From Luzula sylvatica (Eukaryota > Streptophyta > Magnoliopsida > Poales > Juncaceae): a stretch of 64,000 bases of DNA. The first letter of the stretch is position 1, and each line of letters starts with the position of its first letter. This document shows positions 1-64,000 of the stretch, in pieces. The notes under the pieces were generated by a model. The model searched no databases. It had not been told where the DNA came from and saw only the letters and a program-made list of their open reading frames with translations. The stretch spans positions 17,078,992 to 17,142,991 of the forward strand of contig OX326958.1 in assembly GCA_946800325.1 (NCBI GenBank), written 5' to 3'. Both the position numbers and the translations under genes were made by a program.

Positions 1-175
1 TTGCTTTATATCGCCATCCTGTAAGTAATTGCAATTAATTGAAATTATTTTGTTTTTTGAAATTATTTTATTTTTGTAAAATTGTAGGGCTTGTATGGCA
101 ACAATGGGGATTTTGTACTACCGTTTGTCGAAGAGTAATTTCGGTGATGGTTTGGTCGAAGAGGAGGCTCAGTAG
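1..175 (+). CDS. 3' terminal exons of an unidentified membrane-protein gene (partial)
   Basis: Bases 1-20 read in frame as the end of an exon (LLYIAI plus two bases) followed by a canonical donor GTAAGT at 21-26. An acceptor TTGTAG ends at 87, and the last exon 88-175 continues the frame to a TAG stop at 173-175. The joined peptide has a hydrophobic stretch (LLYIAILACMATMGILYY) and then a short polar, acidic tail ending VEEEAQ. This looks like a final membrane-spanning helix with a short tail of about 17 residues. The rest of the gene lies outside the window. I do not recognise the family. The call rests on good splice sites, frame continuity and a sensible peptide. A chance open frame cannot be excluded. 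Confidence 0.5.
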
Positions 176-694
176 GATTTCGAAATTCAAATTCATGACT
201 TTCTTTTTAAAATTTAAATTGTAATACTTTGAGGTCGTGTTATAGTCTTTTTTTTATTGTTTTTTTTGGTATTGCGAGGTATTAGAATATAAAATTAAAA
301 GGATATGTTTGTCAAACCGTTTTAGTAGATAAATCATGTATTTTATCGGCCCTTTATTTTTTTCTTAATCTTTTCATGTTTTTTTTTTTTTTTTTTGTCT
401 TTTAAATTTGGTCAATCCAGTACTCAGATTTGAATGAATAATCAGTTCACTTGATTTTTTTAATTATATATAATATTTTTTTATTTATTATTTTTTTATC
501 CGGAACCATACTTTGGAAATGAATCTATTCCGACCACATATATTTATTCGAACATGAATATTCTGAATATTCTGTAAGATACACTCCCTATTTGAACTTG
601 AATATTATCTCAATCAGAGATACCTACCGGCTCCACCATCCAATGATTATGTAATTTAGAGTAATGATATACATCTTCTAAAATTCTCCCCAAG
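176..694. other. AT-rich intergenic region
   Basis: This is probably the 3' UTR of the upstream gene followed by intergenic DNA. It has long T tracts (for example near 376-392) and no open frame or recognisable element. The last 50 bases (from about 645) could be the flank of the element that contains the following tandem repeat. Confidence 0.5.
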
Positions 695-1330
695 AAGTTT
701 GATGACGTGAATATTGTTTAACGTATTAAAAATTAATACATAAATATATGATTTAATATCTTAATTTATGATTTAATTATCTTAATTTATGATTGGACAT
801 CAAATTAAAATGTCAGACCACGACAAATTTCTTGAGGAAGAGGTGAGGGTTCTTTCCCAAAAAATTTGATTACGTGAATATTGTTTAACATATTAAAAAT
901 TAACACATACATATATAATTTAATATCTTAATTTATGATTTAATTATCTTAATTTATGATTGGACACCCAATTAAAATGTTAGATCACGACAAATTTTTT
1001 GAGGAAGAGATTAGGGTTCTTTCCCAAAAAATTTGATGACGTGAATATTGTTGAACATATTAAAAATTAACACATAAATATATAATTTAATATCTTAATC
1101 TATGATTTAATTATCTTAATTTATGGTTGGACCCAATTAAAATGTCAGACCAAGACAAATTTCTTGAGGAAGAGGTGAGGGTTCTTTCCCAAAAATTTTG
1201 ATAACGTGAATATTGTTTAACATATTAAAAATTAACACATAAAATATAATTTAATTATCTTAATTTATGATTGGACATCCAATTAAAATGTTAGATCTCA
1301 ACAAATTTCTTGAGGAAGATCTGAGGGTAC
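695..1330. repeat. Tandem repeat, ~167-bp unit, about 3.8 copies
   Basis: The anchor ending in ACGTGAATATTGTT recurs at 701, 868, 1035 and 1200, giving spacings of 167, 167 and 165 bp. Each unit then has AT-rich repeats of CTTAATTTATGATT, a segment TTAAAATGTYAGAYC, and the end CTTGAGGAAGA(G)GTGAGGGTTC. The copies differ by scattered substitutions and small indels. All four anchors keep ACGTG, the core of ABRE/bZIP sites; the first and third extend it to TGACGTG. The array ends about 390 bp upstream of the kinase start codon, so it may lie in the promoter. A regulatory role is inference. Confidence 0.85.
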
Positions 1331-1715
1331 ATCCAACATTTTCATATAATTTACATTTGTATAATTTAATTAGTTTCAAACCTTTTCCTTGTCCTTCTCC
1401 ACTAAGTTTGATTAAAAAAGAAAACGAGTAAAATAGAAGAAGGAAAGTATCAACACCATATGCAACGCGGCTTTTATCCATTGGATCCCAATCGACGCTG
1501 TATCCTCACCTTACATTTACATCCCATTCTCACTGTTCATATCGCTGACTTGTAATTAACATCTACAGATCTCGCGATCCCTAGGCCAAGCAAGCAAGCA
1601 AGGAACAATCTCATCGATCGATTCTCCAAGTAAGCACCTCTCCTCCTTCTTCTTCATCGATCGATCTATCTTAGCTACTTCAATCGTGTTCAATTCTGCA
1701 TTTGAATCGATTAGG
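1331..1715 (+). promoter_or_regulatory. Promoter-proximal region and 5' UTR of the diacylglycerol kinase gene, with a possible 85-bp leader intron
   Basis: No single convincing TATA box stands out. AT-rich candidates lie around 1343-1365. Between 1560 and 1715 the sequence is leader-like, with AAGCAAGCAAGCAAGG and CTCC/CTTC tracts. A donor GTAAGC at 1630 and an acceptor GATTAG ending at 1714 would define an 85-bp intron that places the start codon one base into the next exon. This is plausible for plants but unproven. Confidence 0.35.
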
Positions 1716-4469
1716 ATGGAGGCGGAAATGGAGAAGAATGAGGGATCGGAGAATAGCAACACTGAAATTCTGTTCAAGGAGCATTACATACCAGATTACA
1801 TATTCATTCCGGATTCATCACCACCAGAGAATACTGGAGAAATTCCCGCTTGTCCTGTCATCGTCTTCGTCAATTCCAGAAGTGGCGGACAACTCGGTAG
1901 TGAGTTGATCGTTACTTATCGCCAGCTTCTGAACAAGCTACAGGTATTACTCACTAGTAAAAAGTTTAATTTTAGTAAATAATTGATAATGAGGAGATTT
2001 GATTTTCGAAATTTTGACTTTGTGAAAAAGGTTTATGATCTTGGTGAAGAAGGACCGGATAAGGTCCTGCATAGAGTGTACCTCAATTTAGAGAGACTCA
2101 AATCTCAGAACAATGATCTCGCTGCTCATATTTTGAAAAGTTTAAGACTAATTGTGAGTAAATCAAATTCATACATTTGATCTTGAATTCGTGAATCGTT
2201 CCATTTTTTACAAATAAAAAAATTGAATTTGCAAAATAGGTTGCTGGTGGTGACGGTACGGCAAGTTGGCTTCTTGGCGTAGTGAGTGATTTGAGACTCG
2301 CTCATCCACCCGCAATTGCTACAGTTCCTCTCGGAACTGGAAATAATCTCCCTTTCTCTTTTGGATGGGTACGGTTTTTTACAAATTAAATAAATATATA
2401 ATTTGATTTCTTGAAAATGTTTTTATTTTATTTTTATTTTTTTAATGGTGAAGGGCAAGAGGAATCCAGGGACAAATACTGAGTGTGTGAAAACATTCCT
2501 TAATCAAGTCATGCAAGCAAAAGAAATGAAAATCGACAGGTAAATCTATTGATTCTTGTTTAAGATATATTAGACACAAATTATATTTAATTAGTTAATT
2601 ATTTAATTAAATATTTTTGAATATTAGTTGGCATATAATAATGAGAATGAAAGCGCCGAAAGAAGGTGAGTGCAATCCAATCGCGCCACAGCCACTCGAA
2701 TTACCGAACGCAATGCATGCATTTAAACGTGTCTCCACTTCTGATTCACTCAATGTGGTTAGTATTTATTTCAAATTCCCTCTTTATTAATTATTTTATT
2801 TTTTATTTTTCTTAAAAAAGCTTTCATTATTAATAATTACAGGAAGGATATCACACATATCGTGGGGGCTTTTGGAACTATTTCAGTATGGGTAAGCAAC
2901 ACATTATATATCTTTATCTTACTAAAATATGATTATAATTAAAATTATTAAATTATATTGATCTTTTAGGAATGGATGCGCAAGTATCATATGCATTTCA
3001 TACCGAACGAAAGACGCACCCTGAAAAATTCAAAAATCAGCTAACAAATCAGGTTGGTTTAATTTTAATTTTATTTTCTATATTTTAAATGTAATTAACT
3101 AATTAATTAATTAAATATTTATTAACGCAGCAAACATATGCAAAACTTGGAGTTACTCAAGGCTGGTTTTTCGCCTCTCTCGTTCATCCTTCTTCTAGGT
3201 TTCTTTTTTATTATCATCACTATTTCATTTGTAAATTAATATATTATAATCATATATATTATTATAATGCAGAAATATTGCTCAACTTGCGAAAGTGAAG
3301 ATAATGAAGAACGGAGAATGGCAAGAACTCCATATTCCTCGCAGGTACAGCAAGAACGACACATTTTAATTTTAATTTTATTTTTGAAAATGATTTTAAT
3401 AATATTTTTTTTTTTACAAAATACACAGTATTCGTTCGATCGTATGCTTAAACTTACCGAGCTTTTCTGGCGGTCTAAATCCCTGGGGAACTCCCAACAA
3501 AAACAAAGCGCGCGATGTCAGTAAATTCTTTATTTCAAAAATAAAAATAAAAATATTGGTTTAATTTTAATATAATAAAATAAATACAGAGAGACTTAAC
3601 CCCGCCCTACACGGACGATAAGCTCATCGAAGTAGTCGGCTTCCGCGACGCATGGCATGGCCTCGTCTTACTCGCTCCCAACGGCCACGGCACTCGTCTT
3701 GCTCAAGTACATTTAATTAAACCCATTAATCATAACCAAAAATAGGGGGATTTACATATTTACCCTTTTTTATGCTTGAAATTACATATTTACCCTTCTT
3801 AAATTTAAAATATCATATTTACCCTCTAAAATGCTCATATTTACCCAAAAATTAAAAAACCATCTAGTTTCTCCTTTAGAACTAACGTTCGACATTTAAA
3901 ATTACTATTTTACCCTTCTAAAAACAAAAAATATCATATTTACCCTTTCATAAATCTAAACTAGTAAATATGGTATTGAAATTAGATGATTTTTTATTTT
4001 TGAGTAAATATGATATTTTAGATTTATGAAAGGGTAAATATGATATTTTAATTTTAAGAAGGGTAAATATGTAAATCTCCCAAATTAATATATATTAAAT
4101 AAAATATTTATGTAGGCGCATAGGATAAGGTTCGAGTTTCATAAAGGAGCGACGGACCACACGTTCATGAGAATAGACGGGGAGCCGTGGAAGCAACCGT
4201 TACCAGCAGACGACGACACAGTCGTAGTCGAAATAAGTCATTTGGGACAGGTGAACATGTTGGCCTACGGACATTGCAAAGCGAAGAGCGTCGAGGAGCC
4301 GCCGTCGCCGCATTCGAGTAGTCACGCGAATGCTGCGGGGGAGGAGGAGGAGGATAGTTGCGAGGAGGCGGACGAGGAAGGGAGCGAGTGGCATGGAGGG
4401 GAGAAGAAGTTCGGGGCTGCCGAGACTTTTAAGATTCCGGAGCAGGTTGATATCGCTCATCTCAGTTGA
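1716..4469 (+). CDS. DGK5: Diacylglycerol kinase, plant DGK5-like (12 coding exons, 508 aa)
   Basis: The enzyme phosphorylates diacylglycerol with ATP to make phosphatidic acid, a plant lipid signal. Coding exons: 1716-1943, 2031-2153, 2240-2368, 2454-2539, 2628-2757, 2843-2891, 2970-3052, 3131-3198, 3273-3344, 3429-3516, 3590-3706, 4116-4469. All introns are GT-AG and the frame is continuous to TGA at 4467-4469. The N-terminal half is the catalytic domain, with NSRSGG near residue 53, the nucleotide-binding signature GGDGT at 120-124 and PLGTGNN at 147-153. The accessory domain follows ([50 protein letters not shown]). There is no C1 domain or membrane segment, as in the short plant cluster II/III kinases. 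Residues such as GWGKRNPGT and the ~508-aa length favour DGK5/6 over DGK3/4/7. The tail (from about 455) is acidic. The first ATG in the open frame was chosen; Met5 is an alternative. The gene looks intact. Confidence 0.92.
3745..4081. mobile_element. Fold-back MITE-like element in intron 11 of the kinase gene
   Basis: The element starts GGGGGATTTACATATTTACC and ends in the complement, GGTAAATATGTAAATCTCCC. Homology extends inward: the sequence at about 3775-3880 matches the reverse complement of about 3970-4078 over some 100 bp, with motifs TACATATTTACCCTT, ATATCATATTTACCC and CCATCTA in the same order. It is 337 bp, AT-rich, has no open frame and fills most of intron 11 (3707-4115, the longest intron). 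A target duplication is not clear, so no superfamily is assigned. Confidence 0.7.
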
Positions 4470-5511
4470 TTGTTTTGTGTTTTTGGTTTGCGTGATTTTG
4501 ATTTTTTGGTGGTGGGTTTGATTGGTGTGTGAATTAATTTGTTAAGATTACTGAAATCTTTACCGGCAACAAGGCTGGTTTGTAAGTTTGCAATGACAAA
4601 TAGTTGGCGATTGTGAATTGATTACCATTATTTTTTTCGATTAGTTACTTATAGACCGTTATAGAGTTTGGGGAGGGTGGCTGAGGAGGTCCAGGTGAAT
4701 AGACTGCTCCAGTCGTTAGGGAACCTGTTGCATTATTTACCACAAAGTTTTGGAAGTGGGTGGGACAAATCCGTTTCATGTCAAATAGACGTGCATAGCC
4801 GTTTGATTTCCGGTAAGCAAACAGTGTCATCCTTCGTTTCTTTAACAAAAGCCCAATTTACGAGTTGGCCAATTCGCAAATCTAACTCTTTTGCCTTCAC
4901 AAAAGATATTCGGGATGAATTTTGACCGTTAAGAAGTGAGTTAATATGGTTTAGCACGTCGGGGTGTCAAATTTTGGATTTGGAAATTTTGGCCAAGCCA
5001 AAAGTGATGCATGTTTTTCTGTAAAATACAAAAAATGATGTCTAAAACGAGAAAAATATTCAGTTTTCATGTTTTTATCATAAAAACTCCGTAATTGAAC
5101 ATTAACACCAGCAAATATTTATTTTTTTAAAAAATTTGGAAAATGCAAAAAGATTAACCCCCAACACCTTGAAAAATATAAACTTGTAATATTTTTTCTA
5201 AAAAATTGACAATAGTGATATTAAAAATATAAAATACTAAATTTTCATGTTTATTCCAAAACACACCATAATTAATAGTTAAAACATGATAATTTCAATT
5301 TTTCAAAATTTTTGTAAAAATGAAAAAAGTGGAGTCTAATAACTGCAGAAAAAATGAAACCATATTTTTCTAAATACAAATATTGACATTGAAACAAGGG
5401 GTGTACATAGATCGGGTTGAGCAGGTTTTTATCTAAATTGTAACCCAATCCAACAATAACGGGTTTTTATTTTTCCAACCCAACCCAACTCATGATACCT
5501 ATATAAATTTT
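4470..5511. other. 3' UTR and AT-rich intergenic DNA between the kinase gene and the satellite
   Basis: The kinase 3' UTR probably occupies the first one to two hundred bases. The stretch 4640-4925 is less AT-rich and open on both strands, but matches nothing I recognise. 5399-5500 has GGGTTGAGCAGG and CCAACCCAACCCAACTC runs, typical of low-complexity ends of plant dispersed repeats. No gene is supported. Confidence 0.5.
5062..5398. repeat. Degenerate ~179-bp tandem duplication
   Basis: Two diverged copies start with TTTTCATGTTT at 5063 and 5242 and share the same order of AT-rich blocks (CATAATTAA-like, AAAATTT, CCATATTTTTCTAAA-like). They are too diverged for certainty and could be a decayed repeat unrelated to the satellite that follows. 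Confidence 0.3.
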
Positions 5512-5839
5512 TAAAAACGTTATTTGAACTATTCAAAGTGTCAAAAGATTGCTATGAATCGAAAAGAAAACTTCCTTAGTTTTTGTACAATTTTTAAAAA
5601 CATGTTATTTGGACTCCTCAGAGCGTTAAACGATTGTTATGAATAAAAAACAAACTTTCTTAGTGTTTGTAAAATTTGGTGAAAAGTTATATAGTAAAAG
5701 ATACAAACAAATGATCTAAAAACACGTTATTTAGACTACTTACAACGTTAAAAGATTGTTATGAATCGAAAAACAAACTTTCTTAGTGTTTGTAAAATTT
5801 GGCGATAAGTTATGTAGTAAAAGATATGATACAAATGAT

Positions 5840-7180
5840 CTAAAATACACATTATTTGAACTCCTCAAAGCTTTAAAAGATTGCTACGAATTGAAAAGAA
5901 AACTTTCTTAATATTTGTTCAATTTGGTGAAAAGTTACGTGGCAAAAGATTCCATCGAAACCATCTCAAAAACACTTTATTTGGACTCCTCACAGCGTTA
6001 ACAGATTGTTATGAAACGGAAAACAATCTTTCTTAGTGTTTGTAAAATTTTGATGATAAGTTATGAAGTAAGTGATACGATACGAATGATCTAAAAACAC
6101 ATTATTTGAACTCCTCAAAGCGTAAAAAGATTGCATTGAATCGGAAAGAAAACTTTCTTTGTGTTTGTACAATTTGGTGAAAAGTCACGTAGTAAAAGAT
6201 TCGATCCAAAGCATCACAAAAACATGTTATTTGGACTCCTCAGAGCATTAAAAGATTGTTACGAATCGAAAAATTCTTAGTGTTTGTAAAATTTGGTGAA
6301 AAGTTATGTAGAAAAAGATACGATTCAAATGATCTAAAAACACGTTATTTGAACTCCTCGCAGTTTAAAAAGATTGCTTCGAATCGAAAATAGAACTTTC
6401 TTTGTGTTTGCACAATTTGGTGAAAAGTAATGTAGTAAAAGCTTCGATCCAAACCATCTCAAAAACTCGTTATTTGGACTCCTCAGAGCGTTAAATGACT
6501 TATGAATCGAAAAACAAACTTTCTTTGTGTTTGTAATATTTGGCGATAAGTTATGTAGTAAAAGATACAATGCAAGTGATCTAAAAACACGTTATTTGAA
6601 CACCTCAAAACGTAAAAATATTGCTATGAATCGAAAAGAAAACATTCTTAGTGTTTGTACAATGTGGTGAAAAGTTACGTAGTAAAAGATTCGATCCAAA
6701 CCATCTCAAAAACACGTTATTTGGACTTCTCAGAGCGTTAATATATTGCTAAGACTCGAAAAACAAATTTTCTTAGTGTTTGTAAAATTTGGTGAAAAGT
6801 TATGAAGTAAAAGAGACGATACAAATGATCTAAAAACAGGTTATTTGAACTCCACAAAGCGTAAAAATATTGCATTGAATCGAAAAGAAAACTTTCTTTG
6901 TGTTTGTACAATTTGGTGAAAAGTTACGTAGTAAAAGATTCGATCCAAAGCATCTCAAAAACACATTATTTGGACTCCTCAGAGCAATAAAAGATTGTTA
7001 CGAATTGAAAAACAAACTTTCTTAGTGTTTGTAAAAGTTGGTAAAAAGTTATGTAGTAAAAGATACGATCCAAATTATCTAAAAACACGTTATTTGAACT
7101 CCTCAAAGCGTAAAGAGATTGCTTTGAATCGAAAATAAATCTTTCTTTGTGTTTGTACAATTTGGGGAAAATTTACGTAG
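5840..7180. repeat. First copy of a 16-monomer local duplication
   Basis: This stretch matches 7825-9160 at a constant offset of 1985 bp (16 monomers). Shared private variants include AAGCTTTAAAAGA (5869, 7854), a short monomer with GAAAAATTCTTAG, and TTAAATGACTTATGAA. The second copy has a small deletion near 9029. A third copy lies in the block duplicated from 32236. Confidence 0.85.
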
Positions 7181-7824
7181 TAAAAGATTCCATCGAAAGC
7201 ATCTCAAAAACACATTATTTGGACTCCTCGGAGAATTAAAAGATTGTTACGTATCGAAAAACAAACTTTCTTAGTGTTTGTAAAATTTGGTGAAAAGTTA
7301 TATAGTAAAAGATTCGATACAAATGATCTAAAAATACGTTATTTGAACTCCTCAAAGAGTAAAAAGATTGCTTTGAATCGAAAAGAAAACTTTCTTTGTG
7401 TTTGTACAATTTGGTGAAAAGTTGCGTAGTAAAAGATTCGATCCAAAGATCGTAAAAACACATTATTTGGACTCCTCAGAGCATTAAAAGATTGCTACCA
7501 ATTGAAAAACAAACTTTCTTAGTGTTTGTAAAATTTGGTGAAAAGTTATGTAGTAAAAGATACGATACAAATGATCTAAAAACACGTTATTTGAACTCCT
7601 AAAAGCGTAAAGAGATTGCTATGAATCGAAAAGTAAACTTTATTAGTGTTTGTACAATTTGGTGAAAAGTTACGTAGTAAAATATTCGATCCAAACCATC
7701 TCAAAAGCTCGTAATTTGGATTCCTCGGAGCGTTAAAAGATTGTTATTAACCGAAAAACAAAATTTCTTAGTGTTTGTAAAATTTGGTGAAAAGTTATAT
7801 AGTAAAAGATATGATACAAATGAT

Positions 7825-9160
7825 CTAAAAAACACGTTATTTGAACTCCTCAAAGCTTTAAAAGATTGCTACGAATTGAAAAGAAAACTTTCTTAATATT
7901 TGTTCAATTTGGTGAAAAGTTACGTGGCAAAAGATTCCATCGAAACCATCTCAAAAACACTTTATTTGGACTCCTCACAGCGTTAACAGATTGTTATGAA
8001 ACGGAAAACAATCTTTCTTAGTGTTTGTAAAATTTTGATGATAAGTTATGAAGTAAGTGATACGATATGAATGATCTAAAAACACATTATTTGAATTCCT
8101 CAAAGCGTAAAAAGATTGCTTTGAATCAGAAAGAAAACTTTCTTTGTGTTTGTACAATTTGGTGAAAAGTCACGTAGTAAAAGATTCGATCCAAAGCATC
8201 ACAAAAACATGTTATTTGGACTCCTCAGAGCATTAAAAGATTGTTACGAATCGAAAAATTCTTAGTGTTTGTAAAATTTGGTGAAAAGTTATGTAGAAAA
8301 AGATACGATTCAAATGATCTAAAAACACGTTATTTGAACTCCTCGCAGTTTAAAAAGATTGCTTCGAATCGAAAATAGAACTTTCTTTGTGTTTGCACAA
8401 TTTGGTGAAAAGTAATGTAGTAAAAGCTTCGATCCAAACCATCTCAAAAACTCGTTATTTGGACTGCTCAGAGCGTTAAATGACTTATGAATCGAAAAAC
8501 AAACTTTCTTTGTGTTTGTAATATTTGGCGATAAGTTATGTAGTAAAAGATACAATGCAAGTGATCTAAAAACACGTTATTTGAACACCTCAAAGCGTAA
8601 AAATATTGCTATGAATCGAAAAGAAAACATTCTTAGTGTTTGTACAATTTGGTGAAAAGTTACGTAGTAAAAGATTCGATCCAAACCATCTCAAAAACAC
8701 GTTATTTGGACTCCTCAGAGCGTTAATATATTGCTAAGACTCGAAAAACAAACTTTCTTAGTGTTTGTAAAATTTGGTGAAAAGTTATGAAGTAAAAGAG
8801 ACGATACAAATGATCAAAAAAACAGGTTATTTGAACTCCACAAAGCGTAAAAATATTGCATTTAATCGAAAAGAAAACTTTCTTTGTGTTTGTACAATTT
8901 GGTGAAAAGTTACGTAGTAAAAGATTCGATCCAAAGCATCTCAAAAACACATTATTTGGACTCCTCAGAGCAATAAAAAATTGTTACGAATTGAAAAACA
9001 TAGTTTCTTAGTGTTTGTAAAAGTTGGTAACGTAGTAAAAGATACGATCCAAATTATCTAAAAACACGTTATTTGAACTACTCAAAGCGTAAAGAGATTG
9101 CTTTGAATCAAAAATAAATTTTTCTTTGTGTTTGTACAATTTGGAGAAAAGTTACGTAGT
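7825..9160. repeat. Second copy of the 16-monomer local duplication
   Basis: See 5840-7180. This copy is also the one carried into the larger duplicated block, matching 32980-34315 at offset 25155. Confidence 0.85.
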
Positions 9161-10411
9161 AAAAGATTCGATCCAAAGCATCTCAAAAACACATTATTTG
9201 GACTCCTCTGAGCATTAAAAGATTGTAAACGAATTGAAAAACAAACTTTCTTAGTGTTTGTAAAAGTTGGTGAAAAGTTATGTAGTAAAAGATACGATAC
9301 AAATGATCTAAAAACACGTTATTTGAACTCCTCAAAGCGTAAAATGATTTCTTTGAATCGAAAAGAAATCTATCTTTGTGTTTGTACAATTTGGGGAAGA
9401 GTAACGTAGTAAAAGATTCGATCCAAAGCATCTCAAAAACACGTTATTTGGACTCCTCAGAGCATTAAAATATTGTTACGAATCGAAAAACAAACTTTCT
9501 TAGTGTTTGTAAAATTTGGTGAAAAGTTATGTAGTAAAAGATATGATACAAATGATCTAAAAGACCGTTATTTGAACTCATGAAAGCGTAAAAAGATTGC
9601 TACGAATTGAAAAGAAAACTTTATTAGTGTTTGTACAATATGGTGAAAAGTTACGTAGTAAAAGATTCGATCGGAACCATCTCAAAAACGCGTTATTTGG
9701 ACTTCTCACAGTGTTAAAAGATTGTTATGAATCGAAAAACAAACTTTCTTAGTGTTTGCAAAATTTGGTGAAAAGTTATGTAGTAAAAGATACGATACAA
9801 ATGACTAAAAACATGTTATTTGAACTCCTCGAAGCGTAAAAAGATTGATTTGAATCGAAATGAAAACTTTCTTTGTGTTTGTACAATTTGGTGAAAACTT
9901 ACGTAGTAAAAGATTCGATCCAAAGCATCTCAAAAACACGTTATTTGGACTCCTCAGAGCATTAAAAGATTGTTAGGAATAGAAAAACAAACTTTCTTAG
10001 TGTTTGTAAAATTTGGTGAAAAGTAATTTAGTAAAATATATGATACAAATGATCTAAAAACACGTTATTTGAACTCCTAAAAGCGTAAAAAGATTTCTAC
10101 GAATCGAAAAGAAAATTTTATCAGTGTTTGTACAAATTGGTGAAAAGTTACGTAGTAAAAGATTCGATCGAAACCGTCTCAAAAACACGTTATTTGGACT
10201 TCTCACAGCGTTAAAAGATTGTTACGAATCGAAAAACAAACTTTCTCAGTGTTTGTGAAATTTGGTTAAAAGGTATGTAGTAAAAGATACGATACAAATG
10301 ATCTAAAAACACGTTATTCGAACTCCTCGATGCGTAAAATGATTGCTTTGGATCAAAAAGAAAACTTTCTTTGTGGTTGTACAATTTAGGAAAAAGTTAC
10401 GTAGTAAAAGA

Positions 10412-11444
10412 TGTTGGGTATCGGCGTCACTACCGAGCCCCGCGCAGCGGATTGAAGGGCCCGGTCCGACCCGATCCCGAGGACCACGTCGTCGACCCGA
10501 GAGTACGAATCCTAAATCTACGTGCAACTACCTATGAATATAACAATTATAGACATAGATTCATACCACGTGAAATTGATCACGGTGACGGGTTGAAAGC
10601 GTAGTTGCTGCCTTTTTGTTGCTCCAATCTTCGGTAACACGTGCGTCCCATTCCCGCGCGATTCGACACCTTCGATTGAGCTCCGATTTGTCGTATACAA
10701 CCGGATCACATCCGGTTCGTCATCCATCTTGCTCTAGCTTGATCACAATAGAGGATTTCAGATGAAATCCCTCTACCCGTATCCACCTTGAGCCTCGTCT
10801 TTCGGTTACGCGCGATTCCCCTAAAATCGTCGTAAACTTGCTTAAAACCTTCAATCTCTCTAATGGAGTTTTCTCTCTTTTCTTGTCTCACAAGAATTCT
10901 CTTCTCAGATCTGGAATTACCAGAGAGAGAGAAGATCAACAATTGATCTTATATTAACACCATAATTAATGAGGGATTAATGAGTACAAAGAAAAACTGC
11001 TAATCTGGAATTTGGATCACAGTCCGTCATGACGCACAGAATGGTGCGTCATGATGCACCAGTCACGTTTCCTAGAAACAGCATTTACTATTGGTCCGTC
11101 ATGACTGACCATACAGTCCGTCATGACTGACCATACAGTCCGTCATGACGCACCATATTGTGCGTCATGACTGACCATACTCACAGATTGGTACACAAAA
11201 TTCCCTTTGGTCCGTCATGACTGACCAATCTGTCCGTCATGACTGACCATGTTATTTCTGTGTAATCTGACAGATTAACCTATTGGTCCGTCATGACTGA
11301 CCAAACAGTCCGTCATGACTGACCATGTTATTTCTGTCAGATTTGCATAATCTTATTATGCATCCAATCGTATCGACGAATGCGTACGTTCGTCTATCCT
11401 CATGTGTGCAAGCTACTAGTTGATCTATAACTGTATTTCCTTCA
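10412..11444 (-). repeat. 3' LTR of the non-autonomous element
   Basis: This 1033-bp LTR is the downstream copy in the element's minus orientation. By eye it is identical to 17188-18220 at a constant offset of 6776. It contains an array of ten GTCATGAC-type words (11020-11326) in U3 and perfect triloop inverted repeats at 10699-10717 and 11344-11362. Confidence 0.95.
11020..11326. repeat. GTCATGAC word array in the 3' LTR
   Basis: Ten words occur, most in the form TCCGTCATGACTGACC, some as CCGTCATGACGCAC or GCGTCATGACTGACC. They lie in the U3 part of the LTR. Confidence 0.9.
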
Positions 11445-11459
11445 GTCTCCCACTCAGTT
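11445..11459 (-). other. Polypurine tract
   Basis: On the minus strand AACTGAGTGGGAGAC immediately precedes the 3' LTR, as expected for plus-strand priming. It agrees with the orientation given by the primer site. Confidence 0.85.
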
Positions 11460-14400
11460 TAAGATCCAACTAAAGAATACACCAATGTACATCACATGTA
11501 CACTTATCTTTGAGATTGAAATCAAGCCCGAAATAAGACAGCTCTATGTGTGACCGCGTAGGTTCGTATCAAGCAATGGTAGTAAACTTATTCCTAAGTT
11601 TACGGGCTCATGAGAGGGATCTAGGAAGAAATCCATCATAGCTTTCCCACGTTGAAAACGAAAAATGATTGTGATCATTTATACCCATCTCGAACGGTGG
11701 TGTTTAGTTCTCTTGTTCGCGATATCCGTCAATCAAAAGGCATGGTAATAGTCATCCTTATGTTTTGATTGACTATACTTAAATTTCGATACCGAATTGA
11801 ATCAACAAATACAATCGATATTAACTATTAATATCATTGACTCTGGCCAGAGATTTCGTTGATTAATTCATCGATAGGCCTAAGGGATATCTCTTTCTCT
11901 CGAAAGGAACAATTTCCATCTTGATGATTCACATCAAATTCCGTGTTTCAGATAACACCCGATCATAATCCTATGACCATCCTGTTACAGATAGTGGAAG
12001 ATTATATCTAAGCATCATGTTACGCACGAAAAATGATCCATGATCATCTCAAGTGTGAAGAACTAAGACCCCATTCGTTACGATTCCATCTACAATGACT
12101 AAACCATGTCATGGTATCGCACTTTTGGTCAAGTCACAATATGCATAACCTAATGCATATCCATATTCCCGATTCGACAAACTCTTTGTCCTATGATTAG
12201 CAAAACATAATCATCACCTCGGCGAATATGCTAGTGTACACGTTAGTCTATTATCTTATAATAGATATACTTATCACATAAGTATCCTAATCGTGACTAG
12301 GGACGTTTTTGAAATATAACTTTTGAAATGTGACGGTTTTACTTAACATAATCACGTATTATGTAGACGCTCACACAAGTCATAATTCAAGGTTCGTGTA
12401 ATCATATTACACAACCACACACAAGTTTTCATATAAGTATAAATGCAATTAAAATTTTAAATTTTTTGAAATGCACTAATATAGAGTAAGTATTGTTTGA
12501 TGCAGCGTTTACACCTATAATCTCTGCTAGGATTATAATCTGCGATGACTATCGGTGTAAGATAACTATACCTCAAATCTATTCCTCCTCTAGGTATCTC
12601 TATACCTATAGTCTTCGCATGACATTCATGCTTAACTAAGAAGAAAGCAGTTTTTGTAAACGGTTCCGCTACGTTCCCGTTAGTGTCAATTTTTGTTAGG
12701 TATCCAATACCTATTTAAATATAAGTTTGGAGTGGTTATGTTATTTCAGTTTCTTTTGGTTTATGCTATTTCGACCATCGAAATAGATAACCAAAGAATC
12801 CTATTACTTGGGATAATACCAAGTATGATCAACATCTTGATCCATAACGTTTCCATTTCGGCTTCGTAAACCGTATTGAAATCAAATTCCATCGTAGAAT
12901 TTTCATTTTAGTTGTTGTGAAACTCTTTCATACAACTTCATTTTTCTTTAAGCAAAATATGTACACATTTCGTAAATGTGTTGCATGTTTGGAGAAATAC
13001 TATCGGTATAATTTTTATCACCGATATATTTTCTTCACCATTTTATATGAGAAATATAATATTAATCCTTTCTAAAAGGATATTGTTTATTAATTTCAAT
13101 ACGAATCCGGGTTTTAAATGTTGCATAACTATTATGCATGTGTAAAATATAACCATTATACAACCATATTAAATTGTTTTCGTTCGAACCAACCATATGA
13201 AGTATTCGAAACGAAATATTCTCTGGATTCGATTGATAATTACGACACTTAATATGAACAATATTTAAAGATTAGTACATATCATGGCGTATTTGGAATA
13301 TTCTATTATCGAAATATAAAATATCCATTTTCCTATTTTTCTTTAACTCGATGTCGCACATCGATTCTCAGAAAAATTTCGCCATTCGACATTTGGAAGA
13401 AATCCGATCTTGGATTTATGTACTGAAAACCATTTTCAGTGTTTTGTCGATGTACATACTTCGATTCAGATCGAGGAATTTTAAATCTATCTTATAGATT
13501 TTTATGCTTATCTCATAAGGTGTCTCGTCTGAATTTTCATAGCGAAACGACAATCGTTTCCTACGAATAATATATCGTTCATATATTTTAATATAAGAAA
13601 TGTATGTGGCTCCCACTAACCTTCACATCTACACAAAGCTTTTCTTTTGCTCTTGATAATATTATAACTAATTATAATTTTATCAGAATAAAATTCCAAT
13701 TTCATGAATTATTCTTCAATCCATCAAATGGATCGTTGAAATTTGTATACTTTTCTTGGATTCTTTTGATCGATAAAACTATTAGGTTGTGTCACATACA
13801 CATCCTTTAATATTTCCTATCAAGGAATACAGTCTTGTCACCCATTTGTCAAAATTCATAGTCATACTATGTGAAATGACAAATATGATCCGAATGAATC
13901 AAGCGTGATTATTTGTGAAATCTTTTCTTCATGATCATATCATGAATTCTCGAATCTCATAAACATTCTTGCTTTGTAAGTATACATATTCTAATCCACG
14001 TTAGCTTTCACTTTGAAAACTCACTTACATCCTATGGGTCATACCCTATGGAATGTTCAAACCAAGTTCTAAACTTGATGACATGCATGGATTGAATCAT
14101 GAATTCCATGGCATTATGCCATGTGAAATTTTTATCCTTTATAGCATCATTTTAGCCCATCGACTCATCATGTATGAGATCGATTCGTTTGTCACATTCT
14201 TTGATAAATTCACAATTTATTGATTCGTGATGTGTCTAAATTGATCTATAAAATCGCTTTGTGACCTTGACTTGGATTCATCAACCTTTGATGAAATTCC
14301 AATCATTTCATCAGTTCATATGTCCCATTTCGAGTCTCGAACCTTTCGAGATCGATTCATCTCCCACTAGTTCGTATATATGTACGTGACATTAAGTTCC

Positions 14401-14624
14401 AAACTTATGCACATTAAGTCCTCCTCTAAGAAGGTTTCTTTTCGAACTATGAAAATCTTATTTTCATTGGGATATGAAAAATTTAGTATTCTTTAATTTA
14501 TTCAAGAATATTCAATAAATGAACATATCAAATTTGAGATTTAATTTATCCAAAACCAGTTTTCGGATCAAATCTTCAAATCTTACAAAAGATAACATCG
14601 GAAGTTTTTATTAACATTGAACTA

Positions 14625-14659
14625 TTAACGTGCCCGACTTTGGCCTGAAACCACGTTAA
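14625..14659 (-). other. Stem-loop 1 with the shared 19-nt loop
   Basis: Arms TTAACGTG (14625-14632) and CACGTTAA (14652-14659) enclose the 19-nt loop CCCGACTTTGGCCTGAAAC. The loop recurs in stem-loops 2 and 3 with different stems. Confidence 0.8.
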
Positions 14660-15976
14660 CCCTCAATTTAATTTCTTTCCGATCCATATCACATATGGGG
14701 TCTTTTGCACCGACTTAGAAGGTATGTGATTAACCTTTGTCTTAAGGGTAAATTTCCAAATCTTATTTGAAAATTTTATTTTGATTTATCATCTATCAAA
14801 CAATGTCCAACAAAGTTTGATTCCACTTTTCGAACACATTGATCTACATTGATGTTCCGAATGAAAATAACTTATGAAACTTTTCCATAAATTTTCAAGA
14901 TGATTATCATACTCATAGCTTAAAATGTTCGTCTCTTCGATCTTATCGAAAGACTTTGATTTTCTCGCTTAGTTGACTTCGTATTTCATTTCGAAATGTT
15001 TTTGAACCATTCAAAATTATGTTTCAAACGCATTAAATAGATATCTTTATATCTACAATAATCGTTGGTAAATATAATGAAATATTTGTAGCCTCCTCTT
15101 GCCTCAGAACTTACTTATTTACCTACATTCAAAATGTTTGGTTTTTGATAAGTCTTTGACCGTTTTTCCAACCTTTGGAATGACACTTTTGTCATCTTGA
15201 TTACTAAACAATTCTTGTACTTGTCATGCGAATCTTATTCGAATGAAACTAGTATTCCATCAAATGGATTGTAGACATGTGTATCGCATACACATAGTCA
15301 AGATGATAATGTCAAAAGAAGCTATTACTATCAACTTTTGGATTAATCCTCCTCGGATTTAACCTTTCTTTTGATATTGGGACAACAACTTGCCCAAATC
15401 CTTGATTGAGACAACGTTTGTCTTAATCACCCTTAGACCCTTGTTTCTTATAAATCCTCAAGCTCCTTTGAAGTTTCGTGTCTTATGTATGTCAACATTT
15501 GACATACAATATTATTTGACTTCTTCTCAAGTTTGTCAAATTTTTTTGCTTTCTCTAATATCGATCATATCGATATGATATTGGTGTTGCTTAAATGATT
15601 ATTCTACATGAATTATGACATTGACAACTAACCGTGCGTACTTATTCTATATGCTTATATGATATGAAATATGTTACTTTTATCAAATCAATAACCCTAA
15701 TATTGATTCGGGATTCTTAATCCAATAACACTTCAAGACCCATATTTCATGATCCTCCCACAAGTGACTTTGGCCGACAAATGGGATCTCACTATTTAGG
15801 TAGAATAAATCCAATCGCATCCAATGCGACTCTTGACCTTTTATAGGATTTCGGTATTGAACCATATCATATATGATTCAAATTCCGTTTGTGCATCCTA
15901 ACTATGCCCCGAACCCCAATCGGATTGGCTTGGACGGTTAAGTCACAACCACATTCACTTATCGTTCAATTGAGCT

Positions 15977-16013
15977 ACAAATGCGCCCGACTTTGGCCTG
16001 AACCCGCATTTGT
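15977..16013 (-). other. Stem-loop 2 with the shared 19-nt loop
   Basis: Arms ACAAATGCG (15977-15985) and CGCATTTGT (16005-16013) are perfectly complementary over 9 bp and enclose CCCGACTTTGGCCTGAACC. Confidence 0.85.
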
Positions 16014-16054
16014 CCCCAATCAACGCTTGCCTCTCATGTTGATACATACAACAA

Positions 16055-16085
16055 TGCACGCCCGACTTTGGCCTGAACCCGTGCA
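16055..16085 (-). other. Stem-loop 3 with the shared 19-nt loop
   Basis: Arms TGCACG (16055-16060) and CGTGCA (16080-16085) enclose CCCGACTTTGGCCTGAACC. A looser relative with the core GACTTTGGCC and a weak stem lies at 15754-15786. Confidence 0.8.
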
Positions 16086-16272
16086 AGGTGTGATGACCAA
16101 CCTCGGAGGTTGTGAACATGGAAGGCATTTTTATGACTTAAATATTATGCAGGGATTTATGTGATATAATCTAATTACATCATTGAGCAGGTTTAATTAT
16201 GACGAATGACTTATATGAACATAATTATTAATCATTAGAACCAATATAAAAAATTTCCAGAAAAATTGCACT

Positions 16273-16936
16273 GTCCGTCGTGACTGACACATGGTCCGTC
16301 ACGACGCAAGTATACAGTCCGTCATGACGCATAACATCCTGCGTCATGACTGACCATGCCCATATTAAAATTTTCAGAAAAAATTTTATACTGTCCGTCA
16401 TGACTGACAGTTGGTCCGTCATGACTGACCATGTCCAATATTTCTCCTGATTTGGACTTACTTTGACTTCCGTCATGACGCACAAAACAGTGCGTCACGA
16501 CGGACTTCACTTGTCCGTCATAACGCCAGAAGGTGCGTCATGACGGACTATACAAAACAATTTTGTTGTCCAATCCAGGGGCTAATTCGTGTTATGTCCG
16601 TCACGACTGACCAAATGGTCCGTCGTGACGGAACTAGTTAATACAGTCCGTCATGACGCACAACTTGGTGCGTCATGACTGACCATTATAACTCTCAAAA
16701 TCCAACTCTTGGACTGCACGATATATACTGTCCGTCATGACTGACAACCTGTCCGTCATGACTGACTGTACAAAACAATTTTGTACAAACTTCCAGGGAC
16801 TATTTGGGCCACTTCCGTCATGATGCACAACTCTTGTGCGTCATGACGGACAAGTGTAACGCATCAGATCCAACTATTGGATTTCGCGATGAACAGTGTC
16901 CGTCATGACTGACCATCTGGTCCGTCATGACTGACC
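16273..16936. repeat. Array of about 20 palindromic GTCATGAC words in the element leader
   Basis: Words of the form (T)CCGT or (T)GCGT, core CATG, then ACGGAC, ACGCAC or ACTGACC recur irregularly, with unrelated AT-rich spacers. Neighbouring words often pair into longer hairpins, such as 16814-16850 (17-nt arms with one mismatch, loop CTC). The array lies about 250-900 nt downstream of the primer site in the element's sense. Confidence 0.9.
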
Positions 16937-17174
16937 TACTGTAAAACTCAATTTTGACAGTAAATTTTTGCTGAAATTGAATCGTTTCGAAAACGATTAA
17001 TCATGAAACATTTTCATGACTACTTCTAGATGCCTTTGATCATCATATGATCAAATTCTAATAAGTTTTCCGTGGTCCTAATTTTATGAAACTATATGAT
17101 TTATGTTCTAATTCTACATGATTTTCCGAATAACTTTTATTCGAAATTGATTCGACGATCGAATCGCGACGATC

Positions 17175-17186
17175 GCTCTGATACCA
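17175..17186 (-). other. Primer binding site (initiator tRNA-Met type)
   Basis: On the minus strand this reads TGGTATCAGAGC, the usual plant site complementary to the 3' end of initiator methionine tRNA, one base from the 5' LTR. It fixes the element's orientation. A small inverted repeat GCGA-CGA-TCGC (17166-17176) overlaps its end. Confidence 0.92.
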
Positions 17187-17723
17187 CTGTTGGGTATCGG
17201 CGTCACTACCGAGCCCCGCGCAGCGGATTGAAGGGCCCGGTCCGACCCGATCCCGAGGACCACGTCGTCGACCCGAGAGTACGAATCCTAAATCTACGTG
17301 CAACTACCTATGAATATAACAATTATAGACATAGATTCATACCACGTGAAATTGATCACGGTGACGGGTTGAAAGCGTAGTTGCTGCCTTTTTGTTGCTC
17401 CAATCTTCGGTAACACGTGCGTCCCATTCCCGCGCGATTCGACACCTTCGATTGAGCTCCGATTTGTCGTATACAACCGGATCACATCCGGTTCGTCATC
17501 CATCTTGCTCTAGCTTGATCACAATAGAGGATTTCAGATGAAATCCCTCTACCCGTATCCACCTTGAGCCTCGTCTTTCGGTTACGCGCGATTCCCCTAA
17601 AATCGTCGTAAACTTGCTTAAAACCTTCAATCTCTCTAATGGAGTTTTCTCTCTTTTCTTGTCTCACAAGAATTCTCTTCTCAGATCTGGAATTACCAGA
17701 GAGAGAGAAGATCAACAATTGAT

Positions 17724-17731
17724 CTTATATT
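17724..17731 (-). promoter_or_regulatory. Probable TATA box of the 5' LTR
   Basis: On the minus strand this reads AATATAAG within TTAATATAAGATC. It lies between the word array (U3) and a GA-rich stretch with CTCTCTC that suits the start of R. The 3' LTR has the same at 10948-10955. Assigned from position and sequence only. Confidence 0.5.
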
Positions 17732-17795
17732 AACACCATAATTAATGAGGGATTAATGAGTACAAAGAAAAACTGCTAATCTGGAATTTGGATCA

Positions 17796-18102
17796 CAGTC
17801 CGTCATGACGCACAGAATGGTGCGTCATGATGCACCAGTCACGTTTCCTAGAAACAGCATTTACTATTGGTCCGTCATGACTGACCATACAGTCCGTCAT
17901 GACTGACCATACAGTCCGTCATGACGCACCATATTGTGCGTCATGACTGACCATACTCACAGATTGGTACACAAAATTCCCTTTGGTCCGTCATGACTGA
18001 CCAATCTGTCCGTCATGACTGACCATGTTATTTCTGTGTAATCTGACAGATTAACCTATTGGTCCGTCATGACTGACCAAACAGTCCGTCATGACTGACC
18101 AT
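17796..18102. repeat. GTCATGAC word array in the 5' LTR
   Basis: This is the same ten-word array as 11020-11326, upstream of the presumed LTR TATA box, where enhancer-like repeats often lie. A regulatory role is inference. Confidence 0.9.
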
Positions 18103-21100
18103 GTTATTTCTGTCAGATTTGCATAATCTTATTATGCATCCAATCGTATCGACGAATGCGTACGTTCGTCTATCCTCATGTGTGCAAGCTACTAGTTGAT
18201 CTATAACTGTATTTCCTTCAAAAGATTCGATCCAAAGCATCTCAAAAACACATTATTTGGACTCCTCGGAGCATTATAAGATAGTTACGAATCGAAAAAC
18301 AAACTTTCTTAGTGTTTGTAAAATTTGGTGAAAATTATGTAGTAAAAGATTCGATACAAATGATCTAAAAACACGTTATTTGAACTCCTCAAGGAGTAAA
18401 AAGATTGCTTTGAATCGAAAATAAATCTTTCTTTGTGTTTGTACAATTTGGGGAAAAGTAACGTAGTAAAAGATTCGATCCAAAGCTTCTCAAAAACACG
18501 TTAATTGGACTCCTCAGTGCATTAAAAGATTGTTACGAATCGAAAAACAAACTTTCTTAGTGTTTGTAAAATTTGGTGAAAAGTAATGTAGTAAAAGATA
18601 TGATATAAATGATCTAAAAATACGTTATTTGAACTCCTCAAAGCGTAAAAAGATTTCTACGAATCGAAAAGGAAAACTTTATTAGTGTTTGTACAATTTG
18701 GTGAAAAGTTACGTAGGTAAAGATTCGATCGAAACCGTCTTAAAAACACGTTATTTGGACTTCTCATAGCGTCAAAAGATTGGTATGAATCGAAAAACAA
18801 ACTTTCTAAGTGTTTGGAAAATTTGGTGAAAAGTTATGTAGTAAATGATACGATACAAATAATCTAAAAACATGTTATTTGAACTCCTAAAAGCGTAAAA
18901 AGATTGCCACGAATCGAAAAGAAAACTTTATTAGTGTTTGTACAATTTGGTGAAAAGTTACGGAGTAAAAGATTCGATCGAAACCATCTCAAAAACTCAT
19001 TATTTGGACTCCTCACAGCGTTAAAAGATTGTTATGAATCGAAAAACAAACTTTCTTAGTGTTTTGTAAAATTTGGGGAAAAGTTATGTAGGAAAAGATA
19101 CGATACAAATGATCTAAGAACATCCTATTTGAACTCCTCGAAGCGTAAAAAGACTGATTTGAATCGAAAAGAAAACTTTCTTTGTGTTTGTACAATTTGG
19201 GGAAAAGTTACGTAGTAAAAGATTCGATCCAAAGCAACTCAAAAACACGTTATTTGGACTCCTCAGAGCATTAAAAGATTGTTAAGAATCGAAAAACTAA
19301 CTTTCGTAGTGTTTGTAAAATTTGGCGACAAGTTTTGTAGTAAAAGATACGATAAAAATGATCTAAAAACACGTTATTTGTAATCCTCAAGGCGTAAAAA
19401 GATTTCTACGAATCAAAAAGAAAACTTTCTTAGTGTTTGTACAATTTGGTCAAAAGTTACGTGGTAAAAGATTCGATCCAAACCATCTCAAAAACACGTT
19501 ATTTGGACTCCTCACAGAGTTAACAAATTGTTATAAATCGGAAAACAAACTTTCTTAGTGTTTGTAAAATTTGATGATAAATAATGAAGGAAAAGATACG
19601 ATTCAAATGATCTAAAAACACGTTATTTGAATTCCTCAAAGCGTAAAAAGATTGTTTTAAATCGAAAAGATAACTTTCTTTGTGTTTGTACAATTTGGTG
19701 AAAAGTTACGTAGTAAAATATTCGATCCAAATCATCTCAAAAACACATTATTTGAACTCCTCAGAGTATTAAAAGATTGTTACGAATTGAAAAATAAACT
19801 TTCTTAGTGTTTGTAAAATTTGGTGAAAAGTTATGTAGTAACAGATACGATACAAATGATCTAAAAACATGTTATTTGAACTCCTCGAAGTGTAAAAAGA
19901 TTACTTCGAATCGAAAATAGAACTTTCTTTGTGTTTGCACTATTTGGTGAAAAGTTACGTTGTAAAAGCTTCGATACAAACCATCTCAAAAACTGGTTAT
20001 TTCGACTCCTCAGAGCGTTAAAAGACTGTTATGAATAAAAAAACAAAGTTTCTTAGTGTTTGTAAAATTTGGCGATAAGTTATGCAGTAAAGATACGATA
20101 CAAGTGATTTAAAAGCTCGTTCTTTGAACTCCACAAAGTGTAAAAAGATTGCTATGAATCGAAAAGAAAACTTTCTTAGTGTATGTACAATTTGGTGAAA
20201 AGTTACGTAGTTAAAATCTCGTTCCAAACCATCCAAAAAACACGTAATTTGGACTCCTCAGAGCTGTAAAATATTGTTATGAATAGAAAAACAAATTTTG
20301 TTAGTGTTTGTAAAATTTGGTGAAAAGTTATGAAGTAAAAGATACGATACAAATGATCTAAAAACACGTTATTTGTACTCCTCAAAGCGTAAAAAAGATT
20401 GCTTTGAATCCAAAAGAAAAACTTATTTGTGTTTGTACAATTTGGGGAAAAGTAACGTAGTAAAAGATTCGATCCAAAGTATCTCAAAAACAAGTTATTT
20501 GTACTCCTCAGAGCATTAAAAGATTGTTACGAATCGAAAAACTAAATTTCTTTGTGTTTGTAAAATTTGGTGAAAAGTTACGTAGTAAAAGATTCGATCC
20601 AAAACATCTCAAAACACGTTATTTGGACTCCTCGATACGTAAAAAGATTGCTTCGAATCGAAAATAGAACTTTCTTTGTGTTTGCACAATTTGGTGAAAA
20701 GTAACGTAGTAAAAGCTTCGATCCAAATCATCTCAAAAACTCGTTATTTGGACTCCTCAGATTGTTAAAAGACTGTTATGAATCGAAAAACAAACTTTCT
20801 TAGTGTTTGTAAACTTTGGCGATAAGTTATGTAGTAAAAGATACGATACAAGTGATCTAAAAACACGTTATTTGAACTCCACAAATCGTAAAAAGATTAC
20901 TATGGATCGAAAAGAAAACTTTCTTAGTTTATGTACAATTTGGTGAAAATTACGTAGTAAAACATTCGATCCAAAACATCTCAAAACCACGTTATTTGGA
21001 CTCCTCAGAGCATTAAAATATTGTTAAGAATCGAAAAAGTAATTTTCTTAGTGTTTCTAAATTTTGGTGAAAAGTTATGAAGTAAAAGATACGATACAAC

Positions 21101-22403
21101 TGATCTAAAAACACATTATTTGGACTCCTCAGCATTAAAAGATTGTTACGAATCGAAAAACAAACTTTCTTAGTGTTTGTAAAAGTTGGTGAAAAGTTAT
21201 GTAGTAACAGATATGATACAAATGATCTAAAATCACGTTATTTGAACTCCTCAAATCGTAAAAATATTGCATTGAATCGAAAAGAAAACTTTCTTTGTTT
21301 TTGTACAATTTGGCGAAAAGTTACGTTGTAAACGATTCGATCCAAACCATTTGAAAAACACGTTATTCGGACTCCTAAAAGCGTTAAGTGATTGTTATGA
21401 ACCGAAAAACAAAATTTCTTAGTGCTTGTAAAATTTTGCGAAAAGTTATATAGTAAATGATACGATACAAATGATCTAAAACCACGTTATTTGAACTCCT
21501 AAAAACGTAAAAAGATTGCTACGAATCGAAAAGAAAACTTTATTAGAGTTTGTACAATTTGGTGAAAAGTTACGGAGTAAAAGATTCGATCGAAACCATC
21601 TGAAAAACTCGTTATTTGTTCTCCTCACAGCGTTAAAAGATTGTTATGAATCGAAAAACAATCTATCTTAGTGTTTGTAAAATTTGGTGATAAATTATGT
21701 TGTAAAAGATACAATACAAGTGATCCAAAAACACGTTATTTGAATTCTTCAAAGCGTAAAAAGATTGCTATGAATCGAAAAGAAAACTTTCTTAGTGTTT
21801 GTACAATTTGGAGAAAAGTTACGTTGTAAAAGATTCGATCCAAAGCATCTCAAACACACATTATTTGGACTCCAAAGAGCATTAAAAGATTGTTACGAAT
21901 CGAAAAACAAACTTTCTTAGTGTATGTAAAAGTTGGTGAAAAGTTATGTAGTAAAAGATACGATACAAATGATCTAAAAACACGTTATTTGAACTCCTCA
22001 AATCGTAAAAAGATTTCTTTGAATCGAAAAGAAAACTTTCTTTGTGTTTGTACAATTCGGAGAAAAGTAACGTAGTAAAAGATTCGATCCAAAGCATTTG
22101 AAAAACACGTTATTCGGACTCCTAAAGCATTAAAAGATTGTTATGAACCGAAAAATAAAGTTTCTTAGTGTTTGTAAAATTTGTCGATAAGTTATGCAGT
22201 AAAAGATACGATACAAGTGATTGAAAAGCACGTTATTTGAACTCCACAAAGCGTAAAAAGATTGCTATGAATCGAAAAGAAAACTTTCTTAGTGTATGTA
22301 CAATTTGGTGAAAAGTTACGTAGTAAAAGACTCGTTCCAAACCATATAAAAAACACGTAATTTGGACTCCTCAGAGCTGTAAAATATTGTTATGAATAGA
22401 AAA

Positions 22404-25384
22404 ACAAATTTTGTTAGTGTTTGTAAAATTTGGTGAAAAGTTATGAAGTAAAAGATACGATACAAATGATCTAAAAACTCGTTATTTGTACTCCTCAAAG
22501 CGTAAAAAGATTGATTTGAATCGAAAAGAAAACTTTCTTTGTGTTTGTACAATTTGGTGAAAAGTTACGTAGTAAAATATTCGATACAAATGATCCAAAA
22601 ACACGTTATTTAAACTCATCAAAGCGTAAAAAGATTGCTTTGAATCGTAAAGAAGACTTTCTTTGTGTTTGTACAATTTGGGGAAAAGTAACGTAGTAAA
22701 AGATTCGATACAAAGCATCTCAAAAACACGTTATTTGGACTCCTCAGAGCATTAAAAGATTGTTACGAATCGAAAAACAAACTTTCTTAGTGTTTGTAAA
22801 ATTTGGTGAAAAGTTATGTAGTAAAAGATATGATACAAATGATCTAAAAGACCGTTATTTGAACTGATAAAAGCATAAAAAGATTGCTTTGAATTGAAAG
22901 AAAACTTTCTTTGTGTTTGTACATTCTGTGGAAAAATTACGCAGTAAAAGATTCGATCCAAAGCATCTCAAAAACACGTTATTTGGACTCCTCAGAGCAT
23001 TAAAAGATTGTTAATAATCGAAAAACAAATGTTCTTAGTGTTTGTAAAATTTGGTAATAAGTTATGCAGTAAAAGATACGATACAAGTGATCCAAAAACA
23101 CGTTATTTGTACTCCTGAAAGCGAAAAAAGATTGCTACGAATCAGAAAGAAAACATTCTTAGTGTTTGCACAATTTGGTCAAAAGTAAGGTGGTAAAAGA
23201 TTCGATCCAAACCATCTCAAAAACACGTTATTTGGACTACTCACAGCGTTAACAGATTGTTGTGAATCGGAAAACAAACTTTCGTAGTGTTTGTAAAAAT
23301 TGATGATAAGTGATGAAGTAAAAGATACGATACAAATGATCTAAAAACACATTATTTGAACTCCTCAAAGCGTAAAAAGATTGCTTTGAATCGAAAAGAA
23401 AACTTTCTATATGTTTGTACAATTTGGTGAAAAATTACGTAGTAAAAGATTCGGTCCAAAGCATCTCAAAATAACGTTATTTGGACTCCTCAGAGCATTA
23501 AAAGATTGTTACGAATCAAAAAACCAACTTTCTTAGTGTTTGTGAAATTTGGTGAAAAGTCATGAAGTAAAAGATACGATACAAATGATCTAAAAACACG
23601 TTATTTGAACTCCTCAAAGCGTGGAAAGATTGCATTGAATCGAAAAGAAAACTTACTTTGTGTTTGTACAATTTGGTGAAAAGTTACGTAGTAAAAGATT
23701 CGATCCAAAGCATCTCAAAAACACGTTATTTGGACTCCTCAGAGCATTAAAAGATTATTACGAATTGAAAAACCTACTTTCTTAGTGATTGTAAAATTTG
23801 GTGAAAAGTGATGTAGTAAAAGATACGATACAAATGATCTAAAAACACGTGATTTGAACTCCTCAAACCGTAAAAAGATTACTTCGAATCGAAAATAAAA
23901 CTTTCTTTGTGTTTGCACAATTTGGTGAAAAGTTACGTAGTAAAAGATTCGATCCAAACCATCTAAAAATACGTTATTTGAACTCCTCAAAGAGTAAAAA
24001 GATTGCTACGAATCAAAAAGAAAACTTTCTTGGTGTTTGTACAATTTGGTGAAAAGTTATGTGGGAAAAGATTCGATCCAAACCATCTAAAAGACACGTT
24101 ATTTGGACACCTCACAGCGTTAAGAGATTGTTATGAACCGGAAAACAAACTTCTTAGTGTTTGTAAAATTTGATGATAAGTGATGAAGCAAAAGATACGA
24201 TATAAATGATCTAAAAACACGTTATTTGAACTCCTCAAAGCGTAATAAGATTGCTACGAATGAAAAAGAAAATGTCCTAGTGTTTGTACAATTTGGTGAA
24301 AAGTTACGTGGTAAAAGAATCGATCCAAACCATCTCAAAAACACGTTATTTGGACTCCTCACAGCGTTAACAGATTACGAATCGGAAAACAAACTTTCTT
24401 AGTGTTTGTGAAATTTGATGATAAGTTATGCAGTAAAAGATACGATACAAATAATCTAAAAACACGTTATTTGAACTCCTCAAAGCGTAAAAAGATTGCT
24501 TTGAATCGAAAAGAAAACTTTCTTTGTGTTTGTAGAATTTGGTGAAAAGTTACATAGTAAAAAATTCGATCCAAAGAATCTCAAAAACACGTTATTTGGA
24601 CTCCTCAGAGTATTAAAAAATTGTTACGAATCGAAAAACCAACTTTCTTAGTATTTGTAAAATTTGGTGAAAAGTTATGTAGTAAAAGATACGATACAAA
24701 TGATCTAAAATAACGTTACTTGAACTCCTCAAAGTGTAAAAAGATTACTTTGAATCGAAAAGAAAACTTTCATTGTGTTTGTACTAATTGGGGAAAAGTT
24801 ACGTAGTAAAAGATTCGATCCAAAGCATCTCAAAAACACGTTCTTTGGACTCCTCAGAGCATTAAAAAATTGTTACGAATTTAAGAACCAACTTTTTTAG
24901 TGTTTGTAAAATTTGGTGAAAAGTTATGTAGTAAAAGATACATTGCAAATGATCTAAAAACACATTATTTGAACTCATCAAAGCATAAAAATATTGCTTT
25001 GAATCGAAATGAAAACTTTCTTTGTGTTTGTACAATTTGGGAAAAAGTTACGCAGTAAAAGATTCGATCCAAAGCAACTCAAAAACACATTATTTGGACT
25101 CCTCAGAGCATTAAAAGATTGTTAAGAATCGAAAAACAAACTTTCTTAGTGTTTGTAAAATTTGGCGACAAGTTATGTAGTAAAAGATACGATAGAAGTG
25201 ATCCAAAAACACGTTATTTGTACTCCTCAAAGCGTAAAAAGATTGCTACGAATCAAAAAGAAAACTCTCTTAGTGTTTGTACAATTTGGTCAAAAGTTAC
25301 GTAGTAAAAGATTCGATCCAAACCATCTCAAAAACACGTTATTTGGACTCTACACAGCGTTTACAGATTGTTATGAATCGGAAA
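22404..25384. repeat. 24-monomer higher-order repeat, early unit 1 (2981 bp)
   Basis: The unit contains 24 monomers: 13 type B and 11 type A. Alternation is broken by B-B neighbours at two places (22480/22605 and 23847/23971). It matches 38748-41728 at offset 16344. The register is arbitrary, set at the left limit of homology with the next unit. Confidence 0.85.
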
Positions 25385-26935
25385 ACAAACTTTGTTAGTG
25401 TTTGTAAAATTTGGTGAAAAGTTATGAAGTAAAAGATACGATACAAATGATCTAAAAACTCGTTATTTGTACTCCTCAAAGCATAAAAAGATTGATTTGA
25501 ATCGAAAAGAAAACTTTCTTTGTGTTTGTACAATTTGGTGAAAAGTTACGTAGTAAAATATTCGATACAAATGATCCAAAAACACGTTATTTAAACTCAT
25601 CAAAGCGTAAAAAGATTGCTTTGAATCGTAAAGAAGACTTTCTTTGTGTTTGTACAATTTGGGGAAAAGTAACGTAGTAAAAGATTCGATACAAAGCATC
25701 TCAAAAACACGTTATTTGGACTCCTCAGAGCATTAAAAGATTGTTACGAATCGAAAAACAAACTTTCTTAGTGTTTGTAAAATTTGGTGAAAAGATATGT
25801 AGTAAAAGATATTATACAAATGATCTAAAAGACCGTTATTTGAACTGATAAAAGCATAAAAAGATTGCTTTGAATTGAAAGAAAACTTTCTTTGTGTTTG
25901 TACATTCTGTGGAAAAATTACGCAGTAAAAGATTCGATCCAAAGCATCTCAAAAACACGTTATTTGGACTCCTCAGAGCATTAAAAGATTGTTAATAATC
26001 GAAAAACAAATGTTCTTAGTGTTTGTAAAATTTGGTAATAAGTTATGCAGTAAAAGATATGATACAAGTGATCCAAAAACACGTTATTTGTACACCTGAA
26101 AGCGAAAAAAGATTGCTACGAATCAGAAAGAAAACATTCTTAGTGTTTGCACAATTTAGTCAAAAGTAAGGTGGTAAAAGATTCGATCCAAACCATCTCA
26201 AAAACACGTTATTTGGACTACTCACAGCGTTAACAGATTGTTGTGAATCGGAAAACAAACTTTCTTAGTGTTTGTAAAAATTGATGATAAGTGATGAAGT
26301 AAAAGATACGATACAAATGATCTAAAAACACATTATTTGAACTCCTCAAAGCGTAAAAAGATTGCTTTGAATCGAAAAGAAAACTTTCTATATGTTTGTA
26401 CAATTTGGTGAAAAATTACGTAGTAAAAGATTCGGTCCAAAGCATCTCAAAATAACGTTATTTGGACACCTCAGAGCATTAAAAGATTGTTACGAATCGA
26501 AAAACCAACTTTCTTAGTGTTTGTGAAATTTGGTGAAAAGTCATGAAGTAAAAGATACGATACAAATGATCTAAAAACACGTTATTTGAACTCCTCAAAG
26601 CGTGAAAAGATTGCATTGAATCGAAAAGAAAACTTACTTTGTGTTTGTACAATTTGGTGAAAAGTTACGTAGTAAAAGATTCGATCCAAAGCATCTCAAA
26701 AACACGTTATTTGGACTCCTCAGAGCATTAAAAGATTATTACGAATTGAAAAACCTACTTTCTTAGTGATTGTAAAATTTGGTGAAAAGTGATGTAGTAA
26801 AAGATACGATACAAATGATCTAAAAACACGTGATTTGAACTCCTCAAACCGTAAAAAGATTGCTTCGAATCGAAAATAAAACTTTCTTTGTATTTGTACA
26901 ATTTGGTGAAAAGTTACGTAGTAAATGATTCGATC
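25385..26935. repeat. 24-monomer higher-order repeat, early unit 2 (truncated)
   Basis: Matches the preceding unit at offset 2981 until about 26935, where it changes to unrelated monomers of the same family. It lacks the 14-bp deletion seen in some later units. Confidence 0.8.
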
Positions 26936-28013
26936 CAAAGTATCTCAAAAACACGTTATTTGAACTACACGAAGTGTAAAAATATTGCTTTGAATCGAAA
27001 AGACTACTTTCTTTGTGTTTGTACAATTTGGTGAAAAGTTACGTAGTAAATGATTCGATCCAAAGTATCTCAAAAACACGTTATTTGGACTCCTCAGAGC
27101 ATTAAAAGATTGTTACGAATCAAAAAACAAACTTTCTTAGTGTTTGTACAATTTGGTGAAAAGTTACGTGGCAATAGATTCGATCCAAAGCATCTCAAAA
27201 ACACGTTTTTGGACTCCTCGGAGCGTTAAAAGATTGTTATGAATCGAAAAACAATTTTTTTTAATGTTTGTAAAATTTGGCAATACGTTATGTAGTAAAA
27301 GATACGATACAAGTGATCTAAAAACACGTTATTTCAACACCTCATAGCGTAAACAGATTGCTACGAATCGAAAAGAAAACTTTCTTAGTGTCTGTACAAT
27401 TTGGTGAAAAGTTACGTCGTAAAAGATTTGATCCAAACCATCTCAAAAACACGTTATTTGAATTCTTCAATGCGCAAAAAGATTGCTACGAATCCAAAAG
27501 AAAATTTTCTTAGTGTTTGTAAAATTTGGTGAAAATTTATGTAGTCAGAGATAAGATACAAATGATCTAAAAACACGTTATTTGAACTCCTAAAAGCGTA
27601 AATGATGTGAGGCAAATAAGGCACAAATTTAATGCTTAATTTAGGGGTTTTAGCCCTTGTGAAGAACAATTCTATATACTTTATTAATCATATTTGAGAT
27701 AACATGAATATTTCTTCACTAAGTGTGTTTTACTGCTTAATCACAGGAATTAGAAGGAATTTCTGGGAATTTGGAGAGTGTAGTTGTCTCCAACACGTCA
27801 AGAGGAGTAAAAACGATATATTACATCGATATATTCGGTACATGAATGAGACGGGAGGCAAACAATTATCATGATGAAAACTTACACAAAAGTTTACACG
27901 AAAACCACTCAACCCTTAGCCCTTATCCTGCCCACCTACCTTTGGTGGGAATTACTTCCTTACCCCCAATCCTCTCCACCAACTCGTGGCCAATAAGAAG
28001 ACTCCATGAGTGC

Positions 28014-28022
28014 TATAAATAT
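28014..28022 (+). promoter_or_regulatory. TATA box of the solo LTR
   Basis: TATAAATAT lies 20 bp downstream of a CCAAT motif and about 45 bp upstream of a CT-rich tract that could hold the start site. Confidence 0.6.
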
Positions 28023-28064
28023 GACCACAAGGGCCACGAGTTTGGTACGTTTTTTTTTTACGTC

Positions 28065-28068
<4 letters not shown>

Positions 28069-28103
<35 letters not shown>
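28069..28103. repeat. (CT)n microsatellite
   Basis: About 35 bp of nearly perfect CT dinucleotides, in the presumed transcript leader of the solo LTR. Confidence 0.95.
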
Positions 28104-28105
<2 letters not shown>

Positions 28106-28756
28106 GTTTAAGCAAGTCCAAGAAACTTTCAAGAACGCGCAAGAATTGCAACTACGAACGATAATTTTTCTAAGATCGGTCACCGAATAGAAGCTCACTT
28201 CATTCGGTGAATCGGTTTACACTTCGACTAAGGAAAAGTGTGGAATTAGGGTGAAACTTATTTCATTCGAACTTTCACAAGCGAAGAGTCGAGCTTTCTC
28301 GGCGTGATTGGTTGGAAGCTTCTTTTCAATCAACCTTTGCACATCTTGAGCCCACCCAACCGGTACGAAGCTCACTTCTATTGACGGGTGGATCGGTACG
28401 AAAGGAAATTGTTGGGCGCATTGACTAGCTCTCTAGCAACTCGAACAACAAGGAAGGCACTCAAGACGAGACTCGGAGCTCTCTTCATCTCTCTAGGTGT
28501 TTTCCTTCCTTTCTTGCATTTCTTGTAGCATAAAATTACTTGGATTTGTGTAAATCTTGTTCTTGCTTGAATCCTTTGTTTGCTTGAATGAATCCTTGTT
28601 AATTGAATTGAATCTTTGTTCTAAACTTGTTCTTTTACTTGATCTTTTGCTCTCAATTTCTGCCTTAAACTTAGTTCAAATTTCCATTAATTCAATCCCA
28701 AAACAAACCATCAAACTGCTCCCAATTCAAATCTCAAACTTAATTCCAGAACTACT

Positions 28757-29097
28757 TCCGTTATAACGGACACAATTTGCGTTACAACGGACTGGACGGT
28801 TGGTCCTTTAATTTTCAGTTGGTTATACTTCCGTTGTAACGCACATACATGTCCGTTGTAACGGACTAGTGAGGATTTTCACGCAAGAGGCTCAATACAA
28901 GTGCGTTATAACAGACATAAGGGTCCGTTGTAACGGATTAACCAATCCGTTGCAACGCAACCACTGTTCGTTATAACGGACAAGTATAGTGCGTTAAAAC
29001 GGAGTTTCATCCGTTGTAACGGACGTTCATCTCACACTTAGCGCAGAAATTTCACTCAAGTCCGTTGTAACGGAACCCACTTCCGTTGTAACGGACT
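28757..29097. repeat. Array of about 12 palindromic TCCGTTRTAACGGA words in the solo LTR
   Basis: Words read TCCGTTATAACGGA, TCCGTTGTAACGGA, GCGTTATAAC and close variants, separated by irregular spacers. Half-site exchange (TCCGT/GCGT; ACGGA/ACGCA) is the same as in the GTCATGAC arrays, but the core differs. The array lies downstream of the TATA box here, upstream of it in the other LTR. Confidence 0.9.
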
Positions 29098-29274
29098 ATC
29101 TTCTGTAAATTTTCTTCGTTATTTCTCATCCATTTCGATCCAAATTTTGACGCAATTGCTCCCCGTGGAACGAATCTATACATTTGCCACTGTACAAACT
29201 TAGATTACAAATTTTGTTGATTGTTCGGGGTTTTTACCACAACGATATTTTACACCACAAAAACCCGCTCATCA

Positions 29275-32200
29275 GTAAAAAGATTGTTATGAATCGAAAA
29301 GAAAACTTCATTAGTGTTTGTACAATTTGGTGAAAAGTTACGTAGTAAAAGATTCCATCGAAGCCATCTCAAAAGCACGTTATTTGGACTTCTCACAGCG
29401 TGAAAAGATTGTTATGAATCGAAAAACAAACTTTCTTAGTGTTAGTAAAATTTGGTAAAAAGTAATGTAGTAAGAGATACGATACAAATGATCTAAAAAC
29501 ACGTTATTTGAACTCCTTGAAGCGGAAAAAGATTGCTTTGAATCGAAAAGACTACTTTCTTTGTATTTTTACAATTTGGTGAAAAGTTACGTAGTAAATG
29601 ATTCCATCCAAAGTATCTCAAAAACACGTTATTTGAACTCCTCGAAGCGTAAAAAGATTGCTTTGAATCGAAAAGACTATTTTCTTTGTGTTTGTACAAT
29701 TTGGTGAAAAGTTATGTAGTAAATGATTCGATCCAAAGTATCTCAAAAACACGTTATTTGGACTCCTCAGAGCATTAAAACATTGTTACTAATCAAAAAA
29801 CAAACTTTCTTAGTGTTTGTACAATTTGGTGAAAAGTTACGTGGCAAAAGATTCGATCCAAAGCATCTCAAAAACACATTTTTTGGATTCCTCCGAGCAT
29901 TAAAAGATTGTTACGAATCGAAAAACAAAATTTCTTTGTGTTTGTAAAATTTGGTGAAAAGTTATGTAGTAATATATACGATAGAAGTGATCTAAAAACA
30001 CGTTATTTGTACTCCTCGAAGCGTAAAAAGAGTGCTACGAATCAAAAAGAAAACTTTCTTAGTGTTTGTACAATTTGGTCAAAAGTTACGTGGTAAAAGA
30101 TTCGATCCAAACCATCTCAAAAACACGTTATTTGGACATCTCACAGCATTAAAAGATTGTTATGAAACGAAAAACAAACTTTCTTAGTATTTGTAAAATT
30201 TGGTGAAAAGTTATGTAGTTAAAGATCCGATACAAATGATCTAAAAACACGTTATTTGAACTCCTCGGAGCGTAAAAGATTGCTTCGAATCGAAAATAAA
30301 ACTTTCTTTGTGTTTGCACAATCTGGTGAAAAGTTACGTAGTAATAGATTCGATCCAAACCATCTAAAAAAACACGTTATTTGGACTCCTCTGAGCGTTT
30401 AATGATTGTCATGAATCGAAAAACAAACTTTTTTAGTGTTTGTAAAATATGGCGATAAGTTATGTAGTAAAAGATACGATACAAGTGATCTAAAAACATG
30501 TTATTTTAACTCCTCAAAGCGTAAAAAGATTGCTACGAATCAAAAAGAAAATTTTCTTAGTGTTTGTACAATTTGGTCAAAAGTCACGTTGTAAAAGATT
30601 CGATCCAAACCATCTCAAAAACACGTTATTCGGATTCCTCACAGCGTTAATAGATTGTTATGAATAGGAAAACAAACTTTCTTAGTGTTATGTAAAATTT
30701 GATGATAAGTGATGAAGTAAAAGATACGATACAAATGATCTAAAAACACGTTATTTGAACTCCTCAAAGAGTAAAAAGATTGTGTTGAATCGAAAAGAAA
30801 AATTTCTTTGTGTTTGTACAATTTGGTGAAAAGGTTTCGTTGTAAAACATTCGATCCAAAACATGTCAAAAACACGTTATTTGGGATCATTAGAGCATTA
30901 AAAGATTGTTGCGAATCGAAAAACCTACTTTCTCAGTGTGTGTAAAATTTGGTGAAAAGTTATGTAGTAAAAGATACGATACAAATGATCTAAAAACACG
31001 TTATTTGACCTCCTCGAAGCGTAAACAGATTGCTACGAATCGAAAAGAAAACTTTCTTTGTGTTTGCACAATTTGGTGAAAAGTTACGTAGTAAAAGATT
31101 CGATCCAAACCATCTAAATACACATTATTTTTAACTCCTCAAAGCATAAAAGATTGCTACGAATAAAAAAGAAATCTTTCTTAGTTATTGTACAATTTGG
31201 TGAAAAGTTACGTAGTAAAAGATTCCATCCAAAGCATCTCAAAAACACGTTATTTGGACTCCTCCGAGCAATAAAAGCTTGTTACGAATCGAAAAATCTA
31301 CTTTCTTAGTGTGTGTAAAATTTGGTGAAACGTTATGAAGTAAAAGATTCGAAACAAATGATCTAAAAACACATTATTTGAACTCCTTGAAGAGTAAAAA
31401 GATTGTTTTGAATCGAAAAGAAAACAATCTTTGTGTTTGTACAATATGGTGAAAAGTTATGTAGTAAAAGATACGATACAAATGATCTAAAAACATGTTA
31501 TTTGAACTCCTATAAGCGTAAAAATATTGCTACGAATCGAAAAGAAAACTTTATTAGTGTTTGTACAATTTGGTGAAAAGTTACGTAGTAAAAGATTCGA
31601 TCGAAACCATCTCAAAAACACGTTATTTGGACTTCTCACAACGTTAAAAGATTGTTATGAATCGAAAAACAAACTTTCTTAGTGTTTGTAAAATTTGGTT
31701 AAAAGTTATGTAGTAAAAGATACGATACAAATGATCTAAAAACACGTTATTTGAACTCCTCGTAGCGTAAAAAGATTGCTTCGAATCGAAAATAAAACTT
31801 TCTTTGTGTTTGCACAATTTAGTGAAAAGTTACATAGTAAAAGATTCGATCCAAACCATGACAAAAACACGTTATTTGGAATCCTCGGAGCGTTAAAAGA
31901 TTGTTACGAATCGAAATACAAACTTTCTTAGTGTTTGTAAAATTTTGTGAAAAGTTATGTAGTAAAAGATATGATACAAATGATCTATAGACACGTTATT
32001 TGAACTCCTATAAGCGTAAAAAGATTGCGACGAATCGAAAAGAAAACTTTATTAGTGTTTGGACAATTTGGTGAAAAGTTACGTAGTAATAGATTCGATC
32101 GAAACCAACTCAAAAACACGTTATTTGGACTTCTCACAGCGTGAAAAGATTGTTATGAATCGAAAAACAAATTTTCTTAGTGTTTGTAAAATTTGGTGAA

Positions 32201-35200
32201 AAGTTATGTAGTAAAAGATTCAATACAAATGATCTAAAAACACGTTATTTGAACTCCTCAAAGCGTAAAGAGATTGCTTTGAATCGAAAATAAATCTTTC
32301 TTTGTGTTTGTACAATTTGGGGAAAATTTACGTAGTAAAAGATTCCATCGAAAGCATCTCAAAAACACATTATTTGGACTCCTCGGAGAATTAAAAGATT
32401 GTTACGTATCGAAAAACAAACTTTCTTAGTGTTTGTAAAATTTGGTGAAAAGTTATATAGTAAAAGATTCGATACAAATGATCTAAAAATACGTTATTTG
32501 AACTCCTCAAAGAGTAAAAAGATTGCTTTGAATCGAAAAGAAAACTTTCTTTGTGTTTGTACAATTTGGTGAAAAGTTGCGTAGTAAAAGATTCGATCCA
32601 AAGATCGTAAAAACACATTATTTGGACTCCTCAGAGCATTAAAAGATTGCTACGAATTGAAAAACAAACTTTCTTAGTGTTTGTAAAATTTGGTGAAAAG
32701 TTATGTAGTAAAAGATACGATACAAATGATCTAAAAACACGTTATTTGAACTCCTAAAAGCGTAAAGAGATTGCTATGAATCGAAAAGTAAACTTTATTA
32801 GTGTTTGTACAATTTGGTGAAAAGTTACGTAGTAAAATATTCGATCCAAACCATCTCAAAAGCTCGTTATTTGGATTCCTCGGAGCGTTAAAAGATTGTT
32901 ATTAACCGAAAAACAAAATTTCTTAGTGTTTGTAAAATTTGGTGAAAAGTTATATAGTAAAAGATATGATACAAATGATCTAAAGAACACGTTATTTGAA
33001 CTCCTCAAAGCTTTAAAAGATTGCTACGAATTGAAAAGAAAACTTTCTTAATATTTGTTCAATTTGGTGAAAAGTTACGTGGCAAAAGATTCCATCGAAA
33101 CCATCTCAAAAACACTTTATTTGGACTCCTCACAGCGTTAACAGATTGTTATGAAACGGAAAACAATCTTTCTTAGTGTTTGTAAAATTTTGATGATAAG
33201 TTATGAAGTAAGTGATACGATATGAATGATCTAAAAACACATTATTTGAATTCCTCAAAGCATAAAAAGATTGCTTTGAATCAGAAAGAAAACTTTCTTT
33301 GTGTTTGTACAATTTGGTGAAAAGTCACGTAGTAAAAGATTCGATCCAAAGCATCACAAAAACATGTTATTTGGACTCCTCAGAGCATTAAAAGATTGTT
33401 ATGAATCGAAAAATTCTTAGTGTTTGTAAAATTTGGTGAAAAGTTATGTAGAAAAAGATACGATTCAAATGATCTAAAAACACGTTATTTGAACTCCTCG
33501 CAGTTTAAAAAGATTGCTTCGAATCGAAAATAGAACTTTCTTTGTGTTTGCACAATTTGGTGAAAAGTAATGTAGTAAAAGCTTCGATCCAAACCATCTC
33601 AAAAACTCGTTATTTGGACTGCTCAGAGCGTTAAATGACTTATGAATCGAAAAACAAACTTTCTTTGTGTTTGTAATATTTGGCGATAAGTTATGTAGTA
33701 AAAGATACAATGCAAGTGATCTAAAAACACGTTATTTGAACACCTCAAAGCGTAAAAATATTGCTATGAATCGAAAAGAAAACATTCTTAGTGTTTGTAC
33801 AATTTGGTGAAAAGTTACGTAGTAAAAGATTCGATCCAAACCATCTCAAAAACACGTTATTTGGACTCCTCAGAGCGTTAATATATTGCTAAGACTCGAA
33901 AAACAAACTTTCTTAGTGTTTGTAAAATTTGGTGAAAAGTTATGAAGTAAAAGAGACGATACAAATGATCAAAAAAACAGGTTATTTGAACTCCACAAAG
34001 CGTAAAAATATTGCATTTAATCGAAAAGAAAACTTTCTTTGTGTTTGTACAATTTGGTGAAAAGTTACGTAGTAAAAGATTCGATCTAAAGCATCTCAAA
34101 AACACATTATTTGGACTCCTCAGAGCAATAAAAGATTGTTACGAATTGAAAAACAAACTTTCTTAGTGTTTGTAAAAGTTGGTAACGTAGTAAAAGATAC
34201 GATCCAAATTATCTAAAAACACGTTATTTGAACTACTCAAAGCGTAAAGAGATTGCTTTGAATCAAAAATAAATTTTTCTTTGTGTTTGTACAATTTGGA
34301 GAAAAGTTACGTAGTAAAAGATTCGATCCAAAGCATCTCAAAAACACATTATTTGGACTCCTCTGAGCATTAAAAGATTGTAAACGAATTGAAAAACAAA
34401 CTTTCTTAGTGTTTGTAAAAGTTGGTGAAAAGTTATGTAGTAAAAGATACGATACAAATGATCTAAAAACACGTTATTTGAACTCCTCAAAGCGTAAAAT
34501 GATTTCTTTGAATCGAAAAGAAATCTATCTTTGTGTTTGTACAATTTGGGGAAGAGTAACGTAGTAAAAGATTCGATCCAAAGCATCTCAAAAACACGTT
34601 ATTTGGACTCCTCAGAGCATTAAAATATTGTTACGAATCGAAAAACAAACTTTCTTAGTGTTTGTAAAATTTGGTGAAAAGTTATGTAGTAAAAGATATG
34701 ATACAAATGATCTAAAAGACCGTTATTTGAACTCATGAAAGCGTAAAAAGATTGCTACGAATTGAAAAGAAAACTTTATTAGTGTTTGTACAATATGGTG
34801 AAAAGTTACGTAGTAAAAGATTCGATCGGAACCATCTCAAAAACGCGTTATTTGGACTTCTCACAGTGTTAAAAGATTGTTATGAATCGAAAAACAAACT
34901 TTCTTAGTGTTTGCAAAATTTGGTGAAAAGTTATGTAGTAAAAGATACGATACAAATGACTAAAAACTTGTTATTTGAACTCCTCGAAGCGTAAAAAGAT
35001 TGATTTGAATCGAAATGAAAACTTTCTTTGTGTTTGTACAATTTGGTGAAAACTTACGTAGTAAAAGATTCGATCCAAAGCATCTCAAAAACACGTTATT
35101 TGGACTCCTCAGAGCATTAAAAGATTGTTAGGAATAGAAAAACAAACTTTCTTAGTGTTTGTAAAATTTGGTGAAAAGTAATTTAGTAAAATATATGATA

Positions 35201-38200
35201 CAAATGATCTAAAAACACGTTATTTGAACTCCTAAAAGCGTAAAAAGATTTCTACGAATCGAAAAGAAAATTTTATCAGTGTTTGTACAATTTGGTGAAA
35301 AGTTACGTAGTAAAAGATTCGATCGAAACCGTCTCAAAAACACGTTATTTGGACTTCTCACAGCGTTAAAAGATTGTTACGAATCGAAAAACAAACTTTC
35401 TCAGTGTTTGTGAAATTTGGTTAAAAGGTATGTAGTAAAAGATACGATACAAATGATCTAAAAACACGTTATTCGAACTCCTCGATGCGTAAAATGATTG
35501 CTTTGGATCAAAAAGAAAACTTTCTTTGTGGTTGTACAATTTAGGAAAAAGTTACGTAGTAAAAGATTCGATCCAAAGCATCTCAAAAACACATTATTTG
35601 GACTCCTCGGAGCATTATAAGATAGTTACGAATCGAAAAACAAACTTTCTTAGTGTTTGTAAAATTTGGTGAAAATTATGTAGTAAAAGATTCGATACAA
35701 ATGATCTAAAAACACGTTATTTGAACTCCTCAAGGAGTAAAAAGATTGCTTTGAATCGAAAATAAATCTTTCTTTGTGTTTGTACAATTTGGGGAAAAGT
35801 AACGTAGTAAAAGATTCGATCCAAAGCTTCTCAAAAACACGTTAATTGGACTCCTCAGTGCATTAAAAGATTGTTACGAATCGAAAAACAAACTTTCTTA
35901 GTGTTTGTAAAATTTGGTGAAAAGTAATGTAGTAAAAGATATGATATAAATGATCTAAAAATACGTTATTTGAACTCCTCAAAGCGTAAAAAGATTTCTA
36001 CGAATCGAAAAGGAAAACTTTATTAGTGTTTGTACAATTTGGTGAAAAGTTACGTAGGTAAAGATTCGATCGAAACCGTCTTAAAAACACATTATTTGAA
36101 CTCCTCAGAGTATTAAAAGATTGTTACGAATTGAAAAATAAACTTTCTTAGTGTTTGTAAAATTTGGTGAAAAGTTATGTAGTAACAGATACGATACAAA
36201 TGATCTAAAAACATGTTATTTGAACTCCTCGAAGTGTAAAAAGATTACTTCGAATCGAAAATAGAACTTTCTTTGTGTTTGCACTATTTGGTGAAAAGTT
36301 ACGTTGTAAAAGCTTCGATACAAACCATCTCAAAAACTGGTTATTTCGACTCCTCAGAGCGTTAAAAGACTCTTATGAATAAAAAAACAAAGTTTCTTAG
36401 TGTTTGTAAAATTTGGCGATAAGTTATGCAGTAAAGATACGATACAAGTGATTTAAAAGCTCGTTATTTGAACTCCACAAAGTGTAAAAAGATTGCTATG
36501 AATCGAAAAGAAAACTTTCTTAGTGTATGTACAATTTGGTGAAAAGTTACGTAGTTAAAATCTCGTTCCAAACCATCCAAAAAACACGTAATTTGGACTC
36601 CTCAGAGCTGTAAAATATTGTTATGAATAGAAAAACAAATTTTGTTAGTGTTTGTAAAATTTGGTGAAAAGTTATGAAGTAAAAGATACGATACAAATGA
36701 TCTAAAAACACGTTATTTGTACTCCTCAAAGCGTAAAAAAGATTGCTTTGAATCCAAAAGAAAAACTTATTTTTGTTTGTACAATTTGGGGAAAAGTAAC
36801 GTAGTAAAAGATTCGATCCAAAGCATCTCAAAAACAAGTTATTTGTACTCCTCAGAGCATTAAAAGATTGTTACGAATCGAAAAACTAAATTTCTTTGTG
36901 TTTGTAAAATTTGGTGAAAAGTTACGTAGTAAAAGATTCGATCCAAAACATCTCAAAACACGTTATTTGGACTCCTCGATACGTAAAAAGATTGCTTCGA
37001 ATCGAAAATAGAACTTTCTTTGTGTTTGCACAATTTGGTGAAAAGTAACGTAGTAAAAGCTTCGATCCAAATCATCTCAAAAACTCGTTATTTGGACTCC
37101 TCAGATTGTTAAAAGACTGTTATGAATCGAAAAACAAACTTTCTTAGTGTTTGTAAACTTTGGCGATAAGTTATGTAGTAAAAGATACGATACAAGTGAT
37201 CTAAAAACACGTTATTTGAACTCCACAAATCGTAAAAAGATTACTATGGATCGAAAAGAAAACTTTCTTAGTTTATGTACAATTTGGTGAAAATTACGTA
37301 GTAAAACATTCGATCCAAAACATCTCAAAACCACGTTATTTGGACTCCTCAGAGCATTAAAATATTGTTAAGAATCGAAAAAGTAATTTTCTTAGTGTTT
37401 CTAAATTTTGGTGAAAAGTTATGAAGTAAAAGATACGATACAACTGATCTAAAAACACATTATTTGGACTCCTCAGCATTAAAAGATTGTTACGAATCGA
37501 AAAACAAACTTTCTTAGTGTTTGTAAAAGTTGGTGAAAAGTTATGTAGTAACAGATATGATACAAATGATCTAAAATCACGTTATTTGAACTCCTCAAAT
37601 CGTAAAAATATTGCATTGAATCGAAAAGAAAACTTTCTTTGTTTTTGTACAATTTGGCGAAAAGTTACGTTGTAAACGATTCGATCCAAACCATTTGAAA
37701 AACACGTTATTCGGACTCCTAAAAGCGTTAAGTGATTGTTATGAACCGAAAAACAAAATTTCTTAGTGCTTGTAAAATTTTGCGAAAAGTTATATAGTAA
37801 ATGATACGATACAAATGATCTAAAACCACGTTATTTGAACTCCTAAAAACGTAAAAAGATTGCTACGAATCGAAAAGAAAACTTTATTAGAGTTTGTACA
37901 ATTTGGTGAAAAGTTACGGAGTAAAAGATTCGATCGAAACCATCTGAAAAACTCGTTATTTGTTCTCCTCACAGCGTTAAAAGATTGTTATGAATCGAAA
38001 AACAATCTATCTTAGTGTTTGTAAAATTTGGTGATAAATTATGTTGTAAAAGATACAATACAAGTGATCCAAAAACACGTTATTTGAATTCTTCAAAGCG
38101 TAAAAAGATTGCTATGAATCGAAAAGAAAACTTTCTTAGTGTTTGTACAATTTGGAGAAAAGTTACGTTGTAAAAGATTCGATCCAAAGCATCTCAAACA

Positions 38201-38747
38201 CACATTATTTGGACTCCAAAGAGCATTAAAAGATTGTTACGAATCGAAAAACAAACTTTCTTAGTGTATGTAAAAGTTGGTGAAAAGTTATGTAGTAAAA
38301 GATACGATACAAATGACCTAAAAACACGTTATTTGAACTCCTCAAATCGTAAAAAGATTTCTTTGAATCGAAAAGAAAACTTTCTTTGTGTTTGTACAAT
38401 TCGGAGAAAAGTAACGTAGTAAAAGATTCGATCCAAAGCATTTGAAAAACACGTTATTCGGACTCCTAAAGCATTAAAAGATTGTTATGAACCGAAAAAT
38501 AAAGTTTCTTAGTGTTTGTAAAATTTGTCGATAAGTTATGCAGTAAAAGATACGATACAAGTGATTGAAAAGCACGTTATTTGAACTCCACAAAGCGTAA
38601 AAAGATTGCTATGAATCGAAAAGAAAACTTTCTTAGTGTATGTACAATTTGGTGAAAAGTTACGTAGTAAAAGACTCGTTCCAAACCATATAAAAAACAC
38701 GTAATTTGGACTCCTCAGAGCTGTAAAATATTGTTATGAATAGAAAA
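29275..38747. repeat. Satellite block III, before the main higher-order array
   Basis: 29275-32235 is irregular A/B satellite with several B-B neighbours (for example 29508 and 29634). 32236-38747 is the second copy of the large block. No genes or other elements are visible. Confidence 0.93.
35562..35566. other. Empty target site of the LTR element
   Basis: A single AAAGA stands where copy 1 has AAAGA, the 7809-bp element, and AAAGA again. Flanks match on both sides (TTACGTAGTA before, TTCGATCCAAAG after). Confidence 0.93.
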
Positions 38748-41728
38748 ACAAATTTTGTTAGTGTTTGTAAAATTTGGTGAAAAGTTATGAAGTAAAAGAT
38801 ACGATACAAATGATCTAAAAACTCGTTATTTGTACTCCTCAAAGCGTAAAAAGATTGATTTGAATCGAAAAGAAAACTTTCTTTGTGTTTGTACAATTTG
38901 GTGAAAAGTTACGTAGTAAAATATTCGATACAAATGATCCAAAAACACGTTATTTAAACTCATCAAAGCGTAAAAAGATTGCTTTGAATCGTAAAGAAGA
39001 CTTTCTTTGTGTTTGTACAATTTGGGGAAAAGTAACGTAGTAAAAGATTCGATACAAAGCATCTCAAAAACACGTTATTTGGACTCCTCAGAGCATTAAA
39101 AGATTGTTACGAATCGAAAAACAAACTTTCTTAGTGTTTGTAAAATTTGGTGAAAAGTTATGTAGTAAAAGATATGATACAAATGATCTAAAAGACCGTT
39201 ATTTGAACTGATAAAAGCATAAAAAGATTGCTTTGAATTGAAAGAAAACTTTCTTTGTGTTTGTACATTCTGTGGAAAAATTACGCAGTAAAAGATTCGA
39301 TCCAAAGCATCTCAAAAACACGTTATTTGGACTCCTCAGAGCATTAAAAGATTGTTAATAATCGAAAAACAAATGTTCTTAGTGTTTGTAAAATTTGGTA
39401 ATAAGTTATGCAGTAAAAGATACGATACAAGTGATCCAAAAACACGTTATTTGTACTCCTGAAAGCGAAAAAAGATTGCTACGAATCAGAAAGAAAACAT
39501 TCTTAATGTTTGCACAATTTGGTCAAAAGTAAGGTGGTAAAAGATTCGATCCAAACCATCTCAAAAACACGTTATTTGGACTACTCACAGCGTTAACAGA
39601 TTGTTGTGAATCGGAAAACAAACTTTCTTAGTGTTTGTAAAAATTGATGATAAGTGATGAAGTAAAAGATACGATACAAATGATCTAAAAACACATTATT
39701 TGAACTCCTCAAAGCGTAAAAAGATTGCTTTGAATCGAAAAGAAAACTTTCTATATGTTTGTACAATTTGGTGAAAAATTACGTAGTAAAAGATTCGGTC
39801 CAAAGCATCTCAAAATAACGTTATTTGGACTCCTCAGAGCATTAAAAGATTGTTACGAATCGAAAAACCAACTTTCTTAGTGTTTGTGAAATTTGGTGAA
39901 AAGTCATGAAGTAAAAGATACGATACAAATGATCTAAAAACACGTTATTTGAACTCCTCAAAGCGTGGAAAGATTGCATTGAATCGAAAAGAAAACTTAC
40001 TTTGTGTTTGTACAATTTGGTGAAAAGTTACGTAGTAAAAGATTCGATCCAAAGCATCTCAAAAACACGTTATTTGGACTCCTCAGAGCATTAAAAGATT
40101 ATTACGAATTGAAAAACCTACTTTCTTAGTGATTGTAAAATTTGGTGAAAAGTGATGTAGTAAAAGATACGATACAAATGATCTAAAAACACGTGATTTG
40201 AACTCCTCAAACCGTAAAAAGATTGCTTCGAATCGAAAATAAAACTTTCTTTGTGTTTGCACAATTTGGTGAAAAGTTACGTAGTAAAAGATTCGATCCA
40301 AACCATCTAAAAACACGTTATTTGAACTCCTCAAAGAGTAAAAAGATTGCTACGAATCAAAAAGAAAACTTTCTTGGTGTTTGTACAATTTGGTGAAAAG
40401 TTATGTGGGAAAAGATTCGATCCAAACCATCTAAAAGACACGTTATTTGGACACCTCACAGCGTTAAGAGATTGTTATGAACCGGAAAACAAACTTCTTA
40501 GTGTTTGTAAAATTTGATGATAAGTGATGAAGCAAAAGATATGATATAAATGATCTAAAAACACGTTATTTGAACTCCTCAAAGCGTAAAAAGATTGCTA
40601 CGAATGAAAAAGAAAATGTCCTAGTGTTTGTACAATTTGGTGAAAAGTTACGTGGTAAAAGAATCGATCCAAACCATCTCAAAAACACGTTATTTGGACT
40701 CCTCACAGCGTTAACAGATTACGAATCGGAAAACAAACTTTCTTAGTGTTTATGAAATTTGATGATAAGTTATGCAGTAAAAGATACGATACAAATAATC
40801 TAAAAACACGTTATTTGAACTCCTCAAAGCGTAAAAAGATTGCTTTGAATCGAAAAGAAAACTTTCTTTGTGTTTGTAGAATTTGGTGAAAAGTTACATA
40901 GTAAAAAATTCGATCCAAAGAATCTCAAAAACACGTTATTTGGACTCCTCAGAGTATTAAAAAATTGTTACGAATCGAAAAACCAACTTTCTTAGTATTT
41001 GTAAAATTTGGTGAAAAGTTATGTAGTAAAAGATACGATACAAATGATCTAAAATAACGTTACTTGAACTCCTCAAAGTGTAAAAAGATTACTTTGAATC
41101 GAAAAGAAAACTTTCATTGTGTTTGTACTAATTGGGGAAAAGTTACGTAGTAAAAGATTCGATCCAAAGCATCTCAAAAACACGTTCTTTGGACTCCTCA
41201 GAGCATTAAAAGATTGTTACGAATTTAAGAACCAACTTTTTTAGTGTTTGTAAAATTTGGTGAAAAGTTATGTAGTAAAAGATACATTGCAAATGATCTA
41301 AAAACACATTATTTGAACTCATCAAAGCATAAAAATATTGCTTTGAATCGAAATGAAAACTTTCTTTGTGTTTGTACAATTTGGGAAAAAGTTACGCAGT
41401 AAAAGATTCGATCCAAAGCAACTCAAAAACACATTATTTGGACTCCTCAGAGCATTAAAAGATTGTTAAGAATCGAAAAACAAACTTTCTTAGTGTTTGT
41501 AAAATTTGGCGACAAGTTATGTAGTAAAAGATACGATAGAAGTGATCCAAAAACACGTTATTTGTACTCCTCAAAGCGTAAAAAGATTGCTACGAATCAA
41601 AAAGAAAACTCTCTTAGTGTTTGTACAATTTGGTCAAAAGTTACGTAGTAAAAGATTCGATCCAAACCATCTCAAAAACACGTTATTTGGACTCTACACA
41701 GCGTTTACAGATTGTTATGAATCGGAAA
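38748..41728. repeat. Higher-order repeat unit 1 (2981 bp, long form)
   Basis: The long form has GAAAAGTTATGTAGTAAAAG near 39155. It carries TTTATGAAATTTG (40750) and CTTAATGTTTGC (39501). It matches 22404-25384 at offset 16344. Confidence 0.9.
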
Positions 41729-44695
41729 ACAAACTTTGTTAGTGTTTGTAAAATTTGGTGAAAAGTTATGAAGTAAAAGATACGATACAAATGATCTAAA
41801 AACTCGTTATTTGTACTCCTCAAAGCGTAAAAAGATTGATTTGAATCGAAAAGAAAACTTTCTTTGTGTTTGTACAATTTGGTGAAAAGTTACGTAGTAA
41901 AATATTCGATACAAATGATCCAAAAACACGTTATTTAAACTCATCAAAGCGTAAAAAGATTGCTTTGAATCGTAAAGAAGACTTTCTTTGTGTTTGTACA
42001 ATTTGGGGAAAAGTAACGTAGTAAAAGATTCGATACAAAGCATCTCAAAAACACGTTATTTGGACTCCTCAGAGCATTAAAAGATTGTTACGAATCGAAA
42101 AACAAACTTTCTTAGTGTTTGTAAAATTTGGTGAAAAGATATGATACAAATGATCTAAAAGACCGTTATTTGAACTGATAAAAGCATAAAAAGATTGCTT
42201 TGAATTGAAAGAAAACTTTCTTTGTGTTTGTACATTCTGTGGAAAAATTACGCAGTAAAAGATTCGATCCAAAGCATCTCAAAAACACGTTATTTGGACT
42301 CCTCAGAGCATTAAAAGATTGTTAATAATCGAAAAACAAATGTTCTTAGTGTTTGTAAAATTTGGTAATAAGTTATGCAGTAAAAGATACGATACAAGTG
42401 ATCCAAAAACACGTTATTTGTACTCCTGAAAGCGAAAAAAGATTGCTACGAATCAGAAAGAAAACATTCTTAGTGTTTGCACAATTTGGTCAAAAGTAAG
42501 GTGGTAAAAGATTCGATCCAAACCATCTCAAAAACACGTTATTTGGACTCCTCACAGCGTTAACAGATTGTTGTGAATCGGAAAACAAACTTTCTTAGTG
42601 TTTGTAAAAATTGATGATAAGTGATGAAGTAAAAGATACGATACAAATGATCTAAAAACACATTATTTGAACTCCTCAAAGCGTAAAAAGATTGCTTTGA
42701 ATCGAAAAGAAAACTTTCTATATGTTTGTACAATTTGGTGAAAAATTACGTAGTAAAAGATTCGGTCCAAAGCATCTCAAAATAACGTTATTTGGACTCC
42801 TCAGAGCATTAAAAGATTGTTACGAATCGAAAAACCAACTTTCTTAGTGTTTGTGAAATTTGGTGAAAAGTCATGAAGTAAAAGATACGATACAAATGAT
42901 CTAAAAACACGTTATTTGAACTCCTCAAAGCGTGGAAAGATTGCATTGAATCGAAAAGAAAACTTACTTTGTGTTTGTACAATTTGGTGAAAAGTTACGT
43001 AGTAAAAGATTCGATCCAAAGCATCTCAAAAACACGTTATTTGGACTCCTCAGAGCATTAAAAGATTATTACGAATTGAAAAACCTACTTTCTTAGTGAT
43101 TGTAAAATTTGGTGAAAAGTGATGTAGTAAAAGATACGATACAAATGATCTAAAAACACGTGATTTGAACTCCTCAAACCGTAAAAAGATTGCTTCGAAT
43201 CGAAAATAAAACTTTCTTTGTGTTTGCACAATTTGGTGAAAAGTTACGTAGTAAAAGATTCGATCCAAACCATCTAAAAACACGTTATTTGAACTCCTCA
43301 AAGAGTAAAAAGATTGCTACGAATCAAAAAGAAAACTTTCTTGGTGTTTGTACAATTTGGTGAAAAGTTATGTGGGAAAAGATTCGATCCAAACCATCTA
43401 AAAGACACGTTATTTGGACACCTCACAGCGTTAAGAGATTGTTATGAATCGGAAAACAAACTTCTTAGTGTTTGTAAAATTTGATGATAAGTGATGAAGC
43501 AAAAGATACGATATAAATGATCTAAAAACACGTTATTTGAACTCCTCAAAGCGTAAAAAGATTGCTACGAATGAAAAAGAAAATGTCCTAGTGTTTGTAC
43601 AATTTGGTGAAAAGTTACGTGGTAAAAGAATCGATCCAAACCATCTCAAAAACACGTTATTTGGACTCCTCACAGCGTTAACAGATTACGAATCGGAAAA
43701 CAAACTTTCTTAGTGTTTATGAAATTTGATGATAAGTTATGCAGTAAAAGATACGATACAAATAATCTAAAAACACGTTATTTGAACTCCTCAAAGCGTA
43801 AAAAGATTGCTTTGAATCGAAAAGAAAACTTTCTTTGTGTTTGTAGAATTTGGTGAAAAGTTACATAGTAAAAAATTCGATCCAAAGAATCTCAAAAACA
43901 CGTTATTTGGACTCCTCAGAGTATTAAAAAATTGTTACGAATCGAAAAACCAACTTTCTTAGTATTTGTAAAATTTGGTGAAAAGTTATGTAGTAAAAGA
44001 TACGATACAAATGATCTAAAATAACGTTACTTGAACTCCTCAAAGTGTAAAAAGATTACTTTGAATCGAAAAGAAAACTTTCATTGTGTTTGTACTAATT
44101 GGGGAAAAGTTACGTAGTAAAAGATTCGATCCAAAGCATCTCAAAAACACGTTCTTGGGAATCCTCAGAGCATTAAAAAATTGTTACGAATTTAAGAACC
44201 AACTTTTTTAGTGTTTGTAAAATTTGGTGAAAAGTTATGTAGTAAAAGATACATTGCAAATGATCTAAAAACACATTATTTGAACTCATCAAAGCATAAA
44301 AATATTGCTTTGAATCGAAATGAAAACTTTCTTTGTGTTTGTACAATTTGGGAAAAAGTTACGCAGTAAAAGATTCGATCCAAAGCAACTCAAAAACACA
44401 TTATTTGGACTCCTCAGAGCATTAAAAGATTGTTAAGAATCGAAAAACAAACTTTCTTAGTGTTTGGAAAATTTGGCGACAAGTTATGTAGTAAAAGATA
44501 CGATAGAAGTGATCCAAAAACACGTTATTTGTACTCCTCAAAGCGTAAAAAGATTGCTACGAATCAAAAAGAAAACTCTCTTAGTGTTTGTACAATTTGG
44601 TCAAAAGTTACGTAGTAAAAGATTCGATCCAAACCATCTCAAAAACACGTTATTTGGACTCTACACAGCGTTTACAGATTGTTATGAATCGGAAA
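41729..44695. repeat. Higher-order repeat unit 2 (2967 bp, short form)
   Basis: The short form lacks 14 bp (TTATGTAGTAAAAG) near 42136, a deletion between two AAAAG repeats. It also has CACGTTCTTGGGAATCC at 44151. Confidence 0.9.
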
Positions 44696-47676
44696 ACAAA
44701 CTTTGTTAGTGTTTGTAAAATTTGGTGAAAAGTTATGAAGTAAAAGATACGATACAAATGATCTAAAAACTCGTTATTTGTACTCCTCAAAGCGTAAAAA
44801 GATTGATTTGAATCGAAAAGAAAACTTTCTTTGTGTTTGTACAATTTGGTGAAAAGTTACGTAGTAAAATATTCGATACAAATGATCCAAAAACACGTTA
44901 TTTAAACTCATCAAAGCGTAAAAAGATTGCTTTGAATCGTAAAGAAGACTTTCTTTGTGTTTGTACAATTTGGGGAAAAGTAACGTAGTAAAAGATTCGA
45001 TACAAAGCATCTCAAAAACACGTTATTTGGACTCCTCAGAGCATTAAAAGATTGTTACGAATCGAAAAACAAACTTTCTTAGTGTTTGTAAAATTTGGTG
45101 AAAAGTTATGTAGTAAAAGATATGATACAAATGATCTAAAAGACCGTTATTTGAACTGATAAAAGCATAAAAAGATTGCTTTGAATTGAAAGAAAACTTT
45201 CTTTGTGTTTGTACATTCTGTGGAAAAATTACGCAGTAAAAGATTCGATCCAAAGCATCTCAAAAACACGTTATTTGGACTCCTCAGAGCATTAAAAGAT
45301 TGTTAATAATCGAAAAACAAATGTTCTTAGTGTTTGTAAAATTTGGTAATAAGTTATGCAGTAAAAGATACGATACAAGTGATCCAAAAACACGTTATTT
45401 GTACTCCTGAAAGCGAAAAAAGATTGCTACGAATCAGAAAGAAAACATTCTTAATGTTTGCACAATTTGGTCAAAAGTAAGGTGGTAAAAGATTCGATCC
45501 AAACCATCTCAAAAACACGTTATTTGGACTACTCACAGCGTTAACAGATTGTTGTGAATCGGAAAACAAACTTTCTTAGTGTTTGTAAAAATTGATGATA
45601 AGTGATGAAGTAAAAGATACGATACAAATGATCTAAAAACACATTATTTGAACTCCTCAAAGCGTAAAAAGATTGCTTTGAATCGAAAAGAAAACTTTCT
45701 ATATGTTTGTACAATTTGGTGAAAAATTACGTAGTAAAAGATTCGGTCCAAAGCATCTCAAAATAACGTTATTTGGACTCCTCAGAGCATTAAAAGATTG
45801 TTACGAATCGAAAAACCAACTTTCTTAGTGTTTGTGAAATTTGGTGAAAAGTCATGAAGTAAAAGATACGATACAAATGATCTAAAAACACGTTATTTGA
45901 ACTCCTCAAAGCGTGGAAAGATTGCATTGAATCGAAAAGAAAACTTACTTTGTGTTTGTACAATTTGGTGAAAAGTTACGTAGTAAAAGATTCGATCCAA
46001 AGCATCTCAAAAACACGTTATTTGGACTCCTCAGAGCATTAAAAGATTATTACGAATTGAAAAACCTACTTTCTTAGTGATTGTAAAATTTGGTGAAAAG
46101 TGATGTAGTAAAAGATACGATACAAATGATCTAAAAACACGTGATTTGAACTCCTCAAACCGTAAAAAGATTGCTTCGAATCGAAAATAAAACTTTCTTT
46201 GTGTTTGCACAATTTGGTGAAAAGTTACGTAGTAAAAGATTCGATCCAAACCATCTAAAAACACGTTATTTGAACTCCTCAAAGAGTAAAAAGATTGCTA
46301 CGAATCAAAAAGAAAACTTTCTTGGTGTTTGTACAATTTGGTGAAAAGTTATGTGGGAAAAGATTCGATCCAAACCATCTAAAAGACACGTTATTTGGAC
46401 ACCTCACAGCGTTAAGAGATTGTTATGAATCGGAAAACAAACTTCTTAGTGTTTGTAAAATTTGATGATAAGTGATGAAGCAAAAGATACGATATAAATG
46501 ATCTAAAAACACGTTATTTGAACTCCTCAAAGCGTAATAAGATTGCTACGAATGAAAAAGAAAATGTCCTAGTGTTTGTACAATTTGGTGAAAAGTTACG
46601 TGGTAAAAGAATCGATCCAAACCATCTCAAAAACACGTTATTTGGACTCCTCACAGCGTTAACAGATTACGAATCGGAAAACAAACTTTCTTAGTGTTTA
46701 TGAAATTTGATGATAAGTTATGCAGTAAAAGATACGATACAAATAATCTAAAAACACGTTATTTGAACTCCTCAAAGCGTAAAAATATTGCTTTGAATCG
46801 AAAAGAAAACTTTCTTTGTGTTTGTAGAATTTGGTGAAAAGTTACATAGTAAAAAATTCGATCCAAAGAATCTCAAAAACACGTTATTTGGACTCCTCAG
46901 AGTATTAAAAAATTGTTAAGAATCGAAAAACCAACTTTCTTAGTATTTGTAAAATTTGGTGAAAAGTTATGTAGTAAAAGATACGATACAAATGATCTAA
47001 AATAACGTTACTTGAACTCCTCAAAGTGTAAAAAGATTACTTTGAATCGAAAAGAAAACTTTCATTGTGTTTGTACTAATTGGGGAAAAGTTACGTAGTA
47101 AAAGATTCGATCCAAAGCATCTCAAAAACACGTTCTTTGGACTCCTCAGAGCATTAAAAAATTGTTACGAATTTAAGAACCAACTTTTTTAGTGTTTGTA
47201 AAATTTGGTGAAAAGTTATGTAGTAAAAGATACATTGCAAATGATCTAAAAACACATTATTTGAACTCATCAAAGCATAAAAATATTGCTTTGAATCGAA
47301 ATGAAAACTTTCTTTGTGTTTGTACAATTTGGGAAAAAGTTACGCAGTAAAAGATTCGATCCAAAGCAACTCAAAAACACATTATTTGGACTCCTCAGAG
47401 CATTAAAAGATTGTTAAGAATCGAAAAACAAACTTTCTTAGTGTTTGTAAAATTTGGCGACAAGTTATGTAGTAAAAGATACGATAGAAGTGATCCAAAA
47501 ACACGTTATTTGTACTCCTCAAAGCGTAAAAAGATTGCTACGAATCAAAAAGAAAACTCTCTTAGTGTTTGTACAATTTGGTCAAAAGTTACGTAGTAAA
47601 AGATTCGATCCAAACCATCTCAAAAACACGTTATTTGGACTCTACACAGCGTTTACAGATTGTTATGAATCGGAAA
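44696..47676. repeat. Higher-order repeat unit 3 (2981 bp, long form)
   Basis: Shares CTTAATGTTTGC (45449) with unit 1. Shares CGTAATAAG (46533) and TTGTTAAGAATCG (46913) with unit 4. Confidence 0.9.
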
Positions 47677-50643
47677 ACAAACTTTGTTAGTGTTTGTAAA
47701 ATTTGGTGAAAAGTTATGAAGTAAAAGATACGATACAAATGATCTAAAAACTCGTTATTTGTACTCCTCAAAGCGTAAAAAGATTGATTTGAATCGAAAA
47801 GAAAACTTTCTTTGTGTTTGTACAATTTGGTGAAAAGTTACGTAGTAAAATATTCGATACAAATGATCCAAAAACACGTTATTTAAACTCATCAAAGCGT
47901 AAAAAGATTGCTTTGAATCGTAAAGAAGACTTTCTTTGTGTTTGTACAATTTGGGGAAAAGTAACGTAGTAAAAGATTCGATACAAAGCATCTCAAAAAC
48001 ACGTTATTTGGACTCCTCAGAGCATTAAAAGATTGTTACGAATCGAAAAACAAACTTTCTTAGTGTTTGTAAAATTTGGTGAAAAGATATGATACAAATG
48101 ATCTAAAAGACCGTTATTTGAACTGATAAAAGCATAAAAAGATTGCTTTGAATTGAAAGAAAACTTTCTTTGTGTTTGTACATTCTGTGGAAAAATTACG
48201 CAGTAAAAGATTCGATCCAAAGCATCTCAAAAACACGTTATTTGGACTCCTCAGAGCATTAAAAGATTGTTAATAATCGAAAAACAAATGTTCTTAGTGT
48301 TTGTAAAATTTGGTAATAAGTTATGCAGTAAAAGATACGATACAAGTGATCCAAAAACACGTTATTTGTACTCCTGAAAGCGAAAAAAGATTGCTACGAA
48401 TCAGAAAGAAAACATTCTTAGTGTTTGCACTATTTGGTCAAAAGTAAGGTGGTAAAAGATTCGATCCAAACCATCTCAAAAACACGTTATTTGGACTACT
48501 CACAGCGTTAACAGATTGTTGTGAATCGGAAAACAAACTTTCTTAGTGTTTGTAAAAATTGATGATAAGTGATGAAGTAAAAGATACGATACAAATGATC
48601 TAAAAACACATTATTTGAACTCCTCAAAGCGTAAAAAGATTGCTTTGAATCGAAAAGAAAACTTTCTATATGTTTGTACAATTTGGTGAAAAATTACGTA
48701 GTAAAAGATTCGGTCCAAAGCATCTCAAAATAACGTTATTTGGACTCCTCAGAGCATTAAAAGATTGTTACGAATCGAAAAACCAACTTTCTTAGTGTTT
48801 GTGAAATTTGGTGAAAAGTCATGAAGTAAAAGATACGATACAAATGATCTAAAAACACGTTATTTGAACTCCTCAAAGCGTGGAAAGATTGCATTGAATC
48901 GAAAAGAAAACTTACTTTGTGTTTGTACAATTTGGTGAAAAGTTACGTAGTAAAAGATTCGATCCAAAGCATCTCAAAAACACGTTATTTGGACTCCTCA
49001 GAGCATTAAAAGATTATTACAAATTGAAAAACCTACTTTCTTAGTGATTGTAAAATTTGGTGAAAAGTGATGTAGTAAAAGATACGATACAAATGATCTA
49101 AAAACACGTGATTTGAACTCCTCAAACCGTAAAAAGATTGCTTCAAATCGAAAATAAAACTTTCTTTGTGTTTGCACAATTTGGTGAAAAGTTACGTAGT
49201 AAAAGATTCGATCCAAACCATCTAAAAACACGTTATTTGAACTCCTCAAAGAGTAAAAAGATTGCTACGAATCAAAAAGAAAACTTTCTTGGTGTTTGTA
49301 CAATTTGGTGAAAAGTTATGTGGGAAAAGATTCGATCCAAACCATCTAAAAGACACGTTATTTGGACACCTCACAGCGTTAAGAGATTGTTATGAACCGG
49401 AAAACAAACTTCTTAGTGTTTGTAAAATTTGATGATAAGTGATGAAGCAAAAGATACGATATAAATGATCTAAAAACACGTTATTTGAACTCCTCAAAGC
49501 GTAATAAGATTGCTACGAATGAAAAAGAAAATGTCCTAGTGTTTGTACAATTTGGTGAAAAGTTACGTGGTAAAAGAATCGATCCAAACCATCTCAAAAA
49601 CACGTTATTTGGACTCCTCACAGCGTTAACAGATTACGAATCGGAAAACAAACTTTCTTAGTGTTTATGAAATTTGATGATAAGTTATGCAGTAAAAGAT
49701 ACGATACGAATAATCTAAAAACACGTTATTTGAACTCCTCAAAGCGTAAAAAGATTGCTTTGAATCGAAAAGAAAACTTTCTTTGTGTTTGTAGAATTTG
49801 GTGAAAAGTTACATAGTAAAAAATTCGATCCAAAGAATCTCAAAAACACGTTATTTGGACTCCTCAGAGTATTAAAAAATTGTTAAGAATCGAAAAACCA
49901 ACTTTCTTAGTATTTGTAAAATTTGGTGAAAAGTTATGTAGTAAAAGATACGATACAAATGATCTAAAATAACGTTACTTGAACTCCTCAAAGTGTAAAA
50001 AGATTACTTTGAATCGAAAAGAAAACTTTCATTGTGTTTGTACTAATTGGGGAAAAGTTACGTAGTAAAAGATTCGATCCAAAGCATCTCAAAAACACGT
50101 TCTTTGGACTCCTCAGAGCATTAAAAAATTGTTACGAATTTAAGAACCAACTTTTTTAGTGTTTGTAAAATTTGGTGAAAAGTTATGTAGTAAAAGATAC
50201 ATTGCAAATGATCTAAAAACACATTATTTGAACTCATCAAAGCATAAAAATATTGCTTTGAATCGAAATGAAAACTTTCTTTGTGTTTGTACAATTTGGG
50301 AAAAAGTTACGCAGTAAAAGATTCGATCCAAAGCAACTCAAAAACACATTATTTGGACTCCTCAGAGCATTAAAAGATTGTTAAGAATCGAAAAACAAAC
50401 TTTCTTAGTGTTTGTAAAATTTGGCGACAAGTTATGTAGTAAAAGATACGATAGAAGTGATCCAAAAACACGTTATTTGTACTCCTCAAAGCGTAAAAAG
50501 ATTGCTACGAATCAAAAAGAAAACTCTCTTAGTGTTTGTACAATTTGGTCAAAAGTTACGTAGTAAAAGATTCGATCCAAACCATCTCAAAAACACGTTA
50601 TTTGGACTATACACAGCGTTTACAGATTGTTATGAATCGGAAA
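47677..50643. repeat. Higher-order repeat unit 4 (2967 bp, short form)
   Basis: Shares two variants with unit 3 (49500, 49880). Private changes include GCACTATTTGG (48427) and GGACTATACACAG (50604). Confidence 0.9.
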
Positions 50644-53624
50644 ACAAACTTTGTTAGTGTTTGTAAAATTTGGTGAAAAGTTATGAAGTAAAAGATACGA
50701 TACAAATGATCTAAAAACTCGTTATTTGTACTCCTCAAAGCGTAAAAAGATTGATTTGAATCGAAAAGAAAACTTTCTTTGTGTTTGTACAATTTGGTGA
50801 AAAGTTACGTAGTAAAATATTCGATACAAATGATCCAAAAACACGTTATTTAAACTCATCAAAGCGTAAAAAGATTGCTTTGAATCGTAAAGAAGACTTT
50901 CTTTGTGTTTGTACAATTTGGGGAAAAGTAACGTAGTAAAAGATTCGATACAAAGCATCTCAAAAACACGTTATTTGGACTCCTCAGAGCATTAAAAGAT
51001 TGTTACGAATCGAAAAACAAACTTTCTTAGTGTTTGTAAAATTTGGTGAAAAGTTATGTAGTAAAAGATATGATACAAATGATCTAAAAGACCGTTATTT
51101 GAACTGATAAAAGCATAAAAAGATTGCTTTGAATTGAAAGAAAACTTTCTTTGTGTTTGTACATTCTGTGGAAAAATTACGCAGTAAAAGATTCGATCCA
51201 AAGCATCTCAAAAACACGTTATTTGGACTCCTCAGAGCATTAAAAGATTGTTAATAATCGAAAAACAAATGTTCTTAGTGTTTGTAAAATTTGGTAATAA
51301 GTTATGCAGTAAAAGATACGATACAAGTGATCCAAAAACACGTTATTTGTACTCCTGAAAGCGAAAAAAGATTGCTACGAATCAGAAAGAAAACATTCTT
51401 AGTGTTTGCACAATTTGGTCAAAAGTAAGGTGGTAAAAGATTCGATCCAAACCATCTCAAAAACACGTTATTTGGACTACTCACAGCGTTAACAGATTGT
51501 TGTGAATCGGAAAACAAACTTTCTTAGTGTTTGTAAAAATTGATGATAAGTGATGAAGTAAAAGATACGATACAAATGATCTAAAAACACATTATTTGAA
51601 CTCCTCAAAGCGTAAAAAGATTGCTTTGAATCGAAAAGAAAACTTTCTATATGTTTGTACAATTTGGTGAAAAATTACGTAGTAAAAGATTCGGTCCAAA
51701 GCATCTCAAAATAACGTTATTTGGACTCCTCAGAGCATTAAAAGATTGTTACGAATCGAAAAACCAACTTTCTTAGTGTTTGTGAAATTTGGTGAAAAGT
51801 CATGAAGTAAAAGATACGATACAAATGATCTAAAAACACGTTATTTGAACTCCTCAAAGCGTGGAAAGATTGCATTGAATCGAAAAGAAAACTTACTTTG
51901 TGTTTGTACAATTTGGTGAAAAGTTACGTAGTAAAAGATTCGATCCAAAGCATCTCAAAAACACGTTATTTGGACTCCTCAGAGCATTAAAAGATTATTA
52001 CGAATTGAAAAACCTACTTTCTTAGTGATTGTAAAATTTGGTGAAAAGTGATGTAGTAAAAGATACGATACAAATGATCTAAAAACACGTGATTTGAACT
52101 CCTCAAACCGTAAAAAGATTGCTTCGAATCGAAAATAAAACTTTCTTTGTGTTTGCACAATTTGGTGAAAAGTTACGTAGTAAAAGATTCGATCCAAACC
52201 ATCTAAAAACACGTTATTTGAACTCCTCAAAGAGTAAAAAGATTGCTACGAATCAAAAAGAAAACTTTCTTGGTGTTTGTACAATTTGGTGAAAAGTTAT
52301 GTGGGAAAAGATTCGATCCAAACCATCTAAAAGACACGTTATTTGGACACCTCACAGCGTTAAGAGATTGTTATGAACCGGAAAACAAACTTCTTAGTGT
52401 TTGTAAAATTTGATGATAAGTGATGAAGCAAAAGATACGATATAAATGATCTAAAAACACGTTATTTGAACTCCTCAAAGCGTAAAAAGATTGCTACGAA
52501 TGAAAAAGAAAATGTCCTAGTGTTTGTACAATTTGGTGAAAAGTTACGTGGTAAAAGAATCGATCCAAACCATCTCAAAAACACGTTATTTGGACTCCTC
52601 ACAGCGTTAACAGATTACGAATCGGAAAACAAACTTTCTTAGTGTTTATGAAATTTGATGATAAGTTATGCAGTAAAAGATACGATACAAATAATCTAAA
52701 AACACGTTATTTGAACTCCTCAAAGCGTAAAAAGATTGCTTTGAATCGAAAAGAAAACTTTCTTTGTGTTTGTAGAATTTGGTGAAAAGTTACATAGTAA
52801 AAAATTCGATCCAAAGAATCTCAAAAACACGTTATTTGGACTCGTCAGAGTATTAAAAAATTGTTACGAATCGAAAAACCAACTTTCTTAGTATTTGTAA
52901 AATTTGGTGAAAAGTTATGTAGTAAAAGATACGATACAAATGATCTAAAATAACGTTACTTGAACTCCTCAAAGTGTAAAAAGATTACTTTGAATCGAAA
53001 AGAAAACTTTCATTGTGTTTGTACTAATTGGGGAAAAGTTACGTAGTAAAAGATTCGATCCAAAGCATCTCAAAAACACGTTCTTTGGACTCCTCAGAGC
53101 ATTAAAAAATTGTTACGAATTTAAGAACCAACTTTTTTAGTGTTTGTAAAATTTGGTGAAAAGTTATGTAGTAAAAGATACATTGCAAATGATCTAAAAA
53201 CACATTATTTGAACTCATCAAAGCATAAAAATATTGCTTTGAATCGAAATGAAAACTTTCTTTGTGTTTGTACAATTTGGGAAAAAGTTACGCAGTAAAA
53301 GATTCGATCCAAAGCAACTCAAAAACACATTATTTGGACTCCTCAGAGCATTAAAAGATTGTTAAGAATCGAAAAACAAACTTTCTTAGTGTTTGTAAAA
53401 TTTGGCGACAAGTTATGTAGTAAAAGATACGATAGAAGTGATCCAAAAACACGTTATTTGTACTCCTCAAAGCGTAAAAAGATTGCTACGAATCAAAAAG
53501 AAAACTCTCTTAGTGTTTGTACAATTTGGTCAAAAGTTACGTAGTAAAAGATTCGATCCAAACCATCTCAAAAACACGTTATTTGGACTCTACACAGCGT
53601 TTACAGATTGTTATGAATCGGAAA
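50644..53624. repeat. Higher-order repeat unit 5 (2981 bp, long form)
   Basis: Last unit of the run to carry TTTATGAAATTTG (52646). Private change GGACTCGTCAGAG (52839). Confidence 0.9.
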
Positions 53625-56591
53625 ACAAACTTTGTTAGTGTTTGTAAAATTTGGTGAAAAGTTATGAAGTAAAAGATACGATACAAATGATCTAAAAACT
53701 CGTTATTTGTACTCCTCAAAGCGTAAAAAGATTGATTTGAATCGAAAAGAAAACTTTCTTTGTGTTTGTACAATTTGGTGAAAAGTTACGTAGTAAAATA
53801 TTCGATACAAATGATCCAAAAACACGTTATTTAAACTCATCAAAGCGTAAAAAGATTGCTTTGAATCGTAAAGAAGACTTTCTTTGTGTTTGTACAATTT
53901 GGGGAAAAGTAACGTAGTAAAAGATTCGATACAAAGCATCTCAAAAACACGTTATTTGGACTCCTCAGAGCATTAAAAGATTGTTACGAATCGAAAAACA
54001 AACTTTCTTAGTGTTTGTAAAATTTGGTGAAAAGATATGATAAAAATGATCTAAAAGACCGTTATTTGAACTGATAAAAGCATAAAAAGATTGCTTTGAA
54101 TTGAAAGAAAACTTTCTTTGTGTTTGTACATTCTGTGGAAAAATTACGCAGTAAAAGATTCGATCCAAAGCATCTCAAAAATACGTTATTTGGACTCCTC
54201 AGAGCATTAAAAGATTGTTAATAATCGAAAAACAAATGTTCTTAGTGTTTGTAAAATTTGGTAATAAGTTATGCAGTAAAAGATACGATACAAGTGATCC
54301 AAAAACACGTTATTTGTACTCCTGAAAGCGAAAAAAGATTGCTACGAATCAGAAAGAAAACATTCTTAGTGTTTGCACAATTTGGTCAAAAGTAAGGTGG
54401 TAAAAGATTCGATCCAAACCATCTCAAAAACACGTTATTTGGACTACTCACAGCGTTAACAGATTGTTGTGAATCGGAAAACAAACTTTCTTAGTGTTTG
54501 TAAAAATTGATGATAAGTGATGAAGTAAAAGATACGATACAAATGATCTAAAAACACATTATTTGAACTCCTCAAAGCGTAAAAAGATTGCTTTGAATCG
54601 AAAAGAAAACTTTCTATATGTTTGTACAATTTGGTGAAAAATTACGTAGTAAAAGATTCGGTCCAAAGCATCTCAAAATAACGTTATTTGGACTCCTCAG
54701 AGCATTAAAAGATTGTTACGAATCGAAAAACCAACTTTCTTAGTGTTTGTGAAATTTGGTGAAAAGTCATGAAGTAAAAGATACGATACAAATGATCTAA
54801 AAACACGTTATTTGAACTCCTCAAAGCGTGGAAAGATTGCATTGAATCGAAAAGAAAACTTACTTTGTGTTTGTACAATTTGGTGAAAAGTTACGTAGTA
54901 AAAGATTCGATCCAAAGCATCTCAAAAACACGTTATTTGGACTCCTCAGAGCATTAAAAGATTATTACGAATTGAAAAACCTACTTTCTTAGTGATTGTA
55001 AAATTTGGTGAAAAGTGATGTAGTAAAAGATACGATACAAATGATCTAAAAACACGTGATTTGAACTCCTCAAACCGTAAAAAGATTGCTTCGAATCGAA
55101 AATAAAACTTTCTTTGTGTTTGCACAATTTGGTGAAAAGTTACGTAGTAAAAGATTCGATCCAAACCATCTAAAAACACGTTATTTGAACTCCTCAAAGA
55201 GTAAAAAGATTGCTACGAATCAAAAAGAAAACTTTCTTGGTGTTTGTACAATTTGGTGAAAAGTTATGTGGGAAAAGATTCGATCCAAACCATCTAAAAG
55301 ACACGTTATTTGGACACCTCACAGCGTTAAGAGATTGTTATGAATCGGAAAACAAACTTCTTAGTGTTTGTAAAATTTGATGATAAGTGATGAAGCAAAA
55401 GATACGATATAAATGATCTAAAAACACGTTATTTGAACTCCTCAAAGCGTAAAAAGATTGCTACGAATGAAAAAGAAAATGTCCTAGTGTTTGTACAATT
55501 TGGTGAAAAGTTACGTGGTAAAAGAATCGATCCAAACCATCTCAAAAACACGTTATTTGGACTCCTCACAGCGTTAACAGATTACGAATCGGAAAACAAA
55601 CTTTCTTAGTGTTTGTGAAATTTGATGATAAGTTATGCAGTAAAAGATACGATACAAATAATCTAAAAACACGTTATTTGAACTCCTCAAAGCGTAAAAA
55701 GATTGCTTTGAATCGAAAAGAAAACTTTCTTTGTGTTTGTAGAATTTGGTGAAAAGTTACATAGTAAAAAATTCGATCCAAAGAATCTCAAAAACACGTT
55801 ATTTGGACTCCTCAGAGTATTAAAAAATTGTTACGAATCGAAAAACCAACTTTCTTAGTATTTGTAAAATTTGGTGAAAAGTTATGTAGTAAAAGATACG
55901 ATACAAATGATCTAAAATAACGTTACTTGAACTCCTCAAAGTGTAAAAAGATTACTTTGAATCGAAAAGAAAACTTTCATTGTGTTTGTACTAATTGGGG
56001 AAAAGTTACGTAGTAAAAGATTCGATCCAAAGCATCTCAAAAACACGTTCTTGGGACTCCTCAGAGCATTAAAAAATTGTTACGAATTTAAGAACCAACT
56101 TTTTTAGTGTTTGTAAAATTTGGTGAAAAGTTATGTAGTAAAAGATACATTGCAAATGATCTAAAAACACATTATTTGAACTCATCAAAGCATAAAAATA
56201 TTGCTTTGAATCGAAATGAAAACTTTCTTTGTGTTTGTACAATTTGGGAAAAAGTTACGCAGTAAAAGATTCGATCCAAAGCAACTCAAAAACACATTAT
56301 TTGGACTCCTCAGAGCATTAAAAGATTGTTAAGAATCGAAAAACAATCTTTCTTAGTGTTTGTAAAATTTGGCGACAAGTTATGTAGTAAAAGATACGAT
56401 AGAAGTGATCCAAAAACACGTTATTTGTACTCCTCAAAGCGTAAAAAGATTGCTACGAATCAAATAGAAAACTCTCTTAGTGTTTGTACAATTTGGTCAA
56501 AAGTTACGTAGTAAAAGATTCGATCCAAACCATCTCAAAAACACGTTATTTGGACTCTACACAGCGTTTACAGATTGTTATGAATCGGAAA
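53625..56591. repeat. Higher-order repeat unit 6 (2967 bp, short form)
   Basis: Carries TTTGTGAAATTTG (55613), like the early unit at 24405. Shares CAAATAGAAAAC (56461) with unit 7 and TTCTTGGGA (56048) with unit 2. Confidence 0.9.
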
Positions 56592-59558
56592 ACAAACTTT
56601 GTTAGTGTTTGTAAAATTTGGTGAAAAGTTATGAAGTAAAAGATACGATACAAATGATCTAAAAACTCGTTATTTGTACTCCTCAAAGCGTAAAAAGATT
56701 GATTTGAATCGAAAAGAAAACTTTCTTTGTGTTTGTACAATTTGGTGAAAAGTTACGTAGTAAAATATTCGATACAAATGATCCAAAAACACGTTATTTA
56801 AACTCATCAAAGCGTAAAAAGATTGCTTTGAATCGTAAAGAAGACTTTCTTTGTGTTTGTACAATTTGGGGAAAAGTAACGTAGTAAAAGATTCGATACA
56901 AAGCATCTCAAAAACACGTTATTTGGACTCCTCAGAGCATTAAAAGATTGTTACGAATCGAAAAACAAACTTTCTTAGTGTTTGTAAAATTTGGTGAAAA
57001 GATATGATACAAATGATCTAAAAGACCGTTATTTGAACTGATAAAAGCATAAAAAGATTGCTTTGAATTGAAAGAAAACTTTCTTTGTGTTTGTACATTC
57101 TGTGGAAAAATTACGCAGTAAAAGATTCGATCCAAAGCATCTCAAAAACACGTTATTTGGACTCCTCAGAGCATTAAAAGATTGTTAATAATCGAAAAAC
57201 AAATGTTCTTAGTGTTTGTAAAATTTGGTAATAAGTTATGCAGTAAAAGATACGATACAAGTGATCCAAAAACACGTTATTTGTACTCCTGAAAGCGAAA
57301 AAAGATTGCTACGAATCAGAAAGAAAACATTCTTAGTGTTTGCACAATTTGGTCAAAAGTAAGGTGGTAAAAGATTCGATCCAAACCATCTCAAAAACAC
57401 GTTATTTGGACTACTCACAGCGTTAACAGATTGTTGTGAATCGGAAAACAAACTTTCTTAGTGTTTGTAAAAATTGATGATAAGTGATGAAGTAAAAGAT
57501 ACGATACAAATGATCTAAAAACACATTATTTGAACTCCTCAAAGCGTAAAAAGATTGCTTTGAATCGAAAAGAAAACTTTCTATATGTTTGTACAATTTG
57601 GTGAAAAATTACGTAGTAAAAGATTCGGTCCAAAGCATCTCAAAATAACGTTATTTGGACTCCTCAGAGCATTAAAAGATTGTTACGAATCGAAAAACCA
57701 ACTTTCTTAGTGTTTGTGAAATTTGGTGAAAAGTCATGAAGTAAAAGATACGATACAAATGATCTAAAAACACGTTATTTGAACTCCTCAAAGCGTGGAA
57801 AGATTGCATTGAATCGAAAAGAAAACTTACTTTGTGTTTGTACAATTTGGTGAAAAGTTACGTAGTAAAAGATTCGATCCAAAGCATCTCAAAAACACGT
57901 TATTTGGACTCCTCAGAGCATTAAAAGATTATTACGAATTGAAAAACCTACTTTCTTAGTGATTGTAAAATTTGGTGAAAAGTGATGTAGTAAAAGATAC
58001 GATACAAATGATCTAAAAACACGTGATTTGAACTCCTCAAACCGTAAAAAGATTGCTTCGAATCGAAAATAAAACTTTCTTTGTGTTTGCACAATTTGGT
58101 GAAAAGTTACGTAGTAAAAGATTCGATCCAAACCATCTAAAAACACGTTATTTGAACTCCTCAAAGAGTAAAAAGATTGCTACGAATCAAAAAGAAAACT
58201 TTCTTGGTGTTTGTACAATTTGGTGAAAAGTTATGTGGGAAAATATTCGATCCAAACCATCTAAAAGACACGTTATTTGGACACCTCACAGCGTTAAGAG
58301 ATTGTTATGAACCGGAAAACAAACTTCTTAGTGTTTGTAAAATTTGATGATAAGTGATGAAGCAAAAGATACGATATAAATGATCTAAAAACACGTTATT
58401 TGAACTCCTCAAAGCGTAAAAAGATTGCTACGAATGAAAAAGAAAATGTCCTAGTGTTTGTACAATTTGGTGAAAAGTTACGTGGTAAAAGAATCGATCC
58501 AAACCATCTCAAAAACACGTTATTTGGACTCCTCACAGCGTTAACAGATTACGAATCGGAAAACAAACTTTCTTAGTGTTTGTGAAATTTGATGATAAGT
58601 TATGCAGTAAAAGATACGATACAAATAATCTAAAAACACGTTATTTGAACTCCTCAAAGCGTAAAAAGATTGCTTTGAATCGAAAAGAAAACTTTCTTTG
58701 TGTTTGTAGAATTTGGTGAAAAGTTACATAGTAAAAAATTCGATCCAAAGAATCTCAAAAACACGTTATTTGGACTCCTCAGAGTATTAAAAAATTGTTA
58801 CGAATCGAAAAACCAACTTTCTTAGTATTTGTAAAATTTGGTGAAAAGTTATGTAGTAAAAGATACGATACAAATGATCTAAAATAACGTTACTTGAACT
58901 CCTCAAAGTGTAAAAAGATTACTTTGAATCGAAAAGAAAACTTTCATTGTGTTTGTACTAATTGGGGAAAAGTTACGTAGTAAAAGATTCGATCCAAAGC
59001 ATCTCAAAAACACGTTCTTTGGACTCCTCAGAGCATTAAAAAATTGTTACGAATTTAAGAACCAACTTTTTTAGTGTTTGTAAAATTTGGTGAAAAGTTA
59101 TGTAGTAAAAGATACATTGCAAATGATCTAAAAACACATTATTTGAACTCATCAAAGCATAAAAATATTGCTTTGAATCGAAATGAAAACTTTCTTTGTG
59201 TTTGTACAATTTGGGAAAAAGTTACGCAGTAAAAGATTCGATCCAAAGCAACTCAAAAACACATTATTTGGACTCCTCAGAGCATTAAAAGATTGTTAAG
59301 AATCGAAAAACAAACTTTCTTAGTGTTTGTAAAATTTGGCGACAAGTTATGTAGTAAAAGATACGATAGAAGTGATCCAAAAACACGTTATTTGTACTCC
59401 TCAAAGCGTAAAAAGATTGCTACGAATCAAATAGAAAACTCTCTTAGTGTTTGTACAATTTGGTCAAAAGTTACGTAGTAAAAGATTCGATCCAAACCAT
59501 CTCAAAAACACGTTATTTGGACTCTACACAGCGTTTACAGATTGTTATGAATCGGAAA
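56592..59558. repeat. Higher-order repeat unit 7 (2967 bp, short form)
   Basis: Shares CAAATAGAAAAC (59428) with unit 6 and TTTGTGAAATTTG (58580) with units 6 and 8. Confidence 0.9.
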
Positions 59559-62525
59559 ACAAACTTTGTTAGTGTTTGTAAAATTTGGTGAAAAGTTATG
59601 AAGTAAAAGATACGATACAAATGATCTAAAAACTCGTTATTTGTACTCCTCAAAGCGTAAAAAGATTGATTTGAATCGAAAAGAAAACTTTCTTTGTGTT
59701 TGTACAATTTGGTGAAAAGTTACGTAGTAAAATATTCGATACAAATGATCCAAAAACACGTTATTTAAACTCATCAAAGCGTAAAAAGATTGCTTTGAAT
59801 CGTAAAGAAGACTTTCTTTGTGTTTGTACAATTTGGGGAAAAGTAACGTAGTAAAAGATTCGATACAAAGCATCTCAAAAACACGTTATTTGGACTCCTC
59901 AGAGCATTAAAAGATTGTTACGAATCGAAAAACAAACTTTCTTAGTGTTTGTAAAATTTGGTGAAAAGATATGATACAAATGATCTAAAAGACCGTTATT
60001 TGAACTGATAAAAGCATAAAAAGATTGCTTTGAATTGAAAGAAAACTTTCTTTGTGTTTGTACATTCTGTGGAAAAATTACGCAGTAAAAGATTCGATCC
60101 AAAGCATCTCAAAAACACGTTATTTGGACTCCTCAGAGCATTAAAAGATTGTTAATAATCGAAAAACAAATGTTCTTAGTGTTTGTAAAATTTGGTAATA
60201 AGTTATGCAGTAAAAGATACGATACAAGTGATCCAAAAACACGTTATTTGTACTCCTGAAAGCGAAAAAAGATTGCTACGAATCAGAAAGAAAACATTCT
60301 TAGTGTTTGCACAATTTGGTCAAAAGTAAGGTGGTAAAAGATTCGATCCAAACCATCTCAAAAACACGTTATTTGGACTACTCACAGCGTTAACAGATTG
60401 TTGTGAATCGGAAAACAAACTTTCTTAGTGTTTGTAAAAATTGATGATAAGTGATGAAGTAAAAGATACGATACAAATGATCTAAAAACACATTATTTGA
60501 ACTCCTCAAAGCGTAAAAAGATTGCTTTGAATCGAAAAGAAAACTTTCTATATGTTTGTACAATTTGGTGAAAAATTACGTAGTAAAAGATTCGGTCCAA
60601 AGCATCTCAAAATAACGTTATTTGGACTCCTCAGAGCATTAAAAGATTGTTACGAATCGAAAAACCAACTTTCTTAGTGTTTGTGAAATTTGGTGAAAAG
60701 TCATGAAGTAAAAGATACGATACAAATGATCTAAAAACACGTTATTTGAACTCCTCAAAGCGTGGAAAGATTGCATTGAATCGAAAAGAAAACTTACTTT
60801 GTGTTTGTACAATTTGGTGAAAAGTTACGTAGTAAAAGATTCGATCCAAAGCATCTCAAAAACACGTTATTTGGACTCCTCAGAGCATTAAAAGATTATT
60901 ACGAATTGAAAAACCTACTTTCTTAGTGATTGTAAAATTTGGTGAAAAGTGATGTAGTAAAAGATACGATACAAATGATCTAAAAACACGTGATTTGAAC
61001 TCCTCAAACCGTAAAAAGATTGCTTCGAATCGAAAATAAAACTTTCTTTGTGTTTGCACAATTTGGTGAAAAGTTACGTAGTAAAAGATTCGATCCAAAC
61101 CATCTAAAAACACGTTATTTGAACTCCTCAAAGAGTAAAAAGATTGCTACGAATCAAAAAGAAAACTTTCTTGGTGTTTGTACAATTTGGTGAAAAGTTA
61201 TGTGGGAAAAGATTCGATCCAAACCATCTAAAAGACACGTTATTTGGACACCTCACAGCGTTAAGAGATTGTTATGAATCGGAAAACAAACTTCTTAGTG
61301 TTTGTAAAATTTGATGATAAGTGATGAAGCAAAAGATACGATATAAATGATCTAAAAACACGTTATTTGAACTCCTCAAAGCGTAAAAAGATTGCTACGA
61401 ATGAAAAAGAAAATGTCCTAGTGTTTGTACAATTTGGTGAAAAGTTACGTGGTAAAAGAATCGATCCAAACCATCTCAAAAACACGTTATTTGGACTCCT
61501 CACAGCGTTAACAGATTACGAATCGGAAAACAAACTTTCTTAGTGTTTGTGAAATTTGATGATAAGTTATGCAGTAAAAGATACGATACAAATAATCTAA
61601 AAACACGTTATTTGAACTCCTCAAAGCGTAAAAAGATTGCTTTGAATCGAAAAGAAAACTTTCTTTGTGTTTGTAGAATTTGGTGAAAAGTTACATAGTA
61701 AAAAATTCGATCCAAAGAATCTCAAAAACACGTTATTTGGACTCCTCAGAGTATTAAAAAATTGTTACGAATCGAAAAACCAACTTTCTTAGTATTTGTA
61801 AAATTTGGTGAAAAGTTATGTAGTAAAAGATACGATACAAATGGTCTAAAATAACGTTACTTGAACTCCTCAAAGTGTAAAAAGATTACTTTGAATCGAA
61901 AAGAAAACTTTCATTGTGTTTGTACTAATTGGGGAAAAGTTACGTAGTAAAAGATTCGATCCAAAGCATCTCAAAAACACGTTCTTTGGACTCCTCAGAG
62001 CATTAAAAAATTGTTACGAATTTAAGAACCAACTTTTTTAGTGTTTGTAAAATTTGGTGAAAAGTTATGTAGTAAAAGATACATTGCAAATGATCTAAAA
62101 ACACATTATTTGAACTCATCAAAGCATAAAAATATTGCTTTGAATCGAAATGAAAACTTTCTTTGTGTTTGTACAATTTGGGAAAAAGTTACGCAGTAAA
62201 AGATTCGATCCAAAGCAACTCAAAAACACATTATTTGGACTCCTCAGAGCATTAAAAGATTGTTAAGAATCGAAAAACAAACTTTCTTAGTGTTTGTAAA
62301 ATTTGGCGACAAGTTATGTAGTAAAAGATACGATAGAAGTGATCCAAAAACACGTTATTTGTACTCCTCAAAGCGTAAAAAGATTGCTACGAATCAAAAA
62401 GAAAACCCTCTTAGTGTTTGTACAATTTGGTCAAAAGTTACGTAGTAAAAGATTCGATCCAAACCATCTCAAAAACACGTTATTTGGACTCTACACAGCG
62501 TTTACAGATTGTTATGAATCGGAAA
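59559..62525. repeat. Higher-order repeat unit 8 (2967 bp, short form)
   Basis: Third consecutive short unit. Private changes include AATGGTCTAAAA (61841) and GAAAACCCTC (62401). Confidence 0.9.
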
Positions 62526-64000
62526 ACAAACTTTGTTAGTGTTTGTAAAATTTGGTGAAAAGTTATGAAGTAAAAGATACGATACAAATGATCTAAAAAC
62601 TCGTTATTTGTACTCCTCAAAGCGTAAAAAGATTGATTTGAATCGAAAAGAAAACTTTCTTTGTGTTTGTACAATTTGGTGAAAAGTTACGTAGTAAAAT
62701 ATTCGATACAAATGATCCAAAAACACGTTATTTAAACTCATCAAAGCGTAAAAAGATTGCTTTGAATCGTAAAGAAGACTTTCTTTGTGTTTGTACAATT
62801 TGGGGAAAAGTAACGTAGTAAAAGATTCGATACAAAGCATCTCAAAAACACGTTATTTGGACTCCTCAGAGCATTAAAAGATTGTTACGAATCGAAAAAC
62901 AAACTTTCTTAGTGTTTGTAAAATTTGGTGAAAAGTTATGTAGTAAAAGATATGATACAAATGATCTAAAAGACCGTTATTTGAACTGATAAAAGCATAA
63001 AAAGATTGCTTTGAATTGAAAGAAAACTTTCTTTGTGTTTGTACATTCTGTGGAAAAATTACGCAGTAAAAGATTCGATCCAAAGCATCTCAAAAACACG
63101 TTATTTGGACTCCTCAGAGCATTAAAAGATTGTTAATAATCGAAAAACAAATGTTCTTAGTGTTTGTAAAATTTGGTAATAAGTTATGCAGTAAAAGATA
63201 CGATACAAGTGATCCAAAAACACGTTATTTGTACTCCTGAAAGCGAAAAAAGATTGCTACGAATCAGAAAGAAAACATTCTTAGTGTTTGCACAATTTGG
63301 TCAAAAGTAAGGTGGTAAAAGATTCGATCCAAACCATCTCAAAAACACGTTATTTGGACTACTCACAGCGTTAACAGATTGTTGTGAATCGGAAAACAAA
63401 CTTTCTTAGTGTTTGTAAAAATTGATGATAAGTGATGAAGTAAAAGATACGATACAAATGATCTAAAAACACATTATTTGAACTCCTCAAAGCGTAAAAA
63501 GATTGCTTTGAATCGAAAAGAAAACTTTCTATATGTTTGTACAATTTGGTGAAAAATTACGTAGTAAAAGATTCGGTCCAAAGCATCTCAAAATAACGTT
63601 ATTTGGACTCCTCAGAGCATTAAAAGATTGTTACGAATCGAAAAACCAACTTTCTTAGTGTTTGTGAAATTTGGTGAAAAGTCATGAAGTAAAAGATACG
63701 ATACAAATGATCTAAAAACACGTTATTTGAACTCCTCAAAGCGTGGAAAGATTGCATTGAATCGAAAAGAAAACTTACTTTGTGTTTGTACAATTTGGTG
63801 AAAAGTTACGTAGTAAAAGATTCGATCCAAAGCATCTCAAAAACACGTTATTTGGACTCCTCAGAGCATTAAAAGATTATTACGAATTGAAAAACCTACT
63901 TTCTTAGTGATTGTAAAATTTGGTGAAAAGTGATGTAGTAAAAGATACGATACAAATGATCTAAAAACACGTGATTTGAACTCCTCAAACCGTAAAAAGA
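62526..64000. repeat. Higher-order repeat unit 9 (long form, cut by the window end)
   Basis: Contains the 14 bp missing from units 6-8 (near 62932). The array continues past the window. Confidence 0.9.

Follow-up and report, generated by a model that had tools for sequence, protein, structure and literature searches.

Triloop hairpins of one polarity in an LTR retrotransposon of Luzula sylvatica

Described systems and the window element

Plant LARDs are LTR elements whose core domain gives no protein products and whose RNA secondary structure is well conserved (PMC7215508). The element described here lies in the window, that is, the whole 64,000-nucleotide stretch of Luzula sylvatica DNA that was analysed, and resembles LARDs in its core of several kb without protein coding and in a conserved RNA secondary structure, as seen within one genome. 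However, it carries one defined loop motif 45 times with polarity, and its source is Copia, with a coding relative bearing the same hairpins. The original barley LARDs are reportedly Gypsy-like, and we know of no such hairpin motif in them; owing to its Copia affinity, the element can be called a LARD only in a wide, structural sense.

In wheat centromeres, the RLG_Cereba/RLG_Quinta system includes a non-autonomous element with the LTR ends and primer site of its helper (PMC11302176). The window element also has the LTR ends and primer site of its apparent partner but, unlike RLG_Quinta, which according to the same source still codes for GAG, it encodes nothing recognisable. The cited passages mention no hairpin array in the wheat elements.

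In the genomes of MS2 and STNV, the coat protein recognises a short motif on many dispersed stem-loops (PMC6281560), and dispersed packaging signals have also been treated for ssRNA viruses and the HBV pregenome (PMC9065705, PMC3593212). The window element RNA is similar in having many stem-loops with a common loop motif along its length. In contrast to MS2, STNV and HBV, these stem-loops are borne by a plant LTR retrotransposon and follow a loop rule so strict that the eye can spot it, and binding by a coat protein is putative. In HIV-1, the zinc knuckle holds the last loop G of the Psi and SD hairpins (GGAG and GGUG; PMC7599994). The partner frame likewise has one CCHC knuckle, but here the loops are triloops instead of tetraloops, there are dozens instead of a few, and they are spread along the entire RNA. 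Finally, CsrB/RsmZ sponge RNAs are non-coding and offer several sites of one motif (GGA hairpins) to a protein (PMC4005645); unlike the window element, they are bacterial, have another motif and do not transpose.

The window element, an LTR retrotransposon 7.8 kb in length, is oriented on the minus strand (Table 1). The earlier note had taken its hairpin-bearing part for a retrotransposon interior, and this was borne out by paired TG...CA LTRs, identical across all 1,033 bp and flanked by an AAAGA target-site duplication. Adjoining the LTRs are a polypurine tract and a primer-binding site of the initiator tRNA-Met type. The longest stop-to-stop frame of the interior has 95 aa (96 aa counting the overlap with the LTR), and a Pfam scan covering 13 of the 19 interior frames with 60 aa or more gave no match at cut-off. 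The best match below cut-off, rve_2 (16.0 bits against 22), is in antisense orientation and was set aside. With tblastn, co-linear remnants of a Copia polyprotein were detected at element positions 2960-5620, with E values of 6e-49 for the best piece and 1e-4 for the last, and this dead pol region sits inside the stretch densest in perfect hairpins. Descent from Copia is indicated by these remnants and by the order of the coding relative, in which integrase precedes an RVT_2-type reverse transcriptase. The best explanation is that the window element is a non-autonomous form which arose from a Copia LTR retrotransposon and inserted recently, and that copies of this retrotransposon with an open polyprotein frame persist in the genome. 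It is not a TRIM, since these have short LTRs and almost no interior, against 1,033 bp and 5,743 bp here.

Other candidates were rejected. The Rfam match to the MIR4371 microRNA precursor (41.8 bits, gathering threshold 110) corresponds to GTC palindrome stretches, and those to HIV_GSL3 (E 0.19) and RUF6-5, both below threshold, were taken as palindrome or chance matches. The element is embedded in a long 124/249-bp satellite array. The sequence flanking the element includes a diacylglycerol kinase exon, and a protein search with this exon points to a plant.

Table 1. Coordinates of the window element and its features (window positions; hairpin starts in + strand numbering).
Feature	Position	Strand	Basis or remark
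Left target-site duplication AAAGA	10407..10411	.	directly visible
3' LTR (element orientation), 1,033 bp	10412..11444	-	4 NNG triloop hairpins
Polypurine tract GAGTGGGAGAC, adjoins 3' LTR	11445..11455	-	sequence; identical in L066 and L068
Interior	11445..17187	-	47 perfect triloops (arms 6-10), 45 NNG in sense
Dead pol region, integrase to C-terminal part	12601..15261	-	tblastn
18-nt invariant loop TTCAGGCCAAAGTCGGGC, copy 3	14632..14649	-	own stem
18-nt invariant loop TTCAGGCCAAAGTCGGGC, copy 2	15985..16002	-	different stem
18-nt invariant loop TTCAGGCCAAAGTCGGGC, copy 1	16060..16077	-	different stem
GTC block, GTCATGAC-type palindromes	16262..16960	-	long stable stems; repeats recur in LTRs
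Five NNG hairpins directly 3' of primer-binding site	16980..17165	-	matching places in 10 aligned leaders
Primer-binding site TGGTATCAGAGC, one base from 5' LTR	17175..17186	-	sequence
5' LTR (element orientation), 1,033 bp, identical to 3' LTR	17188..18220	-	4 NNG hairpins
Right target-site duplication AAAGA	18221..18225	.	
Interior hairpin starts (1)	11486, 11817, 12033, 12176, 12247, 12267, 12396, 12451 (TAA), 12617, 12697, 12766, 12963		
Interior hairpin starts (2)	13065, 13122, 13348, 13422, 13483, 13544, 13719, 13857, 13928, 14063, 14107 (TAA), 14204		
Interior hairpin starts (3)	14277, 14335, 14393, 14449, 14684, 14936, 15000, 15166, 15277, 15409, 15486, 15558		
Interior hairpin starts (4)	15815, 16098, 16552, 16767, 16825, 16868, 16980, 17001, 17035, 17127, 17149		

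Triloop census, loop rule and predicted folding

The earlier note had counted at least 37 inverted repeats with a 3-nt spacer. The interior in fact contains 47 perfect ones (arms of at least 6), whereas 50 dinucleotide shuffles of the same segment gave a mean of 2.3 and a maximum of 5 (shuffle expectation for the interior, 2.3-2.5). Thirty-five of the 37 listed starts are exact; 12248 moves to 12247 and 15404, which had been extended past a mismatch, to 15409, while ten hairpins were missing from that list (12176, 12451, 14684, 15000, 15558, 16098, 16552, 16767, 16825 and 16868). Only spacer 3 forms a strong peak: counts of maximal loops are 47, 9, 5, 6, 5 and 5 for spacers 3 to 8. Shuffles predict 2.5 at spacer 4 and 2.0 at spacer 5, so that there is a small excess at spacer 4 too. 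An apparent excess at spacers 5 and 7 consisted of longer triloop stems counted again, and mostly disappeared with maximal loops (5 each).

Neighbouring satellite stretches of 4.8, 5.8 and 6.0 kb contain 0, 1 and 0 triloops. The left flank (1-5590) has 8, half of them with C first on the plus strand, a mild lean in the same direction at a far lower density. In the remaining 56 kb outside the element there are six NNG triloops on the minus strand and one on the plus strand. Although the region is AT-rich, these satellite and flank counts, the shuffles and the codon-shuffle control given below refute chance or a composition artefact, whose probability we regard as practically negligible. The hairpins represent a repeated architecture and not a repeated sequence. 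As the note had stated, their arms are mostly unrelated to one another in sequence, except that self-BLAST outside the GTC block gave seven weak pairs, three of them an inverted match of one stretch to itself. Regular spacing between the interior hairpins was looked for and none was found.

The excess of C as the first spacer base on the plus strand also holds (45 of 47; P about 1e-29 against the sense-strand G frequency), with two exceptions, both TTA, and not a single one as first reported. Since the element lies on the minus strand, the rule reads 'triloop ends in G' in the sense RNA, where 45 of the 47 interior loops are NNG; the only sense loop that starts with C, CCG, ends in G as well. 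NNG loops number 45 in sense against 1 in antisense in the interior, and 4 against 0 in the LTR. The rule reaches beyond the loop: among 52 triloops (interior plus one LTR), the closing pair is A-U or U-A in 51 and the second pair is A-U in 34. The apical motif common to the RNAs of the window element and its partner is 5'-A-W-[D-N-G]-W'-U-3' on a stem of 5-10 bp. Stems over A-W-NNG-W'-U sites have either 2-4 or 5-10 pairs, with at least 5 in 40 of 71 sites, whereas only three sites with another third base attain 5 pairs and none attains 6.

This polarity bears on a function at the DNA level, for instance as cruciforms or dyads in the chromatin of a centromeric satellite. The location within the satellite array would suit such a role, but a duplex signal needs no polarity, copies are found on six contigs, and the partner retains hairpins in its ORF. 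We therefore consider this explanation most improbable.

The loop G is predicted to be unpaired (mean 0.83, n 45, against 0.34 across all G). The predicted stems pair equally well in antisense (mean pair probability 0.77 vs 0.74), and the local folding energy of 11445-16200 is mildly low on both strands (mean z about -1.6). Selection might act only on folding as such, favouring either a compact or double-stranded RNA that fits the particle or resists nucleases, or the production of small RNAs, with no specific reader of the loop. The high stability of the GTC block (mean z about -7) and the further pairing of hairpin flanks beyond swapped controls (-8.5 vs -7.1, sd 0.35) agree with this idea. 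However, it does not account for G as the third loop base, for the weakness of the closing pair or for the rarity of other loop lengths, and is in our opinion very unlikely.

Coding partner, copies and compensatory change

The same genome contains a Copia element with a 1,342-aa frame for Gag, zinc knuckle, integrase (rve, 516-613) and reverse transcriptase (RVT_2, 844-1088). The frame has one CCHC zinc knuckle (PF00098, 23.1 bits, cut-off 20.8). Since the two elements agree in the 12 outermost bases at either end of the LTR, in the primer site and in the polypurine tract, this coding element is the apparent autonomous partner of the window element. The hairpins are not restricted to the interior and are found also in the LTRs, in the partner and even in the partner ORF. 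Locus L066 has 12 NNG hairpins in the leader, 11 in the ORF and 6 in the 3' region, and the ORF of L068 has 11, where 300 synonymous-codon shuffles average 0.72 and never exceed 4. By comparison, a LINE in L067, a small negative control, has no NNG triloop and five other triloops in the last 4.7 kb of the locus. Hairpins are denser where coding was lost, with 27 in 3,020 nt of the window element against 11 in 4,029 nt of ORF. Dead pol sequence makes up roughly half of the window interior, at about three times the hairpin density of the ORF. The interior, described earlier as built of hairpins, does contain dozens, but a large part of it is a reworked pol region and did not arise from nothing.

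Exact module matches numbered 791, against none for the reversed pattern; the first 30 loci listed among these matches are all on contig C1. Copies were found on six contigs when 40 of 1,971 candidates were scored, and one of three long copy stretches examined is an old fragment.

For 49 NNG hairpins there were 81 distinct variants (loci L006-L068, including decayed copies and excluding gapped variants and those equal to the window copy), in which loop positions 1, 2 and 3 were altered 30, 38 and 14 times. Arms change in a compensatory way: in 13 arm pairs both bases had been replaced and formed a different Watson-Crick pair, although the variants are related and one mutation can recur, so that these are not independent events. 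In the leader, where five hairpins lie less than 200 nt from the primer site, an alignment of 10 copies (only distinct leaders whose primer site is exact, starting at locus L036) showed 4 covarying pairs against 0.8 in shuffles; both-side changes occur in just two of the five helices, and the number of pair types was attained by 58 of 500 shuffles. Window hairpins with an ORF counterpart showed 11 double Watson-Crick changes against 4.6 in shuffles (P 0.001), and G was retained in 19 of the 23 counterparts having an aligned third loop base; this comparison sets the window element against L068 alone, with a single alignment method.

Single-side changes to G-U outnumber those to A-C in the copies (32 vs 18) and in near-perfect window stems (11 vs 6). 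In the ORF counterparts the figures are 20 and 10, where shuffles expect 27 and 15, so that there is no G-U excess, and this evidence for the strand is only moderate. Selection on hairpins, one of the note's suggestions, is well supported at the level of the sense-strand RNA by the compensatory changes between copies and by the ORF excess over synonymous-codon shuffles.

The note had also considered a copying process that makes hairpins. For instance, next to a template G, reverse transcriptase could turn back on its own strand, leaving a loop of 3 nt, and copy that strand, so that hairpins would pile up without function and be purged from coding sequence. The fixed polarity and loop length fit a first-strand cDNA event, and the mostly unrelated arms and the higher density where coding was lost point the same way. 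However, the loop G changes less than bases 1 and 2, 13 and 11 double changes are compensatory, ORF counterparts keep pairing above the shuffled expectation, and the closing and second pairs follow the rule too. As a pure artefact this process is distinctly unlikely; it could have supplied the arms, and its combination with selection is possible.

Possible roles of the hairpins

How the RNA of plant LTR retrotransposons is selected for packaging seems poorly known; the term 'packaging signal' has 0 occurrences in the searched text of a 2025 review (PMC12786077). We propose, at about an even chance, that the hairpins are dispersed Gag-binding packaging signals and that the non-autonomous element is packaged in trans by its partner. 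Each hairpin would offer an unpaired G to the partner Gag, in whose frame lies a CCHC zinc knuckle, and the array could act as a dispersed packaging, perhaps assembly, signal. The window element, with no recognisable protein, would rely on packaging and copying in trans and, freed from coding constraint, may have multiplied and perfected its hairpin sites. The presence of hairpins in the protein-making relative, even inside its gene, suggests such a handle for Gag.

Several results weigh against packaging signals: the moderate strand evidence, absent in the ORF counterparts; the equally good antisense stems and the mildly low folding energy on both strands; and the limited leader covariation. 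In HIV-1, packaging was not significantly affected when the GGAG loop in the Psi hairpin was replaced (PMC7599994). In addition, the spread of hairpins over the entire RNA, with the LTRs and the ORF, would also be in keeping with a different RNA-binding protein. A host protein of silencing, decay, export or translation might be titrated or recruited, as by CsrB/RsmZ-type RNAs, since dozens of one loop motif on varied stems resemble a titrating RNA (PMC4005645). However, this alternative comes without a candidate protein, and sites inside an autonomous coding region suit a cis signal for the element's own particle equally or better; we regard it as unlikely.

Within the packaging proposal, we suggest only tentatively that the parasite converted a dead helper coding region into a Gag-binding hairpin array and thereby out-competes its helper for packaging. 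If so, the loss of coding would be a conversion and not decay: the ORF would have become a super packaging signal, and the element a natural equivalent of a defective interfering genome. The question bears on the mobility of protein-less elements. The family offers about 45 natural site variants in one RNA, an apparent open-frame helper and a coding-freed derivative, so that specificity, dose dependence and helper-parasite competition are directly testable.

Among the papers listed by searches of one open-licence library, in which few subscription papers are included, no LTR element with such hairpins and no match to the motif letters was found. The rule A-W-DNG-W'-U on a stem, in one polarity, can be scanned for in other elements. 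Four patterns scanned in IMG/VR gave 2, 3, 0 and 0 stretches, and these five loci, which carry 1-4 triloops each, did not serve as a control. The Gag has 11 relatives at 41-48% identity, two of them named from Mikania micrantha.

Triloop hairpins of the element interior

The interior of the element (11445-17187) contains 47 perfect triloop inverted repeats (arms of at least 6 bp, spacer of 3 nt), compared with a mean of 2.3 and a maximum of 5 in 50 dinucleotide shuffles and of 2.5 and 8, respectively, in a further 200. The excess described in the earlier note is thus confirmed, as is its peak at spacer 3, loops of 4-8 nt numbering 9, 5, 6, 5, and 5. Three control stretches of the neighbouring satellite (4.8-6.0 kb) contain 0, 1, and 0 triloops. 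The left flank (1-5590), outside the element, carries eight (arms of at least 6 bp), four of them C-first on the plus strand; triloops are sparse there and lean slightly towards the C-first rule.

The sense strand is the minus strand, because the primer site TGGTATCAGAGC comes after an LTR on that strand and the polypurine tract lies ahead of the other LTR. The rule that spacers begin with C on the plus strand, i.e., that loops end in G in sense RNA (NNG hairpins), holds for 45 of the 47, the remaining two loops being TAA in sense. NNG scans gave 45 sense hairpins versus one antisense in the interior, the latter corresponding to CCG, the lone loop starting with C in sense, and four versus none in the LTR. 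In the 52 triloops of the interior plus one LTR, the closing pair is A-U or U-A in 51 and the second pair is A-U in 34; no clear rule was found from the third stem pair onwards. A-W-NNG-W'-U sites fall into two stem classes, of 2-4 or 5-10 pairs, and only three sites with another third loop base reach 5 pairs. Four-base loops are likewise G-terminated in 6/9 cases. Local folding gave mean pair probabilities above 0.5 for 41/47 stems on the sense strand and 39 on the antisense strand, the loop G being predicted as unpaired (average 0.83).

Hairpins and loop modules in an apparently autonomous relative

The longest stop-to-stop frame of the element does not exceed 96 aa. Its interior has 19 frames of 60 aa or longer, and none of the 13 that were scanned reached a Pfam cut-off. 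Stretches around other copies provided two copies of an apparent autonomous Copia partner, L066 and L068, each with two modules (an 18-nt invariant loop on a stem) and an open frame of 1,342 aa. L066 shares with the element 12 bases at each LTR end, the primer site and the polypurine tract, has its own target duplication (TGATG) and identical LTRs of 956 bp; L068 has the same junctions where its sequence covers them. The L068 frame encodes, in Copia order, Gag (PF14223), zinc knuckle (PF00098), pre-integrase, integrase, SH3-like and RVT_2 domains. NNG loops account for 12/12 L066 triloops (arms of at least 6 bp) in the leader (the stretch after the primer-binding site), 11/15 in the ORF, 6/6 in the 3' region and 3/3 in each LTR.

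The L068 ORF contains 11 NNG hairpins versus 0.72 (maximum 4) in 300 synonymous-codon shuffles. Counting G-U pairs and requiring arms of 8 or more gives 11 versus 0.77; if G-U is instead permitted on the opposite strand, the count is 5. The partner polyprotein is co-linear with the element over 12601-15261 (RT part, 28% identity, E 6e-49). In the 24 hairpins of this former ORF with partner counterparts, 118 of 168 counterpart pairs are Watson-Crick, whereas shuffles that preserve pair type predict 106 (P 0.001). Double changes account for 11 of the 118, against an expected 4.6 (P 0.001), and the loop G is retained in 19 of the 23 counterparts with an aligned third loop base. Hairpin density is about threefold higher in the former ORF (27 in 3,020 nt) than in the partner ORF (11 in 4,029 nt). 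Therefore, the hairpins seem to have pre-existed in imperfect form while constrained by coding, and to have gained in number and in perfection after its loss, a direction suggested by one pair of sequences.

Among 81 distinct variants of 49 hairpins, which come from a limited number of copies and are related to one another, so that counts are not independent events, loop positions 1, 2, and 3 changed 30, 38, and 14 times. Two-sided arm changes led to Watson-Crick pairs in 13 cases, G-U in one and non-pairs in two; one-sided changes gave G-U (32), A-C (18) or others (25). In a ten-copy leader alignment, 97% of cells pair versus 27-54% with slid partners, and four pairs, confined to two of five helices, covary versus a shuffled mean of 0.8 (0/500 as high); the number of pair types was matched by 58/500 shuffles.

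The 18-nt loop TTCAGGCCAAAGTCGGGC is present in three copies, each on a different self-complementary stem, with both-sided changes in 8/9 pairs (0/500 shuffles as high). It has 791 matches in the 445 Mb genome searched (reversed control, 0). This loop on covarying stems is common to the element and its partner, and perhaps serves in dimerisation or Gag binding.

A possible packaging role

The strand specificity of the loop, its single fixed base, the weak closing pair and the free stem together look like an RNA site for protein binding. The reader would be the partner's Gag, which both elements are expected to require; the main rival to Gag in this role is a host protein. In the HIV-1 Psi and SD hairpins, zinc knuckles hold the exposed last G of small loops (PMC7599994), and multiple dispersed packaging signals are an established idea for RNA viruses (PMC6281560). 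Because of the motif, the presumed need for Gag and these two precedents, the array is best read as putative dispersed packaging signals. However, according to the same review (PMC7599994), packaging was not significantly altered when the GGAG loop of HIV-1 was replaced.

The element and its surroundings

The insertion is recent, since both LTRs are identical over 1,033 bp and AAAGA flanks each side. The element lies within a satellite that occupies most of the window and directly adjoins exons of a plant diacylglycerol kinase gene.

Features of the element and its surroundings
Feature	Position	Strand	Remark
Tandem repeat	689-1272		167-bp unit, 3.5 copies
Diacylglycerol kinase exons	1560-1979, 4116-4466		
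Satellite	5595-10412, 18220-64000		124/125 bp, ~249-bp dimers
LTR	10412-11444	minus	1,033 bp, identical to 17188-18220
LTR	17188-18220	minus	1,033 bp, identical to 10412-11444
18-nt loop copies	14632-14649, 15985-16002, 16060-16077		
GTCCGTCATGACTGACC palindromes	11017-11327, 17793-18103		in LTRs
GTCCGTCATGACTGACC palindromes	16262-16960		beside leader

The repeated GTCCGTCATGACTGACC palindromes fold into stems of very high stability (mean z about -7 over 16200-16960). Their identification as MIR4371 was rejected, the resemblance to the soybean precursors of this microRNA being below threshold. Another locus (L067, G000:C1:8535700-8544699) holds an old relative of the element, and next to it a LINE-type element that has frames for a zinc knuckle, an endonuclease and an RT.
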